DNA from: Lentzea waywayandensis
GTDB taxonomy: Bacteria > Actinomycetota > Actinomycetes > Mycobacteriales > Pseudonocardiaceae
Assembly: GCF_900115955.1 (NCBI RefSeq)
Contig: NZ_FOYL01000004.1
Coordinates: 558,001-622,000 of the forward strand
Length of the DNA stretch: 64,000 bases
Direction of reading: 5' to 3'
In this document: piece by piece, positions 1-64,000 of the stretch
How positions within the stretch are numbered: the first letter of the stretch is position 1
How the letters are laid out: every line of letters begins with the position of its first letter
Notes under the pieces: model-generated
What the model was told of the DNA's origin: nothing
Databases searched by the model: none
Seen by the model: the letters and a program-made list of their open reading frames with translations, nothing else
Made by a program: the position numbers and the translations under genes

Positions 1-442
1 CCGCCTTGATCACCGCGACCATCTGGAAGTTCTCGGGGTTCACCACCGCGATGCCGCCGCTGGCCGAGACGTAGAGCCGCTGGCCGTCCGGGCGCATCGC
101 CGCGTGCGAGAGCTGGACCTGGGTGAAGAGCCGATCGACGATCTCGCCGGTGGCCGGGTCGACCACGGTGATCGCGCCGGTCCACCCGTTGATCACGTAG
201 AGGCGCCGCCCGTCCGGAGACACGGCGACCCCCGTCGCGCGGCCTCCGGTGTCGGCTTGCGTGAGAACGGCGCCGTTGCGGGTGTCCACGACCTGGACGA
301 GACCGGTCTTTCCCACCACGTACGCAAGCGGTGCGACCGATGCGGAAGAAGTGGTTGTGTACTCGTGCCCTTGGTGAACACCCGTCGCCGCGAAGGCCGC
401 TGAGAGCGCTAGAACCGCGGCCACGAGGCGTGGCTTTGCCAT
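1..442 (-). CDS. YVTN-type beta-propeller secreted protein, N-terminal part
   Basis: The reading frame is open from an ATG at 442 to the left edge, so the C-terminus lies outside the window. The first about 25 residues (MAKPRLVAAVLALSAAFAAT) form a signal peptide. Then come repeated blade motifs of the YVTN/surface-layer propeller family: AYVVGKTGLVQVVDTRNG, VAVSPDGRRLYVINGW, VDPATGEIVDRL, MRPDGQRLYVSASGG. Such propellers are exported or cell-surface proteins; the ligand cannot be inferred. Family call is fairly secure, function unknown. Confidence 0.75.
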   Translation of the reverse strand, partial: MAKPRLVAAVLALSAAFAATGVHQGHEYTTTSSASVAPLAYVVGKTGLVQVVDTRNGAVLTQADTGGRATGVAVSPDGRRLYVINGWTGAITVVDPATGEIVDRLFTQVQLSHAAMRPDGQRLYVSASGGIAVVNPENFQMVAVIKA

Positions 443-564
443 ACGCCCGATGGGAACACTTCCGGGTGCTTTCGATCCACTTCAGTCACTCGGTCGAGGG
501 AAATCTTTGCCTGGATGTAGTACGACCGTCGCCCGCGACGGCGGCGCGGGCGACGGTCGCACGA

Positions 565-2733
565 TCAGTAAGAGGGCGGAGCCACCGGTTTGGATTCATA
601 CGACTCGGGATTCTTCGCGGATGTCACCAGTTTGGCGTAACGGGCGCCCGCGGTGAGCAGGACCAGACCGGCGCCGAGGAACGCCAGCACGCGGGCGATG
701 CCGTCGAGCGCGGAGAGGTCGAACAGCACCAGCTTCACGACCGCGGCACCGACCAGGATCAGGCCGGAGATCCGCAGCGCCTTGTTGTTGATGCCCCTGA
801 CCAGCAGGAACAACGCGGCGATCGTCCACGACACGGTGACCACCGAGTGTCCGAAGAGGAACCCGGTCTCGTTCGGCGACACCAGCAGCGCCGCGCACAG
901 CACCGCGCCCGCCGCGCCGTAGAGCAGCACGAGCCCGGAGACGATCCACGGGAACGGGTGCTTGGCCGGTTCGCTCAGCACCTGCATCTTCAGCGCGGCC
1001 CACGGCAGGACGGCCGCGAACACGGCCAGCACGACCGCCGTCACCAGCCCGGCCGCGTAGTCGCCGGCCTCGACGGTGCTGAAGAAGCGCGGTTCCTGCA
1101 CCAGCCACGTGATCGGCACGGCCAGCCCGATCGTCATGAAGAACCCCAGCAGGCCGAACGCCACGGCCCCGACCAGCGCGCTCTTCTTGTTCAGCCGCGC
1201 CGCGAGCACCGCCAGCAGCACCGCCTCAGCCAGCACGATCGCCGTGCGGACGTTGCCGTCGAGTGCGATCAGCGTGGTCTGGCACAACGCGAGCATGCCC
1301 GCCGCACCGGCCGCCGTCGTGAACCCGCGCGGCAGGTCGGGGACCATCCAGATCGCCAGCAGCACGGCGGCGACCACACCGGCGAGGATCGAGTTGGCCG
1401 GGTCCTTGAGCAGCGTCGTCGCGAACAGGGCCGGCAACGCCGAACCCGCGATCAACGCCACCGCGACGATGTCGTCAGGCCGCTTGCGGATCGTCAGGAA
1501 CGCGACGGCGATGCCGACGACGGTCGTGGCCGCCGCGACGCCGACCACGGTCCACTCGTAGGAGCGCGGGATGGCGTTCGCGGTGGTGAGCAGCGAGGCG
1601 AGGATCGTGGGGAAGCCGCCGGCGATCGCGAGGCCCGGCCAGTTGCGCTTGATCTGGACCGGCGTGCTGGCCATCTTCAGCACCAGCAGGAAGCCGACGA
1701 GCAGGACCGTGAAGCCCTCGGTGATGATCGGTGAGCACAGGGCACAAGCTGCGACGACGGTGACCGCGAGCGCTTGCGAGTCCCACTTCAGCGCGAGCAC
1801 GACACCGGCTGCCGCGACGGCGAGTCCGACGACCAGGCCCACGCCTTCCGGCAGGTACCCGTACAGGCTCGTCGCGGCGATCACGTCCAGGTAGAGACCG
1901 GCGAAACCGGTGAAGGCCAGCGCCATCGCACCGGTACGACCGGCGGGGTTGCGGTGCAGCCACATGCCGATGCCGACCATCGCGCCGCTGAACACCGCAC
2001 CGCCGATGACGCGCGGCATCGGGCCGAGCCAGCCGCGCTGCACGGCCAGGACCAGCAGCAACACGAAGCCGAGCACGGTGATCGCGCCACCGACCCAGGC
2101 CAGCAGCTTCGCGCCGGCGCCGTCCTTGCCGAGCTTCTCGAACAGGGTCTCGCGCGGCGGCAGCGGCGGCTGTGGCCACGGCTGCTGCGGGTGGGGCCAC
2201 TGCTGGCCGGGGGGAGGCGGGAACTGGGGTCCGGGCGGCGGGAACTGCGCGCCGGGAGGGATCTGCTGGCCAGGGGGGACCTGCTGGCCGGGGAGCTGGG
2301 CCGAGGCGGCGGCGTGCTGCGACCACGGGTTCGGCTGCTGCGGTGCACCCACGGGCGACTGCTGCGGTGCAGGTCCGGGACCTTGCTGCGGCACTCCGGC
2401 GGGCTGCGCACCTACGGGCGGCTGGCCGGGGCCGGTCGGCTGCTGTGGCACGCCAAGGGGCGGCGACGGCACACCGGTGGGCTGCTGCGGTGAACCCGCA
2501 GGCGGCTGGCCGGCGCCAGTCGGCTGCTGCGGCACTCCGGCCGGAGGAGTCGGGACGGTCGTGGCCGGCGGCTGCGGTACCTCGCCGGGCCGCGCCACCT
2601 CCGGTGCGTCGAGCACCGCGGTCGTGGCGGAGCGCTCGCGCATCTCCGAGCTGATCGTCGTCAGCCGCTGCCCGATGGCCGCGAGCTCCAGCGCGAGGCG
2701 CTGCTCGTCTCCGAGGCGATCCTGTCCGTCCAT
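565..2733 (-). CDS. DUF2339 multi-pass membrane protein
   Basis: 722 residues from the ATG at 2733 (MDGQDRLGDEQRLALELAAI). An upstream in-frame start at 2784 is possible but its extra residues look non-coding. A short helical N-terminus is followed by about 150 residues of Pro/Gln/Gly-rich low-complexity sequence (repeated GVPQQPTG-like units), then an uninterrupted series of hydrophobic helices (AWVGGAITVLGFVLLLVLAV onward) to residue about 700. This is the DUF2339 architecture; family members are often 800-900 residues, so this one is somewhat short. The function of DUF2339 is unknown. It is divergent from the lacI-type gene. Confidence 0.75.
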   Translation of the reverse strand: MDGQDRLGDEQRLALELAAIGQRLTTISSEMRERSATTAVLDAPEVARPGEVPQPPATTVPTPPAGVPQQPTGAGQPPAGSPQQPTGVPSPPLGVPQQPTGPGQPPVGAQPAGVPQQGPGPAPQQSPVGAPQQPNPWSQHAAASAQLPGQQVPPGQQIPPGAQFPPPGPQFPPPPGQQWPHPQQPWPQPPLPPRETLFEKLGKDGAGAKLLAWVGGAITVLGFVLLLVLAVQRGWLGPMPRVIGGAVFSGAMVGIGMWLHRNPAGRTGAMALAFTGFAGLYLDVIAATSLYGYLPEGVGLVVGLAVAAAGVVLALKWDSQALAVTVVAACALCSPIITEGFTVLLVGFLLVLKMASTPVQIKRNWPGLAIAGGFPTILASLLTTANAIPRSYEWTVVGVAAATTVVGIAVAFLTIRKRPDDIVAVALIAGSALPALFATTLLKDPANSILAGVVAAVLLAIWMVPDLPRGFTTAAGAAGMLALCQTTLIALDGNVRTAIVLAEAVLLAVLAARLNKKSALVGAVAFGLLGFFMTIGLAVPITWLVQEPRFFSTVEAGDYAAGLVTAVVLAVFAAVLPWAALKMQVLSEPAKHPFPWIVSGLVLLYGAAGAVLCAALLVSPNETGFLFGHSVVTVSWTIAALFLLVRGINNKALRISGLILVGAAVVKLVLFDLSALDGIARVLAFLGAGLVLLTAGARYAKLVTSAKNPESYESKPVAPPSY

Positions 2734-2798
2734 GTGATCAGAGTGAGGCAGAGCACGCCCAGTGACATCCGTACACCTACTCATCCACTGGTCTCGGC

Positions 2799-2827
2799 TT
2801 GACTACATACATGTGTAATCGATTAAC
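2799..2827 (+). promoter_or_regulatory. rbs operon promoter with LacI-type operator
   Basis: A TTGACT -35-like hexamer (2799-2804) is followed by a perfect 10-bp palindrome TAATCGATTA (2816-2825) with the central CG typical of LacI-family operators. A plausible -10 (ATTAAC, 2822-2827) overlaps the palindrome. The regulator gene starts only 10 bp downstream, so autorepression is likely. The operator is seen in sequence; the promoter assignment is inferred. Confidence 0.55.
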
Positions 2828-2836
2828 TACGGTCTC

Positions 2837-3811
2837 GTGACGACCATGAAGGACGTCGCGCAGCACGCCGGCGTCTCCACGGCCACCGTGTCGCGCGTGC
2901 TCAACGGCCATGCCGCACCGACGCCCGAGACCCGTGAGCGCGTGCTCGCCGCGATCGAGAAGCTCGGCTACCGGCCCAACGCCCTGGCGCGATCCCTCAG
3001 GACCACCAGCACCCAGACCCTCGGTCTGGTCATCAGCGATCTGCTGAACCCGTTCTTCGCCGAGATCGCGCGAGCGGTCGAGGACGAAGCCCGGTCACAC
3101 GGCTACTGCGTCGTGATCGGGAACGCCGACGAGAGCGCCGAGCAGGAAGCGACCTACGTGCGCACCCTGCTCGACCGCCGGGTGGACGGCCTCCTGCTGT
3201 GCCCCGCGACCGACGACCCGAGTCTGGTTCGCGAAGTGAGCGCAGGCGGCGTACCGCTAGTTCTGCTCGACCGGACGGTCAGGGGCGCCACATGCCCCGT
3301 CGTCCGCGCTGACGGCAGCGAGGCATTGACCGCGCTCGCCCGGCGGCTCGTCGGCGCCGGCCACACCCGCATCGGAGTGATCGCGGGTCCGCCGAACACC
3401 TCCACTGGAAGAGAACGAACCGACGTGCTCACGGGGTCGCTCGGCGGCCTCGCGCAGGTCGTGCACGGCGACTTCCGGCAGGAGAGCGGCAGTCAGGCCG
3501 CGGCCAAGCTGATCGACGACGGTGCCACCGCGCTCGTCGCGATGGACAACCTGATGGGCCTCGGCGCGTTGGGCGAGGTCAGGGCCCGCGGCCTGCAGAT
3601 CCCGCACGACATCGCGCTCGCGGTGTTCGACGACCAGCCGTGGTTCCCGCTGCTCGACCCGCCGATCACGGTCATCGCGCAGCCGACCGTCGAGATGGGT
3701 CGCGCCGCCGCCCGCAGCCTGCTGGCCCTGATCAACGGCCGGCAACCAGACGACGTCCGCCTCACCGCGAAGCTCGTGCTGCGCGGCTCGCTCGGGGAGG
3801 CCGAGCTGTGA
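2837..3811 (+). CDS. LacI-family transcriptional regulator, probable ribose operon repressor
   Basis: 324 residues. The N-terminal LacI helix-turn-helix and hinge are clear (MKDVAQHAGVSTATVSRVLNG, then RPNALARSLRT), followed by a periplasmic-binding-protein-like effector domain (LGLVISDLLNPFFAEIARAVE; DGLLLCPATDD; ALVAMDNLMGLGAL). It is the first gene of an operon with ribose-type transport genes and overlaps the next gene by four bases (GTGA), so it probably represses this operon and is released by ribose or a related sugar. The start is GTG at 2837, with no Shine-Dalgarno in front of it; ATG at 2846 is the alternative. RbsR by context. Confidence 0.88.
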   Translation: MTTMKDVAQHAGVSTATVSRVLNGHAAPTPETRERVLAAIEKLGYRPNALARSLRTTSTQTLGLVISDLLNPFFAEIARAVEDEARSHGYCVVIGNADESAEQEATYVRTLLDRRVDGLLLCPATDDPSLVREVSAGGVPLVLLDRTVRGATCPVVRADGSEALTALARRLVGAGHTRIGVIAGPPNTSTGRERTDVLTGSLGGLAQVVHGDFRQESGSQAAAKLIDDGATALVAMDNLMGLGALGEVRARGLQIPHDIALAVFDDQPWFPLLDPPITVIAQPTVEMGRAAARSLLALINGRQPDDVRLTAKLVLRGSLGEAEL

Positions 3812-5217
3812 ACCCCCTGATCACCGCCCGCGGCATCACCAAGCACTTCGGCGCCACCAAGGCGTTGGACGGCGTCGACCTCGACATCAACGCGGGCGAG
3901 GTCCACGTCCTGCTCGGCGAGAACGGCGCGGGCAAGTCCACGCTGGTCAAGGTCCTCGCGGGCATCCACGGCCACGACGCCGGCACGATCGAGGGCCACG
4001 CCAGCCTCGCCGTCATCCACCAGGAACTGGCGCTGGTCCCCGAGCTCAGCGTCGCCGAGAACCTGTTCCTCAACCGTCTTCCGCGCAGGTACGGCTTCGT
4101 CGACCGCGCCGAGATGCGCCGCCGCGCTCCGAAGCTGCTGGAACGGGTCGGGTTGAACGTCGACCCGAACGCCAAGGTCCGCGACCTCGGCATCGCCCAG
4201 CAGCAGATGATCGAGATCGCCCGCGCGCTCGACAAGAACGCCGGCGTGCTGATCCTGGACGAGCCGACCGCCGTTCTCACCGAGACCGAGACCGACCGGC
4301 TGCTGGAGATCATGGCTCAGCTGCGCGACAACGGCGTCGGGCTCGTCTTCATCACCCACCACCTCGACGAGATCCAGCGCATCGCCGACCGCATCACGAT
4401 CCTGCGCGACGGGCGAAGCGTCGGCGTCCTCGGCCCCAGGGCCACCACCCAGCACATGATCGAGCTGATGGTCGGCCGCCCGATCGAGGAGCAGTACCCG
4501 CGCGCACAACAACGCCCTGGTCAGCCGTTGCTCCGCATCGAGAACCTGACCAAGCGCGGAGTCTTCGAGAACATCAGCATCGAGGTCCACGCGGGCGAGG
4601 TCGTCGGCATCGCGGGCCTGGTCGGCGCGGGACGAACGGAAGTCGCGCGGGCCGCGTTCGGCGTGGACGGCTACGACCACGGCACGGTCGCGGTCGACGG
4701 GAAACCGTTGCCCCGCCACAACGTCCAGGCTGCCATCAAGGCCGGACTCGGCCTGGTCCCGGAGGACCGCAAGGGCCAGGGCCTGGTCCTCACCGCCACG
4801 GTCGGCCAGAACCTCGAACTCGTGACGCTCGACGACCGCGACGAGGAACGCCTGCACGACATCGCGGGCAAGCTCCGGATCAAGGGCCGCGTCGAGCAGC
4901 CGGTGAAGGAACTCTCCGGCGGCAACCAGCAGAAGGTCGTCATCGGCAAGTGGCTGCTGGCCGACCCGAAGGTGCTGATCCTCGACGAACCGACCAGAGG
5001 TGTCGACGTCGGCGCCAAGGTCGAGATCTACGAGCTGATCAACCGCATGACCGCGCAGGGCCGGGCCGTGCTGCTCGTGTCCAGCGACCTGCCCGAGGTG
5101 ATCGGGATGAGCGACCGCGTCGTCGTGATGGCACACGGCCGGGTGGCCGGTGAGCTGTCCAAGGGCGCGACTCAAGACCAGGTGATGGCACTCGCCGTGC
5201 AGGAGATTTCGGCATGA
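3808..5217 (+). CDS. rbsA: Ribose-type ABC transporter, tandem ATP-binding protein
   Basis: 469 residues from a GTG at 3808 that overlaps the regulator stop (GTGA) and has GGGGAGG 8 nt upstream. It holds two fused ATPase domains. Domain 1 has Walker A GENGAGKST (residues 37-45) and Walker B VLILDEPTAV. Domain 2 has a degenerate Walker A (GLVGAGRTEV), as is usual in the RbsA/MglA/XylG family, an intact signature (ELSGGNQQKV) and LILDEPTRGVDVG. It energises uptake of a pentose or related sugar through the adjacent permease. Somewhat shorter than E. coli RbsA (about 500). The precise sugar is inferred from the linked ribokinase. Confidence 0.92.
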   Translation: MNPLITARGITKHFGATKALDGVDLDINAGEVHVLLGENGAGKSTLVKVLAGIHGHDAGTIEGHASLAVIHQELALVPELSVAENLFLNRLPRRYGFVDRAEMRRRAPKLLERVGLNVDPNAKVRDLGIAQQQMIEIARALDKNAGVLILDEPTAVLTETETDRLLEIMAQLRDNGVGLVFITHHLDEIQRIADRITILRDGRSVGVLGPRATTQHMIELMVGRPIEEQYPRAQQRPGQPLLRIENLTKRGVFENISIEVHAGEVVGIAGLVGAGRTEVARAAFGVDGYDHGTVAVDGKPLPRHNVQAAIKAGLGLVPEDRKGQGLVLTATVGQNLELVTLDDRDEERLHDIAGKLRIKGRVEQPVKELSGGNQQKVVIGKWLLADPKVLILDEPTRGVDVGAKVEIYELINRMTAQGRAVLLVSSDLPEVIGMSDRVVVMAHGRVAGELSKGATQDQVMALAVQEISA

Positions 5218-6134
5218 CCACGATCAGCATTCGCAAGTACTCACCCAAAAAGTATTTGGCAGAGAACGGTGCCCTCGCGGGGCTCGTCATCCTCGCCCTG
5301 GTCATCGCGATCATGCAGCCCGCGTTCCTCAACGCGCAGAACCTGCTCAACGTCGGCGTGCAGGCCGCGGTCATCGCGATCATGGCGTTCGGCATGACGT
5401 TCGTCGTGGTGGCAGGCGGTATCGACCTGTCCGTCGGCAGCATCGCGGCACTGGCCGCGATGGTCGGTGCGCTCACGGCGGGCCCGATCGGCCTGGTCGT
5501 CGGCGCCCTCTGCGGCCTCGTCAACGGCGCGCTGATCAGCTACGGCAAGCTGCCGCCGTTCATCGCGACGCTCGCCATGCTCAGCGTCGCCCGCGGTCTC
5601 ACGCTGGTGTTCTCCGAAGGCCAGCCGCACGAGACCGACGCGATGGTCACGTTCCTCGGCTCGAACCTCGCGCCGATGGTTCCGTTGCCACTGCTGCTGA
5701 TGCTGGCGTTCTTCGGCATCACCGGCCTGATCCTCACGCGCACGAACCTCGGCCGCCGCATGTACGCGATCGGCGGTAACGAGGAGGCCGCGAAGCTCAG
5801 CGGCATCGACGTGCGCAGGCAGAAGCTCTGGATCTACGCACTCAGCGGCCTGTTCGCCGCCGCCGCGGGCCTCGTGCTCGCGGGACGGCTCGGGTCCGCC
5901 GGTCCGCAGGCAGCGGCCGGCTACGAGCTCGACGCCATCGCCGCTGTCGTCATCGGTGGTGCGTCGTTGTCCGGTGGCGTTGGCCGAGCCACCGGGACGT
6001 TGGTCGGCGCACTTGTGCTCGCCGTCCTGCGCAACGGCCTCAACCTGCTGCAAGTGCCGCCGTTCTGGCAGCAGGTCGTCATCGGCGTGGTGATCGCTCT
6101 CGCCGCGCTGCTCGACTCACTTCGCCGTCGCTGA
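5214..6134 (+). CDS. rbsC: Ribose-type ABC transporter, permease
   Basis: 306 residues, starting in an ATGA overlap with rbsA. It is a hydrophobic multi-helix protein of the BPD_transp_2 family with the family landmarks GMTFVVVAGGIDLSVGSI near residue 60, GNEEAAKLSGI in the cytoplasmic loop and VIGGASLSGGVGRATGTLVGA near residue 245. It forms the membrane channel with RbsA and RbsB. Translational coupling to rbsA is likely from the overlap. Confidence 0.92.
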   Translation: MTTISIRKYSPKKYLAENGALAGLVILALVIAIMQPAFLNAQNLLNVGVQAAVIAIMAFGMTFVVVAGGIDLSVGSIAALAAMVGALTAGPIGLVVGALCGLVNGALISYGKLPPFIATLAMLSVARGLTLVFSEGQPHETDAMVTFLGSNLAPMVPLPLLLMLAFFGITGLILTRTNLGRRMYAIGGNEEAAKLSGIDVRRQKLWIYALSGLFAAAAGLVLAGRLGSAGPQAAAGYELDAIAAVVIGGASLSGGVGRATGTLVGALVLAVLRNGLNLLQVPPFWQQVVIGVVIALAALLDSLRRR

Positions 6135-6163
6135 AAAACCCGCAACAGGTAAGGAAGACACCA

Positions 6164-7081
6164 ATGAAGGTGACCCGACGGATCGCGTTGACGCTCGGTG
6201 CCGCAGCTCTTGTGGCGACCGGGTGCAGCGGAACTGGGGCGTCCGGAGGAAGCGGCATCACCATCGGCCTCGCTGTGTCCACTTTGAACAACCCGTTCTT
6301 CGTGGAACTGCAGCAGGGCGCGCAGGAGATGGCGGACAAGCTCGGCGCCAAGCTGACCGTGGTGGACGCGCAGAACGACGCGACGAACCAGATCAACCAG
6401 GTGCAGACGCTGGTGACGCAGGGCGTCAAGGCGATCCTGCTGAACCCGGTCGACTCCAAGCAGTCAGCGCCCGCTGCCAAGGCCGCCGAGACGGCGAACA
6501 TCCCGCTGATCTCGGTCGACCGCGCCGTCGAGGGCAAGGTCGCCGCCGAGGTCGCCTCGAACAACGTCTCGGGCGGCAGCCTCGCGGCCATCGAGCTCGG
6601 CCGCGCCACGTCCGGCGACGTCGCGCACCTCAAGGGCATCGTGGGCGCGTCGGCGTCGCGTGACCGCGGCCAGGGCTTCGAGCAGGGCCTGAACAGCGGC
6701 AACATCAAGGTCGTCGCCACGGCGGTCGCCGACTTCGACCGCGCCAAGGGCCTCAACGAGACCACGAACCTGCTGCAGGGCCACCCCGGCCTCAAGGGCA
6801 TCTTCGCCGAGAACGACGAGATGGCGCTCGGCGCGATCAAGGCTCTCGGCGCCCGTGCCGGCAAGGACGTCCAGGTCGTCGGCTTCGACGGCACGCCGGA
6901 CGGCCTGAAGGCGATCCAGGACGGCACGCTCGCCGCGACCGTCGCGCAGCAGCCGAAGCTCCTCGGTTCCAAGGCCGTCGAGCAGGCCGTGCACGCCGCC
7001 AAGGGCGAGCCGGTTCAGCAGGTCGTGGACGTCGAGGTCAAGGTCATCACCGCGAAGAACGTGGCAGAGTTCATCAAGTGA
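6164..7081 (+). CDS. rbsB: Ribose-type ABC transporter, substrate-binding lipoprotein
   Basis: 305 residues. The N-terminus (MKVTRRIALTLGAAALVATGC) is a lipoprotein signal with Cys21 as the acylated residue, so the protein is anchored outside the membrane. The mature part is a type I periplasmic binding protein (IGLAVSTLNNPFFVELQQGA; AILLNPVDSK; GIFAENDEMALGAIKAL; VVGFDGTPDGLKAI). It follows rbsC by 29 bp with its own site AGGAAG before the ATG and overlaps rbsK. The ribose specificity is inferred from the operon. Confidence 0.9.
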   Translation: MKVTRRIALTLGAAALVATGCSGTGASGGSGITIGLAVSTLNNPFFVELQQGAQEMADKLGAKLTVVDAQNDATNQINQVQTLVTQGVKAILLNPVDSKQSAPAAKAAETANIPLISVDRAVEGKVAAEVASNNVSGGSLAAIELGRATSGDVAHLKGIVGASASRDRGQGFEQGLNSGNIKVVATAVADFDRAKGLNETTNLLQGHPGLKGIFAENDEMALGAIKALGARAGKDVQVVGFDGTPDGLKAIQDGTLAATVAQQPKLLGSKAVEQAVHAAKGEPVQQVVDVEVKVITAKNVAEFIK

Positions 7082-7941
7082 CGAACGCTCTGCTTGTTCT
7101 CGGGTCCGCCAACGCCGACCTCGTGGTCGAGGTCGGCAGGCGGCCCGGCGGCGGTGAGACCGTGCTCGGCGGCGACACCGTCGTGCTGCCCGGCGGCAAG
7201 GGCGCGAACACCGCCGTCGCCGCTGCTCGCGTCGGTGCTTCCGTCGCGTTGATCGGCGCCGTCGGTGGTGACGGTTACGGCTCGCTGCTGCGGGAGTCGC
7301 TGGAGTCGTCCGGCGTCGACACCGCCCTGGTGAAGACTTCCGCGCGCCCCACCGGGATCGCCTACATCACCGTGACGCCGGACGGCGAGAACTCCATCGT
7401 CGTCTCGCCCGGCGCCAACGCGGACGTATCACTGTCCGATGTGGACGCTCTCTCGTTCGACGGCGCCTCGGTGCTGACGTGCTCGCTGGAAGTGCCGCTG
7501 GAGACGGTGATCCACGCGATCGGTGCCGCTTCCCGCGCGGGTGTCCGGACGGTGCTCAACCTCTCGCCAGTGGCGGAACTGCCCACGGAGACGTTGAAGC
7601 AGCTCACCGTGCTGATCGTGAACGAGCACGAGGCAGCGCAACTGGCTTCGGACTGGCGCGACCTGCTCAAGCTCGGCCCGACGTCGGCCATCGTCACGCT
7701 GGGCGCGCGCGGCGCGGCCGTGGTGGCGCGGGCGGGAATCGTCGAGGTACCGGCGATCGAGGTCGACGAGGTGGTCGACACGACCGGCGCCGGCGACGCG
7801 TTCGCCGGAGCCCTTTCCGCGCGGTTGGCCGAGGGCGACAACATCGTCCAGGCCGCCGAGTACGCGGTGAAGGTGGCCGCGCTGTCCGTCACGAAGGCGG
7901 GCGCGCAGCCGTCCTACCCCACGGCCGCCGAGGTCGGCTGA
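7078..7941 (+). CDS. rbsK: Ribokinase, PfkB family
   Basis: 287 residues from a GTG at 7078 that overlaps the rbsB stop. PfkB-family signatures are present: GGKGANTAVAAARVGA in the N-terminal third and DTTGAGDAFAGALSARLAEG near residue 240, which contains the catalytic Asp and anion hole. It phosphorylates ribose to ribose 5-phosphate, completing uptake and activation. No rbsD (pyranase) is present. The stop lies one base from the stop of the convergent lipoprotein gene. Confidence 0.92.
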   Translation: MTNALLVLGSANADLVVEVGRRPGGGETVLGGDTVVLPGGKGANTAVAAARVGASVALIGAVGGDGYGSLLRESLESSGVDTALVKTSARPTGIAYITVTPDGENSIVVSPGANADVSLSDVDALSFDGASVLTCSLEVPLETVIHAIGAASRAGVRTVLNLSPVAELPTETLKQLTVLIVNEHEAAQLASDWRDLLKLGPTSAIVTLGARGAAVVARAGIVEVPAIEVDEVVDTTGAGDAFAGALSARLAEGDNIVQAAEYAVKVAALSVTKAGAQPSYPTAAEVG

Positions 7942-7942
7942 C

Positions 7943-9004
7943 CTACGCCCGCACCGCCGCGCGGTCGTCGAACAGGTCCTCGTCCGGAAGCGCGTACTTG
8001 TCGGCGTTCGGTGCCTTGTCCGGCAACGGGTCTGAAGGCATCTCCGGCTGCAGCGGCGGCGCGGCGACCTGGTTGGACGGGATTCCGCGCGGCGCCTTGG
8101 GCTTCTTCCGCGGCACGTCGGTGTCGTACCGCACGTTCTGGCCGTTGCCGACGATCACGTTGCTTTCCAGCCGGTCGTCCGTCGGTGCCGAGTCCTGGCC
8201 GGGGCTCAGCGCCAGCCCGATGCCGGGGTTGCCCGTGATCAGGTTGCGGGACACCAGGTTCTTCGTGCTGGTCAGGATCCTCATGCCGAGCCCGAACGCG
8301 CCGTCGGCCTGCGCGGGCGAGAGGGCCTCGTCGTTGTCGGAGACGAGGTTGCCCACGAAGGTGACGTCCTCCTGGCGCTCGGCCGCCGAGGTCAGGCCGA
8401 CGCGGTTGCCGCTGAACCTGTTGCCCAGCACGAACATCCGCCCCGACGCGTTCGTGCCCTGGTAGCCCACGGCGTTGCGTTCGGCGACGTTGCCGCGCAC
8501 GACGATGTCGCACGGCTTGCACCGGTCGACGGCGAACCCGGAGTCCCCGCTGCCGCTCGCATAGCTCTCTTCGATCACGCCGTTCTGGGCGTGGAGGGCC
8601 TGGACACCGAACCGCGCGTTGTTGCTGGAAGTCACGTACGAGACGCGAAAGCCGCGCTGTTCGGAGATCAGCACGCCGTGGGAGGTGTGGTTGCGGACCG
8701 TCAGGTTCTGCACGGAGACGTCCTCGGCGGCGACCACGACTCCGGCGGCGCGCTCGCTCTCGCCGTCGATGATCACGCTGCCGCGCCGGGCTCCCTTGAT
8801 CGTGAGGCCTTTGGTCCTGACCTGCACCGACTCCTCGTAGACGCCCGGCGACACGACAATGGTCGCGCCCTCCTGGGCCGCGTTCACGGCCTCCTGGATG
8901 GTGCTCAGCTGAGCGGGAACGTTGATCTCGGGGCCGAGGCCCGGTTGCGCCGACGTGCATCCGGCGACCAGGAGGACTGCGGCGAAGACGGGCGTGAAGC
9001 GCAC
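7943..9004 (-). CDS. Parallel beta-helix lipoprotein (NosD/pectate-lyase-like fold)
   Basis: 353 residues from a GTG at 9004, chosen because it places a compact lipoprotein signal (RFTPVFAAVLLVAGC) at the start; an in-frame start at 9088 would add an unlikely leader. The mature part has right-handed beta-helix repeats: an opening motif LSTIQEAVNAAQEGATIVV, then repeated coils (VRTKGLTIKGARRGSVIIDG; VSVQNLTVRNHTSHGVLI; DVTFVGNLVSDN; NLVSRNLITGNPGIGLALSPG). Its position outside the membrane suggests binding or cleaving a polysaccharide, but no catalytic residues can be assigned. Confidence 0.8.
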   Translation of the reverse strand: MRFTPVFAAVLLVAGCTSAQPGLGPEINVPAQLSTIQEAVNAAQEGATIVVSPGVYEESVQVRTKGLTIKGARRGSVIIDGESERAAGVVVAAEDVSVQNLTVRNHTSHGVLISEQRGFRVSYVTSSNNARFGVQALHAQNGVIEESYASGSGDSGFAVDRCKPCDIVVRGNVAERNAVGYQGTNASGRMFVLGNRFSGNRVGLTSAAERQEDVTFVGNLVSDNDEALSPAQADGAFGLGMRILTSTKNLVSRNLITGNPGIGLALSPGQDSAPTDDRLESNVIVGNGQNVRYDTDVPRKKPKAPRGIPSNQVAAPPLQPEMPSDPLPDKAPNADKYALPDEDLFDDRAAVRA

Positions 9005-9150
9005 AGCCGGGGACCGTACTGCTCCGAACGGTCTATTGTCACACCGCTGTCGGCTGCTCGTGTTAAGCCATGATGACGAACGGGCCACCGCTGCGCGTTC
9101 TGCCGCTCAATTGGTCAGACTGAGCTGTCCTGGGTTCCTGGTCGGAGGGT

Positions 9151-9162
9151 ATGGTCTAGACC

Positions 9163-9164
<2 letters not shown>
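9151..9164. promoter_or_regulatory. DasR-type operator (dre) at the ptsI start
   Basis: A perfect 14-bp palindrome ATGGTCTAGACCAT contains the core TGGTCTAGACCA, which matches the published dre consensus for the GntR-family regulator DasR of Streptomyces (a TGGTCTAGACCA core). It sits between the ribosome-binding site (GGAGGG, 9144-9149) and the ATG at 9163 and overlaps the start codon, so a bound regulator would block transcription near the start. It suggests control by N-acetylglucosamine-derived metabolites. Confidence 0.8.
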
Positions 9165-10790
<1,626 letters not shown>

Positions 10791-10794
<4 letters not shown>

Positions 10795-10944
10795 TCGATC
10801 GCGGTCACGCGGATCTCGATGCGCATCTTCGGGTGACCGAGGGCGGTGACCCCCGCTCTCGGTCCAGATGGGTGCGCGGTCGCCCATCCGCGCACGGAAC
10901 TGTTCCACCATCACCCGGTTGTGGTCGTCGAACGAGTCGTCGCC
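10791..10944 (-). pseudogene. RidA/YjgF-family remnant, truncated and frameshifted
   Basis: Reading leftwards from the LysR stop, one frame gives DDHNRVMVEQFRARMGDRAPIWTESG. A second frame then continues as VTALGHPKMRIEIRVTAID followed by a stop at 10791. Joined, these match the C-terminal third of RidA/YjgF-type enamine/imine deaminases (the conserved pattern PxxTxxGVxxLxxPxxxIEIxxxA). The first two-thirds of the gene are missing and a one-base shift splits the rest. The stop uses the same CTAG as the convergent ptsI stop. Confidence 0.7.
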
Positions 10945-11790
10945 CTAGTTCGGACGCAGCTCGTCGAGCACCGCGCTGATCAACGGGTGGTCCTCCGAAC
11001 CCCGGCGCACCGCCGCCACCACTCGCCGCAGCGGCGCCACGCCGGCGACCGGCACCCCGCGCACGGCGTTCCGCGGCGCCAACGCCACTCCGGCACCGGC
11101 CGCGACCAACGCCTGGATCGCACGGAAGTCATCAGACGTGTGCCTGATCCGCAGCGTGAACCCGGCCTGCGCGCACGCCATCTCCACGACGTCCCGCAGC
11201 GGATTGCCGGGCAGCGTCACGACCCAGTCCTCGTCCGCGAGCGCCGACAGCTCGACCGGTCCGCCGTTCAGCGCGTGCCCCGGCGGCAGCACGACGTCGA
11301 AAGGCTCGGTGTACAGCGGAAACCGGGTGAAGCGGTTGGTCGTGCGGTGCTCCTCGGTGATCGCCACGTCGATCTCGCCGTCCAGCAACAACCGCACGCT
11401 CTCGTGCCCCTCGGCGTCGCGTACGGAGAGTTCGATCGACCGTTCCTTCAACGCCGCCAACGCCGGCGCCACCACCTGCGTGATCGCCGACGCGAACGCC
11501 GCCACCCCCACCCGCCCGGCCGAACCGGAGGCCAGAGCGTCCAAAGTGGCCTGTGCACGTTCCAGTTCTGCGGCAACAACATGAGCGTGCGCGACGAGCA
11601 GGTCGCCCGCCGGAGTCAGCGACACCCGCCGTCCCTTGCGCAGCAGCAACGGATGCCCCGCCTCGGACTCCAGCGCCGCGAGCTGCTGCGACACCGCCGA
11701 CGGCGTGAGGTGCAGTGCGGCGGCTGCGGCCGTCACGGTGCCGTGGTCAGCGAGTGCGCGCAGCACGCGGAGCCGTCGTGGGTCGATCAC
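10945..11790 (-). CDS. LysR-family transcriptional regulator
   Basis: 281 residues. An N-terminal winged helix (LRVLRALADHGTVTAAAAALHLTPSAVSQQLAALE) is followed by a LysR substrate-binding domain. The start overlaps the stop of the CU044_5270 gene by four bases. Its target is unknown; the RidA-family remnant directly downstream may have been a partner before it decayed. Confidence 0.88.
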   Translation of the reverse strand: MIDPRRLRVLRALADHGTVTAAAAALHLTPSAVSQQLAALESEAGHPLLLRKGRRVSLTPAGDLLVAHAHVVAAELERAQATLDALASGSAGRVGVAAFASAITQVVAPALAALKERSIELSVRDAEGHESVRLLLDGEIDVAITEEHRTTNRFTRFPLYTEPFDVVLPPGHALNGGPVELSALADEDWVVTLPGNPLRDVVEMACAQAGFTLRIRHTSDDFRAIQALVAAGAGVALAPRNAVRGVPVAGVAPLRRVVAAVRRGSEDHPLISAVLDELRPN

Positions 11791-12800
11791 CGCTCAATGA
11801 TGGGGGATTCCACTTCGCCGTTCACGGGGACGTCCTGAGGCACGATCGGCTCGAAGGCCACCTCCTCCAGCAGGAGGTACTCCTCCTCCGAGATGGGCAT
11901 TTGCGCGGGCAGGCCGAACTGGGACGTGGTGATCACGTCCCGCTTGCTGATCGGCAGGCCGGTCTCCTTGCTGATCACGAGCTGCGTCTCGACGTCGGAG
12001 AACTGGAACGTCGGCGGCGCGGCGATCGCCACACCGATTCCCGCGCGCTCGACGTGCACGGTCACGTCACCGAGGAACCGCGCCCCGTCGAGCGTCTTGA
12101 TCAGCTCGAACGCCGCCCGCCGCTGGTCGGCGCGCACGTTCGAGCTGATCAGTTCCATCGCGAGCGACCCGATCCGGTAGGTGTCCTTCCCGACGATGGT
12201 CTCCAGCGCCTTCTTCAACTCCTGGGGGTCGGCGGGCAGCGACTCGAGCGAGTCGAAACGCGCCTGGCTGTGGAGGGACATCTGGAAACCGGAGACCGCG
12301 GTCTTCTGCACGGCCGGCTTCATCGGGCCGATGCGCACCGAGTGGGTCCCGCCGACCTGGGGCACCGTCTCCGGCTTGCCCGCGGCCTCCCACTCGTTGC
12401 CGCGGTCCAGCGAGAAGGGCGTCACGTCGCCCTCCTTCTGGATGACCGTGACCTGCTGGTTCGCGGCCAGCCACCGGTCGGTCTTGGAGTCGAGGTGTAC
12501 GGCGTACGGGTCCGCCGGATCGCCGACGATCATTATCTGCGACTGTCGCGTCAGCGCGTGCCACCACTTCGGAGGCGCGGCGGGCTGCACGGGCTGTGGA
12601 GGCGCAGGCAACAACACGACCGCGAGCACGATCACCGCACCGATGACCACCAACGGAGCGAACCGCCGCACGAACAACTTCCTGGCGGGCTTCTCCCGGG
12701 GCAACGTCACGATGCGCGCAAGGTCGCGTTCCAACCGCTCGGAGTCGACCTCAGGCGTCGGAGGCTTGGCCTGGGCCAGGTCTTTCAGGATGTCTTCCAC
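11787..12800 (-). CDS. CU044_5270 family membrane protein, probable ECF sigma partner
   Basis: 337 residues from a GTG at 12800 (MEDILKDLAQAKPPTPEVDS); the longer open frame upstream is out-of-frame sigma coding sequence. A cytoplasmic N-terminus of about 45 residues carries the family motif ERLERDLARIVT, then one transmembrane helix (FAPLVVIGAVIVLAVVLL), then an outside domain of about 270 residues. It overlaps the ECF sigma gene by 16 bp. A role as sensor or anti-sigma factor is inferred from pairing, not shown by a recognisable anti-sigma domain. Confidence 0.8.
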   Translation of the reverse strand: MEDILKDLAQAKPPTPEVDSERLERDLARIVTLPREKPARKLFVRRFAPLVVIGAVIVLAVVLLPAPPQPVQPAAPPKWWHALTRQSQIMIVGDPADPYAVHLDSKTDRWLAANQQVTVIQKEGDVTPFSLDRGNEWEAAGKPETVPQVGGTHSVRIGPMKPAVQKTAVSGFQMSLHSQARFDSLESLPADPQELKKALETIVGKDTYRIGSLAMELISSNVRADQRRAAFELIKTLDGARFLGDVTVHVERAGIGVAIAAPPTFQFSDVETQLVISKETGLPISKRDVITTSQFGLPAQMPISEEEYLLLEEVAFEPIVPQDVPVNGEVESPIIER

Positions 12801-13258
12801 GACGCCCTCGCACTGTCGAATTTCGGAGTCCAGAGCGCGGCCTGCAAACGCCGCCGAGCCCGATGCAGCCGCACGAAGAACGTCGCCGTCGTGCACCCGA
12901 GCACCTGCGCAGCCTCCGCCGCCGCCAGCCCGTGCCACGCGATGAGCGTCAGCACCTCCTGGTCCGCCTCGGACAGGCTCGCGAGAGCCGCACGCAGCTC
13001 GATCACCGCGAAGTCGTCGTCGGCGGGGAAGTCGGTGAGCTCGTAGGTCGTCGTCTGACGATGGGTCGCGCGCACCAGGTTGCGGGCGATGCCGAGCAGC
13101 CACGGCAGCGCGTTGGACGGCATCTGGTCGAGCTTGCGCCAGGCGATCGTGAAGGTCTCGCTGGTGATGTCCTCGGCGAGCCGGCCGCCCGCGTGGCTCG
13201 CCGCGTAGGCGAGCACTCGCGGGTAGCACTCGCGGTAGACGATCGAGAATTCCTCCAC
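12785..13258 (-). CDS. ECF-type RNA polymerase sigma factor
   Basis: About 157 residues from a GTG at 13258 (MEEFSIVYRECYPRVLAYA); the longer frame to 13333 would overlap the DUF397 gene. Region 2 (FTIAWRKLDQMPSNALPWLLGIARNLVRATHR) and region 4 (LSEADQEVLTLIAWHGLAAAEAAQVLGCTTATFFVRLHRARRRL) are both present. It should direct RNA polymerase to a small regulon, probably controlled by the overlapping CU044_5270 protein. A CRP-like dyad TGTGA-N6-TCACT lies about 40 bp upstream, inside the DUF397 gene. No Shine-Dalgarno is visible for this start. Confidence 0.85.
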   Translation of the reverse strand: MEEFSIVYRECYPRVLAYAASHAGGRLAEDITSETFTIAWRKLDQMPSNALPWLLGIARNLVRATHRQTTTYELTDFPADDDFAVIELRAALASLSEADQEVLTLIAWHGLAAAEAAQVLGCTTATFFVRLHRARRRLQAALWTPKFDSARASWKTS

Positions 13259-13287
13259 GGTGGGTAGTGCGCTGACCGCGCCGATTC

Positions 13288-13455
13288 TTACAACTGAGTG
13301 ACGCGGGTCACACTCGCGAGGAACGCCGACCACGCCTCACCTGACACGGGCAGGTGGGTGGCAGGCGCCTTGCTGTCCCGGATGCCGACACCACGACCGA
13401 CCTCGACGCAGTCGCTGGAGTTCGGGCTGTAGGAGCTCTTGCGCCAGGTCGACAT
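13288..13455 (-). CDS. DUF397 domain protein
   Basis: A 55-residue protein from the ATG at 13453-13455. MSTWRKSSYSPNSSDCVEVG, GIRDSKAP and EAWSAFLASV are the diagnostic pattern of DUF397, a family of very small actinobacterial proteins nearly always encoded beside an XRE/DUF5753 regulator. Here the regulator ends 13 bp upstream, so the two form an operon. DUF397 proteins are implicated in developmental regulation in Streptomyces; the exact mechanism here is unknown. Confidence 0.9.
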   Translation of the reverse strand: MSTWRKSSYSPNSSDCVEVGRGVGIRDSKAPATHLPVSGEAWSAFLASVTRVTQL

Positions 13456-13468
13456 GCGGAACGTCTCC

Positions 13469-14287
13469 TCAGGTCAGGATGCCGGTGATCAGCTCCTTCG
13501 ATTCTTCCGGATTCAAAGCTTGATCGTCGAGCCGCTTCACCACGGAGGCGTAGACGGCAAGTGAGGCCGCGTCTTCGAGGAAGAGACCGGAGTTCTCGCC
13601 TTCGAGGAAGACCACCGGCTCGAACTTCTCGTAGCCGAGCCGGATGAACGACCCTGAGACACCTGCGTGCGCGCCGATCGCGGCCGGCACGATTCGCAAG
13701 GTGATGTAAGACCGCTGCGCCATCCCCAAAAGGTGGATGTATTGATCTTTCATCACGTCCGGTCCGCCCACTGGCAGGCGGAGAGCGTATTCGTGGATGT
13801 AGAAGACGAACGTGCGGCTCCAGTGAAAGAGCTTGTGCCGTTCGAGCTTCGCAGCGATGACTTCCTCGTAGTCGACCGCATCGGGGTGAACTACTCCGTC
13901 GATAGCTGCACGCATGTAGTCGGTGGTCTGGAGGTGACCTGGGATGAGCAGCGACGACCAGACGGTGATCTCGTTGGCCAGGCGTTCCTGTTCAAGTAGC
14001 GCCGGTACCTGGTCATCGGTGAACTTGAGGTACCCGCGCACCCGAGTCTCGCGGAACAGGACAAGCAGGTGCTGGATCACGTCCGGCTTGACGTGGCAGT
14101 AGCTGAGCAACTGCATCACTTCGACTTCGGTCACGCCGCCCTTGCCGCGGACCAGGTCGGAGAGCTTGGCTTCGTCCCAGCCGAGTTCCTCGGCGAGCTT
14201 GCGGTGGGTGAGCCCGGTCTGCGCGATGACCTCGCGTACGGCGTCGCCGAACTCGCGTCCCACCACACTGGAATTTCGTCGTGGCAT
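13469..14287 (-). CDS. XRE-family helix-turn-helix protein with DUF5753 domain
   Basis: 272 residues. The N-terminal HTH (FGDAVREVIAQTGLTHRKLAEELGWDEAKLSDLVRG) is followed by the DUF5753 domain (AKLERHKLF; FYIHEYALRLPVGGPDVMKDQ; ITLRIVPAAIGAHAGVSGSF; PVVFLEGENSGLFLED). It is the partner of the DUF397 protein. The nested inverted repeat at 14313-14373, directly in front of the start codon, is a natural candidate for its own operator. Confidence 0.9.
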   Translation of the reverse strand: MPRRNSSVVGREFGDAVREVIAQTGLTHRKLAEELGWDEAKLSDLVRGKGGVTEVEVMQLLSYCHVKPDVIQHLLVLFRETRVRGYLKFTDDQVPALLEQERLANEITVWSSLLIPGHLQTTDYMRAAIDGVVHPDAVDYEEVIAAKLERHKLFHWSRTFVFYIHEYALRLPVGGPDVMKDQYIHLLGMAQRSYITLRIVPAAIGAHAGVSGSFIRLGYEKFEPVVFLEGENSGLFLEDAASLAVYASVVKRLDDQALNPEESKELITGILT

Positions 14288-14312
14288 GCCGACGAAACTA
14301 GAAGCAAGACCC

Positions 14313-14373
14313 GTACCGGCTCCATTGTTTCCTTCCGAATATCACCGAAGGAAGTAGTTTTTGGAGCCGGTAC
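14313..14373. promoter_or_regulatory. Nested inverted repeats between kbl and the XRE gene
   Basis: Outer arms GTACCGGCTCCA (14313-14324) and TGGAGCCGGTAC (14362-14373) are perfect 12-bp complements. Inside them TTCCTTC (14329-14335) and GAAGGAA (14347-14353) form a second dyad. The two are concentric, with the intervening DNA AT-richer than its surroundings. The structure could be an operator for the adjacent XRE regulator or a terminator for kbl; both fit the position. Confidence 0.6.
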
Positions 14374-14384
14374 AAGTCCTACCT

Positions 14385-15563
14385 TTACATCTTTGCGCGT
14401 GCGGCGATAAACGCGTCAACGGCGCGGTTAACGTCCTCGGTGGTGTGTGAAGCCGACATCTGCGTGCGGATACGGGCCTTGCCGTGCGGCACGACGGGGT
14501 ACGAGAAGCCGATGACGTAAATGCCCTGCTCCAGCAACAGGTCAGCGAGCTTCGCTGCCTCAGCCGCGTCGCCGATCATCACGGGGATGATCGGGTGCTC
14601 GCCCGGCAGCAGGTCGAAGCCCTCCTCGGTCATCCGCCGGCGGAACAGCTCCGTGTTGGAACGCAGCTGGGCCAGCAGGTCCGTGGAAGACGACAGCATG
14701 TCGAGCGTGGCGATCGCGGCGGCGGTGATCGACGGCGCGAGGGAGTTCGAGAACAGGTACGGGCGCGAGCGCTGGCGCAGCAGTTCGACGATCTCCTTGC
14801 GGCCGGACGTGTAGCCGCCGGACGCGCCGCCCAGTGCCTTGCCCAGCGTGCCCGTGACGATGTCGACGCGGTCCTGCACGCCGAACAGCTCCGGGGTGCC
14901 GCGGCCGGTCGGGCCGGTGAAGCCGACGGCGTGCGAGTCGTCGACCATGACCAGGGCGTTGTAGCGCTCGGCCAGGTCGCAGATCTCGTCCAAAGGCGCC
15001 AGGTAGCCGTCCATCGAGAAGACGCCGTCGGTCGCGATCAGCCGGTAGCGGGCGTCGGCCGCGTCCTTGAGCTGGCGCTCCAGGTCGTCCATGTCGCGGT
15101 TCTTGTAGCGGAACCGGCGAGCCTTCGACAGCCGGACGCCGTCGATGATCGACGCGTGGTTCAGCTCGTCGGAGATGATCGCGTCCTCGGCGCCGAGCAG
15201 CGTCTCGAACAGGCCGCCGTTCGCGTCGAAGCAGGAGCTGTAGAGGATCGTGTCCTCGGTGCCGAGGAACTCGCTGAGCTTGCGCTCCAGTTCCTTGTGC
15301 GGTTCCTGGGTGCCGCAGATGAACCGCACCGAGGCCATGCCGAAGCCCCAGTCGTCCAGGCCCTTCTTGGCTGCCTCGATGAGCGTCGGGTGGTCGGCGA
15401 GACCGAGGTAGTTGTTGGCGCAGAAGTTCAGGACCTCGTCACCCTGGCCGACCCGGACGGCGGCGTTCTGCGGGGTGCCGATCACGCGTTCGGACTTGTA
15501 GAGCCCGGCCTCCCTGATCTCCTCGATCGTCTTGAGGAGGTCGTTCTTCAGCTCGCCGTACAT
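14385..15563 (-). CDS. kbl: Glycine C-acetyltransferase (2-amino-3-ketobutyrate CoA ligase)
   Basis: 392 residues from the ATG at 15563, which shares one base with the tdh stop (TGATG). It is a PLP enzyme of the alpha-oxoamine synthase family; the PLP lysine is Lys242 in [18 protein letters not shown], and [10 protein letters not shown] holds the cofactor-contacting Asp and His. It cleaves 2-amino-3-ketobutyrate with CoA to glycine and acetyl-CoA, the second step after threonine dehydrogenase. Confidence 0.95.
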
Positions 15564-16594
15564 CAGGCTCCCGTCCAGTCGAGGATGACCTTGCCGCACT
15601 TGCCTTCGCGCGCGGTGGCGAAGGCCTCCGCGTGCTGCGTGTGGTCGTACCGGTGCGTGATGACCGGCGCGAGGTCGAGGCCGCGCTGCAACAGCACGGT
15701 CATCGAGTACCAGGTCTCGAACATCTCGCGGCCGTAGATCCCCTTGATGTGCAGCATCTTCAGCACGACGCTGCTCCAGTCGACGGAGAACTCGTCCGCG
15801 GGCAGGCCCAGCATCGCGATGCGACCGCCGTGCGCCATGTTCGCGATCATGTCGCGCATCGCCACCGGCTTGCCGGACATCTCCATGCCGACGTCGAAGC
15901 CCTCGGCCATGCCGAGTTCGGCCTGGGCGTCGGCGATCGACTTCTCGGCGACGTTCACCGCGAGGTCGACGCCGACCTTGCGGGCCAGGTCGAGCCGGTG
16001 CTCGGAGATGTCGGTGATCACGACGTTGCGCGCGCCCGCGTGCTTGGCGACGGCGGCGGCCATGATGCCGATCGGACCGGCGCCCGTGATGATCACGTCC
16101 TCGCCGATGACCGGGAAGCTCAGCGCGGTGTGCACGGCGTTGCCGAACGGGTCGAAGATCGCGGCCACGTCCAGGTCGACCTTCGTGCGGTGCACCCACG
16201 CGTTCTGCTCGGGCAGCACGACGTACTGCGCGAACGCGCCGTTGGAGTGCACGCCGAGACCACGCGTGTTGGCGCAGAGGTGGCGGCGGCCGGCCTTGCA
16301 GTTGCGGCAGGTCCCGCAGACGAGGTGTCCCTCGCCGCTGACCAGGTCGCCCACTTTGACGCCGGTGACGCTGTTGCCGATCTCGACGACCTCACCGACG
16401 AACTCGTGGCCGAGGACCAGTGGCGCCTTGATGTTCTGCGCCGCCCAGTCGTCCCAGGAGTCGATGTGCAGATCGGTGCCGCAGATGCCGGTGCGCAACA
16501 CCCTGACCAGCACGTCCGTCGGACCCGGGGTCGGGTCGGGGACGTCGGTCAGTTCGAGTCCAGGCCCAGCGGCGACCTTGACGAGAGCCTTCAT
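15563..16594 (-). CDS. tdh: L-threonine 3-dehydrogenase, zinc-dependent
   Basis: 343 residues, medium-chain dehydrogenase family. Catalytic zinc ligands Cys38 and His63/Glu64 (GHEFVG), the [18 protein letters not shown] motif, structural zinc cysteines 93, 96, 99 and 107, and the NAD-binding [18 protein letters not shown] are all present. It oxidises threonine to 2-amino-3-ketobutyrate, which Kbl converts to glycine. The two genes form a translationally coupled operon. Confidence 0.95.
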
Positions 16595-16630
16595 GCGGGA
16601 AGTCTCACCCTTTGCTGCTTGTGCAGTCCA

Positions 16631-18085
16631 TCAGGACTTTCTGAAGTTCTTGTGCAGCTCAGCTTCATTGGCGATGTTGCGCACCATGCCGCCGAACACG
16701 ATGCCGTGAAACGGCCAGACGACCGCCCAGTAGAGGTGTCCGGCGAGCCCTTTGGGCACGAACACGGCGCGTTGGCGGTAAGTGGACCCGTGTCCCTCGT
16801 TGCCCGCCACTCGAAGCTCCAGCCACGCCTTGCCGGGCACCTTCATCTCGGCCCGCAGCCGCAGCAGATGACCGCGTTCGATCTCCTCGACGCGCCACCA
16901 GTCGAGCGCCTCGCCGACGTTCAACCGGTTCGCGTCACGCCTGCCCCGCCGCAGCCCGACCCCGCCCGCGGCCCTGTCCATCCAGCCGCGCACGGCCCAG
17001 GCCAGCGGAAACGAGTACCAGCCGCGTTCGCCACCGATGCCTTCGACGACCTCCCACAGCCGTTCGGGCGTGGCATTCGTCCTGCGCTCGCGGTCGTCCG
17101 TGTAGACCGAACCGCCGGACCAGTCGGGGTCGGAGGGCAACGGCTCACTCGGCGCTCCCGGGATGGACGCCCCCGACCAGCGGGTCTCCACGTCGGCGTC
17201 GCGGATCTTGTCCAGCGCCAGCTCGACGGCCTTGACGAAGCCGGTGTTCTCGCCGGGCAGCACCTCGCGGATGTCGTTCTCGCGGCACACGACCTCGTGC
17301 ACCAGCGACTCGATCAACGGCTTGGCGATCGACTTCGGCACCGGCGTGACGACGTTGACCCAGTGCGAGGACAGGCCCGGGGTCAGCAGCGGCACGGGCA
17401 GCACGCGGCGCTTGGGCAGCCCGGCGACCTCGGCGTACCGGAGCATCATCTCCAGGTAGGTCAGCACGTCCGGCCCGCCGATGTCGAACGTCCGGTTCGT
17501 GTTCTCGAGCTTCGTCGCGTCGACCAGGTAGCGCAGCACGTCCCGCACGGCGATCGGCTGGATCCGGTTGTGCACCCAGCGAGGCGTGACCATGACCGGC
17601 AGCCGTTCGGTGAGGTAGCGCAGCATCTCGAAGCTCGCCGACCCCGACCCGATGATCACCGCCGCTTGCAGCACGACGGCCTGCGTTCCGCAGCGCAGGA
17701 AGACCTCGCCCACCTCCTTGCGGGAGGCGAGGTGCGGCGACAGCTCGACGTTGGCCGGATGCAGTCCGCCCAGGTAGACGATCCGCCGCACGCCCGCACG
17801 TTCGGCGGCCCGTGCCGTGTTCTCCGCGGCCTTGCGGTCGGCGTCGGCGAAGTCCTTCGACTGCAACGAATGCACGAGGTAGTGGACGACCTCGACGTCC
17901 CGCATGGCCTCGTCGAGATCGCCGAGCACGTCTCCGCGCACGATCTCGACGTCAGCGGCCCACGGGACGTCGCGCAGCTTCTCCGGCGAACGCACCAGGC
18001 AGCGGACCTCGTGTCCTTCGGCCAGCAGCCTGGGCACGAGTCGTCCGCCGAGGTACCCGGTCGCGCCGGTCACGAGACATCGCAT
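16631..18085 (-). CDS. NAD(P)-binding SDR with C-terminal DUF2867 domain
   Basis: 484 residues. The first about 290 residues are an atypical SDR/NmrA-like Rossmann domain (MRCLVTGATGYLGGRLVPRLL; VHYLVHSLQSKDFADADRKAAENTARAA; RIVYLGGLHP). The C-terminal part (GERGWYSFPLAWAVRGWMDR; NVGEALDWWRVEEIERGHLL; YWAVVWPFHGIVF) matches DUF2867. This two-domain form is common in actinobacteria; the substrate is unknown. It stands alone between tdh and the DUF1707 gene. Confidence 0.85.
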   Translation of the reverse strand: MRCLVTGATGYLGGRLVPRLLAEGHEVRCLVRSPEKLRDVPWAADVEIVRGDVLGDLDEAMRDVEVVHYLVHSLQSKDFADADRKAAENTARAAERAGVRRIVYLGGLHPANVELSPHLASRKEVGEVFLRCGTQAVVLQAAVIIGSGSASFEMLRYLTERLPVMVTPRWVHNRIQPIAVRDVLRYLVDATKLENTNRTFDIGGPDVLTYLEMMLRYAEVAGLPKRRVLPVPLLTPGLSSHWVNVVTPVPKSIAKPLIESLVHEVVCRENDIREVLPGENTGFVKAVELALDKIRDADVETRWSGASIPGAPSEPLPSDPDWSGGSVYTDDRERRTNATPERLWEVVEGIGGERGWYSFPLAWAVRGWMDRAAGGVGLRRGRRDANRLNVGEALDWWRVEEIERGHLLRLRAEMKVPGKAWLELRVAGNEGHGSTYRQRAVFVPKGLAGHLYWAVVWPFHGIVFGGMVRNIANEAELHKNFRKS

Positions 18086-18121
18086 GCCCCGATCCTGCGC
18101 GTTGGGAGGTGGCTGTGCAGA

Positions 18122-18655
18122 TCAGCGCTTCCGCTTGATCACCACGGTCCCGCCGCGCACCGCGCCCCTGAGCTGGAAGTGCGGGTTGCCCACGGAGTTG
18201 TGGACCTTGTCCTTCAGTTCGCCGGCGGTGATCTCGACGGCGTCGGCGTTGACCGACGACCCCGCCGGCAGCAGCAGCTTCACCGTGCCCAGCGACACGT
18301 CCAGGTCGACGTTGACGACCGGTGGCACGTCGGCGGCGGTGAAGTCGAGGTTCGTGGTGCCGAGGGTGTTGCGGATGACGAGCTCGCTCGGCACGACCCA
18401 GTGGCCCTTGCGGGTCGTGGTGCTCATCGTGTTCTTCAGCTCGGTCCGCTCGCGGGCCAGCTCGTTGTTGACCATGCCGGGCAGGTCGACCAGCACGACG
18501 TTCAGGTCGGCTCGGGTCTTCGCGGCGAGAGCGGTGTCCGTGCGGACGGTGAACTCGTCCAGCGTGATCATGCCGCGGCCCACCGCCTTGTTCAGCAGGG
18601 TGACGACGTGCTCACGTTCCGCATCGGACACGCGTAACTCTCTGGGGTCTGTCAT
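18122..18655 (-). CDS. DUF1707 domain protein with LiaF-like C-terminus
   Basis: 177 residues. The N-terminus (LRVSDAEREHVVTLLNKA, GRGMITLDEFTVRTDTALAAKTRADLNVVLVDLPG) is the DUF1707/SHOCT-like module. The remainder is a beta-rich domain like the C-terminus of cell-wall stress proteins of the LiaF type. The start overlaps the response regulator stop by four bases (ATGA), so it is the third gene of a kinase-regulator operon and may modulate that system at the membrane or cell wall. Confidence 0.8.
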   Translation of the reverse strand: MTDPRELRVSDAEREHVVTLLNKAVGRGMITLDEFTVRTDTALAAKTRADLNVVLVDLPGMVNNELARERTELKNTMSTTTRKGHWVVPSELVIRNTLGTTNLDFTAADVPPVVNVDLDVSLGTVKLLLPAGSSVNADAVEITAGELKDKVHNSVGNPHFQLRGAVRGGTVVIKRKR

Positions 18656-19314
18656 TTCTCTGCCTCCGGTTCGGCGTCAAGACCGTGCTCGATGGCATAA
18701 CGCGCCAACTCCACCCGGTTGTGCAGTTGAAGCTTCCGCAAAGTCGATTGGACGTGGTTTTCGACCGTGCGGTGGGAGATCACCAGGCGGTTCGCGATCT
18801 GTCGTGCGGTCAGGCCCTTGGCAACCAGCCGCAGCACCTCGGTCTCCCGATCGGTGAGCTGCGGCTTTTCTTCCGAGCCGTCCGGTGCGGCGGCCATGCG
18901 CCGGTACTCGCCCAGCACCAGGCCCGCGAGGCCCGCGGTGAACACGGCGTCCCCGGCGGCGGTGCGGGACACGGCCTCGACCAGTTCCTCCGAGGACGCG
19001 GACTTCACGAGGTATCCGGACGCGCCCGCCTTCACGGCCTGGAGCACGTCGTCGTGCTCGCCGGACGCGGACAGCACGAGCACGCGCGTGTCCGGCAGTT
19101 CAGTGGTGATCATCAGGGTGGCGTCGACCCCGGAGAGTTCGCCGAGGTTGAGGTCCATCAGGACCACGTTGGGCCGCACGGCTTTCGCGATGCGCACGGC
19201 CGAGGGCGCGTCGCTCGCGGTCGCCACCACCTCGAAGCCCCGCTCCTGGAGATCGCGCGCCACGCCGTCACGCCACATCGGGTGGTCGTCCACGACCATC
19301 ACCGAGACCGTCAT
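18652..19314 (-). CDS. NarL/FixJ-type response regulator
   Basis: 220 residues from the ATG at 19314; the longer open frame upstream is antisense to the kinase frame. Receiver domain: Asp9/Asp10 in VMVVDDHP, phospho-acceptor Asp54 in VLMDLNLGELSG, and Lys in GYLVKSAS. The C-terminal LuxR HTH reads LTDRETEVLRLVAKGLTARQ followed by RTVENHVQSTLRKL. It overlaps both neighbours by four bases, so it is translated with its kinase. Confidence 0.93.
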   Translation of the reverse strand: MTVSVMVVDDHPMWRDGVARDLQERGFEVVATASDAPSAVRIAKAVRPNVVLMDLNLGELSGVDATLMITTELPDTRVLVLSASGEHDDVLQAVKAGASGYLVKSASSEELVEAVSRTAAGDAVFTAGLAGLVLGEYRRMAAAPDGSEEKPQLTDRETEVLRLVAKGLTARQIANRLVISHRTVENHVQSTLRKLQLHNRVELARYAIEHGLDAEPEAEK

Positions 19315-20471
19315 CCTGCCGCCCCCTTCCTGAACACCCGAACCTCCCATTCCGTGCCCTCCCCCGGCCCGGTCTGGAGCTCCAGCGTTCCGCCGAGCGA
19401 CTCCACCCGGCCTTTGATCGACTTCTCGATCCCCATCCTGCCTTCCGCGGCAGCCGACGCGATCCGGCCTTCCGGGATGCCAGGACCATCGTCCCTGACG
19501 CTCAGCACGATCTCCTCCCCGAGGTCTTCCAGCAGCACCCAGGCCCGCGCGTCCTCGCCGGCGTGCTTGTCCACGTTGGACAGCGCCTCGCGCACCAGCG
19601 ACGTGAGCTCGCCGGCCGCCGGGGCCTCGAACATCACCTGGGTGGCGGGCGTCGACACCTGGATCCTGGGCGTGGCGAGCAGTTGCAGGCCGGGCCGCAG
19701 GTCGATCTCTCCGTCCACAGTGGAGTCGGCAGGTGCGGCGGCCACCAAATTCCGCAGCGCCACCTCCTGCTCGCCCGCCATCTTGGCCAGCTCTGCCGCC
19801 TCGCCACCGACTTCGAGGCCGCGCTTGCGCACGCGGGCCAGCACCTGCAGGACGCTGTCGTGAATCGAACGGGCAAGGCGCTCTCGTTCGGCCGTTGCCG
19901 CTTCGGCCCTCAAGGCCTGGGCGAGCAACACCGCCGAACGTCGTGCGGTCGCCGACGCCATGCCGACGACCATGCCCGCGCCGGCCAGCAGCACGACGTC
20001 GCGCAGCAGGTCGAGGCTCGGCACGCCCTTGGACAGATAGGTGGAGAGACCGACCGCCAGCCCGCCCGCGAAGCCCGCGTAGGCCCCGCCGAGCGCACCC
20101 AGTGCGACCGCCGGCACACACGCCCAGATCGTCGTGATCAACGGGACGTTCAGCGTCAGCAGCTGGTGGTCGGACATGATCAGCGGCGAGAGCGACATGA
20201 GACCGCAGATCAGGGCCAGGTCGACGAGTACGAGCGGCCACCGCCTGCCCCACGTCGTGCTGTACGCGCGGCTGGTGAAGACGGACCACAGCGCCATCAC
20301 CCCGAGCGTGGTCCACGCGAGCCACGGCCGTACGTAACCGGATTGGTTCGCGATGACGTTCGCCGCAGCGAAGAGGAATGTGACTATGCGTAGCGCAATC
20401 GTCCCGCGCCACAGGGGCGTGGCCGGGTCGTCGATCACCTTCGTCACACGTTCGGCAGGCTCTTTGCGCAC
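19311..20471 (-). CDS. Sensor histidine kinase, HisKA_3 / MacS-like
   Basis: 386 residues from a GTG at 20471, chosen for the excellent site AAGGAG six nt upstream. About five transmembrane helices in the first about 170 residues (IALRIVTFLFAAANVIA; PLVLVDLALICGLMSL; VVLLAGAGMVVGMAS) are followed by the HisKA_3 box ERLARSIHDSVLQVLARV with the phospho-accepting His, and an ATPase domain (VREALSNVDKHAG; SVRDDGPGIPEG). The ATPase domain lacks insertions. Resembles the MacS-type kinases of actinobacteria; signal unknown. Confidence 0.9.
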   Translation of the reverse strand: MRKEPAERVTKVIDDPATPLWRGTIALRIVTFLFAAANVIANQSGYVRPWLAWTTLGVMALWSVFTSRAYSTTWGRRWPLVLVDLALICGLMSLSPLIMSDHQLLTLNVPLITTIWACVPAVALGALGGAYAGFAGGLAVGLSTYLSKGVPSLDLLRDVVLLAGAGMVVGMASATARRSAVLLAQALRAEAATAERERLARSIHDSVLQVLARVRKRGLEVGGEAAELAKMAGEQEVALRNLVAAAPADSTVDGEIDLRPGLQLLATPRIQVSTPATQVMFEAPAAGELTSLVREALSNVDKHAGEDARAWVLLEDLGEEIVLSVRDDGPGIPEGRIASAAAEGRMGIEKSIKGRVESLGGTLELQTGPGEGTEWEVRVFRKGAAG

Positions 20472-20587
20472 GCTGTGCTCCTTTCGGACACCATCCTGCC
20501 GCGTGAACGTGTGCTGGCTAACCCCCAGGTGGCCGTCTTCTGCCGAACGGAGGAATGTGCGACGCTCTCCGGGTTCGGGGGAGGGCG

Positions 20588-21790
20588 ATGCAGGTGCGGG
20601 ACTGGCCGGTGTGGACTTTGCGGCGGCCTGCGCTCTGCTACTGGTTGCTGATCGACATGGCGGCGTTCGCCACCGTCGTCTACACGATCGTTTCCTCCGA
20701 AACGCCGTCACCCTCCGAAATCGCCAGGTTCGCCGCGATCGCGGGCACGGCGGGCGCGGTGATCATCGGCAGCTCCATCTACAGCCACCGCCTCGGTGAG
20801 ACCGAGCGCAACCCGTGGGCAGCCCACCTCTGCTACCTGACGGCGGGCATCCTGGCCCTCCCCCCGAACCTCCTGGTGCTGCTCCTCTTCGGCCCCGCCC
20901 TGCACTGCCTCCTGGCCCAACGCCCGGAGACCCACCGCTGGCTGTTCACCCTGAGCGCCACGGCGTTGGCCGTCTTCACCACCCGCTACGTGCTCGGCTG
21001 GGCGGACCCGCACGCCAACCTCCTGATCCTCGCCCTGGGCGCGGCCCTGCTGCTGATCCTGCGCGCGGGCCTGATCTCGTTCGGCCTGAAGCTGCGCAGC
21101 CCCTCCGCCACGTTCGAGGAGAACGTCGGCGAGCCCATCGACGCCATCCTGGGCATAGTCGCCGTGTCGATCGGTGGCCTCATGGGCTGCGTGGCGGAAG
21201 CGAACGCCATCCACGCCCTCATCGCCGGCCCACCTCTGGCGCTGTTGGAGCGGGCAGCCCAACTCCCGCAATGGCGCCGATCGGCCCAGCGCGACGCCAA
21301 GACCGGCCTGGCCAACGCCGTCCACTGGGACAGCCGAGCCCGTTACGAACTGACCAAGGCCTCCGGCCGCACCCGCCCGATGGCCGTCATGCTCCTCGAC
21401 CTCGACCACTTCAAGCGCGTCAACGACGAGGTGGGCCACCTGGCAGGCGACGCGGCCCTGGCCGCGATCTCGTTGCTGCTGCGCGGCACCGTCCGCCGAG
21501 GAGACCTGGTCGGCCGGTTCGGGGGCGAGGAGTTCGTGGTGCTGTTGCCCGAGGCCACCTCGGACGAGGCCGAGTACGTCGCCGAACGTGTGCGCAAGGC
21601 CGTCGAGGCTCTTCGCGTGCCGACGATGGCCACCGACGGCAAGCCGCACGAGCTGCACGGCCTGACTGTGTCCATCGGGGTGTCCACGACGACCCGGTTC
21701 GGGTACGAGCTGCCGGACCTGCTGGTCGCGGCCGACGCGGCACTGCTGGCGGCCAAGGCCTACGGCCGCAACCTCGTGTCGATGGCCTGA
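20588..21790 (+). CDS. Membrane-bound diguanylate cyclase (GGDEF)
   Basis: About 400 residues from the ATG at 20588, preceded by GGGGGAGGG; an ATG at 20555 is the alternative. Six or so transmembrane helices fill the first about 220 residues. The GGDEF domain begins at DAKTGLANAVHWDSRARYEL; metal-binding MLLDLDHFKRVNDEVGHLAGD and the active-site GGEEF are intact. An inhibitory-site motif RxxD (RRGD) lies five residues before GGEEF, so product inhibition is expected. It should make cyclic di-GMP, a regulator of development in actinomycetes. Divergent from the kinase operon. Confidence 0.9.
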   Translation: MQVRDWPVWTLRRPALCYWLLIDMAAFATVVYTIVSSETPSPSEIARFAAIAGTAGAVIIGSSIYSHRLGETERNPWAAHLCYLTAGILALPPNLLVLLLFGPALHCLLAQRPETHRWLFTLSATALAVFTTRYVLGWADPHANLLILALGAALLLILRAGLISFGLKLRSPSATFEENVGEPIDAILGIVAVSIGGLMGCVAEANAIHALIAGPPLALLERAAQLPQWRRSAQRDAKTGLANAVHWDSRARYELTKASGRTRPMAVMLLDLDHFKRVNDEVGHLAGDAALAAISLLLRGTVRRGDLVGRFGGEEFVVLLPEATSDEAEYVAERVRKAVEALRVPTMATDGKPHELHGLTVSIGVSTTTRFGYELPDLLVAADAALLAAKAYGRNLVSMA

Positions 21791-21885
21791 CCAGCGGTCT
21801 TCCCTGACATCGAAGCAACCTGAACGCTTTTGGCGCGCGTTGGCAAATACGGGGTGAAAGGGCGAAGCGAACCCCGAGGAGCTTC

Positions 21886-22440
21886 ATGTCGTCAGACGCG
21901 GAACTGATCGGCAGATCGCTGCGCGGAGACACCAACGCCTTCGTGGAAGTGATCAGCCGCCACGAAACCGCGATCGGAAACTACCTGGCGCGCCGAGTGG
22001 GGCGGCAGACGGCGGAGGACGTGCTCGGCGACGTCTGGGTGGCCGCCTACGAGTCTCGTGCGAGCTACGACCGCTCGTACCCCGAGGCCCGGCCATGGCT
22101 GTACGGCGTCGCGCTCAACAAGCTGCGCCGGCACTGGCGGACCGAACCGGCGGAAGTGCCGGCGTCGGACATCGTCCGCGAGGCGGGCGGATGGGACCCC
22201 TGGCCGGCGGTGGACGCCCGCGTGGACACGCAGGCACTGCTGCGGCAGGCACTGGCACGGCTCAAGCCGGACGAGCGCGAGGTGCTGGGCCTGGTCGCCT
22301 GGGAGGACCTGACCGTCGCCGAGGCCGGGCGGGTGCTCGACCTGCCCGCGGGCACGGCCCGACGCCTGTTGCACCAGGCGCGCAAGGCACTTCGCGACGC
22401 GCCAGAGGTCACCGCGCTGCTGCAGGTACCGACAACGTGA
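21886..22440 (+). CDS. ECF-type RNA polymerase sigma factor
   Basis: 184 residues from ATG 21886 with CGAGGA five nt upstream. Region 2 (FVEVISRHETAIGNYLARRV, DVLGDVWVAAYESRASYD, EARPWLYGVALNKLRRHWR) and region 4 (LARLKPDEREVLGLVAWEDL followed by TVAEAGRVLDLPAGTARRLL) are complete. It is followed immediately by a CU044_5270 gene. This is the second such module in the window; the two sigma factors are clearly different in sequence and face opposite directions. Confidence 0.9.
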   Translation: MSSDAELIGRSLRGDTNAFVEVISRHETAIGNYLARRVGRQTAEDVLGDVWVAAYESRASYDRSYPEARPWLYGVALNKLRRHWRTEPAEVPASDIVREAGGWDPWPAVDARVDTQALLRQALARLKPDEREVLGLVAWEDLTVAEAGRVLDLPAGTARRLLHQARKALRDAPEVTALLQVPTT

Positions 22441-22451
22441 AAGAACAACCC

Positions 22452-23498
22452 ATGGATGAGATGGATTTGATGAAGAACCTTCGTGACGTGCCATCCCCCG
22501 GCCCCCAGGCCTACGACAGCGCCCGGACGGCACTGCAGGAGGCAATGGCGGAGCCCGCTCCGGTCCTGCGGCCGAAGCGCTGGGTCTCCTGGCCGAAGCT
22601 CAGCGTCGCCGCCATCGGCGCGGCGGCCGTGGCGACGGCCGTGGTGATGGGGACGACGAGCACCAGCGTCCCGACCGGCACCCCGGTGGTGGCGGCCCCG
22701 CAGCCGGTGGTGGTCGACTCCCCGCTGCTGAAGCTGGCTTCCGAGGTCAAGGCGGCGGCGGGCCCGCTCACCGGCGACTCCTCGCTGGTCGTCATCACCA
22801 AGCCCATGCCGGACGGGTCGCCGTACGTCACGTACAGCCTCTACACCGACAAGGGCCCGATCTTCGTGGGCGACTCGCTGAAGAACCTGTCGGAGACGGC
22901 CAAGAAGAACGACGACCAGGCCCGGCCGTTCGACAGGAACGTGCTGTCGGCGGCCCGCCTGGCCGCGACCGGTGACCTGGAGAAGGCCAAGGTCGCGATG
23001 GTCACCGCCGCGGGCAACCCGTTGGGCCTCGGCCTGAGCGACGCCGAGGCGGACAAGGAGTGGGAGAAGGCCCTCGCGGCCAACGCCGAGATCTTCCAAA
23101 AGAAGGGCATGGAGGTGCCCCCCGCCAAGCCGCGCCCGACCGGCAAGGAGCTGGAGGACCGCGTCAACAACTCCCTGTGGCACAACACCACGTACGCGAT
23201 GTTGATCGGCGCCGCCAACCCTGAGGTCCGCGAGGGCGTGCTCAAGCTCCTCGCCACCCTCAAGGACGTGACCATCGCCAACGCCGACGTCGACGGCCAG
23301 GCCGCGATCACCCTCACCGCGGGGCCGGCCCTGCTGCTGGCGTCCACCGGTTCGCACGTGATCAGCATCGACGCCGGGAACGGCCTGCCGATCCGCTCGG
23401 CGTACGTCCCGGCCAAGGACTCGGGAGAGAAGGGCTCGGCGGCGAACTACAAGTCGTCCCGCGTCACCTTGGCCGACGTGCTGGCGGGCAAGATCTGA
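22452..23498 (+). CDS. CU044_5270 family membrane protein, probable ECF sigma partner
   Basis: 348 residues from ATG 22452 (MDEMDLMKNLRDVPSPGPQA), a start that gives the characteristic family N-terminus; a GTG at 22437 overlapping the sigma stop is possible. One transmembrane helix (LSVAAIGAAAVATAVVMG, about residues 50-67) separates a short cytoplasmic segment from a large outside domain ending with the family-typical LPIRSAYVPAKD and SRVTLADVLAG. Inferred to sense or restrain the preceding sigma factor. Confidence 0.82.
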   Translation: MDEMDLMKNLRDVPSPGPQAYDSARTALQEAMAEPAPVLRPKRWVSWPKLSVAAIGAAAVATAVVMGTTSTSVPTGTPVVAAPQPVVVDSPLLKLASEVKAAAGPLTGDSSLVVITKPMPDGSPYVTYSLYTDKGPIFVGDSLKNLSETAKKNDDQARPFDRNVLSAARLAATGDLEKAKVAMVTAAGNPLGLGLSDAEADKEWEKALAANAEIFQKKGMEVPPAKPRPTGKELEDRVNNSLWHNTTYAMLIGAANPEVREGVLKLLATLKDVTIANADVDGQAAITLTAGPALLLASTGSHVISIDAGNGLPIRSAYVPAKDSGEKGSAANYKSSRVTLADVLAGKI

Positions 23499-23517
23499 CC
23501 TGAGGTCGCTTCACCGT

Positions 23518-23553
23518 ACTAAGAGGACCGAGGAGGAACTCGGTCCTCTTAGT
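23518..23553. terminator. Bidirectional terminator hairpin
   Basis: Perfect 14-bp arms ACTAAGAGGACCGA (23518-23531) and TCGGTCCTCTTAGT (23540-23553) enclose an 8-nt loop, between the convergent CU044_5270 and permease genes. There is no long T run, as is usual in actinobacteria. Confidence 0.85.
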
Positions 23554-23568
23554 GCTGTCCGCACGGCC

Positions 23569-24720
23569 TTAGAGCTCCTTGACCCGTTCGCTCTTGTCGT
23601 CCTTCGGCGCCGTGTCCTGCGGATTGAGCACGTCCACCTTTTCCGGCTTCTGCACCGCGTCCGAGTCGGACACCAGCGACCGGATCCCGGAGTTCAGCAC
23701 CGCCAGCAACGGCACGGCCAGCAACGCCCCGGCGATGCCCCCGGTCACCAACCCGCCCGCGATCGCCAGCACCACGGCCAACGGGTGCAGCTTGACCGCA
23801 CGGCCCAGCAACAACGGCTGCAGCACGTGCGACTCCAGCTGCATCACGCCGATGAGCACGGCCAGCACGACAAGAGCCGCAATAGGCCCGTTGGTCACCA
23901 ACGCGATCAACACCGCCACGGCACCCGTGAACACCGCACCGATGATGGGGATGAACGCGCCGAGGAACACCAACGCGGACAGCGGCACCACGAGCGGCAC
24001 ACCGATGATCGCCAAGCCGACACCAACACCAACGGCGTCGACGATCGCGACCACAGCCGTAGCGCGCACATAAGAAACGAGAGAGCCGAACCCGCGGCGG
24101 CCGGCCACGTCGACACGCTGACGCACGTCGCGAGGCACCGCACGCGTCACGAAGCGCCAGATCCCGTCGCCGTCGTGCAAGAAGAAGATGAGGGTGAACA
24201 GCGCGAGCAACAGCCCGGTGAGCAACTCGCCCAGGGTCGCCGCGGTGGTCAACGCGCCGGACGTGATCTCGGCCTGGTTCTCCTTGATCGTCTTCACGAT
24301 CTCGTTGATGTAGTTCTGCAACTGCTGGTCGGACAGGTGCGCGGGCCCGTCCTTCAGCCACGTCTGGATCGTGTCGAGCGAGGCCGCCACCTGCGTCTGA
24401 AGTTCGGGCAGGCCCCGGGAGAACTCGCTGATCACGAACGTCAGCACGCCGCCGAGCACGCCGATGCCGATGATCATCATCAGGGTCGTCGCCACGCCGC
24501 GCGGCACCCGCCACTCGACGAGTTTCGCCACGCCGGGCGACAGCAGTGCGGCCAGCAGCAGAGCGATAGCGACTGGGATCACTATCGACGCGAGGAAGCT
24601 CAGTGCGTAGGCCACCACGTACAGCGCGGCGATCACGACGACGAATCGCCAGCTCAGGGCGGCGCTCACCCGTAGCAGCAGGGGAACGCGGTTGCTGATC
24701 TCCGACTCCGGCGCGCTCAT
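23569..24720 (-). CDS. AI-2E/PerM family membrane transporter
   Basis: 383 residues from ATG 24720 (MSAPESEISNRVPLLLRVSA). Multi-pass protein with the family pattern: paired N-terminal helices (VVVIAALYVVAYALSFLASI), the segment LAALLSPGVAKLVEWRVPRG, an amphipathic loop (about residues 95-165), and the C-terminal block LGAFIPIIGAVFTGAVAVLI, then QLESHVLQPLLLGRAVKLHP. Family members are proposed exporters of autoinducer-2 or ion exchangers; no substrate can be assigned here. Monocistronic, convergent to the sigma module. Confidence 0.85.
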   Translation of the reverse strand: MSAPESEISNRVPLLLRVSAALSWRFVVVIAALYVVAYALSFLASIVIPVAIALLLAALLSPGVAKLVEWRVPRGVATTLMMIIGIGVLGGVLTFVISEFSRGLPELQTQVAASLDTIQTWLKDGPAHLSDQQLQNYINEIVKTIKENQAEITSGALTTAATLGELLTGLLLALFTLIFFLHDGDGIWRFVTRAVPRDVRQRVDVAGRRGFGSLVSYVRATAVVAIVDAVGVGVGLAIIGVPLVVPLSALVFLGAFIPIIGAVFTGAVAVLIALVTNGPIAALVVLAVLIGVMQLESHVLQPLLLGRAVKLHPLAVVLAIAGGLVTGGIAGALLAVPLLAVLNSGIRSLVSDSDAVQKPEKVDVLNPQDTAPKDDKSERVKEL

Positions 24721-24799
24721 GGACCTCACGGTAACTGTTCGAACCCTCGCCAAGCCGGAACTCCAGAAGGGATGATCCGACTCGTCAGGGGAGGACGAA

Positions 24800-26977
24800 G
24801 TGATCAAGCCGGAAGACTTGACCGAAGTCGAGCGCCAGGTCGCAGGGGCCTACGCGGGCGGTACCGAGACAGACCTGACCGGACAGAGCGTTCGCGGCGA
24901 GGTGCTCACCGGTCTCCTGACCGGCATGTACCGGGTGCCGCGCAAAGGATTGCCCGCTTTGCGGCTCCGAAACGCGCGGATCACCGGCAGGTTCGAACTG
25001 GAGGGCACCCGCGTCACGCGGGTCATCGACCTCACCCACTGCACCTTCGAGGAGTCGCTCGACCTCCGCATGGCCCGCCTCATCGGGCTCCGGCTGCGCG
25101 GCACCCGCGTCCCCGGCCTTCAGGGCCGCAACCTTCGCGTCTTCAGCGACCTGGTCCTCGAAGCCGGCTTCACCTGCACCGGCACCGTCGACCTCACCGA
25201 CGCCGCCGTCGACGGCACGCTCCGGCTCGCCGGCGCGGTCCTGCGCAGCAACACCGACCACGCACTCCTGGGCGCACGGCTGCGGGTCAGCGGATCCGTC
25301 CAGGCCATCGCGATGCGCGCACAGGGCGAGGTCCGGCTCAGGGGTGCGGCGATCGGCGGCAGCGTCCACCTCGGCGGCGCCCGCCTGATCAACACGGGCA
25401 AGGACGCGCTCGACGCGTCCGGGATCGTCGTCGCGGGCAACGTCTTCTGCAACGCCGAGGGCGGCCGCTTCAACGCGGACGGCCGGGTGCTGTTCGACGG
25501 CGCGCGCGTCGGCGGGAACGTCGAGTTCACCGGCGCCCGCCTGCACTCCGCCCACCGCGTCGACAACCAGGTGCTGGTCCTGCCGCACGGATCGGCCGAC
25601 GAGGCCGCGACGCTCGTGGCCGACCGCATCCGGGTCGAGGGCAACGTCGAGCTCGACGACGGCTTCACCAGCGAGGGCACGGTCCGGCTGCCCAACGCGA
25701 GCATCGGCGGCTACCTCCGGCTCTCCGGCGCGGTGATCGGGCCGCGGGAGATCGCCGAGGAACTCGCCGGCGACGTCACGAACCGCATCCCGGTCGCCCT
25801 GCACGCGGACGGCCTTCAGGTCCGCGGCGACGTCGAGGCGCGCAGCGCGGTCAACGGCGCGGGCGCCCGTTCGCTCGCGTTGCAGACCTACGGCCAGGTC
25901 CGGCTGTCCAACGCGACCATCAACGGCAGCGCCAGCATGTCCGGGGTGTCGTTGCACGGGCCCGGCATCGACGTCCTGTTCGCCGACCGCCTCCAGATCG
26001 GCGGCACGCTCTTCCTGCGCGAGCTGCGGGCCAAGGGCTCGGTCCGTCTCCAGAACGCGAACATCGGCTCGACGCTCGACATGTCCGGCGCCGAACTGAC
26101 CCTGCCGAGGCTGCGCGCGAACGGCACGCAGAAGCCGTCGCTGGACGCCCGCGCCATCACGATCGGCAAGGACCTCCTGTGCAGCCGCGGGTTCACCGCG
26201 GTCGGCGGCGTGCGGATCCGGCTGGGCGAGGTCGGCAAGATGGCGACGTTCAGCAACTCGCACCTCGGCTCGACCGCCGCGGACATCGCGTTGAACGCCT
26301 ACGGCCTCACCGTCCACCAGTTCCGCCTGCACATCCCCGAGGGCCAGCAGCCCAAGGGCAAGGTCGTGCTGAGCCGCCTCAAAGCGGTGTCGGTGACCGA
26401 CGGGCCAGGGCTGTGGGACGCCGAGGGCGGCGTCGCCGTGGACGACTTCGAGTTCGCCGGCATCACCGCCGACCCCGACGTGCCGGTGCAGACGCGCCTC
26501 AAGTGGCTGCTCAAGGTGCAACCCGACTTCGCGCCAGGACCGTACGAACAGCTCGCCGCCGTCTATCAGCAGGGCGGCGAGGAGGAGCTCGCGCAGAAGG
26601 TCCAGCTGGAGAAACAACGCCGCCGCTACTCCGAACTCGGCCGTGCCGGGCGGGTCTGGGGCGTGGTGCAGCGGTTCACCGTCGGCTACGGCTACCGGCC
26701 GTGGCTCGCGATCTGCTGGCTCGGCGTCTTCTGGCTGTTCGGCGCGCTGTGGTTCAACTGGCACCCGATGGTCAAGCTCAACCAGGACGAGGACCCGGTC
26801 TGGAACGCGTCACTGCTCGCGCTCGACCTGCTGATCCCGATCATCGACTTCGGCCACGACGGCAAGTGGCAGTTCACGGGCGCCTCGCAGTGGATATCTT
26901 CGCTGCTCGTGGCCGTGGGCTGGGTGCTCGCGTCGACTGCGGCGGCGGGTGCGGCACGCGTGCTGAAGCGGGTGTGA
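24800..26977 (+). CDS. Beta-helix repeat protein with C-terminal membrane domain
   Basis: 725 residues, GTG at 24800 after GAGGACGA. Residues about 45-530 are a long run of solenoid repeats with alternating hydrophobic positions and the recurring cores GTVRLPNASIGGYLRLSGA, GSVHLGGARL, GEVRLRGAAI, GNVEFTGARL, GSVRLQNANIGSTLDMSGAE, as in pentapeptide or bactofilin-like beta-helices. After a linker, three hydrophobic segments near the end (WLAICWLGVFWLFGALWF; LLALDLLIPIID; ISSLLVAVGWVLASTAAAG) anchor it in the membrane. Similar proteins are labelled 'membrane-associated oxidoreductase' in Streptomyces without evidence I can see; no redox motif is present. Function unknown. Confidence 0.7.
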   Translation: MIKPEDLTEVERQVAGAYAGGTETDLTGQSVRGEVLTGLLTGMYRVPRKGLPALRLRNARITGRFELEGTRVTRVIDLTHCTFEESLDLRMARLIGLRLRGTRVPGLQGRNLRVFSDLVLEAGFTCTGTVDLTDAAVDGTLRLAGAVLRSNTDHALLGARLRVSGSVQAIAMRAQGEVRLRGAAIGGSVHLGGARLINTGKDALDASGIVVAGNVFCNAEGGRFNADGRVLFDGARVGGNVEFTGARLHSAHRVDNQVLVLPHGSADEAATLVADRIRVEGNVELDDGFTSEGTVRLPNASIGGYLRLSGAVIGPREIAEELAGDVTNRIPVALHADGLQVRGDVEARSAVNGAGARSLALQTYGQVRLSNATINGSASMSGVSLHGPGIDVLFADRLQIGGTLFLRELRAKGSVRLQNANIGSTLDMSGAELTLPRLRANGTQKPSLDARAITIGKDLLCSRGFTAVGGVRIRLGEVGKMATFSNSHLGSTAADIALNAYGLTVHQFRLHIPEGQQPKGKVVLSRLKAVSVTDGPGLWDAEGGVAVDDFEFAGITADPDVPVQTRLKWLLKVQPDFAPGPYEQLAAVYQQGGEEELAQKVQLEKQRRRYSELGRAGRVWGVVQRFTVGYGYRPWLAICWLGVFWLFGALWFNWHPMVKLNQDEDPVWNASLLALDLLIPIIDFGHDGKWQFTGASQWISSLLVAVGWVLASTAAAGAARVLKRV

Positions 26978-27053
26978 GTCCCAGAGCGGCGTTCACACGA
27001 TGTAGTTAACCGAGCGCTCAGAGCGTGCATTCGGGGTGGATGGACTGGCAGAG

Positions 27054-27090
27054 TCGCCGACGTCGACTTGATCACGTTGATCGTCGGCGA
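27054..27090. repeat. Inverted repeat upstream of secreted protein gene
   Basis: TCGCCGACG (27054-27062) and CGTCGGCGA (27082-27090) are perfect 9-bp complements separated by 19 nt, 50 bp before the assigned start at 27140. It may be an operator or a leader hairpin of the small secreted protein gene. No matching regulator is nearby. Confidence 0.35.
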
Positions 27091-27139
27091 ATCCCTTGAG
27101 TGCCACCGAGTAGCGAGGTTTCCTGCGTTGTCCGCTGAC

Positions 27140-27898
27140 ATGCGAGCGAAGACGGGAGCGAACGGCATCCGCCGGTTCGCCACCCGAGCGCTGCTCGCCG
27201 TCGGTGGGGCGATCGCGGGAACGGCCGTTGCCTGGGCGCTCACCACGTCTGCCGCGAACGCGGAGACGGTGCCTTCTGCTGATGGGCAGCAGGTCGACGT
27301 CGTCAGCAAGCTCGTCGCCAAGACGGACGAGAAGCTGCCGGTCGTCGTTCCCGCCGCCAAGGCAGTGCACAAGCTCGACGAGACCTTGCGCGCCGAGCAG
27401 GAGAAGGCTCGCGCCGCCCTGCCGGACGTGCAGGTCTCCCAGGCGGTCGACCAGATCGCCGCGCGAATCCTGCCGCAGGTCACCAGGATCGGTCAGTCCA
27501 GCACCCCCGCCACCGAGCGGGCGATGGACGTGACGTTCCCGGAGATCCCGGCTCCCGCCACCGATGCCGGACAGTCGCCGGCACCGGTGGTCTCGCAGTT
27601 CACCGGCTCGTCCGGTGCCACGTGGACGGATCTGTTGGGGCACAACGACTTCGTTGTGCCCTCCGAGCAGCGTCCGTCCCTGCCCAGCAACCCGTTCCCG
27701 AAGCTGCCCGTTCCGGCCCCCGCGCCGGTGCAGTGCTCTTCGTGCAACGACGGTTCTGGCTCTGCCAAGGGCAGCACGTTCGCTGCCTTCGCTGCGTCCG
27801 GCAACTCTCACGGCATCTCGTCGACGAGCGCTCTCGCGCCGTCCACTGACGAGGTCACCGTGACGCCGGGCAAGCAGCCCGGTATCAACCCCGACTGA
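27140..27898 (+). CDS. Secreted protein of unknown function
   Basis: About 252 residues from ATG 27140 (MRAKTGANGIRRFATRALLA); an in-frame TTG at 27068 would add 24 unlikely residues. A basic N-region and hydrophobic core (LLAVGGAIAGTAVAWALTTS) end at ANA-E, a good signal peptidase site. The mature part has a helical segment (KLVAKTDEKLPVVVPAAKAV) and a Pro/Ser-rich tail with one CSSC motif (PVQCSSCND). No family recognised. It precedes the chaplin-like repeat protein gene by 195 bp in the same direction and may share its role at the cell surface. Confidence 0.6.
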   Translation: MRAKTGANGIRRFATRALLAVGGAIAGTAVAWALTTSAANAETVPSADGQQVDVVSKLVAKTDEKLPVVVPAAKAVHKLDETLRAEQEKARAALPDVQVSQAVDQIAARILPQVTRIGQSSTPATERAMDVTFPEIPAPATDAGQSPAPVVSQFTGSSGATWTDLLGHNDFVVPSEQRPSLPSNPFPKLPVPAPAPVQCSSCNDGSGSAKGSTFAAFAASGNSHGISSTSALAPSTDEVTVTPGKQPGINPD

Positions 27899-28093
27899 TT
27901 CCAGCGCGCGGTCCGCGGCAGCCTCCTCCCCTGGCTGTCCGGAAGTCGACCGTCGCGCTTTTTTCTTGCGCTCACACAGGTCGATCACCGCGTGCGACTC
28001 CCCCGGTGATGACGCGCCCTCCCCTGCGCGTTTCGGCCCCACCCCCTTGAGCCCCCGTCGCTTTCTCGACGGGAAACCGATGAAGGAGATCTA

Positions 28094-31000
28094 ATGCAGA
28101 CCTGGGCAAAGCGCGGACTTCAGACCGCGTTTGTCACTGGTGGTTTGCTGATGCTCGGTACGGGCATCGCTTCTGCCCAGGAGAACGTCGACCCGGACGC
28201 AGCGCCTCCGGCCGTCGACGTCGCGGCCGCTGTTCCGATCAAGGCCGACCAGAACAAGCTGGCCACCCCGGTCAAGGAGATCACGGTCCCCAAGGTGGAC
28301 CGGACGATCAGCACGGACCGCGTCACCAGCGCGGTGCCCACCCGCACGGCAGCGCCCGTCGCGAACCCGCTGGTCCGTCAGGCCGGCGAGCGCCTTCAGG
28401 GCACCCCGCTCCAGAACCTGGTGCGCGGCAACACGATCCAGGCGCACGTCGATGTGCCGATCAACATCTGCGGTAACGCGATCGCGGTTCTCGCCAACAC
28501 CGAGGCGACCGGCGACTGCTCCCAGAACACGCACCGCGACGGCACGATCGTCACCGATGGCGCGGGCCAGGCTCTCGCCGGCAACGTCGTCGCCGTCAAC
28601 CACGTGCTCCCGGTCCAGCTGACCGGCAACGCGATCGCGGCGGGCGGCAACGCCACCACCAACACCGACGCACAGCAGGTCTCCACGACCGGCGGCGACA
28701 TCACCACCAACGGTGACAAGGGCGCCATCTCCGGCAACGTCGTCGCCGAGCACGGCGCGACCCCGGTCCAGATCACCGGCAACGGTGTGGGTGCGGCCGG
28801 CATCGCCGACGCCAACTCGACCGCCGACACGTTCGCCTCCTCCGAGGGCGACGTCCTGACGAGCGGCAAGAACAGCTCGATCTCCGGCAACGCCGTGCCC
28901 CTCGCCCTGGCCCCGCTGGCCGAGGTCAACGGCAACGCGGCCGCCGCCGCGAGCAACGCCACCACCGACTCGGTGCAGTCCGGCACCGCGTACGCCGGTG
29001 GCAAGACCGACACCAACGGCGACCCGGCCACGCTCGCCGGCAACGTCGTGGCGCCCGCCCTCTCGGGCCCCGTCACGGTCGACGACAACGCCGCCGCCGC
29101 CGGTGGCAACGCGACCGCCGTCAGCGAGACGACCAACGAGTCGATCGCCGGTGGCATCATCCACACGTTCGGCGACGGTTCCACGGCGTCCGGCAACATC
29201 GCCGGCGCGCCGGTCGCGCTGCCGACCTCCGCGGGCGGCAACGGCGCCTCGATCGTCGGCAACGCGCTGACCGACCACACCAACAAGTCGCACTCGAAGT
29301 CGGGCGGCGAGGCCTACACGGTCGCCGACCACTCGGTGCTGTCCGGCAACATCGCGGACCTCCCGCCGGCCACGGCCATCGACGTGTGCGGCAACGGTGC
29401 GACGCTGGCCGGTCAGGCTGCGGGCACCTGCGAGAACGACGTCAAGTCGATCACCTCGGGCTACCAGGGCACGACGGGCACCGACTCCGTCATCTCCGGC
29501 AACATCGCGTCCACCCCCGTCGCGACGCCCGCCGAGGTCTACGGCCTCGCCGCCGCCCTCGGTGGCCAGGCGACCGGTTCGGCCGACGAGGTCAAGGTGG
29601 TCCGCTCCAGCGGTACCCCGAACACCGAGGACGACAACGGCACGGTCTCCAGCAACATCGTGACCGCCCCGACCGCGGCCGCACCGCAGGTCTTCGCGGT
29701 GACCGCCGGCCTGGTCGGCAACACCGTCTCGGACACGTCGAACGACACCACGGTCGAGGCGGGCAACAACCCCCACGCGACCGGCAAGAAGAGCTCGGCC
29801 TCCGGCAACATCGTCCAGGTCCCGACCTCGACGCCGGCCCAGGTCTTCGCCGACGGTGCCACCCTGGTCGGCAACAACAAGACCACGGGCGACAACGCCA
29901 CCGACATGAAGGCCGGCGGCGACGCTCTCACCACCGGTGAGCAGGGCTCCATCGCGGGCAACGTCGTCTCGGCTCCGGTCGCCACCGGCACCCAGGTGCT
30001 CGGCTGGTCGGTCGGCGGCGGCAGCAACGTCGACGCCTTCTCCACCAACGACCTGTCGTCCGTCGCCGGTGGCGACGTCAACAGCAACGGTGACGGTGGT
30101 TCGGTCTCCGGCAACCTGATCGGCGCGCAGCCGGCCGTCCTCCCGGCTGTCCCGGGCAACACGGTCGCCGCAGCCGGCATCACCAACTCCGACGTGGTGT
30201 CCGACACCAACGTCGTGTCCGGTGCCGACAGCTACTCCACGGCCGACGACGCCTCGGTGTCCGGCAACCTGATCCACGTCCCCGCCAACGCCGTCGCCGG
30301 CGTGTACGCGGACTCGGTCGCGGCTGCGGGCAACGCGACGACCGTCACGGACAAGACGTCGTACACCCAGGCCGGTGGCGAGATGCTCACGGAGGGCAGC
30401 GGCCCGCTGTCCGCCCGCGAGATGACCGTTCCGGTCGAGGCCGCTGCCAAGGTCGCGCGCATCCCCGTCGAGGTCGTCGGCCAGGCGACCACGCTGGGCA
30501 CGAGCGACGACACGCAGCTCACCGGCGAGGACACCGATGGCACCCTGCGTGCCGCGCAGCTCAAGGGCCTGGAGCTCCCCAAGGGCGTCGACAGCCTGCT
30601 GAAGGCCAACGAGGTTCCGACGTTCCACGGCCTCGACAGCAAGCTGCCCGTGAACCAGCTGCCGAACCCGGCTGACCTGGCGGCTCTGGCCGGCCAGCTG
30701 CCCACCCCGGCGCTGCCCGCGGTGGCGCAGGAGCGCTCCGCTCTGCCGGTCAACGGCGGCACCGCCGGCCTCACGCCGAACGTCCAGGGCCTGCCCCTCG
30801 GCCAGGTGCTGGAGGCCGCGAAGGGTCTGATCCCGGCCGGCGCCACCGAGCGCTCGCTGCCGTCCCTCCCGATCACCGCCCCGGCCCTGCCGGTGCCGGT
30901 GCAGCTGCCCGCGCTGCCCACCGAGCGCTCGCTGCCCACGCTGCCCGTCGACGGCCCGGCCTCCCTCTCGGGTCTGAACCTGAACCCGACCCAGGGCCTC

Positions 31001-31108
31001 GCGCCGCAGGCTGACGAGCGCGCGCTGCCGCAGCTGCCGTTCAACGCCCCGGCGCTCGCCATGATCGACCCGGCCAACCTGTTCCAGACGGTGACCGGCT
31101 CGCTGTAA
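28094..31108 (+). CDS. Large secreted chaplin-like repeat protein
   Basis: 1004 residues, ATG 28094 with AAGGAG six nt upstream. Signal peptide (LQTAFVTGGLLMLGTGIASA). Residues 110-771 are thirteen tandem units, twelve of exactly 51 residues (the last is 50), followed by a degraded fourteenth to about 822. Each unit starts (I/V/L/A)(S/A)GN(V/I), then a VP-x-V-type stretch, then a second GN about 15 residues on, then a Gly/Thr/Asp-rich end. Units 1 and 7 carry paired cysteines (PINICGNAIAV with C at +16; AIDVCGNGATL with C at +14). This pattern resembles the chaplin domain (SGNVVQVPVxxPVNVCGN...C). The C-terminus (about 870-1004) is Pro/Leu-rich with four ER(S/A)LP-type boxes. No sortase motif or membrane anchor. 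Probably a surface-coat protein; the chaplin relation is inference. Confidence 0.8.
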   Translation: MQTWAKRGLQTAFVTGGLLMLGTGIASAQENVDPDAAPPAVDVAAAVPIKADQNKLATPVKEITVPKVDRTISTDRVTSAVPTRTAAPVANPLVRQAGERLQGTPLQNLVRGNTIQAHVDVPINICGNAIAVLANTEATGDCSQNTHRDGTIVTDGAGQALAGNVVAVNHVLPVQLTGNAIAAGGNATTNTDAQQVSTTGGDITTNGDKGAISGNVVAEHGATPVQITGNGVGAAGIADANSTADTFASSEGDVLTSGKNSSISGNAVPLALAPLAEVNGNAAAAASNATTDSVQSGTAYAGGKTDTNGDPATLAGNVVAPALSGPVTVDDNAAAAGGNATAVSETTNESIAGGIIHTFGDGSTASGNIAGAPVALPTSAGGNGASIVGNALTDHTNKSHSKSGGEAYTVADHSVLSGNIADLPPATAIDVCGNGATLAGQAAGTCENDVKSITSGYQGTTGTDSVISGNIASTPVATPAEVYGLAAALGGQATGSADEVKVVRSSGTPNTEDDNGTVSSNIVTAPTAAAPQVFAVTAGLVGNTVSDTSNDTTVEAGNNPHATGKKSSASGNIVQVPTSTPAQVFADGATLVGNNKTTGDNATDMKAGGDALTTGEQGSIAGNVVSAPVATGTQVLGWSVGGGSNVDAFSTNDLSSVAGGDVNSNGDGGSVSGNLIGAQPAVLPAVPGNTVAAAGITNSDVVSDTNVVSGADSYSTADDASVSGNLIHVPANAVAGVYADSVAAAGNATTVTDKTSYTQAGGEMLTEGSGPLSAREMTVPVEAAAKVARIPVEVVGQATTLGTSDDTQLTGEDTDGTLRAAQLKGLELPKGVDSLLKANEVPTFHGLDSKLPVNQLPNPADLAALAGQLPTPALPAVAQERSALPVNGGTAGLTPNVQGLPLGQVLEAAKGLIPAGATERSLPSLPITAPALPVPVQLPALPTERSLPTLPVDGPASLSGLNLNPTQGLAPQADERALPQLPFNAPALAMIDPANLFQTVTGSL
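28421..30559 (+). repeat. Tandem 153-bp coding repeats (51-residue units)
   Basis: Thirteen units begin at residues 110, 161, 212, 263, 314, 365, 416, 467, 518, 569, 620, 671 and 722 of the protein; the spacing is exactly 51 except for the last unit (50). A weak fourteenth follows. Identity between units is low at most positions, while the SGN(V/I) start and the second GN are held, so the array is old and under selection for period rather than recently amplified. Confidence 0.85.
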
Positions 31109-31144
31109 CACCCCGCAGTTGTAACACCCTCCTCCGGTAAGAAA

Positions 31145-31181
31145 CTGAGCCCCAGCGACAGACGTTGTCGCTGGGGCTCAG
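31145..31181. terminator. Strong terminator hairpin
   Basis: Perfect 16-bp arms CTGAGCCCCAGCGACA (31145-31160) and TGTCGCTGGGGCTCAG (31166-31181) with a 5-nt loop, 36 bp after the chaplin-like gene. It also overlaps the stop of the decayed GGDEF frame coming from the other side. Confidence 0.92.
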
Positions 31182-31690
31182 TGCCGTGCGGGGGGTGTTT
31201 GTGCTGTTGAGAGAACGTTCTGTGGCTCCGCATCGCCGTCACTCGTCACCCAGTGGACGTGCGGCCGTTCCCCGACGATCTGCCGGATCAACTCCGCGAT
31301 CGGCGCCCCGTCCCCGAAGTCGTGCTCGGCCAGCACCGCCAGCACCGAGTCCCCGTAGCGCGCGACCGTGAAGTCGGGCCGCAACCCTTGCCGCAGAGTC
31401 TTCGCCGCGGTCAGCACGTCGTCCGGCCCCGTGACCAGGACCAGCGTCACGAGCGTGCCGCGTGTGCGGGCGCGGATGAGCGCCTGCTCCAGGCGATCGA
31501 GCAGCAGCGCGTGTCCGGGCAGGCCTGTGAGCGGGTCGTGCAGCACAGTCCGGTTCTAGCCGAGGCCAGGGCTGTTGACCAGCACCGGCGCGACGATCAG
31601 CCCCGCACGGGTGAGTCCATCCGCTCGAACAACAACCTCGCCGCCCCGATCGGCGTGCTGCGGAAAGTCACGGACGCCGGAGGCGCCCAG
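31178..31690 (-). pseudogene. Decayed PAS/GGDEF diguanylate cyclase remnant
   Basis: An open frame at 31178-31546 gives 122 residues beginning HDPLTGLPGHALLLDRLEQA, the start of a GGDEF domain, but where GGDEF should be it has ARYGDSVLAVLAE, and the metal-binding half is shortened. Just upstream, separated by an in-frame TAG and apparent frameshifts, are PAS-like fragments in two frames (VTFRSTPIGAARLLFER and ADGLTRAGLIVAPVLVN). The simplest reading is a PAS-GGDEF gene broken by several mutations. The GGDEF part is fairly sure, the PAS part less so. The rest of the spacer up to dnaB shows nothing recognisable. Confidence 0.6.
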
Positions 31691-31953
31691 CTTCCCGGAA
31701 TGCAGGGTTCAACGCAGGGGTGCCTTCCAGCCAACGCGCCGCCCAACTCAGACGCGGCGCTGCCGATGTACCGGCCAACCCGAGTTCCGCCCAGGGCGTG
31801 TGGTGTGGCGAAGGCCGGTTGGTAGCGGGAAGTGCTTGTTGATCTTGAGCTGGTGGTACTCGCACGCGCCAGCAGCCGGATCGCCAGCCGAGACTTTGCC
31901 GGGACCCTGACTCCGGTCCTGACGTCGCATCCCCGCGCGGCGCGGGGCGTTGC

Positions 31954-34005
31954 TCAGGTCTGGGCCAGGTCGGTGAAGCGGCTGTAGTGCAGCTGGTGCG
32001 CCACGACGATGGTCGCGGTCGGGCCCGCGCGGTGCTTGGCGATGATCAGGTCGGCCTCGCCGGCGCGCGGGTCGTCTCGTTCCCAGGCGTCCGGGCGGTT
32101 GACCAGGATGACCATGTCGGCGTCCTGCTCCAGGGAGCCTGACTCTCGGAGGTCGGAGAGCATCGGGCGCTTGTCGGTTCGCTGTTCAGGACCACGGTTC
32201 AGCTGGGAGATCGCGATGACCGGGACGTGGAGCTCCTTGGCGATGAGCTTCAGGTTTCGCGAGAACTCCGAGACTTCCTGCTGGCGCGACTCGGTCTTCT
32301 TGCCCGACGACATCAGCTGGAGGTAGTCGACGACCACGAGCTTGAGGTCGTGCCGCTGCTTGAGGCGGCGGGCCTTGGCCCGGATCTCCATCATCGTCAG
32401 GTTCGGGCTGTCGTCGACGAAGAGCGGGGCCTCGCTGATCTCGCTCATGCGGCGGGCCAGGCGGGTCCAGTCGTCGTCGCTCATCGTGCCGCCGCGCATG
32501 TCGCTCAGGCGGATGCGCGCCTCGGCGGAGAGCATGCGCATGACGATCTCGGTGCGGCTCATTTCCAGGCTGAAGATGGCGCTGGTCATGCCGTGCTTGA
32601 CGGAGCACGACCTGGCGAAGTCCAGGCCCAGCGTCGAGTTGTGGGTCGGGATCATCGTCTTGCCCGCGAGGTACAGGTGGTCGTGGTTGTCGACCTCGAC
32701 GCAGCGCACCGGCACGGAGGCGACCGGGCGCACGGCGACGATCTCCACCTGGTCGTGCCTGCCGAGGCCCGCGATCAGTTCGGCCAGGTCGCTGCGCAGA
32801 CGGGCGAAGCGGCCGTCGATCTGCAGGGCGGCGAGCAGTTCCTCGCGCTGCTTGCGGGACGCGCGCAGGTACGCGGCGGGGATGTGCGGGTCGTCGGCCA
32901 GGTCGAGGTCCTTGGCGACGCGCAGTTCGTCGTCGGTCAGTTCCAGGTCGCCCAGGCCCGAGAGGAACAGGCCGAGCGAACGCGGCGACAGCGGCAACGA
33001 GACCGAAGGCAGGTCCCAGGCTGCGGACAGGCGCACGAACATGCGGCACACGCCGACGCGCTCGAACAGCTGCGCGGTGGTGCGGATCGCCCAGAAGCCG
33101 CCGGTCTCGCTGCACGACTCCGTCAGCCACTGGTGTTCGCCGTCGGCCACGATGACCGTGCCGTCGGAGAACTCGACCTCGAAGCACGGGCGGCCCGTCA
33201 TCACCTCGGTCGCCGCGACCACTCGGGTCGGGCGGCCGTCGGCGCCGATCAGGAACTCCCCGACGGAGACCTCGCCCATCGTCGTCCAGCCGGACGGGGT
33301 GGGCAGCGGCGTGTCCAGTGCCAGCGCCTTGCCGACACCGGGACGGGCGGCGACGATGATCATCTGACCGCCGTGCAGGCCGTTGGTCAGTGCGTCGAGG
33401 TCGGCGAAGCCCGTGGGGATGCCCTGCGAGATGCCGCCCCGGGACGCGATCGCGTCGATCTCGTCCATCGTCGGCTGGAGCAGGTCCTCGAGGGCGACGT
33501 AGTCCTCGGTGGTGCGGCGGTCGGTGACCTCGTAGATCGCGGCCTGCGCGCGGTCGACCACCTCGTCGACGTCCGCGCCCTCGGCACCGTTGTACCCGAG
33601 CTGCACGATGCGGGTGCCCGCCTCGACGAGACGGCGCAGCACCGCCTTCTCGGCGACGATCTCGGCGTAGTAGCCGGCGTTCGCGGCCGTCGGGACCGTC
33701 GCGATCAACGTGTGCAGGTACGGCGCGCCGCCCACGCGCAGCAGTTCGCCGCGGCGTTCGAGCTCGGCCGAGATGGTGATCGGGTCGGCCGGTTCGCCGC
33801 GGCCGTACAGGTCGAGGATGCAGTCGTAGATCGCCTGGTGCGCCGGGCGGTAGAAGTCGTTCGGCGCGAGCGCCTCGATGACGTCCGCGATCGCGTCCTT
33901 CGACAGCAGCATGCCGCCCAGAACGGACTGCTCCGCGGCGAGGTCCTGCGGCGGTTGACGCTCGAATGCGGGCTCCGCCATGCCCCGGTCGTCCACGAGC
34001 GCCAC
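31954..34005 (-). CDS. dnaB: Replicative DNA helicase DnaB, intein-containing precursor
   Basis: 683 residues from GTG 34005 (MALVDDRGMAEPAFERQPPQ), chosen over ATG 33981 for its homologous N-terminus and upstream AGGGGTG. N-terminal domain: AAEQSVLGGMLLSKDAIADV, FYRPAHQAIYDCILDLYGRG. The RecA-like domain starts IPTGFADLDALTNGLHGGQM, then RPGVGK, where a 230-residue intein (227-456) interrupts the Walker A motif before STLGLDFARS. Downstream motifs: FSLEMSRTEIVMRMLSAEA, VVVDYLQLMSSG, AISQLNRGPEQRTDKRPMLS, DLRESGSLEQDADMVILVNR. The mature helicase is about 453 residues. It unwinds DNA at replication forks. Confidence 0.96.
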   Translation of the reverse strand: MALVDDRGMAEPAFERQPPQDLAAEQSVLGGMLLSKDAIADVIEALAPNDFYRPAHQAIYDCILDLYGRGEPADPITISAELERRGELLRVGGAPYLHTLIATVPTAANAGYYAEIVAEKAVLRRLVEAGTRIVQLGYNGAEGADVDEVVDRAQAAIYEVTDRRTTEDYVALEDLLQPTMDEIDAIASRGGISQGIPTGFADLDALTNGLHGGQMIIVAARPGVGKALALDTPLPTPSGWTTMGEVSVGEFLIGADGRPTRVVAATEVMTGRPCFEVEFSDGTVIVADGEHQWLTESCSETGGFWAIRTTAQLFERVGVCRMFVRLSAAWDLPSVSLPLSPRSLGLFLSGLGDLELTDDELRVAKDLDLADDPHIPAAYLRASRKQREELLAALQIDGRFARLRSDLAELIAGLGRHDQVEIVAVRPVASVPVRCVEVDNHDHLYLAGKTMIPTHNSTLGLDFARSCSVKHGMTSAIFSLEMSRTEIVMRMLSAEARIRLSDMRGGTMSDDDWTRLARRMSEISEAPLFVDDSPNLTMMEIRAKARRLKQRHDLKLVVVDYLQLMSSGKKTESRQQEVSEFSRNLKLIAKELHVPVIAISQLNRGPEQRTDKRPMLSDLRESGSLEQDADMVILVNRPDAWERDDPRAGEADLIIAKHRAGPTATIVVAHQLHYSRFTDLAQT
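32638..33327 (-). other. Class 3 DnaB intein with decayed homing endonuclease
   Basis: Residues 227-456 of the precursor. The first residue is Ala, not Cys or Ser (ALALDTPLPTPSGWTTMGEV). The class 3 'WCT' triad is present: Trp293 after the block B His (GEHQWLT), Cys435 in block F (VRCVEVDNHDHLYL) and Thr454 in block G (MIPTHN), with Asn456 last and Ser as the first C-extein residue. The middle holds worn LAGLIDADG-type segments (SLGLFLSGLGDLEL; REELLAALQIDGRF) lacking the catalytic acids, so splicing is expected but homing is not. Confidence 0.9.
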
Positions 34006-34156
34006 TGCTGAATCACCCCTGCGAAGAGTCGAAAGCCGGTGCGTGAGTCCCCTAGTTGTACCGCGAGGCACCGACAATTTCGGGCGGCCACGCTGTGCGA
34101 TGGCCTTGCCCTGGTCGCGACGCTAGAGGGACCCGTCCGGAGCAAGCAAACCAGCG

Positions 34157-34393
34157 TGTGGATCGTCCTGTGGACAACTGGGGGACAACCTGTGGATGGA
34201 TGCTCACAGGGGTCGCGACGCTGGGGACAACCTGTTGACAACCGGTGGAGTGACAGAAGTAACCGCAGCTCAGTGGCTGTGCACAAGTTGTGGAAAAAGT
34301 TGTGCGCCACACCCTCGGCGTGTCGCGAAAAACACCCTCTTCGGCGTGTCGTGGCCACGCTGAACGCGCGGTTTATCCACAGGACGTGGACAG
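34157..34393. other. Cluster of DnaA-box-like sequences in the dnaB-rplI spacer
   Basis: Within 240 bp there are two perfect boxes, TGTGGACAA (34169-34177, complement of TTGTCCACA) and TTATCCACA (34373-34381). Near matches are TGTGGATCG (34157), TGTGGATGG (34191), TGGGGACAA (34222), TGTTGACAA (34233), TGTGCACAA (34278), TGTGGAAAA (34289) and CGTGGACAG (34385). Most lie in the same orientation. They occupy the leader of dnaB. The segment 34006-34689 holds no convincing gene; besides this cluster it has the two repeat copies and a terminator. Confidence 0.7.
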
Positions 34394-34500
34394 AGCGGCA
34401 CTGGTCCGAACGAGCGAAAGCGCCACCCACCCGGAGCATTCCGGGTAGGCAGCGCTTCAGCAAACCGAACCGTGGGCGAACCCCACCAACGTGTGGCGCC

Positions 34501-34644
34501 GGGGTCTGCGGGAGCTCCCGCAACGAACACCCGAAGCCGAGCCCTGCGAAGCCGCGTCAGCGGCGAGCAGAGCTCGCTACTCGGCGGAGGTCACGCCTGA
34601 CGAGATCTCCGGGTCTGCGGGGTCGCCCCCGCAATCGACACCGG
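34501..34644. repeat. Two copies of a hairpin-forming repeat
   Basis: Copy A (34501-34533) and copy B (34611-34644) share GGGTCTGCGGG ... CCCGCAA and a following CGA-ACACC-like stretch; each folds as TGCGGG-loop-CCCGCA. They resemble the dispersed GGGTCTG-hairpin-type elements often seen between genes in actinomycetes. A genome-wide count would be needed to be sure. Confidence 0.5.
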
Positions 34645-34645
34645 A

Positions 34646-34680
34646 GTGAGGCCAAGGCGAGCAGCCTTGGCCCGTCTCAC
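34646..34680 (-). terminator. Terminator after rplI
   Basis: GCCAAGGC (34651-34658) and GCCTTGGC (34664-34671) form an 8-bp stem with a 5-nt loop. GTGAG/CTCAC flank it as a second short pairing. It is 10 bp past the rplI stop, ending the ribosomal operon before dnaB. Confidence 0.7.
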
Positions 34681-34689
34681 GGAACCGAG

Positions 34690-35142
34690 TTACTCGCCCG
34701 CGGTCACGACGAGCGGCAGGGCGACGGTGACCTCGGGGTGGAGGCGAACCGTGACCGAGTGCTTGCCCGTGGTCTTGATGTGACCCGGCAGCTCGATGGC
34801 GCGCTTGTCCAGGACCGGACCACCGGCGGACTTGACGGCAGCCGCCACGTCCGACGCGGTGACCGAGCCGAACAGCTTGGTGCTGCCGGCGGCGGCCTTG
34901 GCCTTGAGCTCCACGGAGAGACCCTCGAGCGCGGTCTTGATCTCCTTGGCGTGGTCCAGGTCGCGCACGCGGCGGGTGTCCTGCGCGCGGGTGATGACCT
35001 GGATCTGCTTCTGCGCGCCACGGGTCGCGACGATCGCGAAGCCACGCGGGAGCAGGTAGTTGCGGCCGTAGCCGTCCTTGACCTCGACGATGTCGCCGGG
35101 AGCGCCAAGGCCGGAAACGTCAGCGGTGAGGATGAGCTTCAT
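34690..35142 (-). CDS. rplI: 50S ribosomal protein L9
   Basis: 150 residues, full length. The N-terminal domain [20 protein letters not shown], then [20 protein letters not shown], is the L9 signature that binds 23S rRNA; a long connecting helix and a C-terminal domain with [20 protein letters not shown] follow. Last gene of the rpsF-ssb-rpsR-rplI operon, 17 bp after rpsR. Confidence 0.98.
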
Positions 35143-35159
35143 CGCAGTGTCTCCTTCTC

Positions 35160-35399
35160 TTAGCGAGCGGTCGAGGTGTAGGGCAGCAGGGCCATCTCAC
35201 GGGCGTTCTTCACGGCAACAGCGACGTCGCGCTGGTGCTGCGAGCAGTTGCCCGTGACGCGGCGGGCACGGATCTTGCCGCGGTCGGAGATGAACTTCCG
35301 AAGCAGCGTCGTGTCCTTGTAGTCGATCAGGTTCGCGCTCTTGTCCTTGCAGAAGGCGCAAACCTTCTTCTTGGGCTTGCGCACAGGCGGCTTGGCCAT
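35160..35399 (-). CDS. rpsR: 30S ribosomal protein S18, zinc-binding (C+) form
   Basis: 79 residues. Contains [20 protein letters not shown] and the rRNA-binding [20 protein letters not shown]. The cysteines Cys14 and Cys17 and the later NCSQH identify the C+ form, which coordinates zinc; many actinobacteria also have a cysteine-free copy expressed under zinc shortage, not present here. Operon member between ssb and rplI. Confidence 0.97.
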
Positions 35400-35457
35400 G
35401 TGTCTCTAACTCCTGGATACGCAGTGAATGAAGTACTGGATGACCGGTGCAGTCGGT

Positions 35458-35967
35458 CTAGAAGGGGGGCTCGTCGGCGAAGCCACCAGAGCCGGCCGGC
35501 GGGGCGGAACCCCACGGGTCGTCTGCCGGCGCGCCACCGCCACCGCCACGAGACTGCTGACCGCCGCCGCCGCCGAAGCCGCCGCCACCGCCGCCGTCTC
35601 CACGGCTGACCTTGTTGACCTTCGCGGTCGCGTAGCGCAGCGAGGGGCCGATCTCGTCGACCTCCAGCTCCACGACAGTGCGCTTCTCGCCTTCCTTCGT
35701 CTCGAAGGAACGCTGGCGCAACCGTCCGGAGACGAGCACTCGCGAACCGCGGGTGAGCGACTCGGCCACGTTCTCGGCGACCTGCCGCCACACGTTGCAC
35801 CGCAGGAACAGCGCTTCGCCGTCCTTCCACTCGCCCGAATTCTTGTCGAACGTGCGGGGTGTGGAGGCGACCGTGAAGCTGGCCACCGCCGCACCGGACT
35901 GGGTAAAGCGCAGTTCGGGGTCGGCAGTCAGGTTCCCGACTACCGTGATCGTCGTCTCACCAGCCAT
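35458..35967 (-). CDS. ssb: Single-stranded DNA-binding protein
   Basis: 169 residues. An OB-fold covers about residues 1-110 ([60 protein letters not shown]). A Gly-rich linker follows, and the acidic tip ends DEPPF, the docking peptide for replication and repair partners. It lies between rpsF and rpsR as in other actinobacteria. Confidence 0.97.
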
Positions 35968-35996
35968 GTCTTGGGAGCTCCCCTAATTCAGGTTCG

Positions 35997-36305
35997 TCAG
36001 GCCTTGACGGCCGACTTGGCGGGCTCGCGGCGCAGGACCTTCGTCCGGAGCACCGTCTCCTGCAGACCGAGCTGGCGGTCCAGTTCCTTCACCGCGTCAG
36101 GCGTCGAGGTCAGGTCGAGCACCGCGTAGATGCCCTCGCTGTTCTTGTTGATCTCGAAGCTCAACCGGCGCTTGCCCCAGACTTCAACCTTCTCGACGTT
36201 GCCGCCCGACGTCTTGATGACGTTGAGGAACGTGTCGAGAGACGGCGCGATCGTGCGCTCGTCGAGACTGGGGTCGAGGATGACCATCACTTCGTAATGA
36301 CGCAT
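35997..36305 (-). CDS. rpsF: 30S ribosomal protein S6
   Basis: 102 residues from ATG 36305 ([20 protein letters not shown]). This start is fixed by the near-perfect site AGGAGGTGA nine nt upstream; the open frame reaches 36314 but that codon would touch the site. Conserved [20 protein letters not shown]. First gene of the rpsF-ssb-rpsR-rplI operon. Confidence 0.97.
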
Positions 36306-36406
36306 GAGGACCACTCACCTCCTGTGGACTCGCGGCCACGGGCTTTCCGTGGCAGGAGGGTCGTCGCGTCAGCAACTGACAAAGGTTAACAGAGCGCGTC
36401 CGGCGA

Positions 36407-37336
36407 CTACGCAGGGGTGCGGCGGAGCACCCAGGTCCGCACCAGCGCACCCGTGACCAGGGCCAGAAGCAGCACCGCGACCAGCACCGGAGCGCCGACA
36501 CCGCCGGGACCGCTCAGCCGGGGCAACGCCGTCGCGCGGCCGGCCGCCTGCACCAAGTCACCCTCGACACCGGTGCCGTTGGACGCGCGGGGCACCTGCG
36601 AGCCGTACCGAACGCCGGGTGAGGGCGAGTACAGGCCGGGCATCGCGAACGGCAGCGAGCCGTAGCTGAACAGCGGCACGCGGCCGAAGTTCGAGCCGAT
36701 CGGGTAGAGCGAGAAGTCGCGGTTGCTCGGTGCGCCGGCGCCCACGCCGGGAACGCCTGGCTGGGTGCCGGGCTGACCGGGCGGGGTGCCCGGCTGGGGC
36801 GAAGGCTGCTGACCAGGGGGTTTCGGTGCTCCGGGGATCGCGCCGACGGCCTGCTGCGAGGCGTCCGCGACGGCCTTGGCGCCGTCCTGGACGGGCGCGA
36901 CGACCTGGTTGACGGCGACGACCGTCACCTGGCAGCCCTGCGTCAGCGTCGCGCGGACGGTCTTGTCGAGCGTGCCGAGGATGGGGCCGAGCAGCGGGAT
37001 CTTCTGGACCTCCGCCATGACGGCGTTCGCGATCGTGGCACCGCTGATGGTCGTCGTGCCGACCTGCACCGCACCGATCGGCATGGGTTTGGCCTGCGCG
37101 AACGCCTGCTTGAACGGTTCCGCGAGCGGCGGCCCGAGCAACGGGACGGCGCGCACCAGGTCGGTGATCGGCTGCGTCACGGCGGCCGGACTGAGAGAGA
37201 CGGGGGTGCCGGGCGCGCCCTGCACGGTGGTGGCACAGCTGCCGACCACGATGGGTTCCGCCGCGTGCGCGACCCCGCCCACCGAAGCGGACACGAGGGC
37301 CAGCAGCGCCGTGGCGGCGACGCTCAACAGCCTCAT
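36407..37336 (-). CDS. Secreted, membrane-anchored protein of unknown function
   Basis: 309 residues. Signal peptide (RLLSVAATALLALVSASVGG ... AHA-A), an outside domain with two cysteines (GSCATTVQG; TQGCQVTVVAV), a Pro/Gly/Gln-rich linker (about residues 170-200), and a C-terminal transmembrane helix (APVLVAVLLLALVTGALV) with a short basic tail. This is a type I membrane topology with the bulk outside. No known domain. It lies between the ribosomal operon and nfo. Confidence 0.7.
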   Translation of the reverse strand: MRLLSVAATALLALVSASVGGVAHAAEPIVVGSCATTVQGAPGTPVSLSPAAVTQPITDLVRAVPLLGPPLAEPFKQAFAQAKPMPIGAVQVGTTTISGATIANAVMAEVQKIPLLGPILGTLDKTVRATLTQGCQVTVVAVNQVVAPVQDGAKAVADASQQAVGAIPGAPKPPGQQPSPQPGTPPGQPGTQPGVPGVGAGAPSNRDFSLYPIGSNFGRVPLFSYGSLPFAMPGLYSPSPGVRYGSQVPRASNGTGVEGDLVQAAGRATALPRLSGPGGVGAPVLVAVLLLALVTGALVRTWVLRRTPA

Positions 37337-37467
37337 GCGAACCCCTTTCCTACTCTCAAGTAACGACCGTAGGTCCTGGTGGTGACGTAGACCATCCCCA
37401 GTTTTTCCAATTACTCCTATCGGCGGCGGCTGCGATGGCGTTATGGACGCCGACTACCCTCCTGCGT

Positions 37468-38238
37468 ATGCGCATCGGGGCCCATGTACGCGACGACGAC
37501 CCGGTCGGCGCCGCGGCCGAACGCGGGGCCGAGGTCGTCCAGTTCTTCCTGTCGGATCCCCAGGGCTGGAAGAAACCCAAACCTCATCCGCAGACGGAAG
37601 CCCTGCTGGCGTCCGACCTCGAGGTGTTCATCCACGCCCCGTACATGATCAACATCGCGTCGCTGAACAACAAGATCCGGATTCCGTCCAGGAAGAACGT
37701 GATCCAGCACGCGGAGGCGGCCGCGACCGTGGGCGCGAAGGGCCTGATCGTGCACGGCGGGCACGTCACGAAGGGCGAGGACCCGGCGGAGGGCTTCGCG
37801 AACTGGCGCAAGTTCTTCGAACGCCAGGTCGCCGACGGCGGCTTCGCGGTCCCGGTCCTGATCGAGAACACCGCGGGCGGCGACGGCGCCATGGCCCGCA
37901 CGTTCGACTCCCTCAAGCTGCTCTGGGACGCGGTCGGCGAGTTCGGCGCGGGCTTCTGCCTCGACACGTGCCACGCGTTCGCCGCCGGTGAGGACCTGGT
38001 CGGCATCGTCGATCGGGTGAAGGCGATCACCGGCCGGATCGACCTGGTGCACCTCAACAGCTCGCGCGACGAGTTCGGTTCCTCGCGCGATCGGCACGAC
38101 AACATCAAGACTGGCACCATCGACGCGGACCAGCTGGCGGCCGTGGTCGCCAGTGCCGGGTGCCCCGTCGTGGTGGAGACACCGGACGAGGGCCAGGCCG
38201 ACGACATCGCCTTCCTGCGCGACCGCGCCGGGCGGTGA
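37468..38238 (+). CDS. nfo: Deoxyribonuclease IV (endonuclease IV, AP endonuclease)
   Basis: 256 residues from ATG 37468 (MRIGAHVRDDDPVGAAAERG). TIM-barrel xylose-isomerase-like fold with endonuclease IV landmarks: VQFFLSDPQGWK, VFIHAPYMINIAS, GLIVHGGHVTKGED, LIENTAGGDGAMARTF, FCLDTCHAFAAGEDL, DLVHLNSSRDEFGSSRDRHD and VVVETPDEGQ, supplying zinc-binding His, Glu and Asp residues. It cuts DNA at abasic sites in base excision repair. The stop overlaps the next gene by four bases. Confidence 0.95.
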   Translation: MRIGAHVRDDDPVGAAAERGAEVVQFFLSDPQGWKKPKPHPQTEALLASDLEVFIHAPYMINIASLNNKIRIPSRKNVIQHAEAAATVGAKGLIVHGGHVTKGEDPAEGFANWRKFFERQVADGGFAVPVLIENTAGGDGAMARTFDSLKLLWDAVGEFGAGFCLDTCHAFAAGEDLVGIVDRVKAITGRIDLVHLNSSRDEFGSSRDRHDNIKTGTIDADQLAAVVASAGCPVVVETPDEGQADDIAFLRDRAGR

Positions 38239-39638
38239 ACACCGTGCACGAGGTGGTGAGCGTGACGCCCGAGCGAGGCGACGCCGGGCGTTTCGTGAAC
38301 CGCTTCGGCAGGCCCGCCGCTGTCGTGCTCGTGCTGCTGTGCGGGCTCACGCTGCTGCTGGGCTTCATCAACAAGGACCGCTGCACCGGTCCCGCGTTCG
38401 ACCAGTGGGGCCGCACGCAGCCCGACTACGACGAGCGCAACAAGCAAGACGTCTGCTACTCCGACATCCAGCACCTCTGGATCGGGCGTGACATCGACCG
38501 GCACGTCTTCCCGTACGTCGACGGCAACATCAACGACAAGGGCACCCTCATCGGAGGCTCGGTCGAGTACCCGGTGCTCTCCGGCCTGCTCATCTGGGCG
38601 GGTGCGATCTTCGCGCACAACGACGCGGAGTACCTGCTCTACTCGTCGCTGCTGATGGCGCCGTTCGGCCTGCTCACGGGCTGGTTGCTGGGCAAGCTGG
38701 CCCGCTGGCGCGCGTTGCTGTGGGCGATCGGTCCACCGCTGATCCTCTACGCGTTCCACAACTGGGACCTGCCGGTCGTGCTGTGCTCGGTCGCCGCGGT
38801 CTTCGTGGTGCACCGCTGGAACCGGCCACTGGTCGAGAGAGCAACGGTCGCGTCCGTGCTGCTCGGGCTCGGGTTCGCGTTCAAGGTCTACCCGGCCGCC
38901 TTCGTGCTGCCGTTGATGCTCTTCGTCGCCACCGGCGGCTGGCGCGGCCAGGAGATGCCGAACGGCAAGAAGGTCGACGTCGCCGGCGCGGTCAAGGTCG
39001 GGCTCGCCTCGATCATCACGGTCGTGCTGGTCAACCTGCCGTTCGCGATCGCGGGCTACGACGGCTGGGCGGCGTCGTTCGAGTTCCAGCAGCTGCGCCG
39101 GGTCGACATCACCACGAACTCGATCTGGTACTGGGGCCTGCGGCCGTTCATCGGCGACGACGCGATGCAGTCGCTGGTCGGCGTCATCTCGCCGATCACG
39201 ATCCTGATCTCGTTCGCGATCGCCGCCGGCTACGGCTGGATGCGGTTCCGGCGCGAGGGCACCTACCCGTGGATCGCGGTGTCCGGCGCGATGCTGTGCG
39301 GCTTCATGCTGCTGCACAAGGTCCACTCGCCGCAGTACACGCTGTGGCTGGTGCCGTTCCTCGTGCTTCTGCGCGTGCGGCTGATGTGGGCCTTCGCGTA
39401 CTTCGTGGTCGACCTCGCGATGGGCATCGGCATCTTCCGCTGGTTCTGGGCGATCGAGTTCGGTCAGCCGGCCGGGATCTACGACAGCTTCTCCGCGCAG
39501 GCCGTGATGATCGGCGTGTGGGGCAGGGCCGCCCTGCTCGTGGCGCTGTTCGTGGTCTTCCTCAAGGCCAGGGACGTGACCGAGGACGATCACGAAGATC
39601 TGAAGTTCCTCCGCGGGGCCGTAGCAGTGAAGGCCTGA
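38235..39638 (+). CDS. GT87-type (DUF2029) membrane glycosyltransferase
   Basis: 467 residues from GTG 38235, overlapping the nfo stop. About ten transmembrane helices; an extracytoplasmic loop after helix 1 has YSDIQHLWIGRDIDRHVFPY, and later segments WNRPLVERATVASVLLGLGF, AFKVYPAAFVLPLML and LLHKVHSPQYTLWLVPFLVL are the DUF2029/GT87 pattern. Family members use polyprenyl-phosphate sugars (in mycobacteria mannose) to build cell envelope glycans. The acceptor here is unknown. It is a paralogue of the gene at 40577-42190. Confidence 0.85.
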   Translation: MNTVHEVVSVTPERGDAGRFVNRFGRPAAVVLVLLCGLTLLLGFINKDRCTGPAFDQWGRTQPDYDERNKQDVCYSDIQHLWIGRDIDRHVFPYVDGNINDKGTLIGGSVEYPVLSGLLIWAGAIFAHNDAEYLLYSSLLMAPFGLLTGWLLGKLARWRALLWAIGPPLILYAFHNWDLPVVLCSVAAVFVVHRWNRPLVERATVASVLLGLGFAFKVYPAAFVLPLMLFVATGGWRGQEMPNGKKVDVAGAVKVGLASIITVVLVNLPFAIAGYDGWAASFEFQQLRRVDITTNSIWYWGLRPFIGDDAMQSLVGVISPITILISFAIAAGYGWMRFRREGTYPWIAVSGAMLCGFMLLHKVHSPQYTLWLVPFLVLLRVRLMWAFAYFVVDLAMGIGIFRWFWAIEFGQPAGIYDSFSAQAVMIGVWGRAALLVALFVVFLKARDVTEDDHEDLKFLRGAVAVKA

Positions 39639-39657
39639 TCAGCCGCAGACTTCACCC

Positions 39658-40665
39658 GTGAGGGTGATCATCGTGCTGGCGTTGCTGCTGGTCTGCGGTG
39701 CCTCCGGCGTGCCCGTGCGCTCTGAGGTGATCCGCTGGCTGCCGGTGTGGCAGGCCGTGCCGACGCTGTCGAGCTCCGTGCCGGACCAGAGCGTGCGCAC
39801 GACGGTCGACCTCGCGGCGGGCGGCACGTCGGTCCGGGTGCGGCTGTCGAACCTGATGGGCATCAAGCCGGTCCGCGTCGAGCAGGTCGTGGTCACCGCC
39901 GACGGCGAGACGCGGCAGCTCACGTTCGGCAGGTCTCGTTCCGTCACGATCAGGGCCCGCGACGACGTCTACAGCGACGCCGTGCAGCTCAAGGTCACCA
40001 AGACGCTCGACATCAGCACGTACGCCCCCGCCGGCACGCCGTGTCAGGCGCGCGCCCATCGCACGATCACGTCGACGCGCGAGCAGATCTGCCTCGTCTC
40101 GGCGGTCGAGGTCGCCGGCTTCACCGCGCCGGGTGCCGTGGTGATGTTCGGCGACTCCATCACCGAGGGGTTCTCCGAGAACACCTGGCCGTCGCTGGTC
40201 GAGACCGACTACGCGGTGCTGAACGCGGGCATCAACGGCAACGGCGTGGTGCTGGGCAACGCGCCGATGGTCACCCGTGTGCACCGGGACGTCCTGTACA
40301 GCAAGGAAGTGCGCAAGGTCGTGTTGCTCGGCGGCATCAACGACATCCAGAACGGCGTCAGCGCCGAGAACGTCATCGCCGGCATCCGCACCGTTCAGCT
40401 GCGGTGCCGGAACGCGGGCGTGGAGTTCCACATCGGCACCATCACGCCGTGGCGCGGCTGGTACACCTGGACCGAGGAGAAGGAACAGCAGCGGCAGAAG
40501 GTGAACGCGTGGATCCGCGCCACCTTCCCCGCCGCGATCGACTTCGACGAGGCCGTGCGCGACCCCGCCGATCCGCTCAGACTGCGTCCGGAGTTCGACT
40601 CCGGTGATCACCTGCATCCGAACGGGAACGCATTCGGTGCGATGGCGCGCCTCGTGAGGGTTTGA
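39658..40665 (+). CDS. Secreted SGNH/GDSL hydrolase
   Basis: 335 residues from GTG 39658. Signal peptide (MRVIIVLALLLVCGASGVPV). An N-terminal beta domain (residues about 25-155, VWQAVPTLSSSVPDQSVRTT; VRVRLSNLMG) is typical of the family that includes lipolytic SGNH proteins. Block I with the catalytic Ser is VVMFGDSITEGFSE, block III is LLGGINDIQNG, and block V is SGDHLHPNGN with the Asp-x-x-His pair. Likely an esterase acting outside the cell. Its last 89 bp overlap the convergent GT87 gene. Confidence 0.88.
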   Translation: MRVIIVLALLLVCGASGVPVRSEVIRWLPVWQAVPTLSSSVPDQSVRTTVDLAAGGTSVRVRLSNLMGIKPVRVEQVVVTADGETRQLTFGRSRSVTIRARDDVYSDAVQLKVTKTLDISTYAPAGTPCQARAHRTITSTREQICLVSAVEVAGFTAPGAVVMFGDSITEGFSENTWPSLVETDYAVLNAGINGNGVVLGNAPMVTRVHRDVLYSKEVRKVVLLGGINDIQNGVSAENVIAGIRTVQLRCRNAGVEFHIGTITPWRGWYTWTEEKEQQRQKVNAWIRATFPAAIDFDEAVRDPADPLRLRPEFDSGDHLHPNGNAFGAMARLVRV

Positions 40666-42190
40666 TCAGCTGACGGTCCGGCGCATCGGCCAGAACGCCC
40701 GCCAACGGGTCGTCGCCCGCCATCCGCACGAGGTCGCGCTCCGGGTGGTAGATCTCCTTCAGGATCAGCACGCACAACGTGATGACGGCCGCGTCCCGCA
40801 GCAGCACGGCGCCGAGGAACCAGTCGATCGGCAGTCCCTTGTTGTCCGTGCCGAGGTAGAAGTACATGCGCGGCACCCACACCAGTGCGTCGACCGCCAT
40901 CCACGCCAGCAGCAGCTTCCAGCGCGGCAACGCCAGCACGGCCAGTGGCACCAGCCACAGCGAGTACTGCGGGCTCCACACCTTGTTCGTCAACAGGAAC
41001 GCCGCCACGACCAGGAACCCGAGCTGCGCGAGCCGGGGCCTCGTCGGCGCCGAGAGGGTCACGTAGGCGATGCCGGCGCAACAGACGAGGAACAGCACGG
41101 AGCTGACCGTGTTGAGGACCGTCGGCGGTTGCCCCTGCGTCAGTCCCGGGTCGAAGCCCTGCCACCCCGTCCACTGCACGAGCACGTTGTAGAGCGTGTC
41201 CGGGTCGGCGTTGCGTTCGGTGTTGAGGCGGAAGAACTCCCTCCACCCCGTCTGCGAGGCCGGGTTCAAGGCGATCGGCGCGTTGACGAGCGCCCACGCG
41301 CCTATGGCCGCCGCGGTGGTGGTGAGTCCTGCCTTGATTCTGTTGGACCGCCAGCACAGCAACAGCAACGGCCCGAGCAGGAACAACGGATAGAGCTTCG
41401 CCGCGCCACCGAGCCCCAGCAGCACACCGGCGAGCGCGGGTTTCTTCCGCGCCCACGCCAGCAGGCCGGCCGTCGCGAACGCCGTCGCGATCGTGTCGAA
41501 GTTCGTGAACGCGTGGACGATGACCAGCGGCGACACCGCGACGATCGCCGCGTCCCAGATCCGGCGCCGGGCGATCCTGGCCACCGAGAACACGGTCACC
41601 AGCCACGCCACGGCCAGCCAGAACGCGGTGACGTCGAAGAACACGATCACCGTCATCGGCAGCCCTGGGATGAGCGCCACGAGGCCCTGCGCCACCCGAG
41701 CGTTGAGCCACATGAACACACCGGTGACCACCGGGTACTCCATGTACCGGACGTGCTCGGTCGGCTTGCCCTCGTCGTCCTTCCAGGACGTGATGTACGG
41801 GAAGGCTCCGCGCTGGTCGAGCCGTTCCGCGGTGTAGAGCGGCACCGTGTCGGAGTAGCAGAGCGCGGTGAACTGCTTGCTGCCCCGCCAGTCGAGCTGC
41901 ACGACGCCCTTGTCGTCCGTGTACTGCTGGATGCACGGCGACTTCTGCACCCACCCCAGCAGCAACGTGACCACGGCGAGCATCAGGATCACCCGCAGTG
42001 CCGTCCAGAAGTAGTTCCGGCCGATCTGCGCGTGCTCGCCGAGGGGACCGCCGAACGGTCTGCTCAGGCCGCGGGCGAGCGACTCGGTCCACGTGGGGGC
42101 GACGCGCTCTTCGTGAGTGAGCGAGTCGGTTTCCTCGGAGAGGTCCTTCTCGGGGGCCTCGGCGGGAAGCTCGGCAGGGCTGCTGGGCAC
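40577..42190 (-). CDS. GT87-type (DUF2029) membrane glycosyltransferase
   Basis: 537 residues. An acidic N-terminal tail of about 65 residues precedes about 11 transmembrane helices. The first outside loop has LCYSDTVPLYTAERLDQRGA and YMEYPVVTGVFMWLN, and the conserved GGAAKLYPLFLLGPLLLL and LTNKVWSPQYSLWLVPLAVL. It occupies the position of Rv0051 beside ponA1 in mycobacteria, supporting orthology and a cell-envelope role. The C-terminal 30 residues are basic and overlap the SGNH gene on the other strand. Confidence 0.88.
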   Translation of the reverse strand: MPSSPAELPAEAPEKDLSEETDSLTHEERVAPTWTESLARGLSRPFGGPLGEHAQIGRNYFWTALRVILMLAVVTLLLGWVQKSPCIQQYTDDKGVVQLDWRGSKQFTALCYSDTVPLYTAERLDQRGAFPYITSWKDDEGKPTEHVRYMEYPVVTGVFMWLNARVAQGLVALIPGLPMTVIVFFDVTAFWLAVAWLVTVFSVARIARRRIWDAAIVAVSPLVIVHAFTNFDTIATAFATAGLLAWARKKPALAGVLLGLGGAAKLYPLFLLGPLLLLCWRSNRIKAGLTTTAAAIGAWALVNAPIALNPASQTGWREFFRLNTERNADPDTLYNVLVQWTGWQGFDPGLTQGQPPTVLNTVSSVLFLVCCAGIAYVTLSAPTRPRLAQLGFLVVAAFLLTNKVWSPQYSLWLVPLAVLALPRWKLLLAWMAVDALVWVPRMYFYLGTDNKGLPIDWFLGAVLLRDAAVITLCVLILKEIYHPERDLVRMAGDDPLAGVLADAPDRQLIKPSRGAPSHRMRSRSDAGDHRSRTPDAV

Positions 42191-42248
42191 GTCGCGGATG
42201 TTACGGCCAAGACCGTTTCGCCGTGGTCAACATCCCTGGACCGAAGAA

Positions 42249-42285
42249 GAAAGGGCCTGACGCGGAGTACGCGTCAGGCCCTTTC
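42249..42285 (-). terminator. Terminator after the PBP1A gene
   Basis: Perfect 16-bp arms GAAAGGGCCTGACGCG (42249-42264) and CGCGTCAGGCCCTTTC (42270-42285) with a 5-nt loop. On the minus strand it is followed by TTCTTC, a pyrimidine tract. Confidence 0.92.
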
Positions 42286-42298
42286 TCATGATCGATCT

Positions 42299-45064
42299 CT
42301 AGCCGCCACCCGGATTGCGGCCCCCGGTTCCGGGATCTTCGCTCGGGTCCGGCTGGCCGGACGGCGGGCAGATGATCTGGCCACAGCCCGACGGCTTGGT
42401 CGGCCTGGTCTGCGACGGCTGCGTGTTGCTCGGCTGCGTGTTGCTGGGCTGCTGGTTGCTCGGCTGCTGGTTGCTCGGCGGCGTCGACGGCGGGTCGGAC
42501 TTGCGCGGCGGGTTGAAGTTGCCCAGCGGGACCGGCTTCGGGAACGGCTCCTTCTGCGCGCCCGCGAGTGCCGTGTCCATGAACTTCTTCCACATCAGAC
42601 CAGGCAGGCCGCTACCGAAGATGGGGTTGCCCTGCTTGTTCTTGATGGCCACGTTGCCCTGGTCCTTGCCGACCCACACGGAGGTGGACAGCTGCGGCGT
42701 GTAGCCGACCATCCAGGCCTTCGAGTTCTGGTCGACGCTGCCGGGGAGCTCGTGCGTACCGGTCTTGCCGGCGCACGGGCGGCCGCTGGCGCACGCGATC
42801 GGCCCTGACGGGATGTCCTTGAGCGTCTCGGTGACGTTGTCCGCGATGTCGCGGCTCTTCGTCTCGACCGGGTCGAACGCCGGCACCGGCTGGTCGACGT
42901 GCTGGTAGAGGACGTCACCGGTGGGGCCCACGATCTTCGTGACGAAGAACGGAGCCCGGTAAATGCCGCGAGCCGCGAACGTCGCGAAGGCGGAGGCCAT
43001 GTCGAACGGCCGCACCTGGGCGCTGTCGGCACCGATGGAGATACCGGCGGTGGGCGGGTTGCCGCCCTCGCCGACCAGGGTCTGCTTGTCCTGGCCGCCG
43101 ACCCGGACGATCTTCGGGATGCCGGCCGCGTGTGCCGCGTCCGCCACTGCCTTCGTGCCCGTGCCCTCGGGGCCCGCCACCATGTCGTAGAACACGGTGT
43201 TGAGGGACTCCTTCATGGCCTGCTTGATCGGGCACTGCTTGCCGCACGTGGTGTTGCCGGCGTTGCGGATCTCGACGCCGGCGATCTTGCGCGGCGAGGC
43301 GTCGTAGGTGTCGCCGATGCCCTTGCCCATCTTCAGGGCCGCCACCAGGTCGAACGGCTTGAACGACGAGCCGGCCTCCTGGATCGTGCCCTTGGCGTAG
43401 TCGATGCCCTTCAGACCGTCCTTGCCCGGGTAGTAGGCCTTGACGGCGCCCGACTGCGGTTCGATCGCGCTCAGCGACGTGCGTAGTTCGGCGTCCTGGC
43501 CGTCCATGACGGAGTTCACGGCGTCGACCGCGGCCTGCTGCATCTTCGGGTCGATCGTCGTGTGGACGGTGACGCCGACCTTCTGCGCCTTCTCCATCGT
43601 GAGGCCGACGAGCTCGCTGTCGATCTCGTTCTGGACCTGCTGGCTCACGCGGGCGAGCGGGCCGTCGAGACCGGCGGGCTGCGTCTGCTCGAACGGCAGT
43701 GGCTGCGGGAACTGGCGGGCGTCGTAGTCGGCCTGGCTGATCCACTTCTTCTGAAGCATCTGGCCCATCACGAATTCCCAGCGCTTCTTCGCGTACTCCT
43801 CGTCCTCGGACCAGGAGGGCGTCTGGATCATGCCCGAGATGAGCGCGGCCTCGGACGGCGTGAGGTCCTTCATCGGCTTGTTGTAGTAGACCTGCGAGGC
43901 GGCCTTGAAGCCGTTCGCGCCACGACCGAAGTACACCGTGTTGAGGTACGCGGTGAGGATCGTGTTGTGGTCCGACTCGTTGCTCATCTTGTAGGCCTTG
44001 ACGAGCTCGGTGAACTTACGAGTCAGCGTCGGGTCCTCGTTGCCCGTCGCCTTCTTGATGTACTGCTGCGTCAGACCGGAACCACCGGAGCTACCACCCG
44101 TCGCCTGGATCCAGACGGCGCGGACGATGGCCTTGGCGTCGAAGCCGGGGTTGTCGTAGAAGTTCGCGTCCTCCGCGGCCATGACCGCGTTCTTGACGTT
44201 GTCCGGAATCTCCTCGTACGTCAGCATCGTGCGGTTCTGACCGGGCGAGGTGATCTTGCCCATCTCGGAGCCGTCCGAGTAGAGCAGCGTGATCGTCTTG
44301 TCCTGGGCGTCCGCGATCTCGTTCGGACGCGGCCACTCGACCAGCGGGTACGCGACCGCGATGGCGATCACCGGACCGAGGATCATCAGGCCGATCGCGA
44401 CGAACGCACCAATTCGGACGCGCTTCCAGATCTTCTTCTTGCGCAGACGACGCTCCTCCTCTTCGGTGAGCTCCGGCTCGTCGTCGTAGTACTCGTCGTC
44501 ATCGTCGGCGACACCGGCCATGAGGAACTCGTCGTCCGGCTCGCGGTGCGTGATGAGCTCGGGCTCGCGCTGCGTCGGCCGGTTGACCGGTGGCATCTGC
44601 GTGGTGCGTTCCTCACCGGGGTTGCGCGGGGGCATGCCGGGGCGACCGGGACCACCAGGGCCGCCCTGAGGGCCGCCGGGTCCGCCGGGGCGACGGCCGC
44701 CGGGAGGCGGCGCGATCGGCATCCCACCGGGAGGCGTCGGAGGACGGCCACCGGGGCCGCCCTGAGGGACACCAGGACCGCCGGGACCGTTCATCCCGGG
44801 TCCTGGCGGACGCCCTGGACCGCCCTGAGGCCCACCAGGACCGCCCTGCGGACCGCCTGGTCCGTTCGGGCGGCGTGGGGGCTGTTGCTGTGGGAAACCA
44901 CCAGGTGGCGTGCCACCCTGGGGAGGGCGCGCGAAACCGCCGGGTGGGGTGCCCGGTCGCGGCTGATTCGGGACATCGCGCCTCGTGCCGCCGCCGTCCG
45001 GGTCGTCCCCGGTCGGCCACTGCGGCTCGCCTCCGCGCTGCCGGTCATCATGCTGGTCGTTCAC
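42299..45064 (-). CDS. ponA: Bifunctional penicillin-binding protein 1A (GT51 plus transpeptidase)
   Basis: 921 residues from GTG 45064 with GGGAGG upstream. About 190 residues of Pro/Gly/Gln-rich cytoplasmic sequence precede one transmembrane helix (IGAFVAIGLMILGPVIAIAV). The GT51 domain has AAEDANFYDNPGFDAKAIVR and SGLTQQYIKKAT. The transpeptidase has the SxxK motif in AGSSFKPFDL, then MKESLNTVFYDMV (SxN), and KTGT. A C-terminal Gln/Pro/Ser/Thr-rich tail ends the protein. It polymerises and cross-links peptidoglycan. Position beside DUF5318 matches ponA1 of mycobacteria. Confidence 0.95.
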   Translation of the reverse strand: MNDQHDDRQRGGEPQWPTGDDPDGGGTRRDVPNQPRPGTPPGGFARPPQGGTPPGGFPQQQPPRRPNGPGGPQGGPGGPQGGPGRPPGPGMNGPGGPGVPQGGPGGRPPTPPGGMPIAPPPGGRRPGGPGGPQGGPGGPGRPGMPPRNPGEERTTQMPPVNRPTQREPELITHREPDDEFLMAGVADDDDEYYDDEPELTEEEERRLRKKKIWKRVRIGAFVAIGLMILGPVIAIAVAYPLVEWPRPNEIADAQDKTITLLYSDGSEMGKITSPGQNRTMLTYEEIPDNVKNAVMAAEDANFYDNPGFDAKAIVRAVWIQATGGSSGGSGLTQQYIKKATGNEDPTLTRKFTELVKAYKMSNESDHNTILTAYLNTVYFGRGANGFKAASQVYYNKPMKDLTPSEAALISGMIQTPSWSEDEEYAKKRWEFVMGQMLQKKWISQADYDARQFPQPLPFEQTQPAGLDGPLARVSQQVQNEIDSELVGLTMEKAQKVGVTVHTTIDPKMQQAAVDAVNSVMDGQDAELRTSLSAIEPQSGAVKAYYPGKDGLKGIDYAKGTIQEAGSSFKPFDLVAALKMGKGIGDTYDASPRKIAGVEIRNAGNTTCGKQCPIKQAMKESLNTVFYDMVAGPEGTGTKAVADAAHAAGIPKIVRVGGQDKQTLVGEGGNPPTAGISIGADSAQVRPFDMASAFATFAARGIYRAPFFVTKIVGPTGDVLYQHVDQPVPAFDPVETKSRDIADNVTETLKDIPSGPIACASGRPCAGKTGTHELPGSVDQNSKAWMVGYTPQLSTSVWVGKDQGNVAIKNKQGNPIFGSGLPGLMWKKFMDTALAGAQKEPFPKPVPLGNFNPPRKSDPPSTPPSNQQPSNQQPSNTQPSNTQPSQTRPTKPSGCGQIICPPSGQPDPSEDPGTGGRNPGGG

Positions 45065-45144
45065 GTGAAAAGGCCTCCCAGACCGGCGTGCATCAGCACA
45101 CGGTTCGGTGGTCGTACTTCATTCGGAGCAGTGTCACCTGTGGG

Positions 45145-45543
45145 TCATTCCGCCGCAGTCCTCCTGCGTGGCTTTTCCAGCCCACGCTTCCCCAGGACGT
45201 ATGACTGCACCAGGTGGTTCCAACTGCACGTGCGACAAACTTCAACTAGGTACACGGAGAACTCGTCGAAGAGGTTCGCCATCTTCACCAGTTCTTCAGG
45301 TGTGCGCGCCGAGCCGGCCGCGTGCTTGAGCTCGTCACCGTAGACCCACGACACGTGCGTGAGCGGTTCCTTGCGGCACACAGGGCAAGGCACGTCGGTC
45401 GCCGTCCCGTGGAACTTCGCAGCTCGCAGCAGGTACGGGTTCGCGTCGCAGACCTCCATGGTGCCCGTGCGACCGGCATAGACCTCCGCCAGCAGCGCAC
45501 GCCGCTGCAGCGAGTAGTCCACCACCTGCCGTTGGGTCAACAC
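45145..45543 (-). CDS. DUF5318 family protein
   Basis: 132 residues. Two Cys pairs suggest a zinc ribbon: CPVCRKEPLTHVSWVYGDEL and VEVCRTCSWNHLV. The N-terminus is MLTQRQVVDYSLQRRALLAE. Conserved in actinobacteria (Rv0049-type) immediately before the PBP1A gene, as here. Function unknown; the location suggests a link to cell-wall growth. Confidence 0.85.
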   Translation of the reverse strand: MLTQRQVVDYSLQRRALLAEVYAGRTGTMEVCDANPYLLRAAKFHGTATDVPCPVCRKEPLTHVSWVYGDELKHAAGSARTPEELVKMANLFDEFSVYLVEVCRTCSWNHLVQSYVLGKRGLEKPRRRTAAE

Positions 45544-45653
45544 GTGACCAGAGTACGTGCCGACCGCTTTCCGATGATGGGCCGTTCAGGGCAGCGCGGT
45601 CCGGCGCGGTATCACGGTGTGCCACATCCCACAGTTACAAGGAGCCATCGATG

Positions 45654-45670
45654 TATCGAGCCGATATAAT
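45654..45670 (+). promoter_or_regulatory. padR promoter -10 with overlapping operator dyad
   Basis: TATAAT (45665-45670) is a perfect -10 hexamer, rare in such DNA. The dyad TATCG-AGC-CGATA (45654-45666) overlaps it. The PadR gene begins 38 bp downstream after GAGGAGGTGA, so autorepression is the likely meaning. No good -35 is visible at the normal distance. Confidence 0.6.
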
Positions 45671-45707
45671 CGCCTCACCTATCGGTGCAGGTGCGAGGAG
45701 GTGACTC

Positions 45708-46244
45708 GTGTTCGAGTTCGCGCTGCTCGGCCTGCTGCACGAGGCGCCCATGCACGGCTACGAGCTGCGCAAGCGCTTGCATGACCTGCTCGGAGCGTTT
45801 CGCGCGTTCTCGTACGGATCGCTGTACCCAACATTGCGGCGACTCCAACGTGCGGGCCTGATCGTGGAGGAGGGGCCGGAGGAATCGGCTCTTTCTTGGG
45901 GACGTCGGGCGCGCAAGGTCTACAAGCTGACGCCGGAAGGCAAGGAGCGGTTCGCCGATCTCCTGGCCAACGCGGGTCCGCAGACCTGGGACGACGACTC
46001 GTTCGGGGTCCACCTGGCGTTCTTCTCGCGTACGCCGGCCGACGTCAGGATGCGCATCCTGGAAGGCCGCCGGCGGTGTGTCGAAGAACGCAGGGAGGGG
46101 CTCCGCGAGCGGCTCACGCGCACGGGTGAGCAGATCGACCGCTACACCCGTGAGCTGCACAGCCAAGGCCTGGAAAGCACGGAGCGCGAGGTGCGGTGGC
46201 TCAACGAGCTCATCGCGCACGAGAAGTCCGAGCAGGACGAGTAG
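45708..46244 (+). CDS. PadR-family transcriptional regulator
   Basis: 178 residues from GTG 45708. Winged-helix N-terminus [60 protein letters not shown]; a coiled C-terminal dimerisation helix follows ([19 protein letters not shown]). It is 31 bp upstream of the inositol phosphate synthase gene in the same direction, the same arrangement as Rv0047c/ino1, so it probably controls inositol synthesis. Confidence 0.92.
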
Positions 46245-46275
46245 CGATTCACTGTTGATCAAGGAGGACTCGGCA

Positions 46276-47361
46276 ATGGGCGAAAACCGCCGCACCGTTC
46301 GAGTGGCCATCGTCGGGGTTGGCAACTGCGCGGCGTCGCTGGTGCAGGGCGTCCACTTCTACCGCGACGCCGACCCGAACACCCGCGTGCCCGGTCTGAT
46401 GCACGTGCAGTTCGGCGACTACCACGTGCGTGATGTCGAGTTCGTCGCAGCGTTCGACGTCGACGCGAAGAAGGTCGGTGTCGACCTCTCCGAGGCCATC
46501 GGCGCCAGCGAGAACAACACGATCAAGATCGCGGACGTGCCGCCGCTCGGCGTCGTCGTCCAGCGGGGTCACACCTTCGACGGTCTCGGGAAGTTCTACC
46601 GGGAGACGATCGAGGAGTCCGACGCCGAGCCGGTCGACGTCGTTCAGGCTCTGCGCGACGCCGAGGTCGACGTGCTGGTCTCGTACCTGCCGGTGGGTTC
46701 CGAGGACGCGGACCGCTTCTACGCCCAGGCCGCGATCGACGCCGGTGTGGCGTTCGTCAACGCCCTGCCGGTCTTCATCGCGTCGGACCCGGAGTGGGCG
46801 GAGAAGTTCCGTGCCGCCGGCGTGCCGATCGTCGGTGACGACATCAAGTCCCAGGTCGGCGCCACCATCACGCACCGCGTGCTGGCGAAGCTCTTCGAGG
46901 ACCGCGGCGTCCAGCTCGACCGCACCATGCAGCTGAACGTCGGCGGCAACATGGACTTCCTGAACATGAAGGAACTGGAGCGACTGGAGTCCAAGAAGGT
47001 CTCCAAGACCCAGGCCGTCACGTCCCAGGTGGACCGCGAGATGGGCAAGCGCAACGTCCACATCGGCCCGTCGGACTACGTGGCGTGGCTCGACGACCGC
47101 AAGTGGGCCTACGTGCGCCTTGAGGGCCGTGCGTTCGGCGACGTGCCGCTGAACCTCGAGTACAAGCTGGAGGTCTGGGACTCCCCGAACTCCGCGGGCA
47201 TCATCATCGACGCGGTCCGCGCGGCGAAGATCGCTCTCGACCGCGGCATCGGCGGCCCGATCCTCTCGGCGTCGTCGTACTTCATGAAGTCCCCGCCCGT
47301 GCAGTACTCGGACTCCGAGGCGCACGAGGCCGTCGAGAAGTTCATTCGCGGCGAGGTCTGA
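46276..47361 (+). CDS. ino1: Inositol-3-phosphate synthase
   Basis: 361 residues from ATG 46276 with AAGGAGG eight nt upstream. Rossmann motif [20 protein letters not shown], then [47 protein letters not shown] and [20 protein letters not shown], as in the actinobacterial enzyme. It converts glucose 6-phosphate to inositol 3-phosphate using NAD, feeding phosphatidylinositol and mycothiol. Probably cotranscribed with padR. Confidence 0.96.
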
Positions 47362-47368
47362 TGCTGTG

Positions 47369-47399
47369 AAGGGCCGCCCTCTTCGCGAGGGCGGCCCTT
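47369..47399. terminator. Bidirectional terminator
   Basis: Perfect 13-bp arms AAGGGCCGCCCTC (47369-47381) and GAGGGCGGCCCTT (47387-47399) with loop TTCGC, followed by TCCTTTC. It separates the convergent ino1 and SDR genes. Confidence 0.92.
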
Positions 47400-47404
47400 T
47401 CCTT

Positions 47405-48139
47405 TCAGCGCTTCGAGAGCCGCAGCTTCTGCCAGCTGCCGTCCGCGGTCCACCCGCCGTCGACGGGCAGCGCGACACCGTTGATGTACCGCGCGTTGTC
47501 GCTCGCCAGGAACCGCACGGCCTGCGCGATGTCGTCCGGCGCCGCGAACCGGTTCATCGGCACGTGGTCGGTGATGTCCTCGTCGACGTAGTAGCCGCCG
47601 GCCTGCGACTCGACGTCCATCTCGGTCTTGACCCAGCCGGGACACACGGCGTTGACCCTGATCCCCCGCCCGCCCCACTCGACGGCGAGCGTCCGCGTCA
47701 ACCCGATCAGCCCGTGCTTGGTCGTGTTGTACGCCGCCCGGTCCGCCACGCCCTGAAGCCCGGCGACACTCGCGATGTTGACGACGCTGCCGCTGCCCTG
47801 GCCGAGCATGACCCTGCCCAGCGCCTGCGTGAGCAGGAACGGCCCGGTCAGGTTGACCGCCATGATCCGTTCCCACTGCTCGAGAGTGGTGTCCTCGAAC
47901 GGCACGATGCCGGCGATCCCCGCGTTGTTGACCAACACGTCCACGCGGCCGTAAGTGCTCGTGACGTGATCCGTCAGGCGCTGGACGTCTGCGGCGCTGG
48001 CGACGTTGCCGACGATCCCGTCCTTGCTCTCCTGGAGGTCGAAGCCGACGACGGCGAACCCGTCCTCGCGCAGCACGTCCGCGATCCGCAGGCCCATGCC
48101 CTGCGCGGTGCCGGTGACCACAGCAACTCGTTGCGTCAT
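47405..48139 (-). CDS. Short-chain dehydrogenase/reductase
   Basis: 244 residues from ATG 48139 (MTQRVAVVTGTAQGMGLRIA). Classical SDR motifs: TGTAQGMG cofactor loop, NNAGIAG, catalytic Ser in VVNIASVAG, YNTTK with the Tyr-x3-Lys pair, and PGWVKTEM. The Asp at the end of strand 2 (VVGFDL) suggests NAD preference. Substrate unknown. Confidence 0.9.
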   Translation of the reverse strand: MTQRVAVVTGTAQGMGLRIADVLREDGFAVVGFDLQESKDGIVGNVASAADVQRLTDHVTSTYGRVDVLVNNAGIAGIVPFEDTTLEQWERIMAVNLTGPFLLTQALGRVMLGQGSGSVVNIASVAGLQGVADRAAYNTTKHGLIGLTRTLAVEWGGRGIRVNAVCPGWVKTEMDVESQAGGYYVDEDITDHVPMNRFAAPDDIAQAVRFLASDNARYINGVALPVDGGWTADGSWQKLRLSKR

Positions 48140-48234
48140 GCCCGCCACGCTAGGCAGCGACGGCCGTTCAGGCACAGACACGTTCGTGTGTTCGGAGTCT
48201 CAGCGACAGTCCAGCTTCCGCTAGGTTCGGCCCG

Positions 48235-48816
48235 GTGCGCACGCTGCTCGTCGCCCTCCCCGGCCTGATCCTCGCCGGCATCGGCCTGACCCACCCGCAC
48301 CACCTCGACGCGTCGACCGCGCAGTGGTGGCAGAACATGCACGTCATCCTGGCGGTGATCTTCCCGCTCCTCGGTGCGGCGCAATGGGTTCTGCTCGACG
48401 ACAGCCCGAAGTACGTCCGCTACCCGGCCCGCGCGGCCACCTTCGGGTACGTCGTCTTCTACGGCGCGCTCGACGCGTTGGCGGGCATCGGTGGCGGTGC
48501 GCTGGCCGTTGCGAACGGTGGGCGCTCGCCCGCCGACGCGCCCATCTTCAAGATCGGCAACCAGCTCGGAACCGTGGGCGCGTGGTGCTTCTTCGCGGCC
48601 GGCCTCGCGATCGCGGTGTGCGCGCTGCTCAAGGCCAAGCTCAAAGCCCTGCCAGGCGCGGCTTTCCTGCTGGTCGGCAGCTACCTGTTCCTCAGCAGCC
48701 ACATCTACTGGCCGAAGGGCGTCATCGCCTGCACGTGCATCGCGATCGGCATGGCCGCGATCAGCTACGCCAGCGCGTCCGGCAGGTCGGCGATCGAGGA
48801 CAGCACCCGTACCTGA
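48235..48816 (+). CDS. Small multi-pass membrane protein, unknown
   Basis: 193 residues from GTG 48235. Five predicted transmembrane helices, with a conserved-looking GIGLTHPHHLDASTAQWWQN after the first and HIYWPKGVIACTCIAIGMAA near the end. His and Trp clusters face outside. No family assigned with confidence. Its last 52 bp overlap the convergent HAD gene. Confidence 0.7.
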   Translation: MRTLLVALPGLILAGIGLTHPHHLDASTAQWWQNMHVILAVIFPLLGAAQWVLLDDSPKYVRYPARAATFGYVVFYGALDALAGIGGGALAVANGGRSPADAPIFKIGNQLGTVGAWCFFAAGLAIAVCALLKAKLKALPGAAFLLVGSYLFLSSHIYWPKGVIACTCIAIGMAAISYASASGRSAIEDSTRT

Positions 48817-49403
48817 GCCAGCACGTCCGCGGCGGGCGGGAAGTGCGGGTTCGGCACGGCCAGCACGGTCATGCCCGCCGCCAGCGCCGCCTTCAGCCCG
48901 TTCGTCGAGTCCTCGACGGCGTAGCAGGAAGCGGCCGGAACCCCGAGCTGCGCGGCGGCCGCGAGGTAGACGTCCGGTGACGGTTTTCCGGCGGCGCACG
49001 ACTCCGACGACACGGCAACGGGTACGGGCAGTCCGGTCACGTCCAGGAACACCTTGATCAGCACGGCCGGAGCCGAGGACGCGATCGCGACCGGGAAGCG
49101 TGCCGCCACGGCACGAACCGCGTCCACCGCGCCCGGAAGCACCGGCAGGTGCGCGGCGTAGGCCTTCTCCATCTCGGCGATCACGCCGGCGGACGCCTCC
49201 GAAGCGGACATCCGAACACCGACCGCGGACACCAGGTACGCGCCCCACTCGGGCGTCGACATCCCCTGCATGTCGCGCGTGGCGGTGGGCGTCCACGTGC
49301 CGCCGTGAGCGGCGGCGAACGCCTGGCGCACCTCGTCCCACACCTGCTCGGAGTCGATCAGCACGCCGTCGAGGTCGAAGATCACCGCATCCACGTCCAG
49401 CAC
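48765..49403 (-). CDS. HAD-superfamily phosphatase or phosphomutase
   Basis: 212 residues from GTG 49403. HAD motif I DLDGVLID with both Asp residues, motif II IASSAP, motif III Lys in CAAGKPSPDVYLAAA, motif IV VEDSTNGLKAALAAGM. It has the small helical cap of the phosphoglycolate phosphatase/beta-phosphoglucomutase group. Substrate unknown. The promoter lies in the shared 58-bp region with the divergent MFS gene. Confidence 0.88.
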   Translation of the reverse strand: MLDVDAVIFDLDGVLIDSEQVWDEVRQAFAAAHGGTWTPTATRDMQGMSTPEWGAYLVSAVGVRMSASEASAGVIAEMEKAYAAHLPVLPGAVDAVRAVAARFPVAIASSAPAVLIKVFLDVTGLPVPVAVSSESCAAGKPSPDVYLAAAAQLGVPAASCYAVEDSTNGLKAALAAGMTVLAVPNPHFPPAADVLAQVRVLSSIADLPDALA

Positions 49404-49424
49404 CGTACCTTGTGGCCCAGGATA

Positions 49425-49462
49425 CTTCGCTATGCTAATTAAAATCAGTTAGGATAGCGAAG
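49425..49462. promoter_or_regulatory. Divergent promoter region with long dyad
   Basis: CTTCGCTAT (49425-49433) and ATAGCGAAG (49454-49462) are perfect 9-bp complements; inside, CTAA and TTAG continue the symmetry. The centre is AT-only or nearly so. TAGGAT (49450-49455) on the plus strand and TAGCAT on the minus strand could be -10 boxes for the MFS and HAD genes. The right arm overlaps the MFS start codon. Confidence 0.65.
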
Positions 49463-50628
49463 TGAATTTCCAGGCTCAGCCCAAGCAGGTGTGGATCACG
49501 GCGTTCGCCGCGGTCATCGCCTTCATGGGGATCGGGCTCGTGGACCCGATCCTGTTGTCCATCGCGGAGGGTCTGCACGCAACACCCGCGCAGGTCACCC
49601 TCCTCTTCTCCTCCTACCTCGGTGTTCAGGTCGTGGCGATGCTCTTCACGGGCGCCGCGACGGCGAGGTTCGGGGCCAAGCGCACGCTCGTCGGCGGGCT
49701 CGCGCTGATCGTCGTCGCCACGCTGGCGTGCTCGGCGGCAGGGAGCATCGGCCAGCTCGTGGGACTGCGGGCCGTGTGGGGGCTCGGCAACGCCTTCTTC
49801 ATCGCCACCGCGCTCAGCGTCATCGTCGGCGCGGCCAGCGGCGGGCAGAAGGCCGCGATCCTGCTCTACGAGGCCGCGCTCGGCCTCGGTCTGAGCGTCG
49901 GGCCGCTGCTCGGCGCGCTGCTCGGCAGCTTCTCGTGGCGCGGGCCGTTCCTCGGCACCGCGGTTCTCATGGCCGTCGCGCTGATCCTTTGTGCAGTGTT
50001 CCTGGCCAAGGACTCGCACCACGAACGCCCGAAGATCAGCCTGCTCGACCCGCTCAAGGCCCTCCGCAACCCCGTCCTGCTGCGCACTTCGGTCGGAGCG
50101 GCGCTCTACACGGCCGCGTTCTTCACGGTTCTCGCCTGGTCGCCGTTCGTGCTGCGCTGGGGTGCCGTCGAGATCGGACTGATCTTCTTCGGCTGGGGCG
50201 TGTGCGTCGCGGTGTCCAGCGTCTTCCTCGCGCCACGGCTCGCGGACCGCGTCGGCGAGAAGGCCGCGATCATCGGATCGGTGCTGGCGTTCGCCGTGCT
50301 CATGCTGCTGATGGCGGTGCCCGGCAAGCCGTTGCTGGTGGTCGCCGTGATCGTGAGCGGCCTGGTCAGCGGCCTGCTGAACACCCTGTTCACCGGTACC
50401 GCGATGAGCGTCAGCGACGCGCCGCGGCCGGTCGCGAGTGCCGGGTACAACTTCCTGCGCTGGCTCGGCGGCGCGCTGGCGGCGACGTTCGTGAGCCACC
50501 TGGCCCAGCCGTTCGTCGTCGCAGCGGTTCTCTGCCTCGTCGCCGCCGGCCTGCTGGCGTTCAACAGGACGGACACAAGGGACGTTCCGTCCGAAGCTGT
50601 CCTCGTGGGTGAACAACTTGTGGGTTAA
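49462..50628 (+). CDS. MFS transporter, drug-efflux type
   Basis: 388 residues from GTG 49462. Twelve hydrophobic segments; after helix 2 the loop AATARFGAKRTLVGGLALIV carries the MFS motif A (G-x3-D/G-R-x-G-x-R/K) in diverged form, and helix 5 contains LYEAALGLGLSVGPLLGALL (motif C-like, typical of exporters). Probably an efflux pump. No Shine-Dalgarno precedes the start, and the predicted -10 is so close that the mRNA may be leaderless. Confidence 0.85.
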   Translation: MNFQAQPKQVWITAFAAVIAFMGIGLVDPILLSIAEGLHATPAQVTLLFSSYLGVQVVAMLFTGAATARFGAKRTLVGGLALIVVATLACSAAGSIGQLVGLRAVWGLGNAFFIATALSVIVGAASGGQKAAILLYEAALGLGLSVGPLLGALLGSFSWRGPFLGTAVLMAVALILCAVFLAKDSHHERPKISLLDPLKALRNPVLLRTSVGAALYTAAFFTVLAWSPFVLRWGAVEIGLIFFGWGVCVAVSSVFLAPRLADRVGEKAAIIGSVLAFAVLMLLMAVPGKPLLVVAVIVSGLVSGLLNTLFTGTAMSVSDAPRPVASAGYNFLRWLGGALAATFVSHLAQPFVVAAVLCLVAAGLLAFNRTDTRDVPSEAVLVGEQLVG

Positions 50629-50640
50629 CAAAGCATGAAC
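50608..50640. promoter_or_regulatory. Possible PHO box repeats upstream of phoX
   Basis: GGTGAAC (50608), GGTTAAC (50623) and CATGAAC (50634) read on the other strand as GTTCACC, GTTAACC and GTTCATG, close to the GTTCACC unit of actinobacterial PHO boxes. The last two are 11 bp apart, the expected period; the first is 15 bp off. They lie 53 to 85 bp before a PhoX-type phosphatase gene. Confidence 0.4.
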
Positions 50641-50692
50641 AGACGCCTACGGTCGGTTGCGGTTCCCGCACCGACCGTAGGAGGCCACCACC

Positions 50693-52714
50693 ATGATCCC
50701 TCTGCCACTCGTCAACCATCGCGTAGGCAGAGCAGCGGTGACATGCGAGTACCGCTGCGGGGACGCGTGCTTCCACGACGTCCCGAACACCTCCGACAAC
50801 CCCTACTTCGGCGATCTGATCAGCCGCCGCACCGCCCTCAAGGCCGGTGCCGTGGTCGCGGCCGCCGCGACGGTCGCACTGCCCACGACCGCTGCCGCCG
50901 CGGAGCCGGAGGCTCAAGGCCACCGTCCGCCGAAGGGCCTCGACTTCAAGCCCGTCCAGGTCAACACCAAGGACGAGGTCGTCGTCCCCGAGGGGTACGA
51001 GCAGGGGATCGTGATCCGCTGGGGCGACCCGCTCTTCCCCGGAGTCCCCGAGTTCGACTTCGACAACCAGACCGCCGCGAAGCAGGAGAAGCAGTTCGGC
51101 TTCAACTGCGACTTCGCCGCGATCCTGCCGCTGGACCCGTTGGAACTGACCGGAATCATGGTCACCAACCACGAGTACACCAGCGAGCCGTTCATGTTCA
51201 GCGGGTACAGCGCCGCGAACCCCACCGAGGAACAGGTGAAGATCGCCTGGGCCGCGCACGGCCTCTCGGTGTTCATGATCAAGCGCTCGCTGTTCTCCGG
51301 CCACTACAAGCCGCGCTTCAGCAAGTACAACCGCCGCATCACGCTCAACACGGCGTTCGAGGTGCGCGGTCCGGTGGCCGGCAGCGACCTGCTCAAGACG
51401 TCCGTCGACCCGACGGGCAAGAAGGTCTTCGGCACGATCAACAACTGCGCCGGTGGCGTCACGCCGTGGGGCACGATCCTGTCCGGCGAGGAGAACTTCA
51501 ACCAGTACTTCGCGAACGCCGCCGGCCGCAACGACCCGAGGCTGACCCGCTACGGCGTCACCGGCACGGCGACCACGCGCAAGTGGGAGCGCTTCGACAA
51601 GCGCTGGGACCTCGCGCAGGAACCCAACGAGGTCAACAGGTTCGGCTGGGTCATCGAGCTCGACCCCCACGACCCGGACTCCACGCCGATCAAGCACACG
51701 CACCTCGGGCGGTTCAAGCACGAGACCGCGAACATCCGCGTCGCCGACGACGGCCGCATCGTCGCGTACTCCGGTGACGACGAGCGGTTCGAGTACATCT
51801 ACAAGTTCATCTCCAACGGGAAGATGAAGCGCGGCAACAGCAAGGCCGCGCGCCGCCACAACATGACGCTGCTCGACGACGGCACGCTGTACGTGGGCCG
51901 GTTCACCGGCGACAGCCCCGCGTCCGAGATCGACGGCACCGGAAAGCTGCCCAGCGACGGGAAGTTCGACGGCGGCGGCGAGTGGATCCCGCTGGCGTCG
52001 GGCAAGAAGTCCTTCGTGCCGGGCATGACGGCCGAAGAGGTCTACGTCTTCACGCGCATCGCGGCGGACAAGGTCGGCGCGACGAAGATGGACCGCCCCG
52101 AGGACATCGAGTGCCACCCGCGCACCGGCACGATCTACTGCGCGCTGAGCAACAACGTCGAGCGCGGCGTCACGGCGGGCAAGGAAGGCCCGACCGAGCC
52201 GAACCCGCGCGTCAACAACCGCCACGGCCAGGTCCTGGAGATCGTCGAACGCCGTGGTGACGCGCTCTCGCTGACGTTCAACTGGGGACTGTTCCTGGTG
52301 TGCGGCTTCCCGGAGGACCCGAACACGTACTTCGGCGGCTACGACAAGTCGCAGGTCAGCCCGATCTCCAGTCCCGACAACGTGGCGTTCGACCGGCACG
52401 GCAACCTGTGGATCTCCACGGACGCCGACGGCAAGCTCGACGGGCTCAACGACGGCCTCTACGGCGTGCCGCTGGAAGGTCCGGAACGCGGGCACCTCAA
52501 GCTGTTCCTCACGGTGCCGCGCGGCGGCGAGACCTGCGGTCCGGTGATCGGCGAGCGGGTGATCACCGTGTGCGTCCAGCACCCCGGCGAGGTCGACGGC
52601 GCGAGTGCCGACAAGCCGGCCTCGAACTGGCCGGACAGGGGTACCGCGAGGCCCCGCCCGTCGGTCGTCGCGGTGTGGCGCAAGGGCCGTCGTCAGCTGG
52701 GTGAAATCGGTTGA
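50693..52714 (+). CDS. PhoX-type alkaline phosphatase (DUF839)
   Basis: 673 residues, ATG 50693 with TAGGAGG. A Tat signal begins about residue 44 (SRRTALKAGAVVAAAATVAL ... AAA-A), preceded by an unusual Cys-rich leader (VTCEYRCGDACFHD). The mature protein has PhoX blocks: FDFDNQTAAKQEKQFGFNCD, MVTNHEYTSEPFMF, NNCAGGVTPWGTILSGEENF, HTHLGRFKHETANI, YSGDDERFEYIYKF, KMDRPEDIECHPRTGTIYCA, DNVAFDRHGNLWISTDAD. PhoX enzymes use Fe3+ and Ca2+ to release phosphate from monoesters outside the cell. First of two tandem copies. Confidence 0.9.
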   Translation: MIPLPLVNHRVGRAAVTCEYRCGDACFHDVPNTSDNPYFGDLISRRTALKAGAVVAAAATVALPTTAAAAEPEAQGHRPPKGLDFKPVQVNTKDEVVVPEGYEQGIVIRWGDPLFPGVPEFDFDNQTAAKQEKQFGFNCDFAAILPLDPLELTGIMVTNHEYTSEPFMFSGYSAANPTEEQVKIAWAAHGLSVFMIKRSLFSGHYKPRFSKYNRRITLNTAFEVRGPVAGSDLLKTSVDPTGKKVFGTINNCAGGVTPWGTILSGEENFNQYFANAAGRNDPRLTRYGVTGTATTRKWERFDKRWDLAQEPNEVNRFGWVIELDPHDPDSTPIKHTHLGRFKHETANIRVADDGRIVAYSGDDERFEYIYKFISNGKMKRGNSKAARRHNMTLLDDGTLYVGRFTGDSPASEIDGTGKLPSDGKFDGGGEWIPLASGKKSFVPGMTAEEVYVFTRIAADKVGATKMDRPEDIECHPRTGTIYCALSNNVERGVTAGKEGPTEPNPRVNNRHGQVLEIVERRGDALSLTFNWGLFLVCGFPEDPNTYFGGYDKSQVSPISSPDNVAFDRHGNLWISTDADGKLDGLNDGLYGVPLEGPERGHLKLFLTVPRGGETCGPVIGERVITVCVQHPGEVDGASADKPASNWPDRGTARPRPSVVAVWRKGRRQLGEIG

Positions 52715-52754
52715 TCACCCTGCGTGCTGTGATCGTTCGGGAGTAGTACGAGTT

Positions 52755-52785
52755 CGCCTGCCGTTCACCTTCTGGACGGCAGGCG
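52755..52785 (+). terminator. Terminator between the two phoX genes
   Basis: Perfect 10-bp arms CGCCTGCCGT (52755-52764) and ACGGCAGGCG (52776-52785) with an 11-nt loop, 40 bp after the first phosphatase gene. It implies that the second copy has its own promoter. Confidence 0.8.
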
Positions 52786-52843
52786 ATCTCGTTGGGCTCT
52801 TAGGTTCGGCCAGTTCCCACACTGACCGATCTCGGAGGCCTGC

Positions 52844-54934
52844 GTGTCCTCACCCACCGATCGGGGCCGCCGCATGCTGCCCCTGCTCCCGACGAACCAC
52901 CCGCTCGGACGTCAGGCTGTCACCTGTGAGTTCCGCTGCGGCAACGCCTGCGCGCACGAGGCGCCCAACTCGTCCGCGAACGCGTACTTCGGCGACGTCG
53001 TCAAGGAGGTCGTGAGCCGGCGCGGCATGCTGAAGGCCGGTGCGGTCGTCGCGGTCGCCGGTGCCGGCGCGCTCGCGTTCTCCGGTTCCGCCGCCGCTGC
53101 GGCGCACCCCGACGCCGGGGCCCTCGGACGCGGTGGCAACGACCCCGGCGGTCTGAACTTCGAGCCGGTGGCGCCCAACACCCTCGACCAGATCACCGTG
53201 CCCCAGGGCTTCCAGCAGGACGTCGTCATCCGCTGGGGTGACGGGGTGCTGGACGACGCGCCGAAGTTCGACTTCGACAACCAGACGCCTGAGGCGCAGG
53301 CCAAGCAGTTCGGCTTCAACAACGACTTCTGCGGTCTCGTCCCGGTGCCCGGCTACCACGACAGCTGGCTCATGGTGAGCAACCACGAGTACACGACCGA
53401 GTCGTTCATGTTCAAGGACTGGGCGCCGGCCACCGTCACCGAGAAGCACGCCAAGATCGCGTGGGCCGCGCACGGCCTGTCGGTCGTGATGGTCGACCGC
53501 GACCCCCGCACGGGCAAGCTCTTCGTCTGCCCGGACGACAAGAAGAAGTACAACCGCCGGATCACGCTCACCACGCCGTTCGAGGTGAAGGGCCCGGCCG
53601 CCGGTTCGAAGTTCCTCAAGACCTCCGCCGACCCGACGGGCCGCAAGGTCCTCGGCACGCAGAACAACTGTGCCGGTGGCGTCACGCCGTGGGGCACGAT
53701 CCTGTCGGGTGAGGAGAACTTCAACCAGTACTTCGCCAACGCGAGCCAGGTCACCGACCCGGACACGAAGGCCAAGTTCGCTCGCTACGGCATCAGCGGC
53801 GGCGCGTCGCTGCGCCAGTGGGAGAAGTTCGACAAGCGCTTCGACCTGGCCCAGGAACCCAACGAGGCCAACCGCTTCGGCTGGATCGTCGAGATCGACC
53901 CGCTCGACAAGACGTCGACGCCGGTCAAGCACACCGCGCTCGGCCGCTTCAAGCACGAGGGCGCGAACGTCATCGTCGCCAAGGACGGCCGCGTGGTCGC
54001 GTACATGGGCGACGACGAGCGCTTCGACTACATGTACAAGTTCGTCACGGACGAGAAGATGCAGAAGGGCGGCTCGAAGCGCGCCCGCGAGCACAACAAG
54101 CAGCTGCTGGACAAGGGCACGCTCTACGTCGCCAAGTTCACCGGTGACAGCCCGGCGGCCGAGATCGACGGCACCGGAAAGCTGCCCGCCGACGGTGAGT
54201 TCGACGGCTCCGGCGAGTGGATCGCGTTGGCGCACAACGACAAGTCGTTCGTGCCCGGCTTCACCGCCGAAGAGGTCTACGTCTTCACGCGCCTGGCCGC
54301 GGACAAGATGGGCGCCACGAAGATGGACCGCCCGGAGGATGTCGAGCCCTCGACGCACAACCGCCGGATCTACGCCGCGCTGACCAACAACACCGACCGC
54401 GGCAAGGCGGGCAAGGAAGGCCCGACCGAGATCAACCCGCGCAACGGAAACAGGCACGGCCACGTGCTGGAGATCGAGGAGCGCCGCAGCGACAACACGG
54501 CGCTGACGTTCTCCTGGAAGCTGCTGCTGGTCTGCGGTGACCCGAAGGACCCCGGCACGTACTTCGGCGGCTTCGACAAGTCGCAGGTCAGTGCGATCTC
54601 CTGCCCGGACAACGTCGCGTTCGACACGCACGGCAACCTGTGGATCTCCACCGACGGCAACGCCCTGGCGTCCAACGACGGCCTGTTCGCGGTGCCCGTC
54701 TCCGGTCCTCGCCGTGGCCAGGTGAAGCAGTTCCTCACCGTGCCCAAGGGTGCGGAGACCTGCGGCCCGGTCATCACCGAGGACTTCGTGCTGGTGTCCG
54801 TGCAGCACCCCGGTGAGATCGACGGCGCGTCGGCGAACAACCCGCTCTCGCACTGGCCGGACGGTGGCACCTCGCAGCCGCGTCCGTCCGTCGCGGTGGT
54901 GTGGCGCAAGGACCGTCGCAAGATCTGCGACTGA
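52844..54934 (+). CDS. PhoX-type alkaline phosphatase (DUF839), second copy
   Basis: 696 residues from GTG 52844 with GGAGG five nt upstream. It shares with its neighbour the Cys-rich leader (VTCEFRCGNACAHE), the Tat motif (SRRGMLKAGAVVAVAGAGAL) and all PhoX blocks (FDFDNQTPEAQAKQFGFNND; NNCAGGVTPWGTILSGEENF; MGDDERFDYMYKFV; MDRPEDVEPSTHNRRIYAAL; DNVAFDTHGNLWISTDGN). Exported by Tat in folded form. Tandem duplication of a phosphate-scavenging enzyme. Confidence 0.9.
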   Translation: MSSPTDRGRRMLPLLPTNHPLGRQAVTCEFRCGNACAHEAPNSSANAYFGDVVKEVVSRRGMLKAGAVVAVAGAGALAFSGSAAAAAHPDAGALGRGGNDPGGLNFEPVAPNTLDQITVPQGFQQDVVIRWGDGVLDDAPKFDFDNQTPEAQAKQFGFNNDFCGLVPVPGYHDSWLMVSNHEYTTESFMFKDWAPATVTEKHAKIAWAAHGLSVVMVDRDPRTGKLFVCPDDKKKYNRRITLTTPFEVKGPAAGSKFLKTSADPTGRKVLGTQNNCAGGVTPWGTILSGEENFNQYFANASQVTDPDTKAKFARYGISGGASLRQWEKFDKRFDLAQEPNEANRFGWIVEIDPLDKTSTPVKHTALGRFKHEGANVIVAKDGRVVAYMGDDERFDYMYKFVTDEKMQKGGSKRAREHNKQLLDKGTLYVAKFTGDSPAAEIDGTGKLPADGEFDGSGEWIALAHNDKSFVPGFTAEEVYVFTRLAADKMGATKMDRPEDVEPSTHNRRIYAALTNNTDRGKAGKEGPTEINPRNGNRHGHVLEIEERRSDNTALTFSWKLLLVCGDPKDPGTYFGGFDKSQVSAISCPDNVAFDTHGNLWISTDGNALASNDGLFAVPVSGPRRGQVKQFLTVPKGAETCGPVITEDFVLVSVQHPGEIDGASANNPLSHWPDGGTSQPRPSVAVVWRKDRRKICD

Positions 54935-54970
54935 TGATCCTGTGCTCCGGCTCACTCTGATGCCGTGAAC

Positions 54971-55009
54971 CGGTGCGGCCACCTGTCCGTGTGATGGGTG
55001 GCTGCACCG
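54971..55009 (+). terminator. Terminator after the second phoX gene
   Basis: CGGTGCGGCCACC (54971-54983) pairs with GGTGGCTGCACCG (54997-55009) over 13 bp with a single G-U pair; 13-nt loop. It lies 36 bp after the stop. Confidence 0.8.
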
Positions 55010-55058
55010 CGGACAGCCGAGGGAACGTCCACATTGGCTGTCTACTTTGGAGTGAATC

Positions 55059-55598
55059 GTGAATGTTCGTCTTCTCGTTGGTGCTGCTGCTCTTCTGGGT
55101 CTTGCCGCGTGTGGCACCCCCACCGCCGGCACCGCTACCCCCACTCCCGTCGCTCAGGCGGAGGACACGCCCGTCGCGGCGGCCGTCCAGATCCCGGCAG
55201 GTCAGAAACTGGTCGGCAAGTACCAGGCCACTGGCGTCCAGACGTACTCGTGCACGAACAACGCGTGGAAGGGTCTAGAGCCCGCCGCGACGCTCGTCGA
55301 CAAGAACGACAAGCCGATCATCATCCACTCCCGCGGCCCCGTCTGGATCTCCACTGTGGACGGTAGTGCGGTCGAGGCGGCCCCCGTCGACGGTGCCAAG
55401 AACGACATCAAGGGCGCCGTGCCCGAGCTCCTGCTCAAGACCAAGACCGCTCGCGGTGACGGCCTGTTCGGCAAGGTCTCCTACGTCCAGCGTCTCGCGA
55501 CCGAGGGCGGCGTCGCCCCGGCCGGTGGCTGCACGGCCGGCGCGCAGACTTCCGTTCCGTACAAGGCCCTCTACACGTTCTACGCGCCCGCCAACTGA
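55059..55598 (+). CDS. DUF3455 lipoprotein
   Basis: 179 residues from GTG 55059. Lipobox LGLAAC with Cys at residue 19, then a Thr/Pro-rich spacer. The DUF3455 domain follows: IPAGQKLVGKYQATGVQTYS, CTNNAWKGLEPAATLVDKND, HSRGPVWISTVDGSAVEAAP, SYVQRLATEGGVAPAGGCTA. Two conserved cysteines (in YSCTNN and GGCTAG) may form a disulphide. Function of DUF3455 unknown; some fungal and bacterial members are secreted. Tandem with a second copy. Confidence 0.88.
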   Translation: MNVRLLVGAAALLGLAACGTPTAGTATPTPVAQAEDTPVAAAVQIPAGQKLVGKYQATGVQTYSCTNNAWKGLEPAATLVDKNDKPIIIHSRGPVWISTVDGSAVEAAPVDGAKNDIKGAVPELLLKTKTARGDGLFGKVSYVQRLATEGGVAPAGGCTAGAQTSVPYKALYTFYAPAN

Positions 55599-55644
55599 GA
55601 CGGTACTGAACCGGTCCGGTATTGGATCCGTACGACCGGACGTG

Positions 55645-56187
55645 ATGAAACGTGCTGGCTTAGTCCTGGTCTCATCAACTCTTCTGGGTATCCTCGCGGG
55701 AGGCGTGGGCTCCACCGCCGCGCCGACCCCGGAAGCCATGAGCGGCGGATCTGACGCGAGGGTCGCACCCGCTGTTCAGGTCCCGTCCGGCAACAAGATC
55801 GTCGAGAGGTTCTACGCCAAGGGCGTGCAGACCTACACCTGCACGGCCGGAGCGTGGAAGGGCCTGGAACCCGCCGCAACGCTGGCGGACCGGCTCGGCA
55901 GGGCGGTCGGACTGCACTCGCGCGGTCCGATCTGGGTCTCCACCGTCGACGGCAGCGCGGTCGAGGCCGCGCCGGTCGACGGAGCCCGCAACGAGGTTCC
56001 CGGAGCCGTTCCGGAACTTCTGCTGAAGGCGAAGTCCACCAGGGGCGCGGGAACGTTCGCCGGCGTCAGCTACGTGCAGCGCCTCAACACCAAGGGCGGC
56101 GTCGCACCCGCCGGCGGCTGTACCGAAGGCGCCCAGACGTCCGTCCGCTACGAAGCCCTCTACACCTTCTCCGTGCCCGCCCTCTGA
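55645..56187 (+). CDS. DUF3455 secreted protein, second copy
   Basis: 180 residues from ATG 55645. It is closely similar to its neighbour (VQTYTCTAGAWKGLEPAATL; HSRGPIWVSTVDGSAVEAAP; SYVQRLNTKGGVAPAGGCTE), including both conserved cysteines. Its signal peptide (RAGLVLVSSTLLGILAGGVG) has no lipobox cysteine, so this copy should be released instead of membrane-anchored. The last 28 bp overlap the convergent MFS gene. Confidence 0.88.
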   Translation: MKRAGLVLVSSTLLGILAGGVGSTAAPTPEAMSGGSDARVAPAVQVPSGNKIVERFYAKGVQTYTCTAGAWKGLEPAATLADRLGRAVGLHSRGPIWVSTVDGSAVEAAPVDGARNEVPGAVPELLLKAKSTRGAGTFAGVSYVQRLNTKGGVAPAGGCTEGAQTSVRYEALYTFSVPAL

Positions 56188-57335
56188 ACAAGCGCGACCA
56201 CGGCCGCCATGACCATCGTGATGCCGACGACCCAGAGGCCCGTCTTCTGAGTCCCGGTGATGTCGCGCAGCCAACCGGTCACGTAAGGGGCCACGAACCC
56301 GCTCACGTTGCCCAGTGAGTTGATCAACGCGATTCCGCCCGCCGCCGCCGTGCCGCCGAGGAAACTCGTGGGAAGTGCCCAGAACGTCGGCAGGGCGGCA
56401 CAAACGCCGATGGCGCAGACCGAGACCGCCACCATCGCCGCGATGGGGTTGTCCAGGTAGAGCGCCACGGGAATGGCCGCTCCACCCAGCAACATCGGCG
56501 CGGCGACGTGCCACTTCCGTTCCCCGGTGCGGTCTCCATGCCTGGCCCACAGGATCATGGCGACCGCGCCGAGGACGTACGGAATCGCGTTGATCAGCCC
56601 GCGCTCGACGACGCCCGCCTCCGGTGCCAGGCCCTTGATGATCGTCGGCAGGAAGAACCCCAGCGTGTACAGCCCGTACACGATCCCGAAGTACACGAAG
56701 CTCAGTGCCAGGATCCGGGGATGAGTGAGGGCCTTCTTCAACGGCCAGTGCTCTTCCTTCGGCTGCTCGACGGCTTCCTCGGGCCTGTCCGGTAGCCAGA
56801 ACCACGTCACGAACGCCAGCGCGATCGCCGGCAGCCCCTCGATGAGGAACATCGTGCGCCAGTCGGTCCACTGGATCAGCAACCCGCTGAACGTGGCCCC
56901 GAGCGCCGTCGAGATCGGGATCGCCACCATGAACAACGCGACGATCCGCGCCCGGTCCTTCTGCGGGTACCAGTAGGTCAGGTACAGGATGATCCCCGGG
57001 AAGAACCCGGCCTCCGCCACACCCAGCAGGAACCGCAACACGATCAGCACGGTCCCGTTGGGCACGAACGCCATGGCCGTGGCGACGATCCCCCAGCTGA
57101 TCATGATCCGGGCGATCCACTTCCGCGCGCCGAACCTGTGCAACGCGAGGTTGCTGGGGACTTCGAGCAGCAGGTACCCGATGAAGAACACCCCGGACGC
57201 GAACCCGAACACCGTCGCCGAGAGCTTGAGCTCCTCCGACATCCCGTTCGGCCCGGCGAACCCGATGTTGACCCGGTCCAGGTAGTTGATGAAGTAGAGC
57301 AGGCAGAGATACGGCAGGATCAACTTCCTGGGCAC
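56160..57335 (-). CDS. MFS transporter, anion:cation symporter type
   Basis: 391 residues from GTG 57335 with GGGGGGA six nt upstream. Twelve helices with the family features LYFINYLDRVNIGFAGPNGM (the conserved helix 1 Asp-Arg), LLEVPSNLALHRFGARKWIA, LLGVAEAGFFPGIILYLTYW (typical of this group), and YPQKDRARIVALFMVA. Members take up organic acids such as tartrate, phthalate or hexuronates. Substrate unknown. Its start codon is only 12 bp from the divergent SDR start. Confidence 0.88.
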   Translation of the reverse strand: MPRKLILPYLCLLYFINYLDRVNIGFAGPNGMSEELKLSATVFGFASGVFFIGYLLLEVPSNLALHRFGARKWIARIMISWGIVATAMAFVPNGTVLIVLRFLLGVAEAGFFPGIILYLTYWYPQKDRARIVALFMVAIPISTALGATFSGLLIQWTDWRTMFLIEGLPAIALAFVTWFWLPDRPEEAVEQPKEEHWPLKKALTHPRILALSFVYFGIVYGLYTLGFFLPTIIKGLAPEAGVVERGLINAIPYVLGAVAMILWARHGDRTGERKWHVAAPMLLGGAAIPVALYLDNPIAAMVAVSVCAIGVCAALPTFWALPTSFLGGTAAAGGIALINSLGNVSGFVAPYVTGWLRDITGTQKTGLWVVGITMVMAAVVALVQRAGTEKV

Positions 57336-57347
57336 TATGGTCCCCCC

Positions 57348-58025
57348 ATGACTGATCGTCCGGTCGCCCTCGTCACCGGGGCATCCAGCGGAATCGGCTC
57401 GGCCATCGCCAGAAGTCTGGCCCCCACTCACGATCTTCTGCTAGGCGGACGAGACGAAACATCGCTCTCGGTGCTCGCCGCGGAACTCCCCGGATCCCAG
57501 GCCTGGCCGTTCGACCTCACGAACGTGGCCTCGTCCGACCTGGGCAGCGTCTCGCGCCTGGACGTGCTGGTCCACAGCGCCGGCATCGCCCTGCTGGGCC
57601 CGTTGGCCGAGGCGACCCAGGACGACTGGCGAAAGACCTTCGAGCTGAACGTCTTCGCGGTGGCCGAACTGACCAACCTGCTCCTGCCTCAGTTGCGCAC
57701 CGCCGGCGGCCACGTCGTCCTGATCAACTCGGGCGCGGGCCTGAACGCGAACCCGGGCTGGGGCGTCTACGCGGCCTCGAAGTTCGCCCTCCGCGCCTAC
57801 GCCGACGCCCTGCGCGGCGACGAGCCGGCGTTGCGCGTGACCTCGGTCTATCCCGGCCGGACCGCCACGCCGATGCAGGAGGACGTGCGCCGCCAGGAGG
57901 GCGGCGATTACGACCCCTCGAAGTACATCGACCCGGCCTCGGTGGGGCGGGCGGTGGCGTCAGCCGTGCTGGCGACGCCCGACGCCCACATCACCGAGAT
58001 CAACGTGCGGTCGCGCCCGCACTAG
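57348..58025 (+). CDS. Short-chain dehydrogenase/reductase
   Basis: 225 residues from ATG 57348. SDR motifs: ALVTGASSGIGSAIARSL, HSAGIALLG in place of NNAG, catalytic Ser in VVLINSGAGLN, Tyr-x3-Lys in VYAASKFALRAY, and VYPGRTATPM. Short for the family. Divergent from the MFS symporter and possibly co-regulated with it. Confidence 0.88.
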   Translation: MTDRPVALVTGASSGIGSAIARSLAPTHDLLLGGRDETSLSVLAAELPGSQAWPFDLTNVASSDLGSVSRLDVLVHSAGIALLGPLAEATQDDWRKTFELNVFAVAELTNLLLPQLRTAGGHVVLINSGAGLNANPGWGVYAASKFALRAYADALRGDEPALRVTSVYPGRTATPMQEDVRRQEGGDYDPSKYIDPASVGRAVASAVLATPDAHITEINVRSRPH

Positions 58026-58032
58026 AAGTTGT

Positions 58033-58056
58033 CCACAGGCTGTCAACAGCCTGTGG
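58033..58056 (+). terminator. Terminator after the SDR gene
   Basis: CCACAGGCT (58033-58041) and AGCCTGTGG (58048-58056) form a perfect 9-bp stem with loop GTCAAC, 7 bp after the stop. A perfect DnaA-box sequence TTGTCCACA (58029-58037) overlaps the left arm, probably by chance. Confidence 0.75.
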
Positions 58057-58127
58057 CTAGAGGTTGACACTCAGTGATCAGTCATGTGTGTTAGCTCTTT
58101 CATCACGTGATCGAGGACATGGGAAAC

Positions 58128-58152
58128 GCCGCGAAGAGACTCTCTTCGCGGC
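58128..58152. terminator. Perfect hairpin in the low-GC island
   Basis: GCCGCGAAGAGA (58128-58139) and TCTCTTCGCGGC (58141-58152) are perfect 12-bp arms around a single base; in RNA the loop would be 3-5 nt. AT-rich sequence follows on the plus strand. It may end transcripts from either side. Confidence 0.7.
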
Positions 58153-58210
58153 ATCTTCCAACTTTATTAGTGTCTATCTTTGAGCTATACTGATGTCAGC
58201 TGTTGTGTAG

Positions 58211-58244
58211 GGATGATTCAACTGTGCCAGCAGTTGGATCATCC
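58211..58244 (-). terminator. Terminator overlapping the small-peptide stop codon
   Basis: GGATGATTCAACTG (58211-58224) and CAGTTGGATCATCC (58231-58244) form a 14-bp stem with one mismatch or wobble and a 6-nt loop. The stop codon of the 56-residue gene (58239-58241) lies inside the stem. Confidence 0.85.
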
Positions 58245-58409
58245 ATTGAAGATGAACTCCACCAATCTCATTGATTTGTCGAAGATCCAGCGGCCCGCTC
58301 CGTGACTCAGGCCGCTGAGCAGTCCTGCGAGCGCCCAAGATCCTGCTCTGGGCTGCTGACTTGGTGGGTTTAATCTTAGTTTCTTGTTGTTCTTGATAAT
58401 TTTTAGCAT
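58239..58409 (-). CDS. Unrecognised 56-residue peptide
   Basis: ATG at 58409 preceded by AGGAG with a 5-nt gap. The peptide has a basic start (MLKIIKNNKKLRLNPP), a Gly/Leu/Ala-rich centre (GSWALAGLLSGLSHGAGRW) and a mixed hydrophobic end (SMRLVEFIFNG). No cysteine, no signal peptidase site. Codon use is foreign: three AGA, two CTA, AAA common, and one TTA leucine codon (the codon read by the developmental tRNA bldA in Streptomyces). By my count the frame is about 49% GC. It has its own promoter, a 5' hairpin and a terminator. Function unknown; it might be a toxin, antimicrobial or regulatory peptide. Confidence 0.6.
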   Translation of the reverse strand: MLKIIKNNKKLRLNPPSQQPRAGSWALAGLLSGLSHGAGRWIFDKSMRLVEFIFNG

Positions 58410-58431
58410 TAAATCTCCTAGTTTATTAATG

Positions 58432-58473
58432 CGCAGAGAGCGTGGACACGAGATTGTGTCCACGCTCTCTGCG
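58432..58473 (-). other. Very stable 18-bp hairpin at the 5' end of the small-peptide mRNA
   Basis: Arms CGCAGAGAGCGTGGACAC (58432-58449) and GTGTCCACGCTCTCTGCG (58456-58473) are perfect, loop GAGATT. With the promoter at 58484-58512 the transcript would begin about 4 nt before the hairpin, so it would cap the RNA. It could instead be the terminator of the amidohydrolase gene that ends at 58578. Confidence 0.8.
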
Positions 58474-58483
58474 GTATGTGCTC

Positions 58484-58512
58484 AGTTTATCACAAAATGG
58501 CGTCGGTGGCAA
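58484..58512 (-). promoter_or_regulatory. Sigma-70-type promoter of the small-peptide gene
   Basis: On the minus strand TTGCCA (58512-58507) and TAAACT (58489-58484) are separated by exactly 17 bp. Predicted start of transcription is about 58477. It points at the small-peptide gene. Confidence 0.6.
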
Positions 58513-58577
58513 CGCTTTGGGTTGTCCTGCGTCATTCTTCCGCGCATACCAGGTGAGTAGCGGAAATGGTGAGTGTG

Positions 58578-59885
58578 TCAGGCGTTCCGCAGTCGCCGCG
58601 CCACCGCGGCGACTGCGGCCTGAGCCTCGTGCCGATCCACCCGAGTCGACTCCCCGCCTGCGACGACGTGGTCACCGGCGACCCACACGTCGGTGACCCG
58701 GCGCGACCCGGACCCCCACACGAGGTTCGCCAGCACCTGCGCGTCCGGCGCGTCCAGCCCGGTCGCAAAGGCCGGGTCATCAGCGGCGACGTGCACGACA
58801 TCGCCCCAACGACCGGCCTCCAGCGCGCCGATGTCGTCGCGCCCCAACGCGGAAGCCCCGCCCCGAGTGGCCATCAGCAACGCCTGCGCCGCCCCAAGCA
58901 CGGTCGCGTCCATCTTCGAGACGCGCGCCAGAAGCCCGGCCAGCCGCGCCTCCTCCAGCAGGTCCAGGTCGTCGTTGGACGCGGGCCCGTCGGTGCCCAG
59001 CCCGACTGCCACGCCCGCGGCCAGCATCTCCGGCACCCGCGCGATCCCCGAAGCGAGCTTCGTGTTGGAGCCGGGGCAGTGCGCGACGCCGACGCCGTAC
59101 GCCGCGTACAGCGCGATGTCGTCGTCGGACAGGTGCACGGAGTGCGCGGACAGCACGCGCCCGCCGAGCACGTCCGAAGCCTTCATCAGGGCCGGAACGG
59201 ATCCGAACTCGGCGCGAGCGGCCTCGTCCTCGAACGGCGACTCGGCCACGTGCACCATGAACAGCGCGCCACGGGCTCGCGCCTCGAGGGCGATCGACGT
59301 CAGCTGAGGAGCCGACAGCGTGTAGGCGGAGTGCGGCCCGTAGGCCAGCTCGACCCGCTCGCCAGGCCCGAAGCGAAGTCCGTCCGCGTCGATCCACGAC
59401 GAAATCTCGTCGGTCTGCGACTTCCAGTCCATCCCCGGCACGTCGAGGATCGCGCCGCCGAACACCACCCGTGACCCGGCGGCCAGCACCGAAGAAGTCA
59501 GTTCGGGCCCGTGGAAGTACATCTCGGTGGAGGTGGTGACACCGTGCCGGAGCATCTCGACGGCGCCGAGCAGCATGCCCGTGCCGACGTCGGCCGCGGT
59601 CATCTGCGCCTCGTTCGGCCACATCTGCTCCTGCAGCCACCGCAGCAGCGGCAGGTCCGAACCCAGGCCGCGGAGCACCGTCATCGGGCTGTGCGCGTGG
59701 GTGTTGACCAGGCCGGGCATCAGGATTCCGGAGAGCGAGCGGACCTCGCCGTCGAAGGCGGGGGCATCGGCGATGGCACCCACGTAGGTGATCCGGCCGT
59801 CGACGACGTCCACGACGGCGTCGCGCAACACGGCGCAGGACGGGTCGCAGGGCAGGACCACCGGGGCGTGCAGACGCAGTGACAT
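58578..59885 (-). CDS. Amidohydrolase, SAH/MTA-deaminase or chlorohydrolase type
   Basis: 435 residues from ATG 59885 (MSLRLHAPVVLPCDPSCAVL). Zinc-binding motif NTHAHSPMTVLRG, then MYFHGPEL, VHVAESPFEDEAA (His), SAHSVHLSDDDIAL (His) and LGTDGPASNDDLDLLEEARL (Asp) fit the MtaD/SsnA/TrzN group of deaminases. Likely substrate is an adenosine-type or guanine-type compound; it cannot be resolved here. A perfect CRP-type site lies 17 bp before the start codon. Confidence 0.9.
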   Translation of the reverse strand: MSLRLHAPVVLPCDPSCAVLRDAVVDVVDGRITYVGAIADAPAFDGEVRSLSGILMPGLVNTHAHSPMTVLRGLGSDLPLLRWLQEQMWPNEAQMTAADVGTGMLLGAVEMLRHGVTTSTEMYFHGPELTSSVLAAGSRVVFGGAILDVPGMDWKSQTDEISSWIDADGLRFGPGERVELAYGPHSAYTLSAPQLTSIALEARARGALFMVHVAESPFEDEAARAEFGSVPALMKASDVLGGRVLSAHSVHLSDDDIALYAAYGVGVAHCPGSNTKLASGIARVPEMLAAGVAVGLGTDGPASNDDLDLLEEARLAGLLARVSKMDATVLGAAQALLMATRGGASALGRDDIGALEAGRWGDVVHVAADDPAFATGLDAPDAQVLANLVWGSGSRRVTDVWVAGDHVVAGGESTRVDRHEAQAAVAAVARRLRNA

Positions 59886-59901
59886 GCGGAGAATCCTGCC
59901 A

Positions 59902-59919
59902 TTGTGATGCCGGTCACAA
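59902..59919. promoter_or_regulatory. CRP/GlxR-type binding site
   Basis: TTGTGATGCCGGTCACAA is a perfect match to TGTGA-N6-TCACA with an extra T/A pair. It is 17 bp upstream of the amidohydrolase start codon on the minus strand. At this position a bound CRP-family protein would probably repress, or activate from an overlapping site. Confidence 0.75.
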
Positions 59920-60011
59920 GCATGCATACATCCGGACGGGATGGGAATCCACGTTCTGTCGGGCGCGGGCCGACCCCCAGGGTCCGCCCCGGCCTAAAAC
60001 TTCTCCCCAAC

Positions 60012-60048
60012 CAAGGGGCCCGTTGCGCGTGATGCGACGGGCCCTTTG
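60012..60048. terminator. Terminator hairpin
   Basis: CAAGGGGCCCGTTGCG (60012-60027) pairs with TGCGACGGGCCCTTTG (60033-60048) along 16 positions, three of them G-U. It could end transcripts of the minus-strand kinase gene, about 270 bp away, or of an unseen RNA. The 59886-60227 spacer otherwise holds the CRP site and the dyad at 60182. Confidence 0.65.
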
Positions 60049-60181
60049 TGCATCCAAGAGCAACCACCGGTAGGACAGGGGCGTCTCAAGATCATGTCGA
60101 AGAAGCCGTGCACGTCCAGTGGATCCTTCCGCCGCGCGCAGAAGCCTGCGACCCCCAAGCCGCCGACCCGGCGCTGAGTTG

Positions 60182-60217
60182 GCATGATCACACTCCACGG
60201 TACGGGCGTGATCATGC
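60182..60217. promoter_or_regulatory. Perfect 10-bp inverted repeat before the 28-residue gene
   Basis: GCATGATCAC (60182-60191) and GTGATCATGC (60208-60217) are perfect complements with a 16-bp spacer; the right arm touches the Shine-Dalgarno of the next small gene. Each arm contains TGATCA. It looks like a dimer-binding operator or a 5' leader hairpin that could hide the ribosome-binding site. Confidence 0.6.
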
Positions 60218-60227
60218 GGAGGCATCA

Positions 60228-60314
60228 GTGGCCGACATCGACCCTCAGAACGACGACCAGTTCAGTGATGTCGAGATGACTCAGGAGTTCGAAGTCATCC
60301 GCGACGACATGTGA
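60228..60314 (+). CDS. Small acidic protein, 28 residues
   Basis: GTG at 60228 with GGAGG five nt upstream. MADIDPQNDDQFSDVEMTQE, then FEVIRDDM: nine or more Asp/Glu, one basic residue. No family recognised. The clear ribosome-binding site and dyad support expression. It ends one base before the convergent kinase gene. The short length makes function guesses unsafe. Confidence 0.55.
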   Translation: MADIDPQNDDQFSDVEMTQEFEVIRDDM

Positions 60315-60315
60315 G

Positions 60316-61473
60316 CTAGGAGATCGGCAGATCGGCGCGGACCGTCCACCCGGTTGGTTCGCGTCGGCCTGCGGAGAACGTGCCACCCAGCAGTTCCGCG
60401 CGCTCGCGCATGCCGACGAGCCCGTAGCCTCCCGATCCGCCGACGGGCACGCCGGAGGCAACGCCGTCGTCGAGGACGGCCAGGTGCAGCACACCGTCGC
60501 TCGAGGACAGTGAGACGTCCACTGAGGACACTGCGGCCGCGTGTTTCTGGGTGTTCGTCAGCGATTCCTGCACCAGCCGCAGCACCGAGCGGGCCAGTTC
60601 CTGCGGCACGGCGTCCTGCAGGTCGAACGAGAGCCGCACCGGCAGCCCGGATTCCGCGGCCAGCGCGCGCACGTCGTCCATCAACGACGAGGACGCGGCA
60701 GGGCCCGCAGACTCGCCGTCCCGCATCGTGCCCACGAGTCGTCGCATCGCGGTCAGCGCCTCGGTTCCGGAGGCGGCGATCGACGGCAGCACGTCGACCT
60801 CGCGGTTGAGCTGACCGGCCTGCGCGTGCACGACGATCGCCGTCACGTAGTGCGCCACGACGTCGTGAAGCTCGCGCGCCAACGCCATCCGTTCGGAGTT
60901 CTGGGCCGCCGCGACGGAAGCTGCCAGCTGCGACGCGCGTTCGTTGTCCCTGGCCCGGAAGTACAGCCCGGTGCCGAGCGCCAGCACGAGCATGATGCAG
61001 GCGCCGAACAGGTACGACGTGTAGTCCGGCTGCCAGTTCCGGTACTCGCGAGCCGACACGACCGGCCACCCGAGGACCTCGGCGGCGATCACGGCCGCCA
61101 CCACCAGCACCGTGCCGGCGATCGCGCGCAGGTGCGAGGACTCCCGCACGAGGATCGCGATCGTCGCCATCGCGGCGCCGGTCATCGAGATGTTGGCGCC
61201 GCTGACGAAGAAGTGCGGCTCGAACGCGACGTCGAGAAAGCGCATGTAGAGCGCCGTGCACACGATCGCGAACGTCAGTGCCAGCGCCGCGTCGAACGGC
61301 CGGCGCGGTGCCAGCACCGAGATGGCGCAGATGACCAGCACACCGGGGATCTGCCACCAGCCGGCCGCAGTGCTGATCGACCCTGTCTCCGCGATGACGA
61401 TGCCCGCGAGTGAGAGCGCCAGCGGCCACTGACGCTTGGCGAGCAGCCGCCAGTTCAAGTCCGTGCTCTCCAC
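60316..61473 (-). CDS. Sensor histidine kinase, HisKA_3 type, orphan
   Basis: 385 residues from GTG 61473 (MESTDLNWRLLAKRQWPLAL); an ATG at 61539 is possible. Five or six transmembrane helices precede HisKA_3 (ERMALARELHDVVAHYVTAI, the phospho-His in ELHD) and an ATPase domain (VLRLVQESLTNTQKHA; GGYGLVGMRERAELLGG). The N-box is intact. Unlike the kinase at 19311 it has no response regulator beside it; a regulator may be elsewhere. Confidence 0.88.
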   Translation of the reverse strand: MESTDLNWRLLAKRQWPLALSLAGIVIAETGSISTAAGWWQIPGVLVICAISVLAPRRPFDAALALTFAIVCTALYMRFLDVAFEPHFFVSGANISMTGAAMATIAILVRESSHLRAIAGTVLVVAAVIAAEVLGWPVVSAREYRNWQPDYTSYLFGACIMLVLALGTGLYFRARDNERASQLAASVAAAQNSERMALARELHDVVAHYVTAIVVHAQAGQLNREVDVLPSIAASGTEALTAMRRLVGTMRDGESAGPAASSSLMDDVRALAAESGLPVRLSFDLQDAVPQELARSVLRLVQESLTNTQKHAAAVSSVDVSLSSSDGVLHLAVLDDGVASGVPVGGSGGYGLVGMRERAELLGGTFSAGRREPTGWTVRADLPIS

Positions 61474-61642
61474 CCGAGCAACAGTAGGGCCGAAAGACCG
61501 ACCCCGCGTCCGACCGGGGGCTACCCCGGCATCAGCCATAAGGCTGACTGGGCGACCTGCGGAAATACCCTCACGGCGGATGTCAGATTACGCAGCGGTC
61601 ACGGACTCTGGAGGAGCGAAAGTCGGGGAAACGGAGGACGCC

Positions 61643-61741
61643 ATGTTGTCAGTTGTGTTCACTTGGGCCGCCGCTGTGGTCGGCCTGTTGGTCCTTGCGC
61701 TGATGGCTCTGTCAGGCGTGATGATCGACTCGAAGCACTAG
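61643..61741 (+). CDS. Small single-pass membrane protein, 32 residues
   Basis: ATG 61643 with GGAGG five nt upstream. One transmembrane helix covers nearly all of it (MLSVVFTWAAAVVGLLVLAL, MALSGVMIDSKH). It lies in the spacer between the orphan kinase (divergent) and the NOS gene (convergent). Proteins this small with one helix often regulate membrane partners; the kinase is the obvious neighbour, but this is a guess. Confidence 0.6.
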   Translation: MLSVVFTWAAAVVGLLVLALMALSGVMIDSKH

Positions 61742-61773
61742 GTCTTCCCGGCAGCCAGCGTGTGATGGGGAAG

Positions 61774-62880
61774 TCAGACGCTGGTCAGGGAGTGTTGCTG
61801 GCGGAGCAGTTCCGCCAGCCTGCTGGTCGGTTGGGGACGGGTCTCGTCCAACGCGGCCGTGAAGCGCGCCGGAGAACCGTTCCGTGCGCGCGCCGCGGCT
61901 GCGGTGTCCAACCGGAACGCGGGACGCGCGGGCGACGGACGTTGGCGGGAGCGCAGCCAAGCGAGACGGTGCAACGCTTCCGCGTGGTGGTCCGTGATGG
62001 TGACGGCCGCCTTGTCGAACGAGTGCAGCACTGCCGCGTTCAGGTGAACGGTCGCGAAGTCCCGCCACAGCGTGCGTTCGGACGAAGTGTCCAAACCCAA
62101 CGCGTCGGCAACCTCACGCGCCACACCGTAAGCACCTTCCTCAGCCAGTGACCGCGTGCCGATCTCGGCACCGACGAACCACGAGTTGAACGGCGCGGCG
62201 GGGTAGTGCACGCCGCCGATCGACAGCCGCATGTTCGCGATGACCGGAACCGCGTGCCAGCGCAGGCCCATCTCGCCGAACCACGGCAATGTCGGGTGCT
62301 CCAATGGAACTTCGTGCACGATCTCGGACGGCAGCGTGAACAACCGCGGTCCCTCGTGCTGGGTCTCCACCACCAACGGCAGCAGATCGAACCGCGACCG
62401 TCGCACCGGCGGCCGCCAGCCCATGCCCTGCATGGTCTCGGTGAACCCGGCATACCTGCGGTCCCCCATGCCGTCGGCGTACCCGGCGTAGCGGATCAGC
62501 TGCTCGTTCCAGATCACCGGGCCGGGCGAACCGGGCGCGTCCGGCGCGAAAACCGTTACCAGCGGCCGAATCTCACCGCCGTTGGTCGCCAGCCGAAGAT
62601 GTTCGACGCATTCGCCGGCGACGGCGGCGGCGTTGCGATAGCCGCGCAGATCGCGGACTTTCAGCCGGCGCCACGGCACACCTGAGGTGCACCAGCCGGA
62701 ATCTCGCAACGCGATCCGCGCGCCGTACGCGAGCTCGTTGGTGGTGTGGCGGTAGGTTCCGGTCTCGGTGATCTCGGCGCGCACCTGGGCGATGCGGGCG
62801 GTCAGCGAGCCTGCGTCGGAGTGCGCCGCGTGGAACATGCGGACGAACTCCTCCGCGACGGGGAGGACGTCGGGGGTCAC
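61774..62880 (-). CDS. nos: Nitric oxide synthase oxygenase, divergent
   Basis: 368 residues from GTG 62880; the frame is open to 62934. It aligns by eye with bacterial NOS oxygenases: TGTYRHTTNELAYGARIALR, TNGGEIRPLVTVFAPD, IWNEQLIRYAGYADGMGDRR, GMGWRPPVRRSRFDLLPLVV, HEVPLEHPTLPWFGEMGLRW, VPVIANMRLSIGGVHYPAAP, FNSWFVGAEIGTRSLAEEGA, VLHSFDKAAVTITDHHAEAL. The heme-ligand Cys64 is kept, but its loop is SGWCTSGVPW in place of the usual SxRCIGRxxW; Cys-x5-Trp spacing holds. The substrate-binding Glu (AEIG) is kept. The usual C-terminal WxWLxPPxSP segment is missing, replaced by an Arg/Pro/Ala-rich tail. Oxidises arginine if active. Confidence 0.85.
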   Translation of the reverse strand: MTPDVLPVAEEFVRMFHAAHSDAGSLTARIAQVRAEITETGTYRHTTNELAYGARIALRDSGWCTSGVPWRRLKVRDLRGYRNAAAVAGECVEHLRLATNGGEIRPLVTVFAPDAPGSPGPVIWNEQLIRYAGYADGMGDRRYAGFTETMQGMGWRPPVRRSRFDLLPLVVETQHEGPRLFTLPSEIVHEVPLEHPTLPWFGEMGLRWHAVPVIANMRLSIGGVHYPAAPFNSWFVGAEIGTRSLAEEGAYGVAREVADALGLDTSSERTLWRDFATVHLNAAVLHSFDKAAVTITDHHAEALHRLAWLRSRQRPSPARPAFRLDTAAAARARNGSPARFTAALDETRPQPTSRLAELLRQQHSLTSV

Positions 62881-63012
62881 GCAGCGAGACGCTAAGGCCG
62901 GAACAGCCTCACGCGTCACTGCCACTCGGGGCATTTCGGGTGATCAACACCCGCCACTCCAACGAGTGAACGGTAGACCCAAGGTGCTCACTCGATCGGC
63001 TTGAGACCTCGA

Positions 63013-63714
63013 TCAGGTGAGGTCGTTCCGTCGGAACATCAGGTCGTGCGACACCCGATCCTCGTTCACAGCCCGCTGTTCGAACTTGGTGACGGGCCGC
63101 CAGTCCGGCCGAGGCGCCCAGCCGTCGTAGACGTTGGTCAGCAGCCGCTCGCCGGAGCAGACCTCCAGCATCTGGTCCGCGTAGTGCTCCCAGTCCGTCG
63201 CGAGGTGCAGCACGCCACCCGGCTCCAGCCGCGACGCCAGCAGCGCCACGAACTCCGGCTGCACGAGCCGGCGCTTGTGGTGCTTCTTCTTCGGCCACGG
63301 GTCCGGGAAGAAGATCCGCACGCCGTGCAACGACGCGGGCGCGATGTGGTCGGTCAGCAGGTCGACGGCGTCACCGCGCAGCACGCGCAGGTTGTCGAGC
63401 CCGCCGAGGTGCTCGCCGCGCAGCAGCAACTGGGCCAGGCCCGGCTTGTAGACCTCGACGGCGACGTAGTTGAGCTCGGGCGCGGCGGCCACGAGCTGCG
63501 AGGTGGTCTCGCCCATCCCGGACCCGATCTCCAGCAGCACGGGCGCGGAGCGGCCGAACCAGGAGTCGAAGTCCAGCGGCCCCTCGGGCAACGACTTCAC
63601 GTCGTTGCCCATCTTCTCCCAGTACGTCTCCCAGGCGCGCTCCTGTCCCACGGTCATGCGCTCGCCGCGCTGGACGAAGCTGACGATGGAACGGGGGAAC
63701 TCAGGCCTGGTCAC
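63013..63714 (-). CDS. trmB: tRNA (guanine-N7-)-methyltransferase
   Basis: 233 residues. SAM-binding motif LLEIGSGMGETTSQLVAAAP, acidic residue in VAVEVYKPGLA, and the TrmB signature FFPDPWPKKKHHKRRLVQPE with the catalytic Asp. C-terminal FEQRAVNEDRVSHDLMFRR fits the family's T-x-x-E/F-x-R region. It methylates G46 in the variable loop of many tRNAs. Separate from its neighbours. Confidence 0.95.
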   Translation of the reverse strand: MTRPEFPRSIVSFVQRGERMTVGQERAWETYWEKMGNDVKSLPEGPLDFDSWFGRSAPVLLEIGSGMGETTSQLVAAAPELNYVAVEVYKPGLAQLLLRGEHLGGLDNLRVLRGDAVDLLTDHIAPASLHGVRIFFPDPWPKKKHHKRRLVQPEFVALLASRLEPGGVLHLATDWEHYADQMLEVCSGERLLTNVYDGWAPRPDWRPVTKFEQRAVNEDRVSHDLMFRRNDLT

Positions 63715-63725
63715 GACCGGAGAGT

Positions 63726-64000
63726 CTAAGCAATCAGTTCGATGTCCTCGATCTGAGCACGCAGGTCATCGATGGTGAAGTCGATCGGCTGGGCGTGGCC
63801 GGGTCCGTGGTGCGCGGGAACGAGGTGGATCCAGCCGCGGTGAGCGGCGGTGAACTGCACGGTCGTCGGAGTGGCCGGACCGTAGACACCACTTTCGGAA
63901 GGAACGAACTCCCAGTACCCGATCTCGCCGTAGTCGACCCACGGGACGAAGACCCAGCCGGGACGAGCCGACAGCAGTTCGGTCACCGCGTCCTCGACGG
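63726..64000 (-). CDS. Hypothetical protein, N-terminus outside the window
   Basis: The frame runs in from the right edge (VEDAVTELLSARPGWVFVPW) to a stop at 63726; a GTG at 63986 could also be its start, giving 86 residues. It contains WVDYGEIGYWEFVPSESGVY and HRGWIHLVPAHHGPGHAQPI, many Trp, His and Tyr residues. No family recognised. The stop is 12 bp from the trmB start, so the two may be one operon. Confidence 0.6.
   Translation of the reverse strand, partial: VEDAVTELLSARPGWVFVPWVDYGEIGYWEFVPSESGVYGPATPTTVQFTAAHRGWIHLVPAHHGPGHAQPIDFTIDDLRAQIEDIELIA

Follow-up and report, generated by a model that had tools for sequence, protein, structure and literature searches.

What is the repetitive protein of 1004 residues encoded in the 64,000-nucleotide stretch of Lentzea waywayandensis DNA analysed here (the window), what is it related to, and what might it do for the cell? 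The features of its gene are as follows.

28083-28088, plus strand: ribosome-binding site AAGGAG, recognised in the sequence
28094-31108, plus strand: array gene, with an ATG start and 1004 codons plus stop
28094-28177, plus strand: signal-peptide-like leader MQTWAKRGLQTAFVTGGLLMLGTGIASA (residues 1-28), recognised in the sequence and conserved across genera
28214-28318, plus strand: beta segment before the array (residues 41-75), a possible cap, with AlphaFold2 strands at 41-73
28421-30409, plus strand: 13 units of 51 residues (residues 110-772), each a predicted beta-solenoid coil, from sequence period, AlphaFold2 and coevolution
28421-28573, plus strand: unit 1, the most chaplin-like, with Cys126 and Cys142 (best Pfam stretch 110-139)
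29339-29491, plus strand: unit 7, with the second cysteine pair, Cys432 and Cys446, read from the sequence
30410-30538, plus strand: putative degenerate 14th coil or C-terminal cap (residues 773-815), with AlphaFold2 strands at 776-810
30539-31105, plus strand: Pro/Leu-rich tail by composition, with four ER-LP boxes, predicted disordered (pLDDT below 50 for residues 815-1004)

The repeat is regular in length and loose in sequence. Identity at a lag of 51 is 0.31 in residues 101-800, whereas 300 shuffled versions, compared over lags 5-199, never exceeded 0.145. Pairs of units are on average 0.286 identical across the 13, compared to at most 0.112 in 1000 within-unit shuffles. Units further apart are less alike: identity is 0.344 at lag 1 and 0.244 by lag 6. 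Much of what a sequence-only reading of this DNA had described was borne out: there are 13 units of exactly 51 residues; the SGN start is kept as G in column 3 of 12 units and N in column 4 of all 13; and the array cysteines are confined to pairs in two units, 1 (C126, C142) and 7 (C432, C446). The second GN, which that reading had placed in every unit, is present but weaker, with G in 9/13 units at column 18, N in 8/13 at column 19 and both in only 7/13 (counted by eye). Units 1 and 13 begin with a V encoded by GTG. The Pro/Leu tail with four ERSLP-type boxes was also found as described, the boxes beginning at residues 880, 919, 944 and 975, and so was the lack of a sortase signal: L[AP]xTG is absent from the last 200 residues, and the C-terminus is predicted to be disordered with only a short helix (993-1003), so that no LPxTG-type signal with hydrophobic helix was found there. 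A minus-strand ORF that mirrors the gene (28091-31111) was discarded: GC-rich codons account for it, and it is the plus-strand protein that other species conserve. NCBIfam left the array unmatched, and Rfam gave nothing above the gathering score for the array region and ten relatives; three sub-threshold Rfam matches in the window region were taken as chance.

The array is a conserved locus in Pseudonocardiaceae, not a local oddity. With the whole protein as query, 37 of 60 genomes matched (own included). The matches cover every one of the 23 other genomes from this genus, one of them in two pieces; positions described earlier as mostly drifted have thus drifted between units, while between species the protein is well conserved. 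A profile search of the family, likewise based on the whole protein, gave matches in 117 of the 150 genomes searched, counting the own one, and in 39 of the 46 genera. Twenty-six of the 117 matches were weak (best E 8.7e-5 to 2.4e-13), and no units were found in the five weakly matching Pseudonocardiaceae genomes examined: three (L184-L186) have the leader, an AI-2E neighbour and a gene with a QPG..PD ending, and two (L187, L188) show only similarity over a 30-residue leader, with neither units nor a QPG..PD ending by pattern. The array is therefore less widespread than the family tally. For the array collection, a scan with two leader peptides gave 177 related stretches, of which 80 were kept and the window added; leader conservation among the 80 scanned loci is partly a product of this selection. 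Among these 81 arrays, 67 have 13 units, seven have 14, four have 12, two have 17 and one has 11, and neighbouring units are spaced by exactly 51 residues in 775 of 981 cases. This near-constant number and spacing, at a conserved locus, points to an object of near-fixed length rather than a repeat in recent expansion. The genus also has paralogues, in which 10 and 18 units are detectable, and a protein from another family of the order (L189) has seven.

The surroundings of the array are also recurrent.

23569-24807, minus strand: AI-2E family transporter gene (PF01594, E 3.5e-66), the most constant neighbour of the array
27140-27898, plus strand: upstream low-complexity partner, putatively secreted, ending KQPGINPD, its start placed by eye in the ORF 27068-27898
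27899-28093, plus strand: intergenic region between partner and array, with no sigma-70-type promoter match and no Rfam match above gathering score
31954-34077, minus strand: dnaB (PF03796/PF00772), marking the conserved chromosomal locus

Of the 80 relatives, 78 have an AI-2E homologue in the flank and 54 have dnaB there (flanks reach no further than 6 kb, and less where a contig ends). GAAGGAGA occurs upstream of the array gene in 47/81 loci. The secreted neighbour noticed in the first reading is real, at about 27140-27898. By tblastn the partner was recovered in 19/80 relatives and looked specific to Lentzea, but a C-terminus of the form QPGxxPD is present in 79/81 loci, 145-241 nt before the array start, the two others being L033, where only 52 nt are available upstream, and L111, which has none in 1500 nt. 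In 15 aligned partner sequences the leader is alike and the middle is not. A QPG..PD ORF also adjoins two array paralogues (L190, L191) and three array-less leader proteins; no such ORF turned up close to the 18-unit paralogue (L192), in 27 inferred Streptomyces chaplin loci or in 42 further loci (L142-L183, about 1.5 kb of flank). The repeated pairing suggests a joint function, and is no proof of interaction. A terminator scan gave fewer sites than shuffled sequence. Classical chaplins are expressed with aerial hyphae under sigma BldN; a consensus for BldN-like promoters was best matched at 9/12 positions in 18 of 80 upstream regions, while 59 of 400 mononucleotide shuffles reached at least 9, so that such a promoter is not clearly enriched; the window's own upstream region also matches at 9/12.

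The relation to chaplins was supported by profile searches. Pfam ChpA-C (PF03777) matches the array protein at 29.3 bits against a gathering score of 21, and matches 17 of 19 aligned sequences (drawn from 31 loci) at E 0.001; only one stretch, unit 1, reaches E 0.001 alone. Against an HMM built from 30 of 57 chaplin domains extracted from genomes inferred to be Streptomyces, unit 1 has an i-Evalue of 4.2e-11. Two of the 19 sequences also match Extensin_1 and one GLTT, which are low-complexity families, and in the window's own genome PF03777 matches only once. A profile of the 13 units aligned with the 30 chaplin domains at an hhalign probability of 94.9, with SGN, GN and the next G in register, and still at 71.5 with both cysteine units removed, compared to 10 for the best-scoring of 300 column-shuffled controls and 1.1 for the reversed profile. 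The gap of 13 between first and second GN is shared, the G falling in columns 3 and 18 of the units and 7 and 22 of the chaplin domains. The earlier proposal of a chaplin relation thus held, and the outcome named as speaking against it, no such relation together with a disordered or helical fold, is the opposite of what was found: a PF03777 match and an array predicted to be all-beta. By these profiles, the array protein is a chaplin at the domain level.

It departs from Streptomyces chaplins (PF03777, long and short), which are surface-active, water-repellent coat proteins, in several respects. Both share the strand A core, SGN with a second GN 13 residues on, an alternating hydrophobic face and, in some array units, the cysteine pair. 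Streptomyces chaplins, however, have one or two domains and the array 13; the array unit adds a second strand, and the array gene occupies a conserved locus next to a QPGxxPD partner. The third chaplin GN, 12 residues past the second, is not in place, the unit's third GN occupying columns 25-26, five residues on; a cysteine pair occurs in 2/13 units rather than in each domain; and the sortase signal that classical long chaplins carry is absent. With these three differences, we regard the array protein as chaplin-related and chaplin-like in design and not as a classical chaplin. ChpE also lacks cysteines (PMC3079736), long chaplins are described in a review as two-domain proteins with three GN motifs (PMC7766987), and chaplin GN residues have been placed at turns (PMC13251363, 2026). 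According to references in a 2013 survey of 100 actinobacterial genomes, chaplins have been called functional amyloids since 2003; the passages of that survey consulted here name Kitasatospora, Catenulispora, Stackebrandtia, Thermobifida, Streptosporangium, Nocardiopsis and Arthrobacter as carriers of chaplins or chaplin-like genes, and no member of Pseudonocardiaceae. In the open-access literature searched, neither this array nor a Pseudonocardiaceae chaplin came up as the subject of a paper.

Proteins with several chaplin domains, up to eight, occur in one family of our collection (f31, probably Streptosporangiaceae) and a few others. Multi-domain architecture as such is accordingly not unique to this organism, although the first reading had set the array against chaplins of one or two domains. 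One f31 protein (L154) has eight PF03777 stretches (E 1.4e-48) and 14 cysteines, with a spacing of 54-57 and one of 66. Multi-chaplin proteins share with the array the tandem chaplin domains, a leader that starts xxTWAK (MRTWAK in theirs) and a linker, GGNxTSGxSSIL, that resembles the end of the array unit. They differ in having cysteines in nearly every unit, a spacing mostly of 54-57 with longer exceptions, a C-terminal hydrophobic helix and a strong PF03777 match, and no QPG..PD ending in the stretches examined. By inspection of an alignment of 14 of 15 extracted proteins (the pattern recovered 15 of 22 loci tried), they resemble an intermediate stage on the way from chaplins to the array.

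AlphaFold2 predicts the array to be all-beta, mean pLDDT ranging from 73.9 to 56.6 across five models; in the N-terminal segment, which may act as a cap, block pLDDT is 84-92 for residues 41-70 and 57 for 71-80. The unit appears to exceed a chaplin domain in that a second strand packs on the chaplin strand, and the array appears to be one stacked solenoid. In the PDB copy searched, no chain matched the 30-domain chaplin profile at E up to 1. When the unit profile was compared with sequences of solved structures, 8qai ('sc-CC-7-LI', which we take to be a designed coiled coil) reached E 2.4e-4 with no passing stretch and was set aside as a composition match, as were two malonyl-transacylase chains (E 0.08-0.09).

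Coevolution, which is independent of the structural model, gave the same arrangement. The set comprised 1062 units from 81 arrays, detected at a threshold of 12 bits (our choice), with 886 of 981 neighbour pairs used (spacings other than 51-53 were dropped). Among the top 30 couplings between neighbouring units, 18 join identical columns, seven lie at lag 2 and two at lag 3, compared to 3-6 identical-column couplings in the top 30 of ten order-shuffles. Since identity falls with unit distance, duplication history may contribute to this same-column signal. That history is taken out when covariation is measured from species to species with the unit positions fixed: in the 67 of 81 arrays with 13 units (only about 37 effective sequences), same-column neighbours have a mean z of 0.607, other offsets 0.05-0.21, and the maximum in 2000 draws of non-neighbours was 0.272. 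Same-column z then declines over lags 2-5 (0.303, 0.171, 0.042 and -0.011).

Within the unit, coupling along i+j=48 is seen for odd residues and hardly at all for even ones. With the cysteine units left out, the odd set on i+j=48 ranks first among 153 antidiagonal sets (mean z 2.28, compared to 0.32 for even), its strongest pairs being 3-45, 5-43, 17-31, 15-33 and 11-37 and its weak ones 7-41, 9-39 and 13-35 (z 0.9, 1.1 and 0.8); one even pair, 8-40, has z 2.0. With odd and even pairs taken together, antidiagonal 48 (mean z 0.83) is nearly equalled by 82 (0.81) and 50 (0.74), and several top couplings fall elsewhere. At fixed positions, odd pairs reach 0.315, even pairs 0.036 and other A-B pairs -0.015. 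Coupling of a single parity argues for two sheets packed face to face, an arch, and not for a hairpin. The cysteines fall into the same frame: of 125 cysteine-containing units 114 have exactly two and 11 have one, and as facing pairs they stand most often at 17/31 (48) or 17/33 (38), where they would be placed to form disulfides. Per whole protein there are none (9 arrays), two (22), three (7), four (40), five (2) or six (1).

If odd residues point inward, even residues point outward, and the two outer faces differ sharply. Over all units, the even columns of strand A have a mean hydropathy of +2.51 with 0.5% charged residues, and those of strand B -1.1 with 28% charged; in the window's own units the values are 2.31 with 1.3% and -1.2 with 34%. 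Strand A of the 30 inferred Streptomyces chaplin domains alternates likewise, with even columns at 3.1 to 4.2 and odd columns negative except the cysteine column.

Based on these observations, we propose a secreted chaplin-related beta-solenoid that forms a coat slab and does for Pseudonocardiaceae what chaplins do for Streptomyces, a reading that we hold to be somewhat more probable than all others taken together. Each 51-residue unit would be one coil, made of strand A (about columns 3-17), which would be the chaplin core SGN...V.V.P...CGN, an arch (about 18-30) and strand B (31-45), whose inward odd residues would pack on those of strand A. The coils would stack in register, a covalent counterpart of what separate chaplins may form by amyloid assembly, with a continuous hydrophobic outer face on sheet A and a polar one on sheet B. 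The resulting amphipathic slab would comprise about 14 coils and measure some 7 nm along the stack, estimated at 4.8 A per coil. The protein would be secreted via the general pathway together with the upstream QPGxxPD protein and fold outside, where the slab would sit on the surface of hyphae or spores, its hydrophobic side turned to air or lipid and its polar side to the wall; the disordered tail or else the partner would anchor it. The repeat, the chaplin relation, the conservation, the gene pairing, the coupling pattern and the alternation of hydrophobic residues come out of the computations; the fold is a prediction, and location, contact with the partner, coat function and disulfides are inferred. 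A surface-coat function in aerial growth or spores is suggested by the chaplin relation and the face pattern.

The main rival to a coat function is adhesion or wall scaffolding: the same chaplin-related solenoid could hold hyphae together or bind glycans or a partner, with no role in water repellency. We consider this unlikely, if still the alternative to be taken most seriously, since an even face of strand A that is nearly charge-free over 1062 units is unusual for a soluble adhesin, and no Pfam binding domain was found in the array protein at E up to 1.

Less likely still, the array could be an amyloid subunit or nucleator that assembles head to tail into long fibres like CsgA instead of forming a single capped slab. 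CsgA and FapC top the Foldseek list against the PDB, though not significantly (CsgA, the best match, at E 0.43, probability 0.04 and an rmsd of 8.2 on superposition; FapC at only E 1.0). The array may share with CsgA (PDB 8c50, Pontibacter korlensis) a two-layer stacked beta-arch and, judging from the aligned ranges, about one coil per unit. The CsgA core, however, is a Gln/Asn ladder, and its repeats are of about 22 residues; we found no sequence relation, and for the array, with its 51-residue unit, a Pfam search up to E 1 returned no curlin family. FapC (PDB 9u4u) likewise has imperfect repeats that form one stacked layer each, with conserved Asn (PMC12822426), but only three of them and a Greek-key layer. 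CsgA is described as growing by open-ended stacking of coils (PMC10192328), whereas in the array the predicted strands beyond the regular units (41-73, 776-810) may cap the stack. The near-constant unit number suggests a defined object, and no curli-type secretion or nucleator gene was found among the Pfam-scanned neighbours.

AlphaFold2 is known to favour beta-solenoids for tandem repeats, and the solenoid could be an artefact of this tendency, the array being largely flexible and only its chaplin-like cores ordering on surface contact. The insignificant Foldseek match and the predicted disorder of flanks and tail would fit, as would a second model, of L154 with 14 sequences, which shows periodic strands but has a mean pLDDT of 50 and a pTM of 0.50; although L154 is closer to true chaplins, a model of such low confidence speaks neither for nor against a fold shared with them. 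We nevertheless think an artefact very improbable, because in-register stacking and the arch emerge from coevolution independently of any model and because flexible linkers would have no need of an exact 51-residue spacing in 775 of 981 neighbours. That the GN motifs are convergent in an unrelated beta-repeat, as one might suppose from unit 1 alone passing E 0.001 by itself and from the lack of a Pfam match at E 0.01 in the 18-unit paralogue, is scarcely credible given the PF03777 match in 17 of 19 aligned sequences, the profile-profile match without cysteine units, and the similar leader and multi-chaplin intermediates.

The proposed coat slab bears on chaplins themselves. Chaplin fibrils give reflections near 4.7 A and 10 A (PMC3079736), as stacked arches would. 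The array could be a covalent stretch of chaplin fibre, with the chaplin domains of Streptomyces too forming in-register rungs, Asn ladders at SGN and CGN, and valines facing the air, an extension that we put forward tentatively and consider rather doubtful as it stands. If true, the array would be a soluble-length, structurally tractable model of chaplin amyloid: a single chain with a near-fixed number of coils and strands derived from coevolution would offer a testable template for chaplin architecture, one that would explain the alternation of hydrophobic residues. Pseudonocardiaceae would then have swapped polymerising coat subunits for one pre-assembled amphipathic slab, and a large antibiotic-producing actinobacterial family may thus build its surface coat from a pre-assembled unit.

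The arrangement is not confined to a single protein of the genus. A same-genus paralogue (L192, 2383-5703) encodes 1107 residues in which 18 units were detected within one protein, and a Pfam search of this paralogue gave zero matches at E 0.01. Multi-chaplin proteins with ~3-8 domains were also found in other actinobacterial families (loci L154, L145, L146, L153, L142, L143, L149 and L147), some of them carrying a C-terminal hydrophobic helix or an LPxTG-like motif. A chaplin-like array of six copies at L150, from another family, has units without Cys and a similar leader.

The following features neighbour or overlap the array gene in the window:

24800-26977 (+), pentapeptide-repeat protein
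28091-31111 (-), 1006-codon mirror ORF running antisense to the array gene
31178-31546 (-), 122-residue gene adjoining the array, with a partial GGDEF match
31954-34077 (-), dnaB, with an insertion inside DnaB; Pfam DnaB_C matches as two stretches

Homologues of the pentapeptide-repeat protein and the 122-residue gene occur in the flanks of 37 and 33, respectively, of the 80 relatives compared. The mirror ORF was rejected as a real gene and read as a GC-rich coding artefact. The insertion splitting DnaB (ALALDTPLPTPSGW ... MIPTHNS) carries what looks like an intein motif and may be a small intein.

Upstream of the array, the intergenic stretch 27899-28093 is conserved, with GCGCGCGGTC common to Lentzea and Saccharothrix relatives. 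No known element matching this stretch was found; it is a possible promoter.

Finally, three Pseudonocardiaceae genomes (L184-L186) contain the leader, a QPG..PD gene and the AI-2E transporter neighbour all together, with no array units in the protein encoded by the 483-564-codon frame. The solenoid is absent from these loci and the locus frame is still there.
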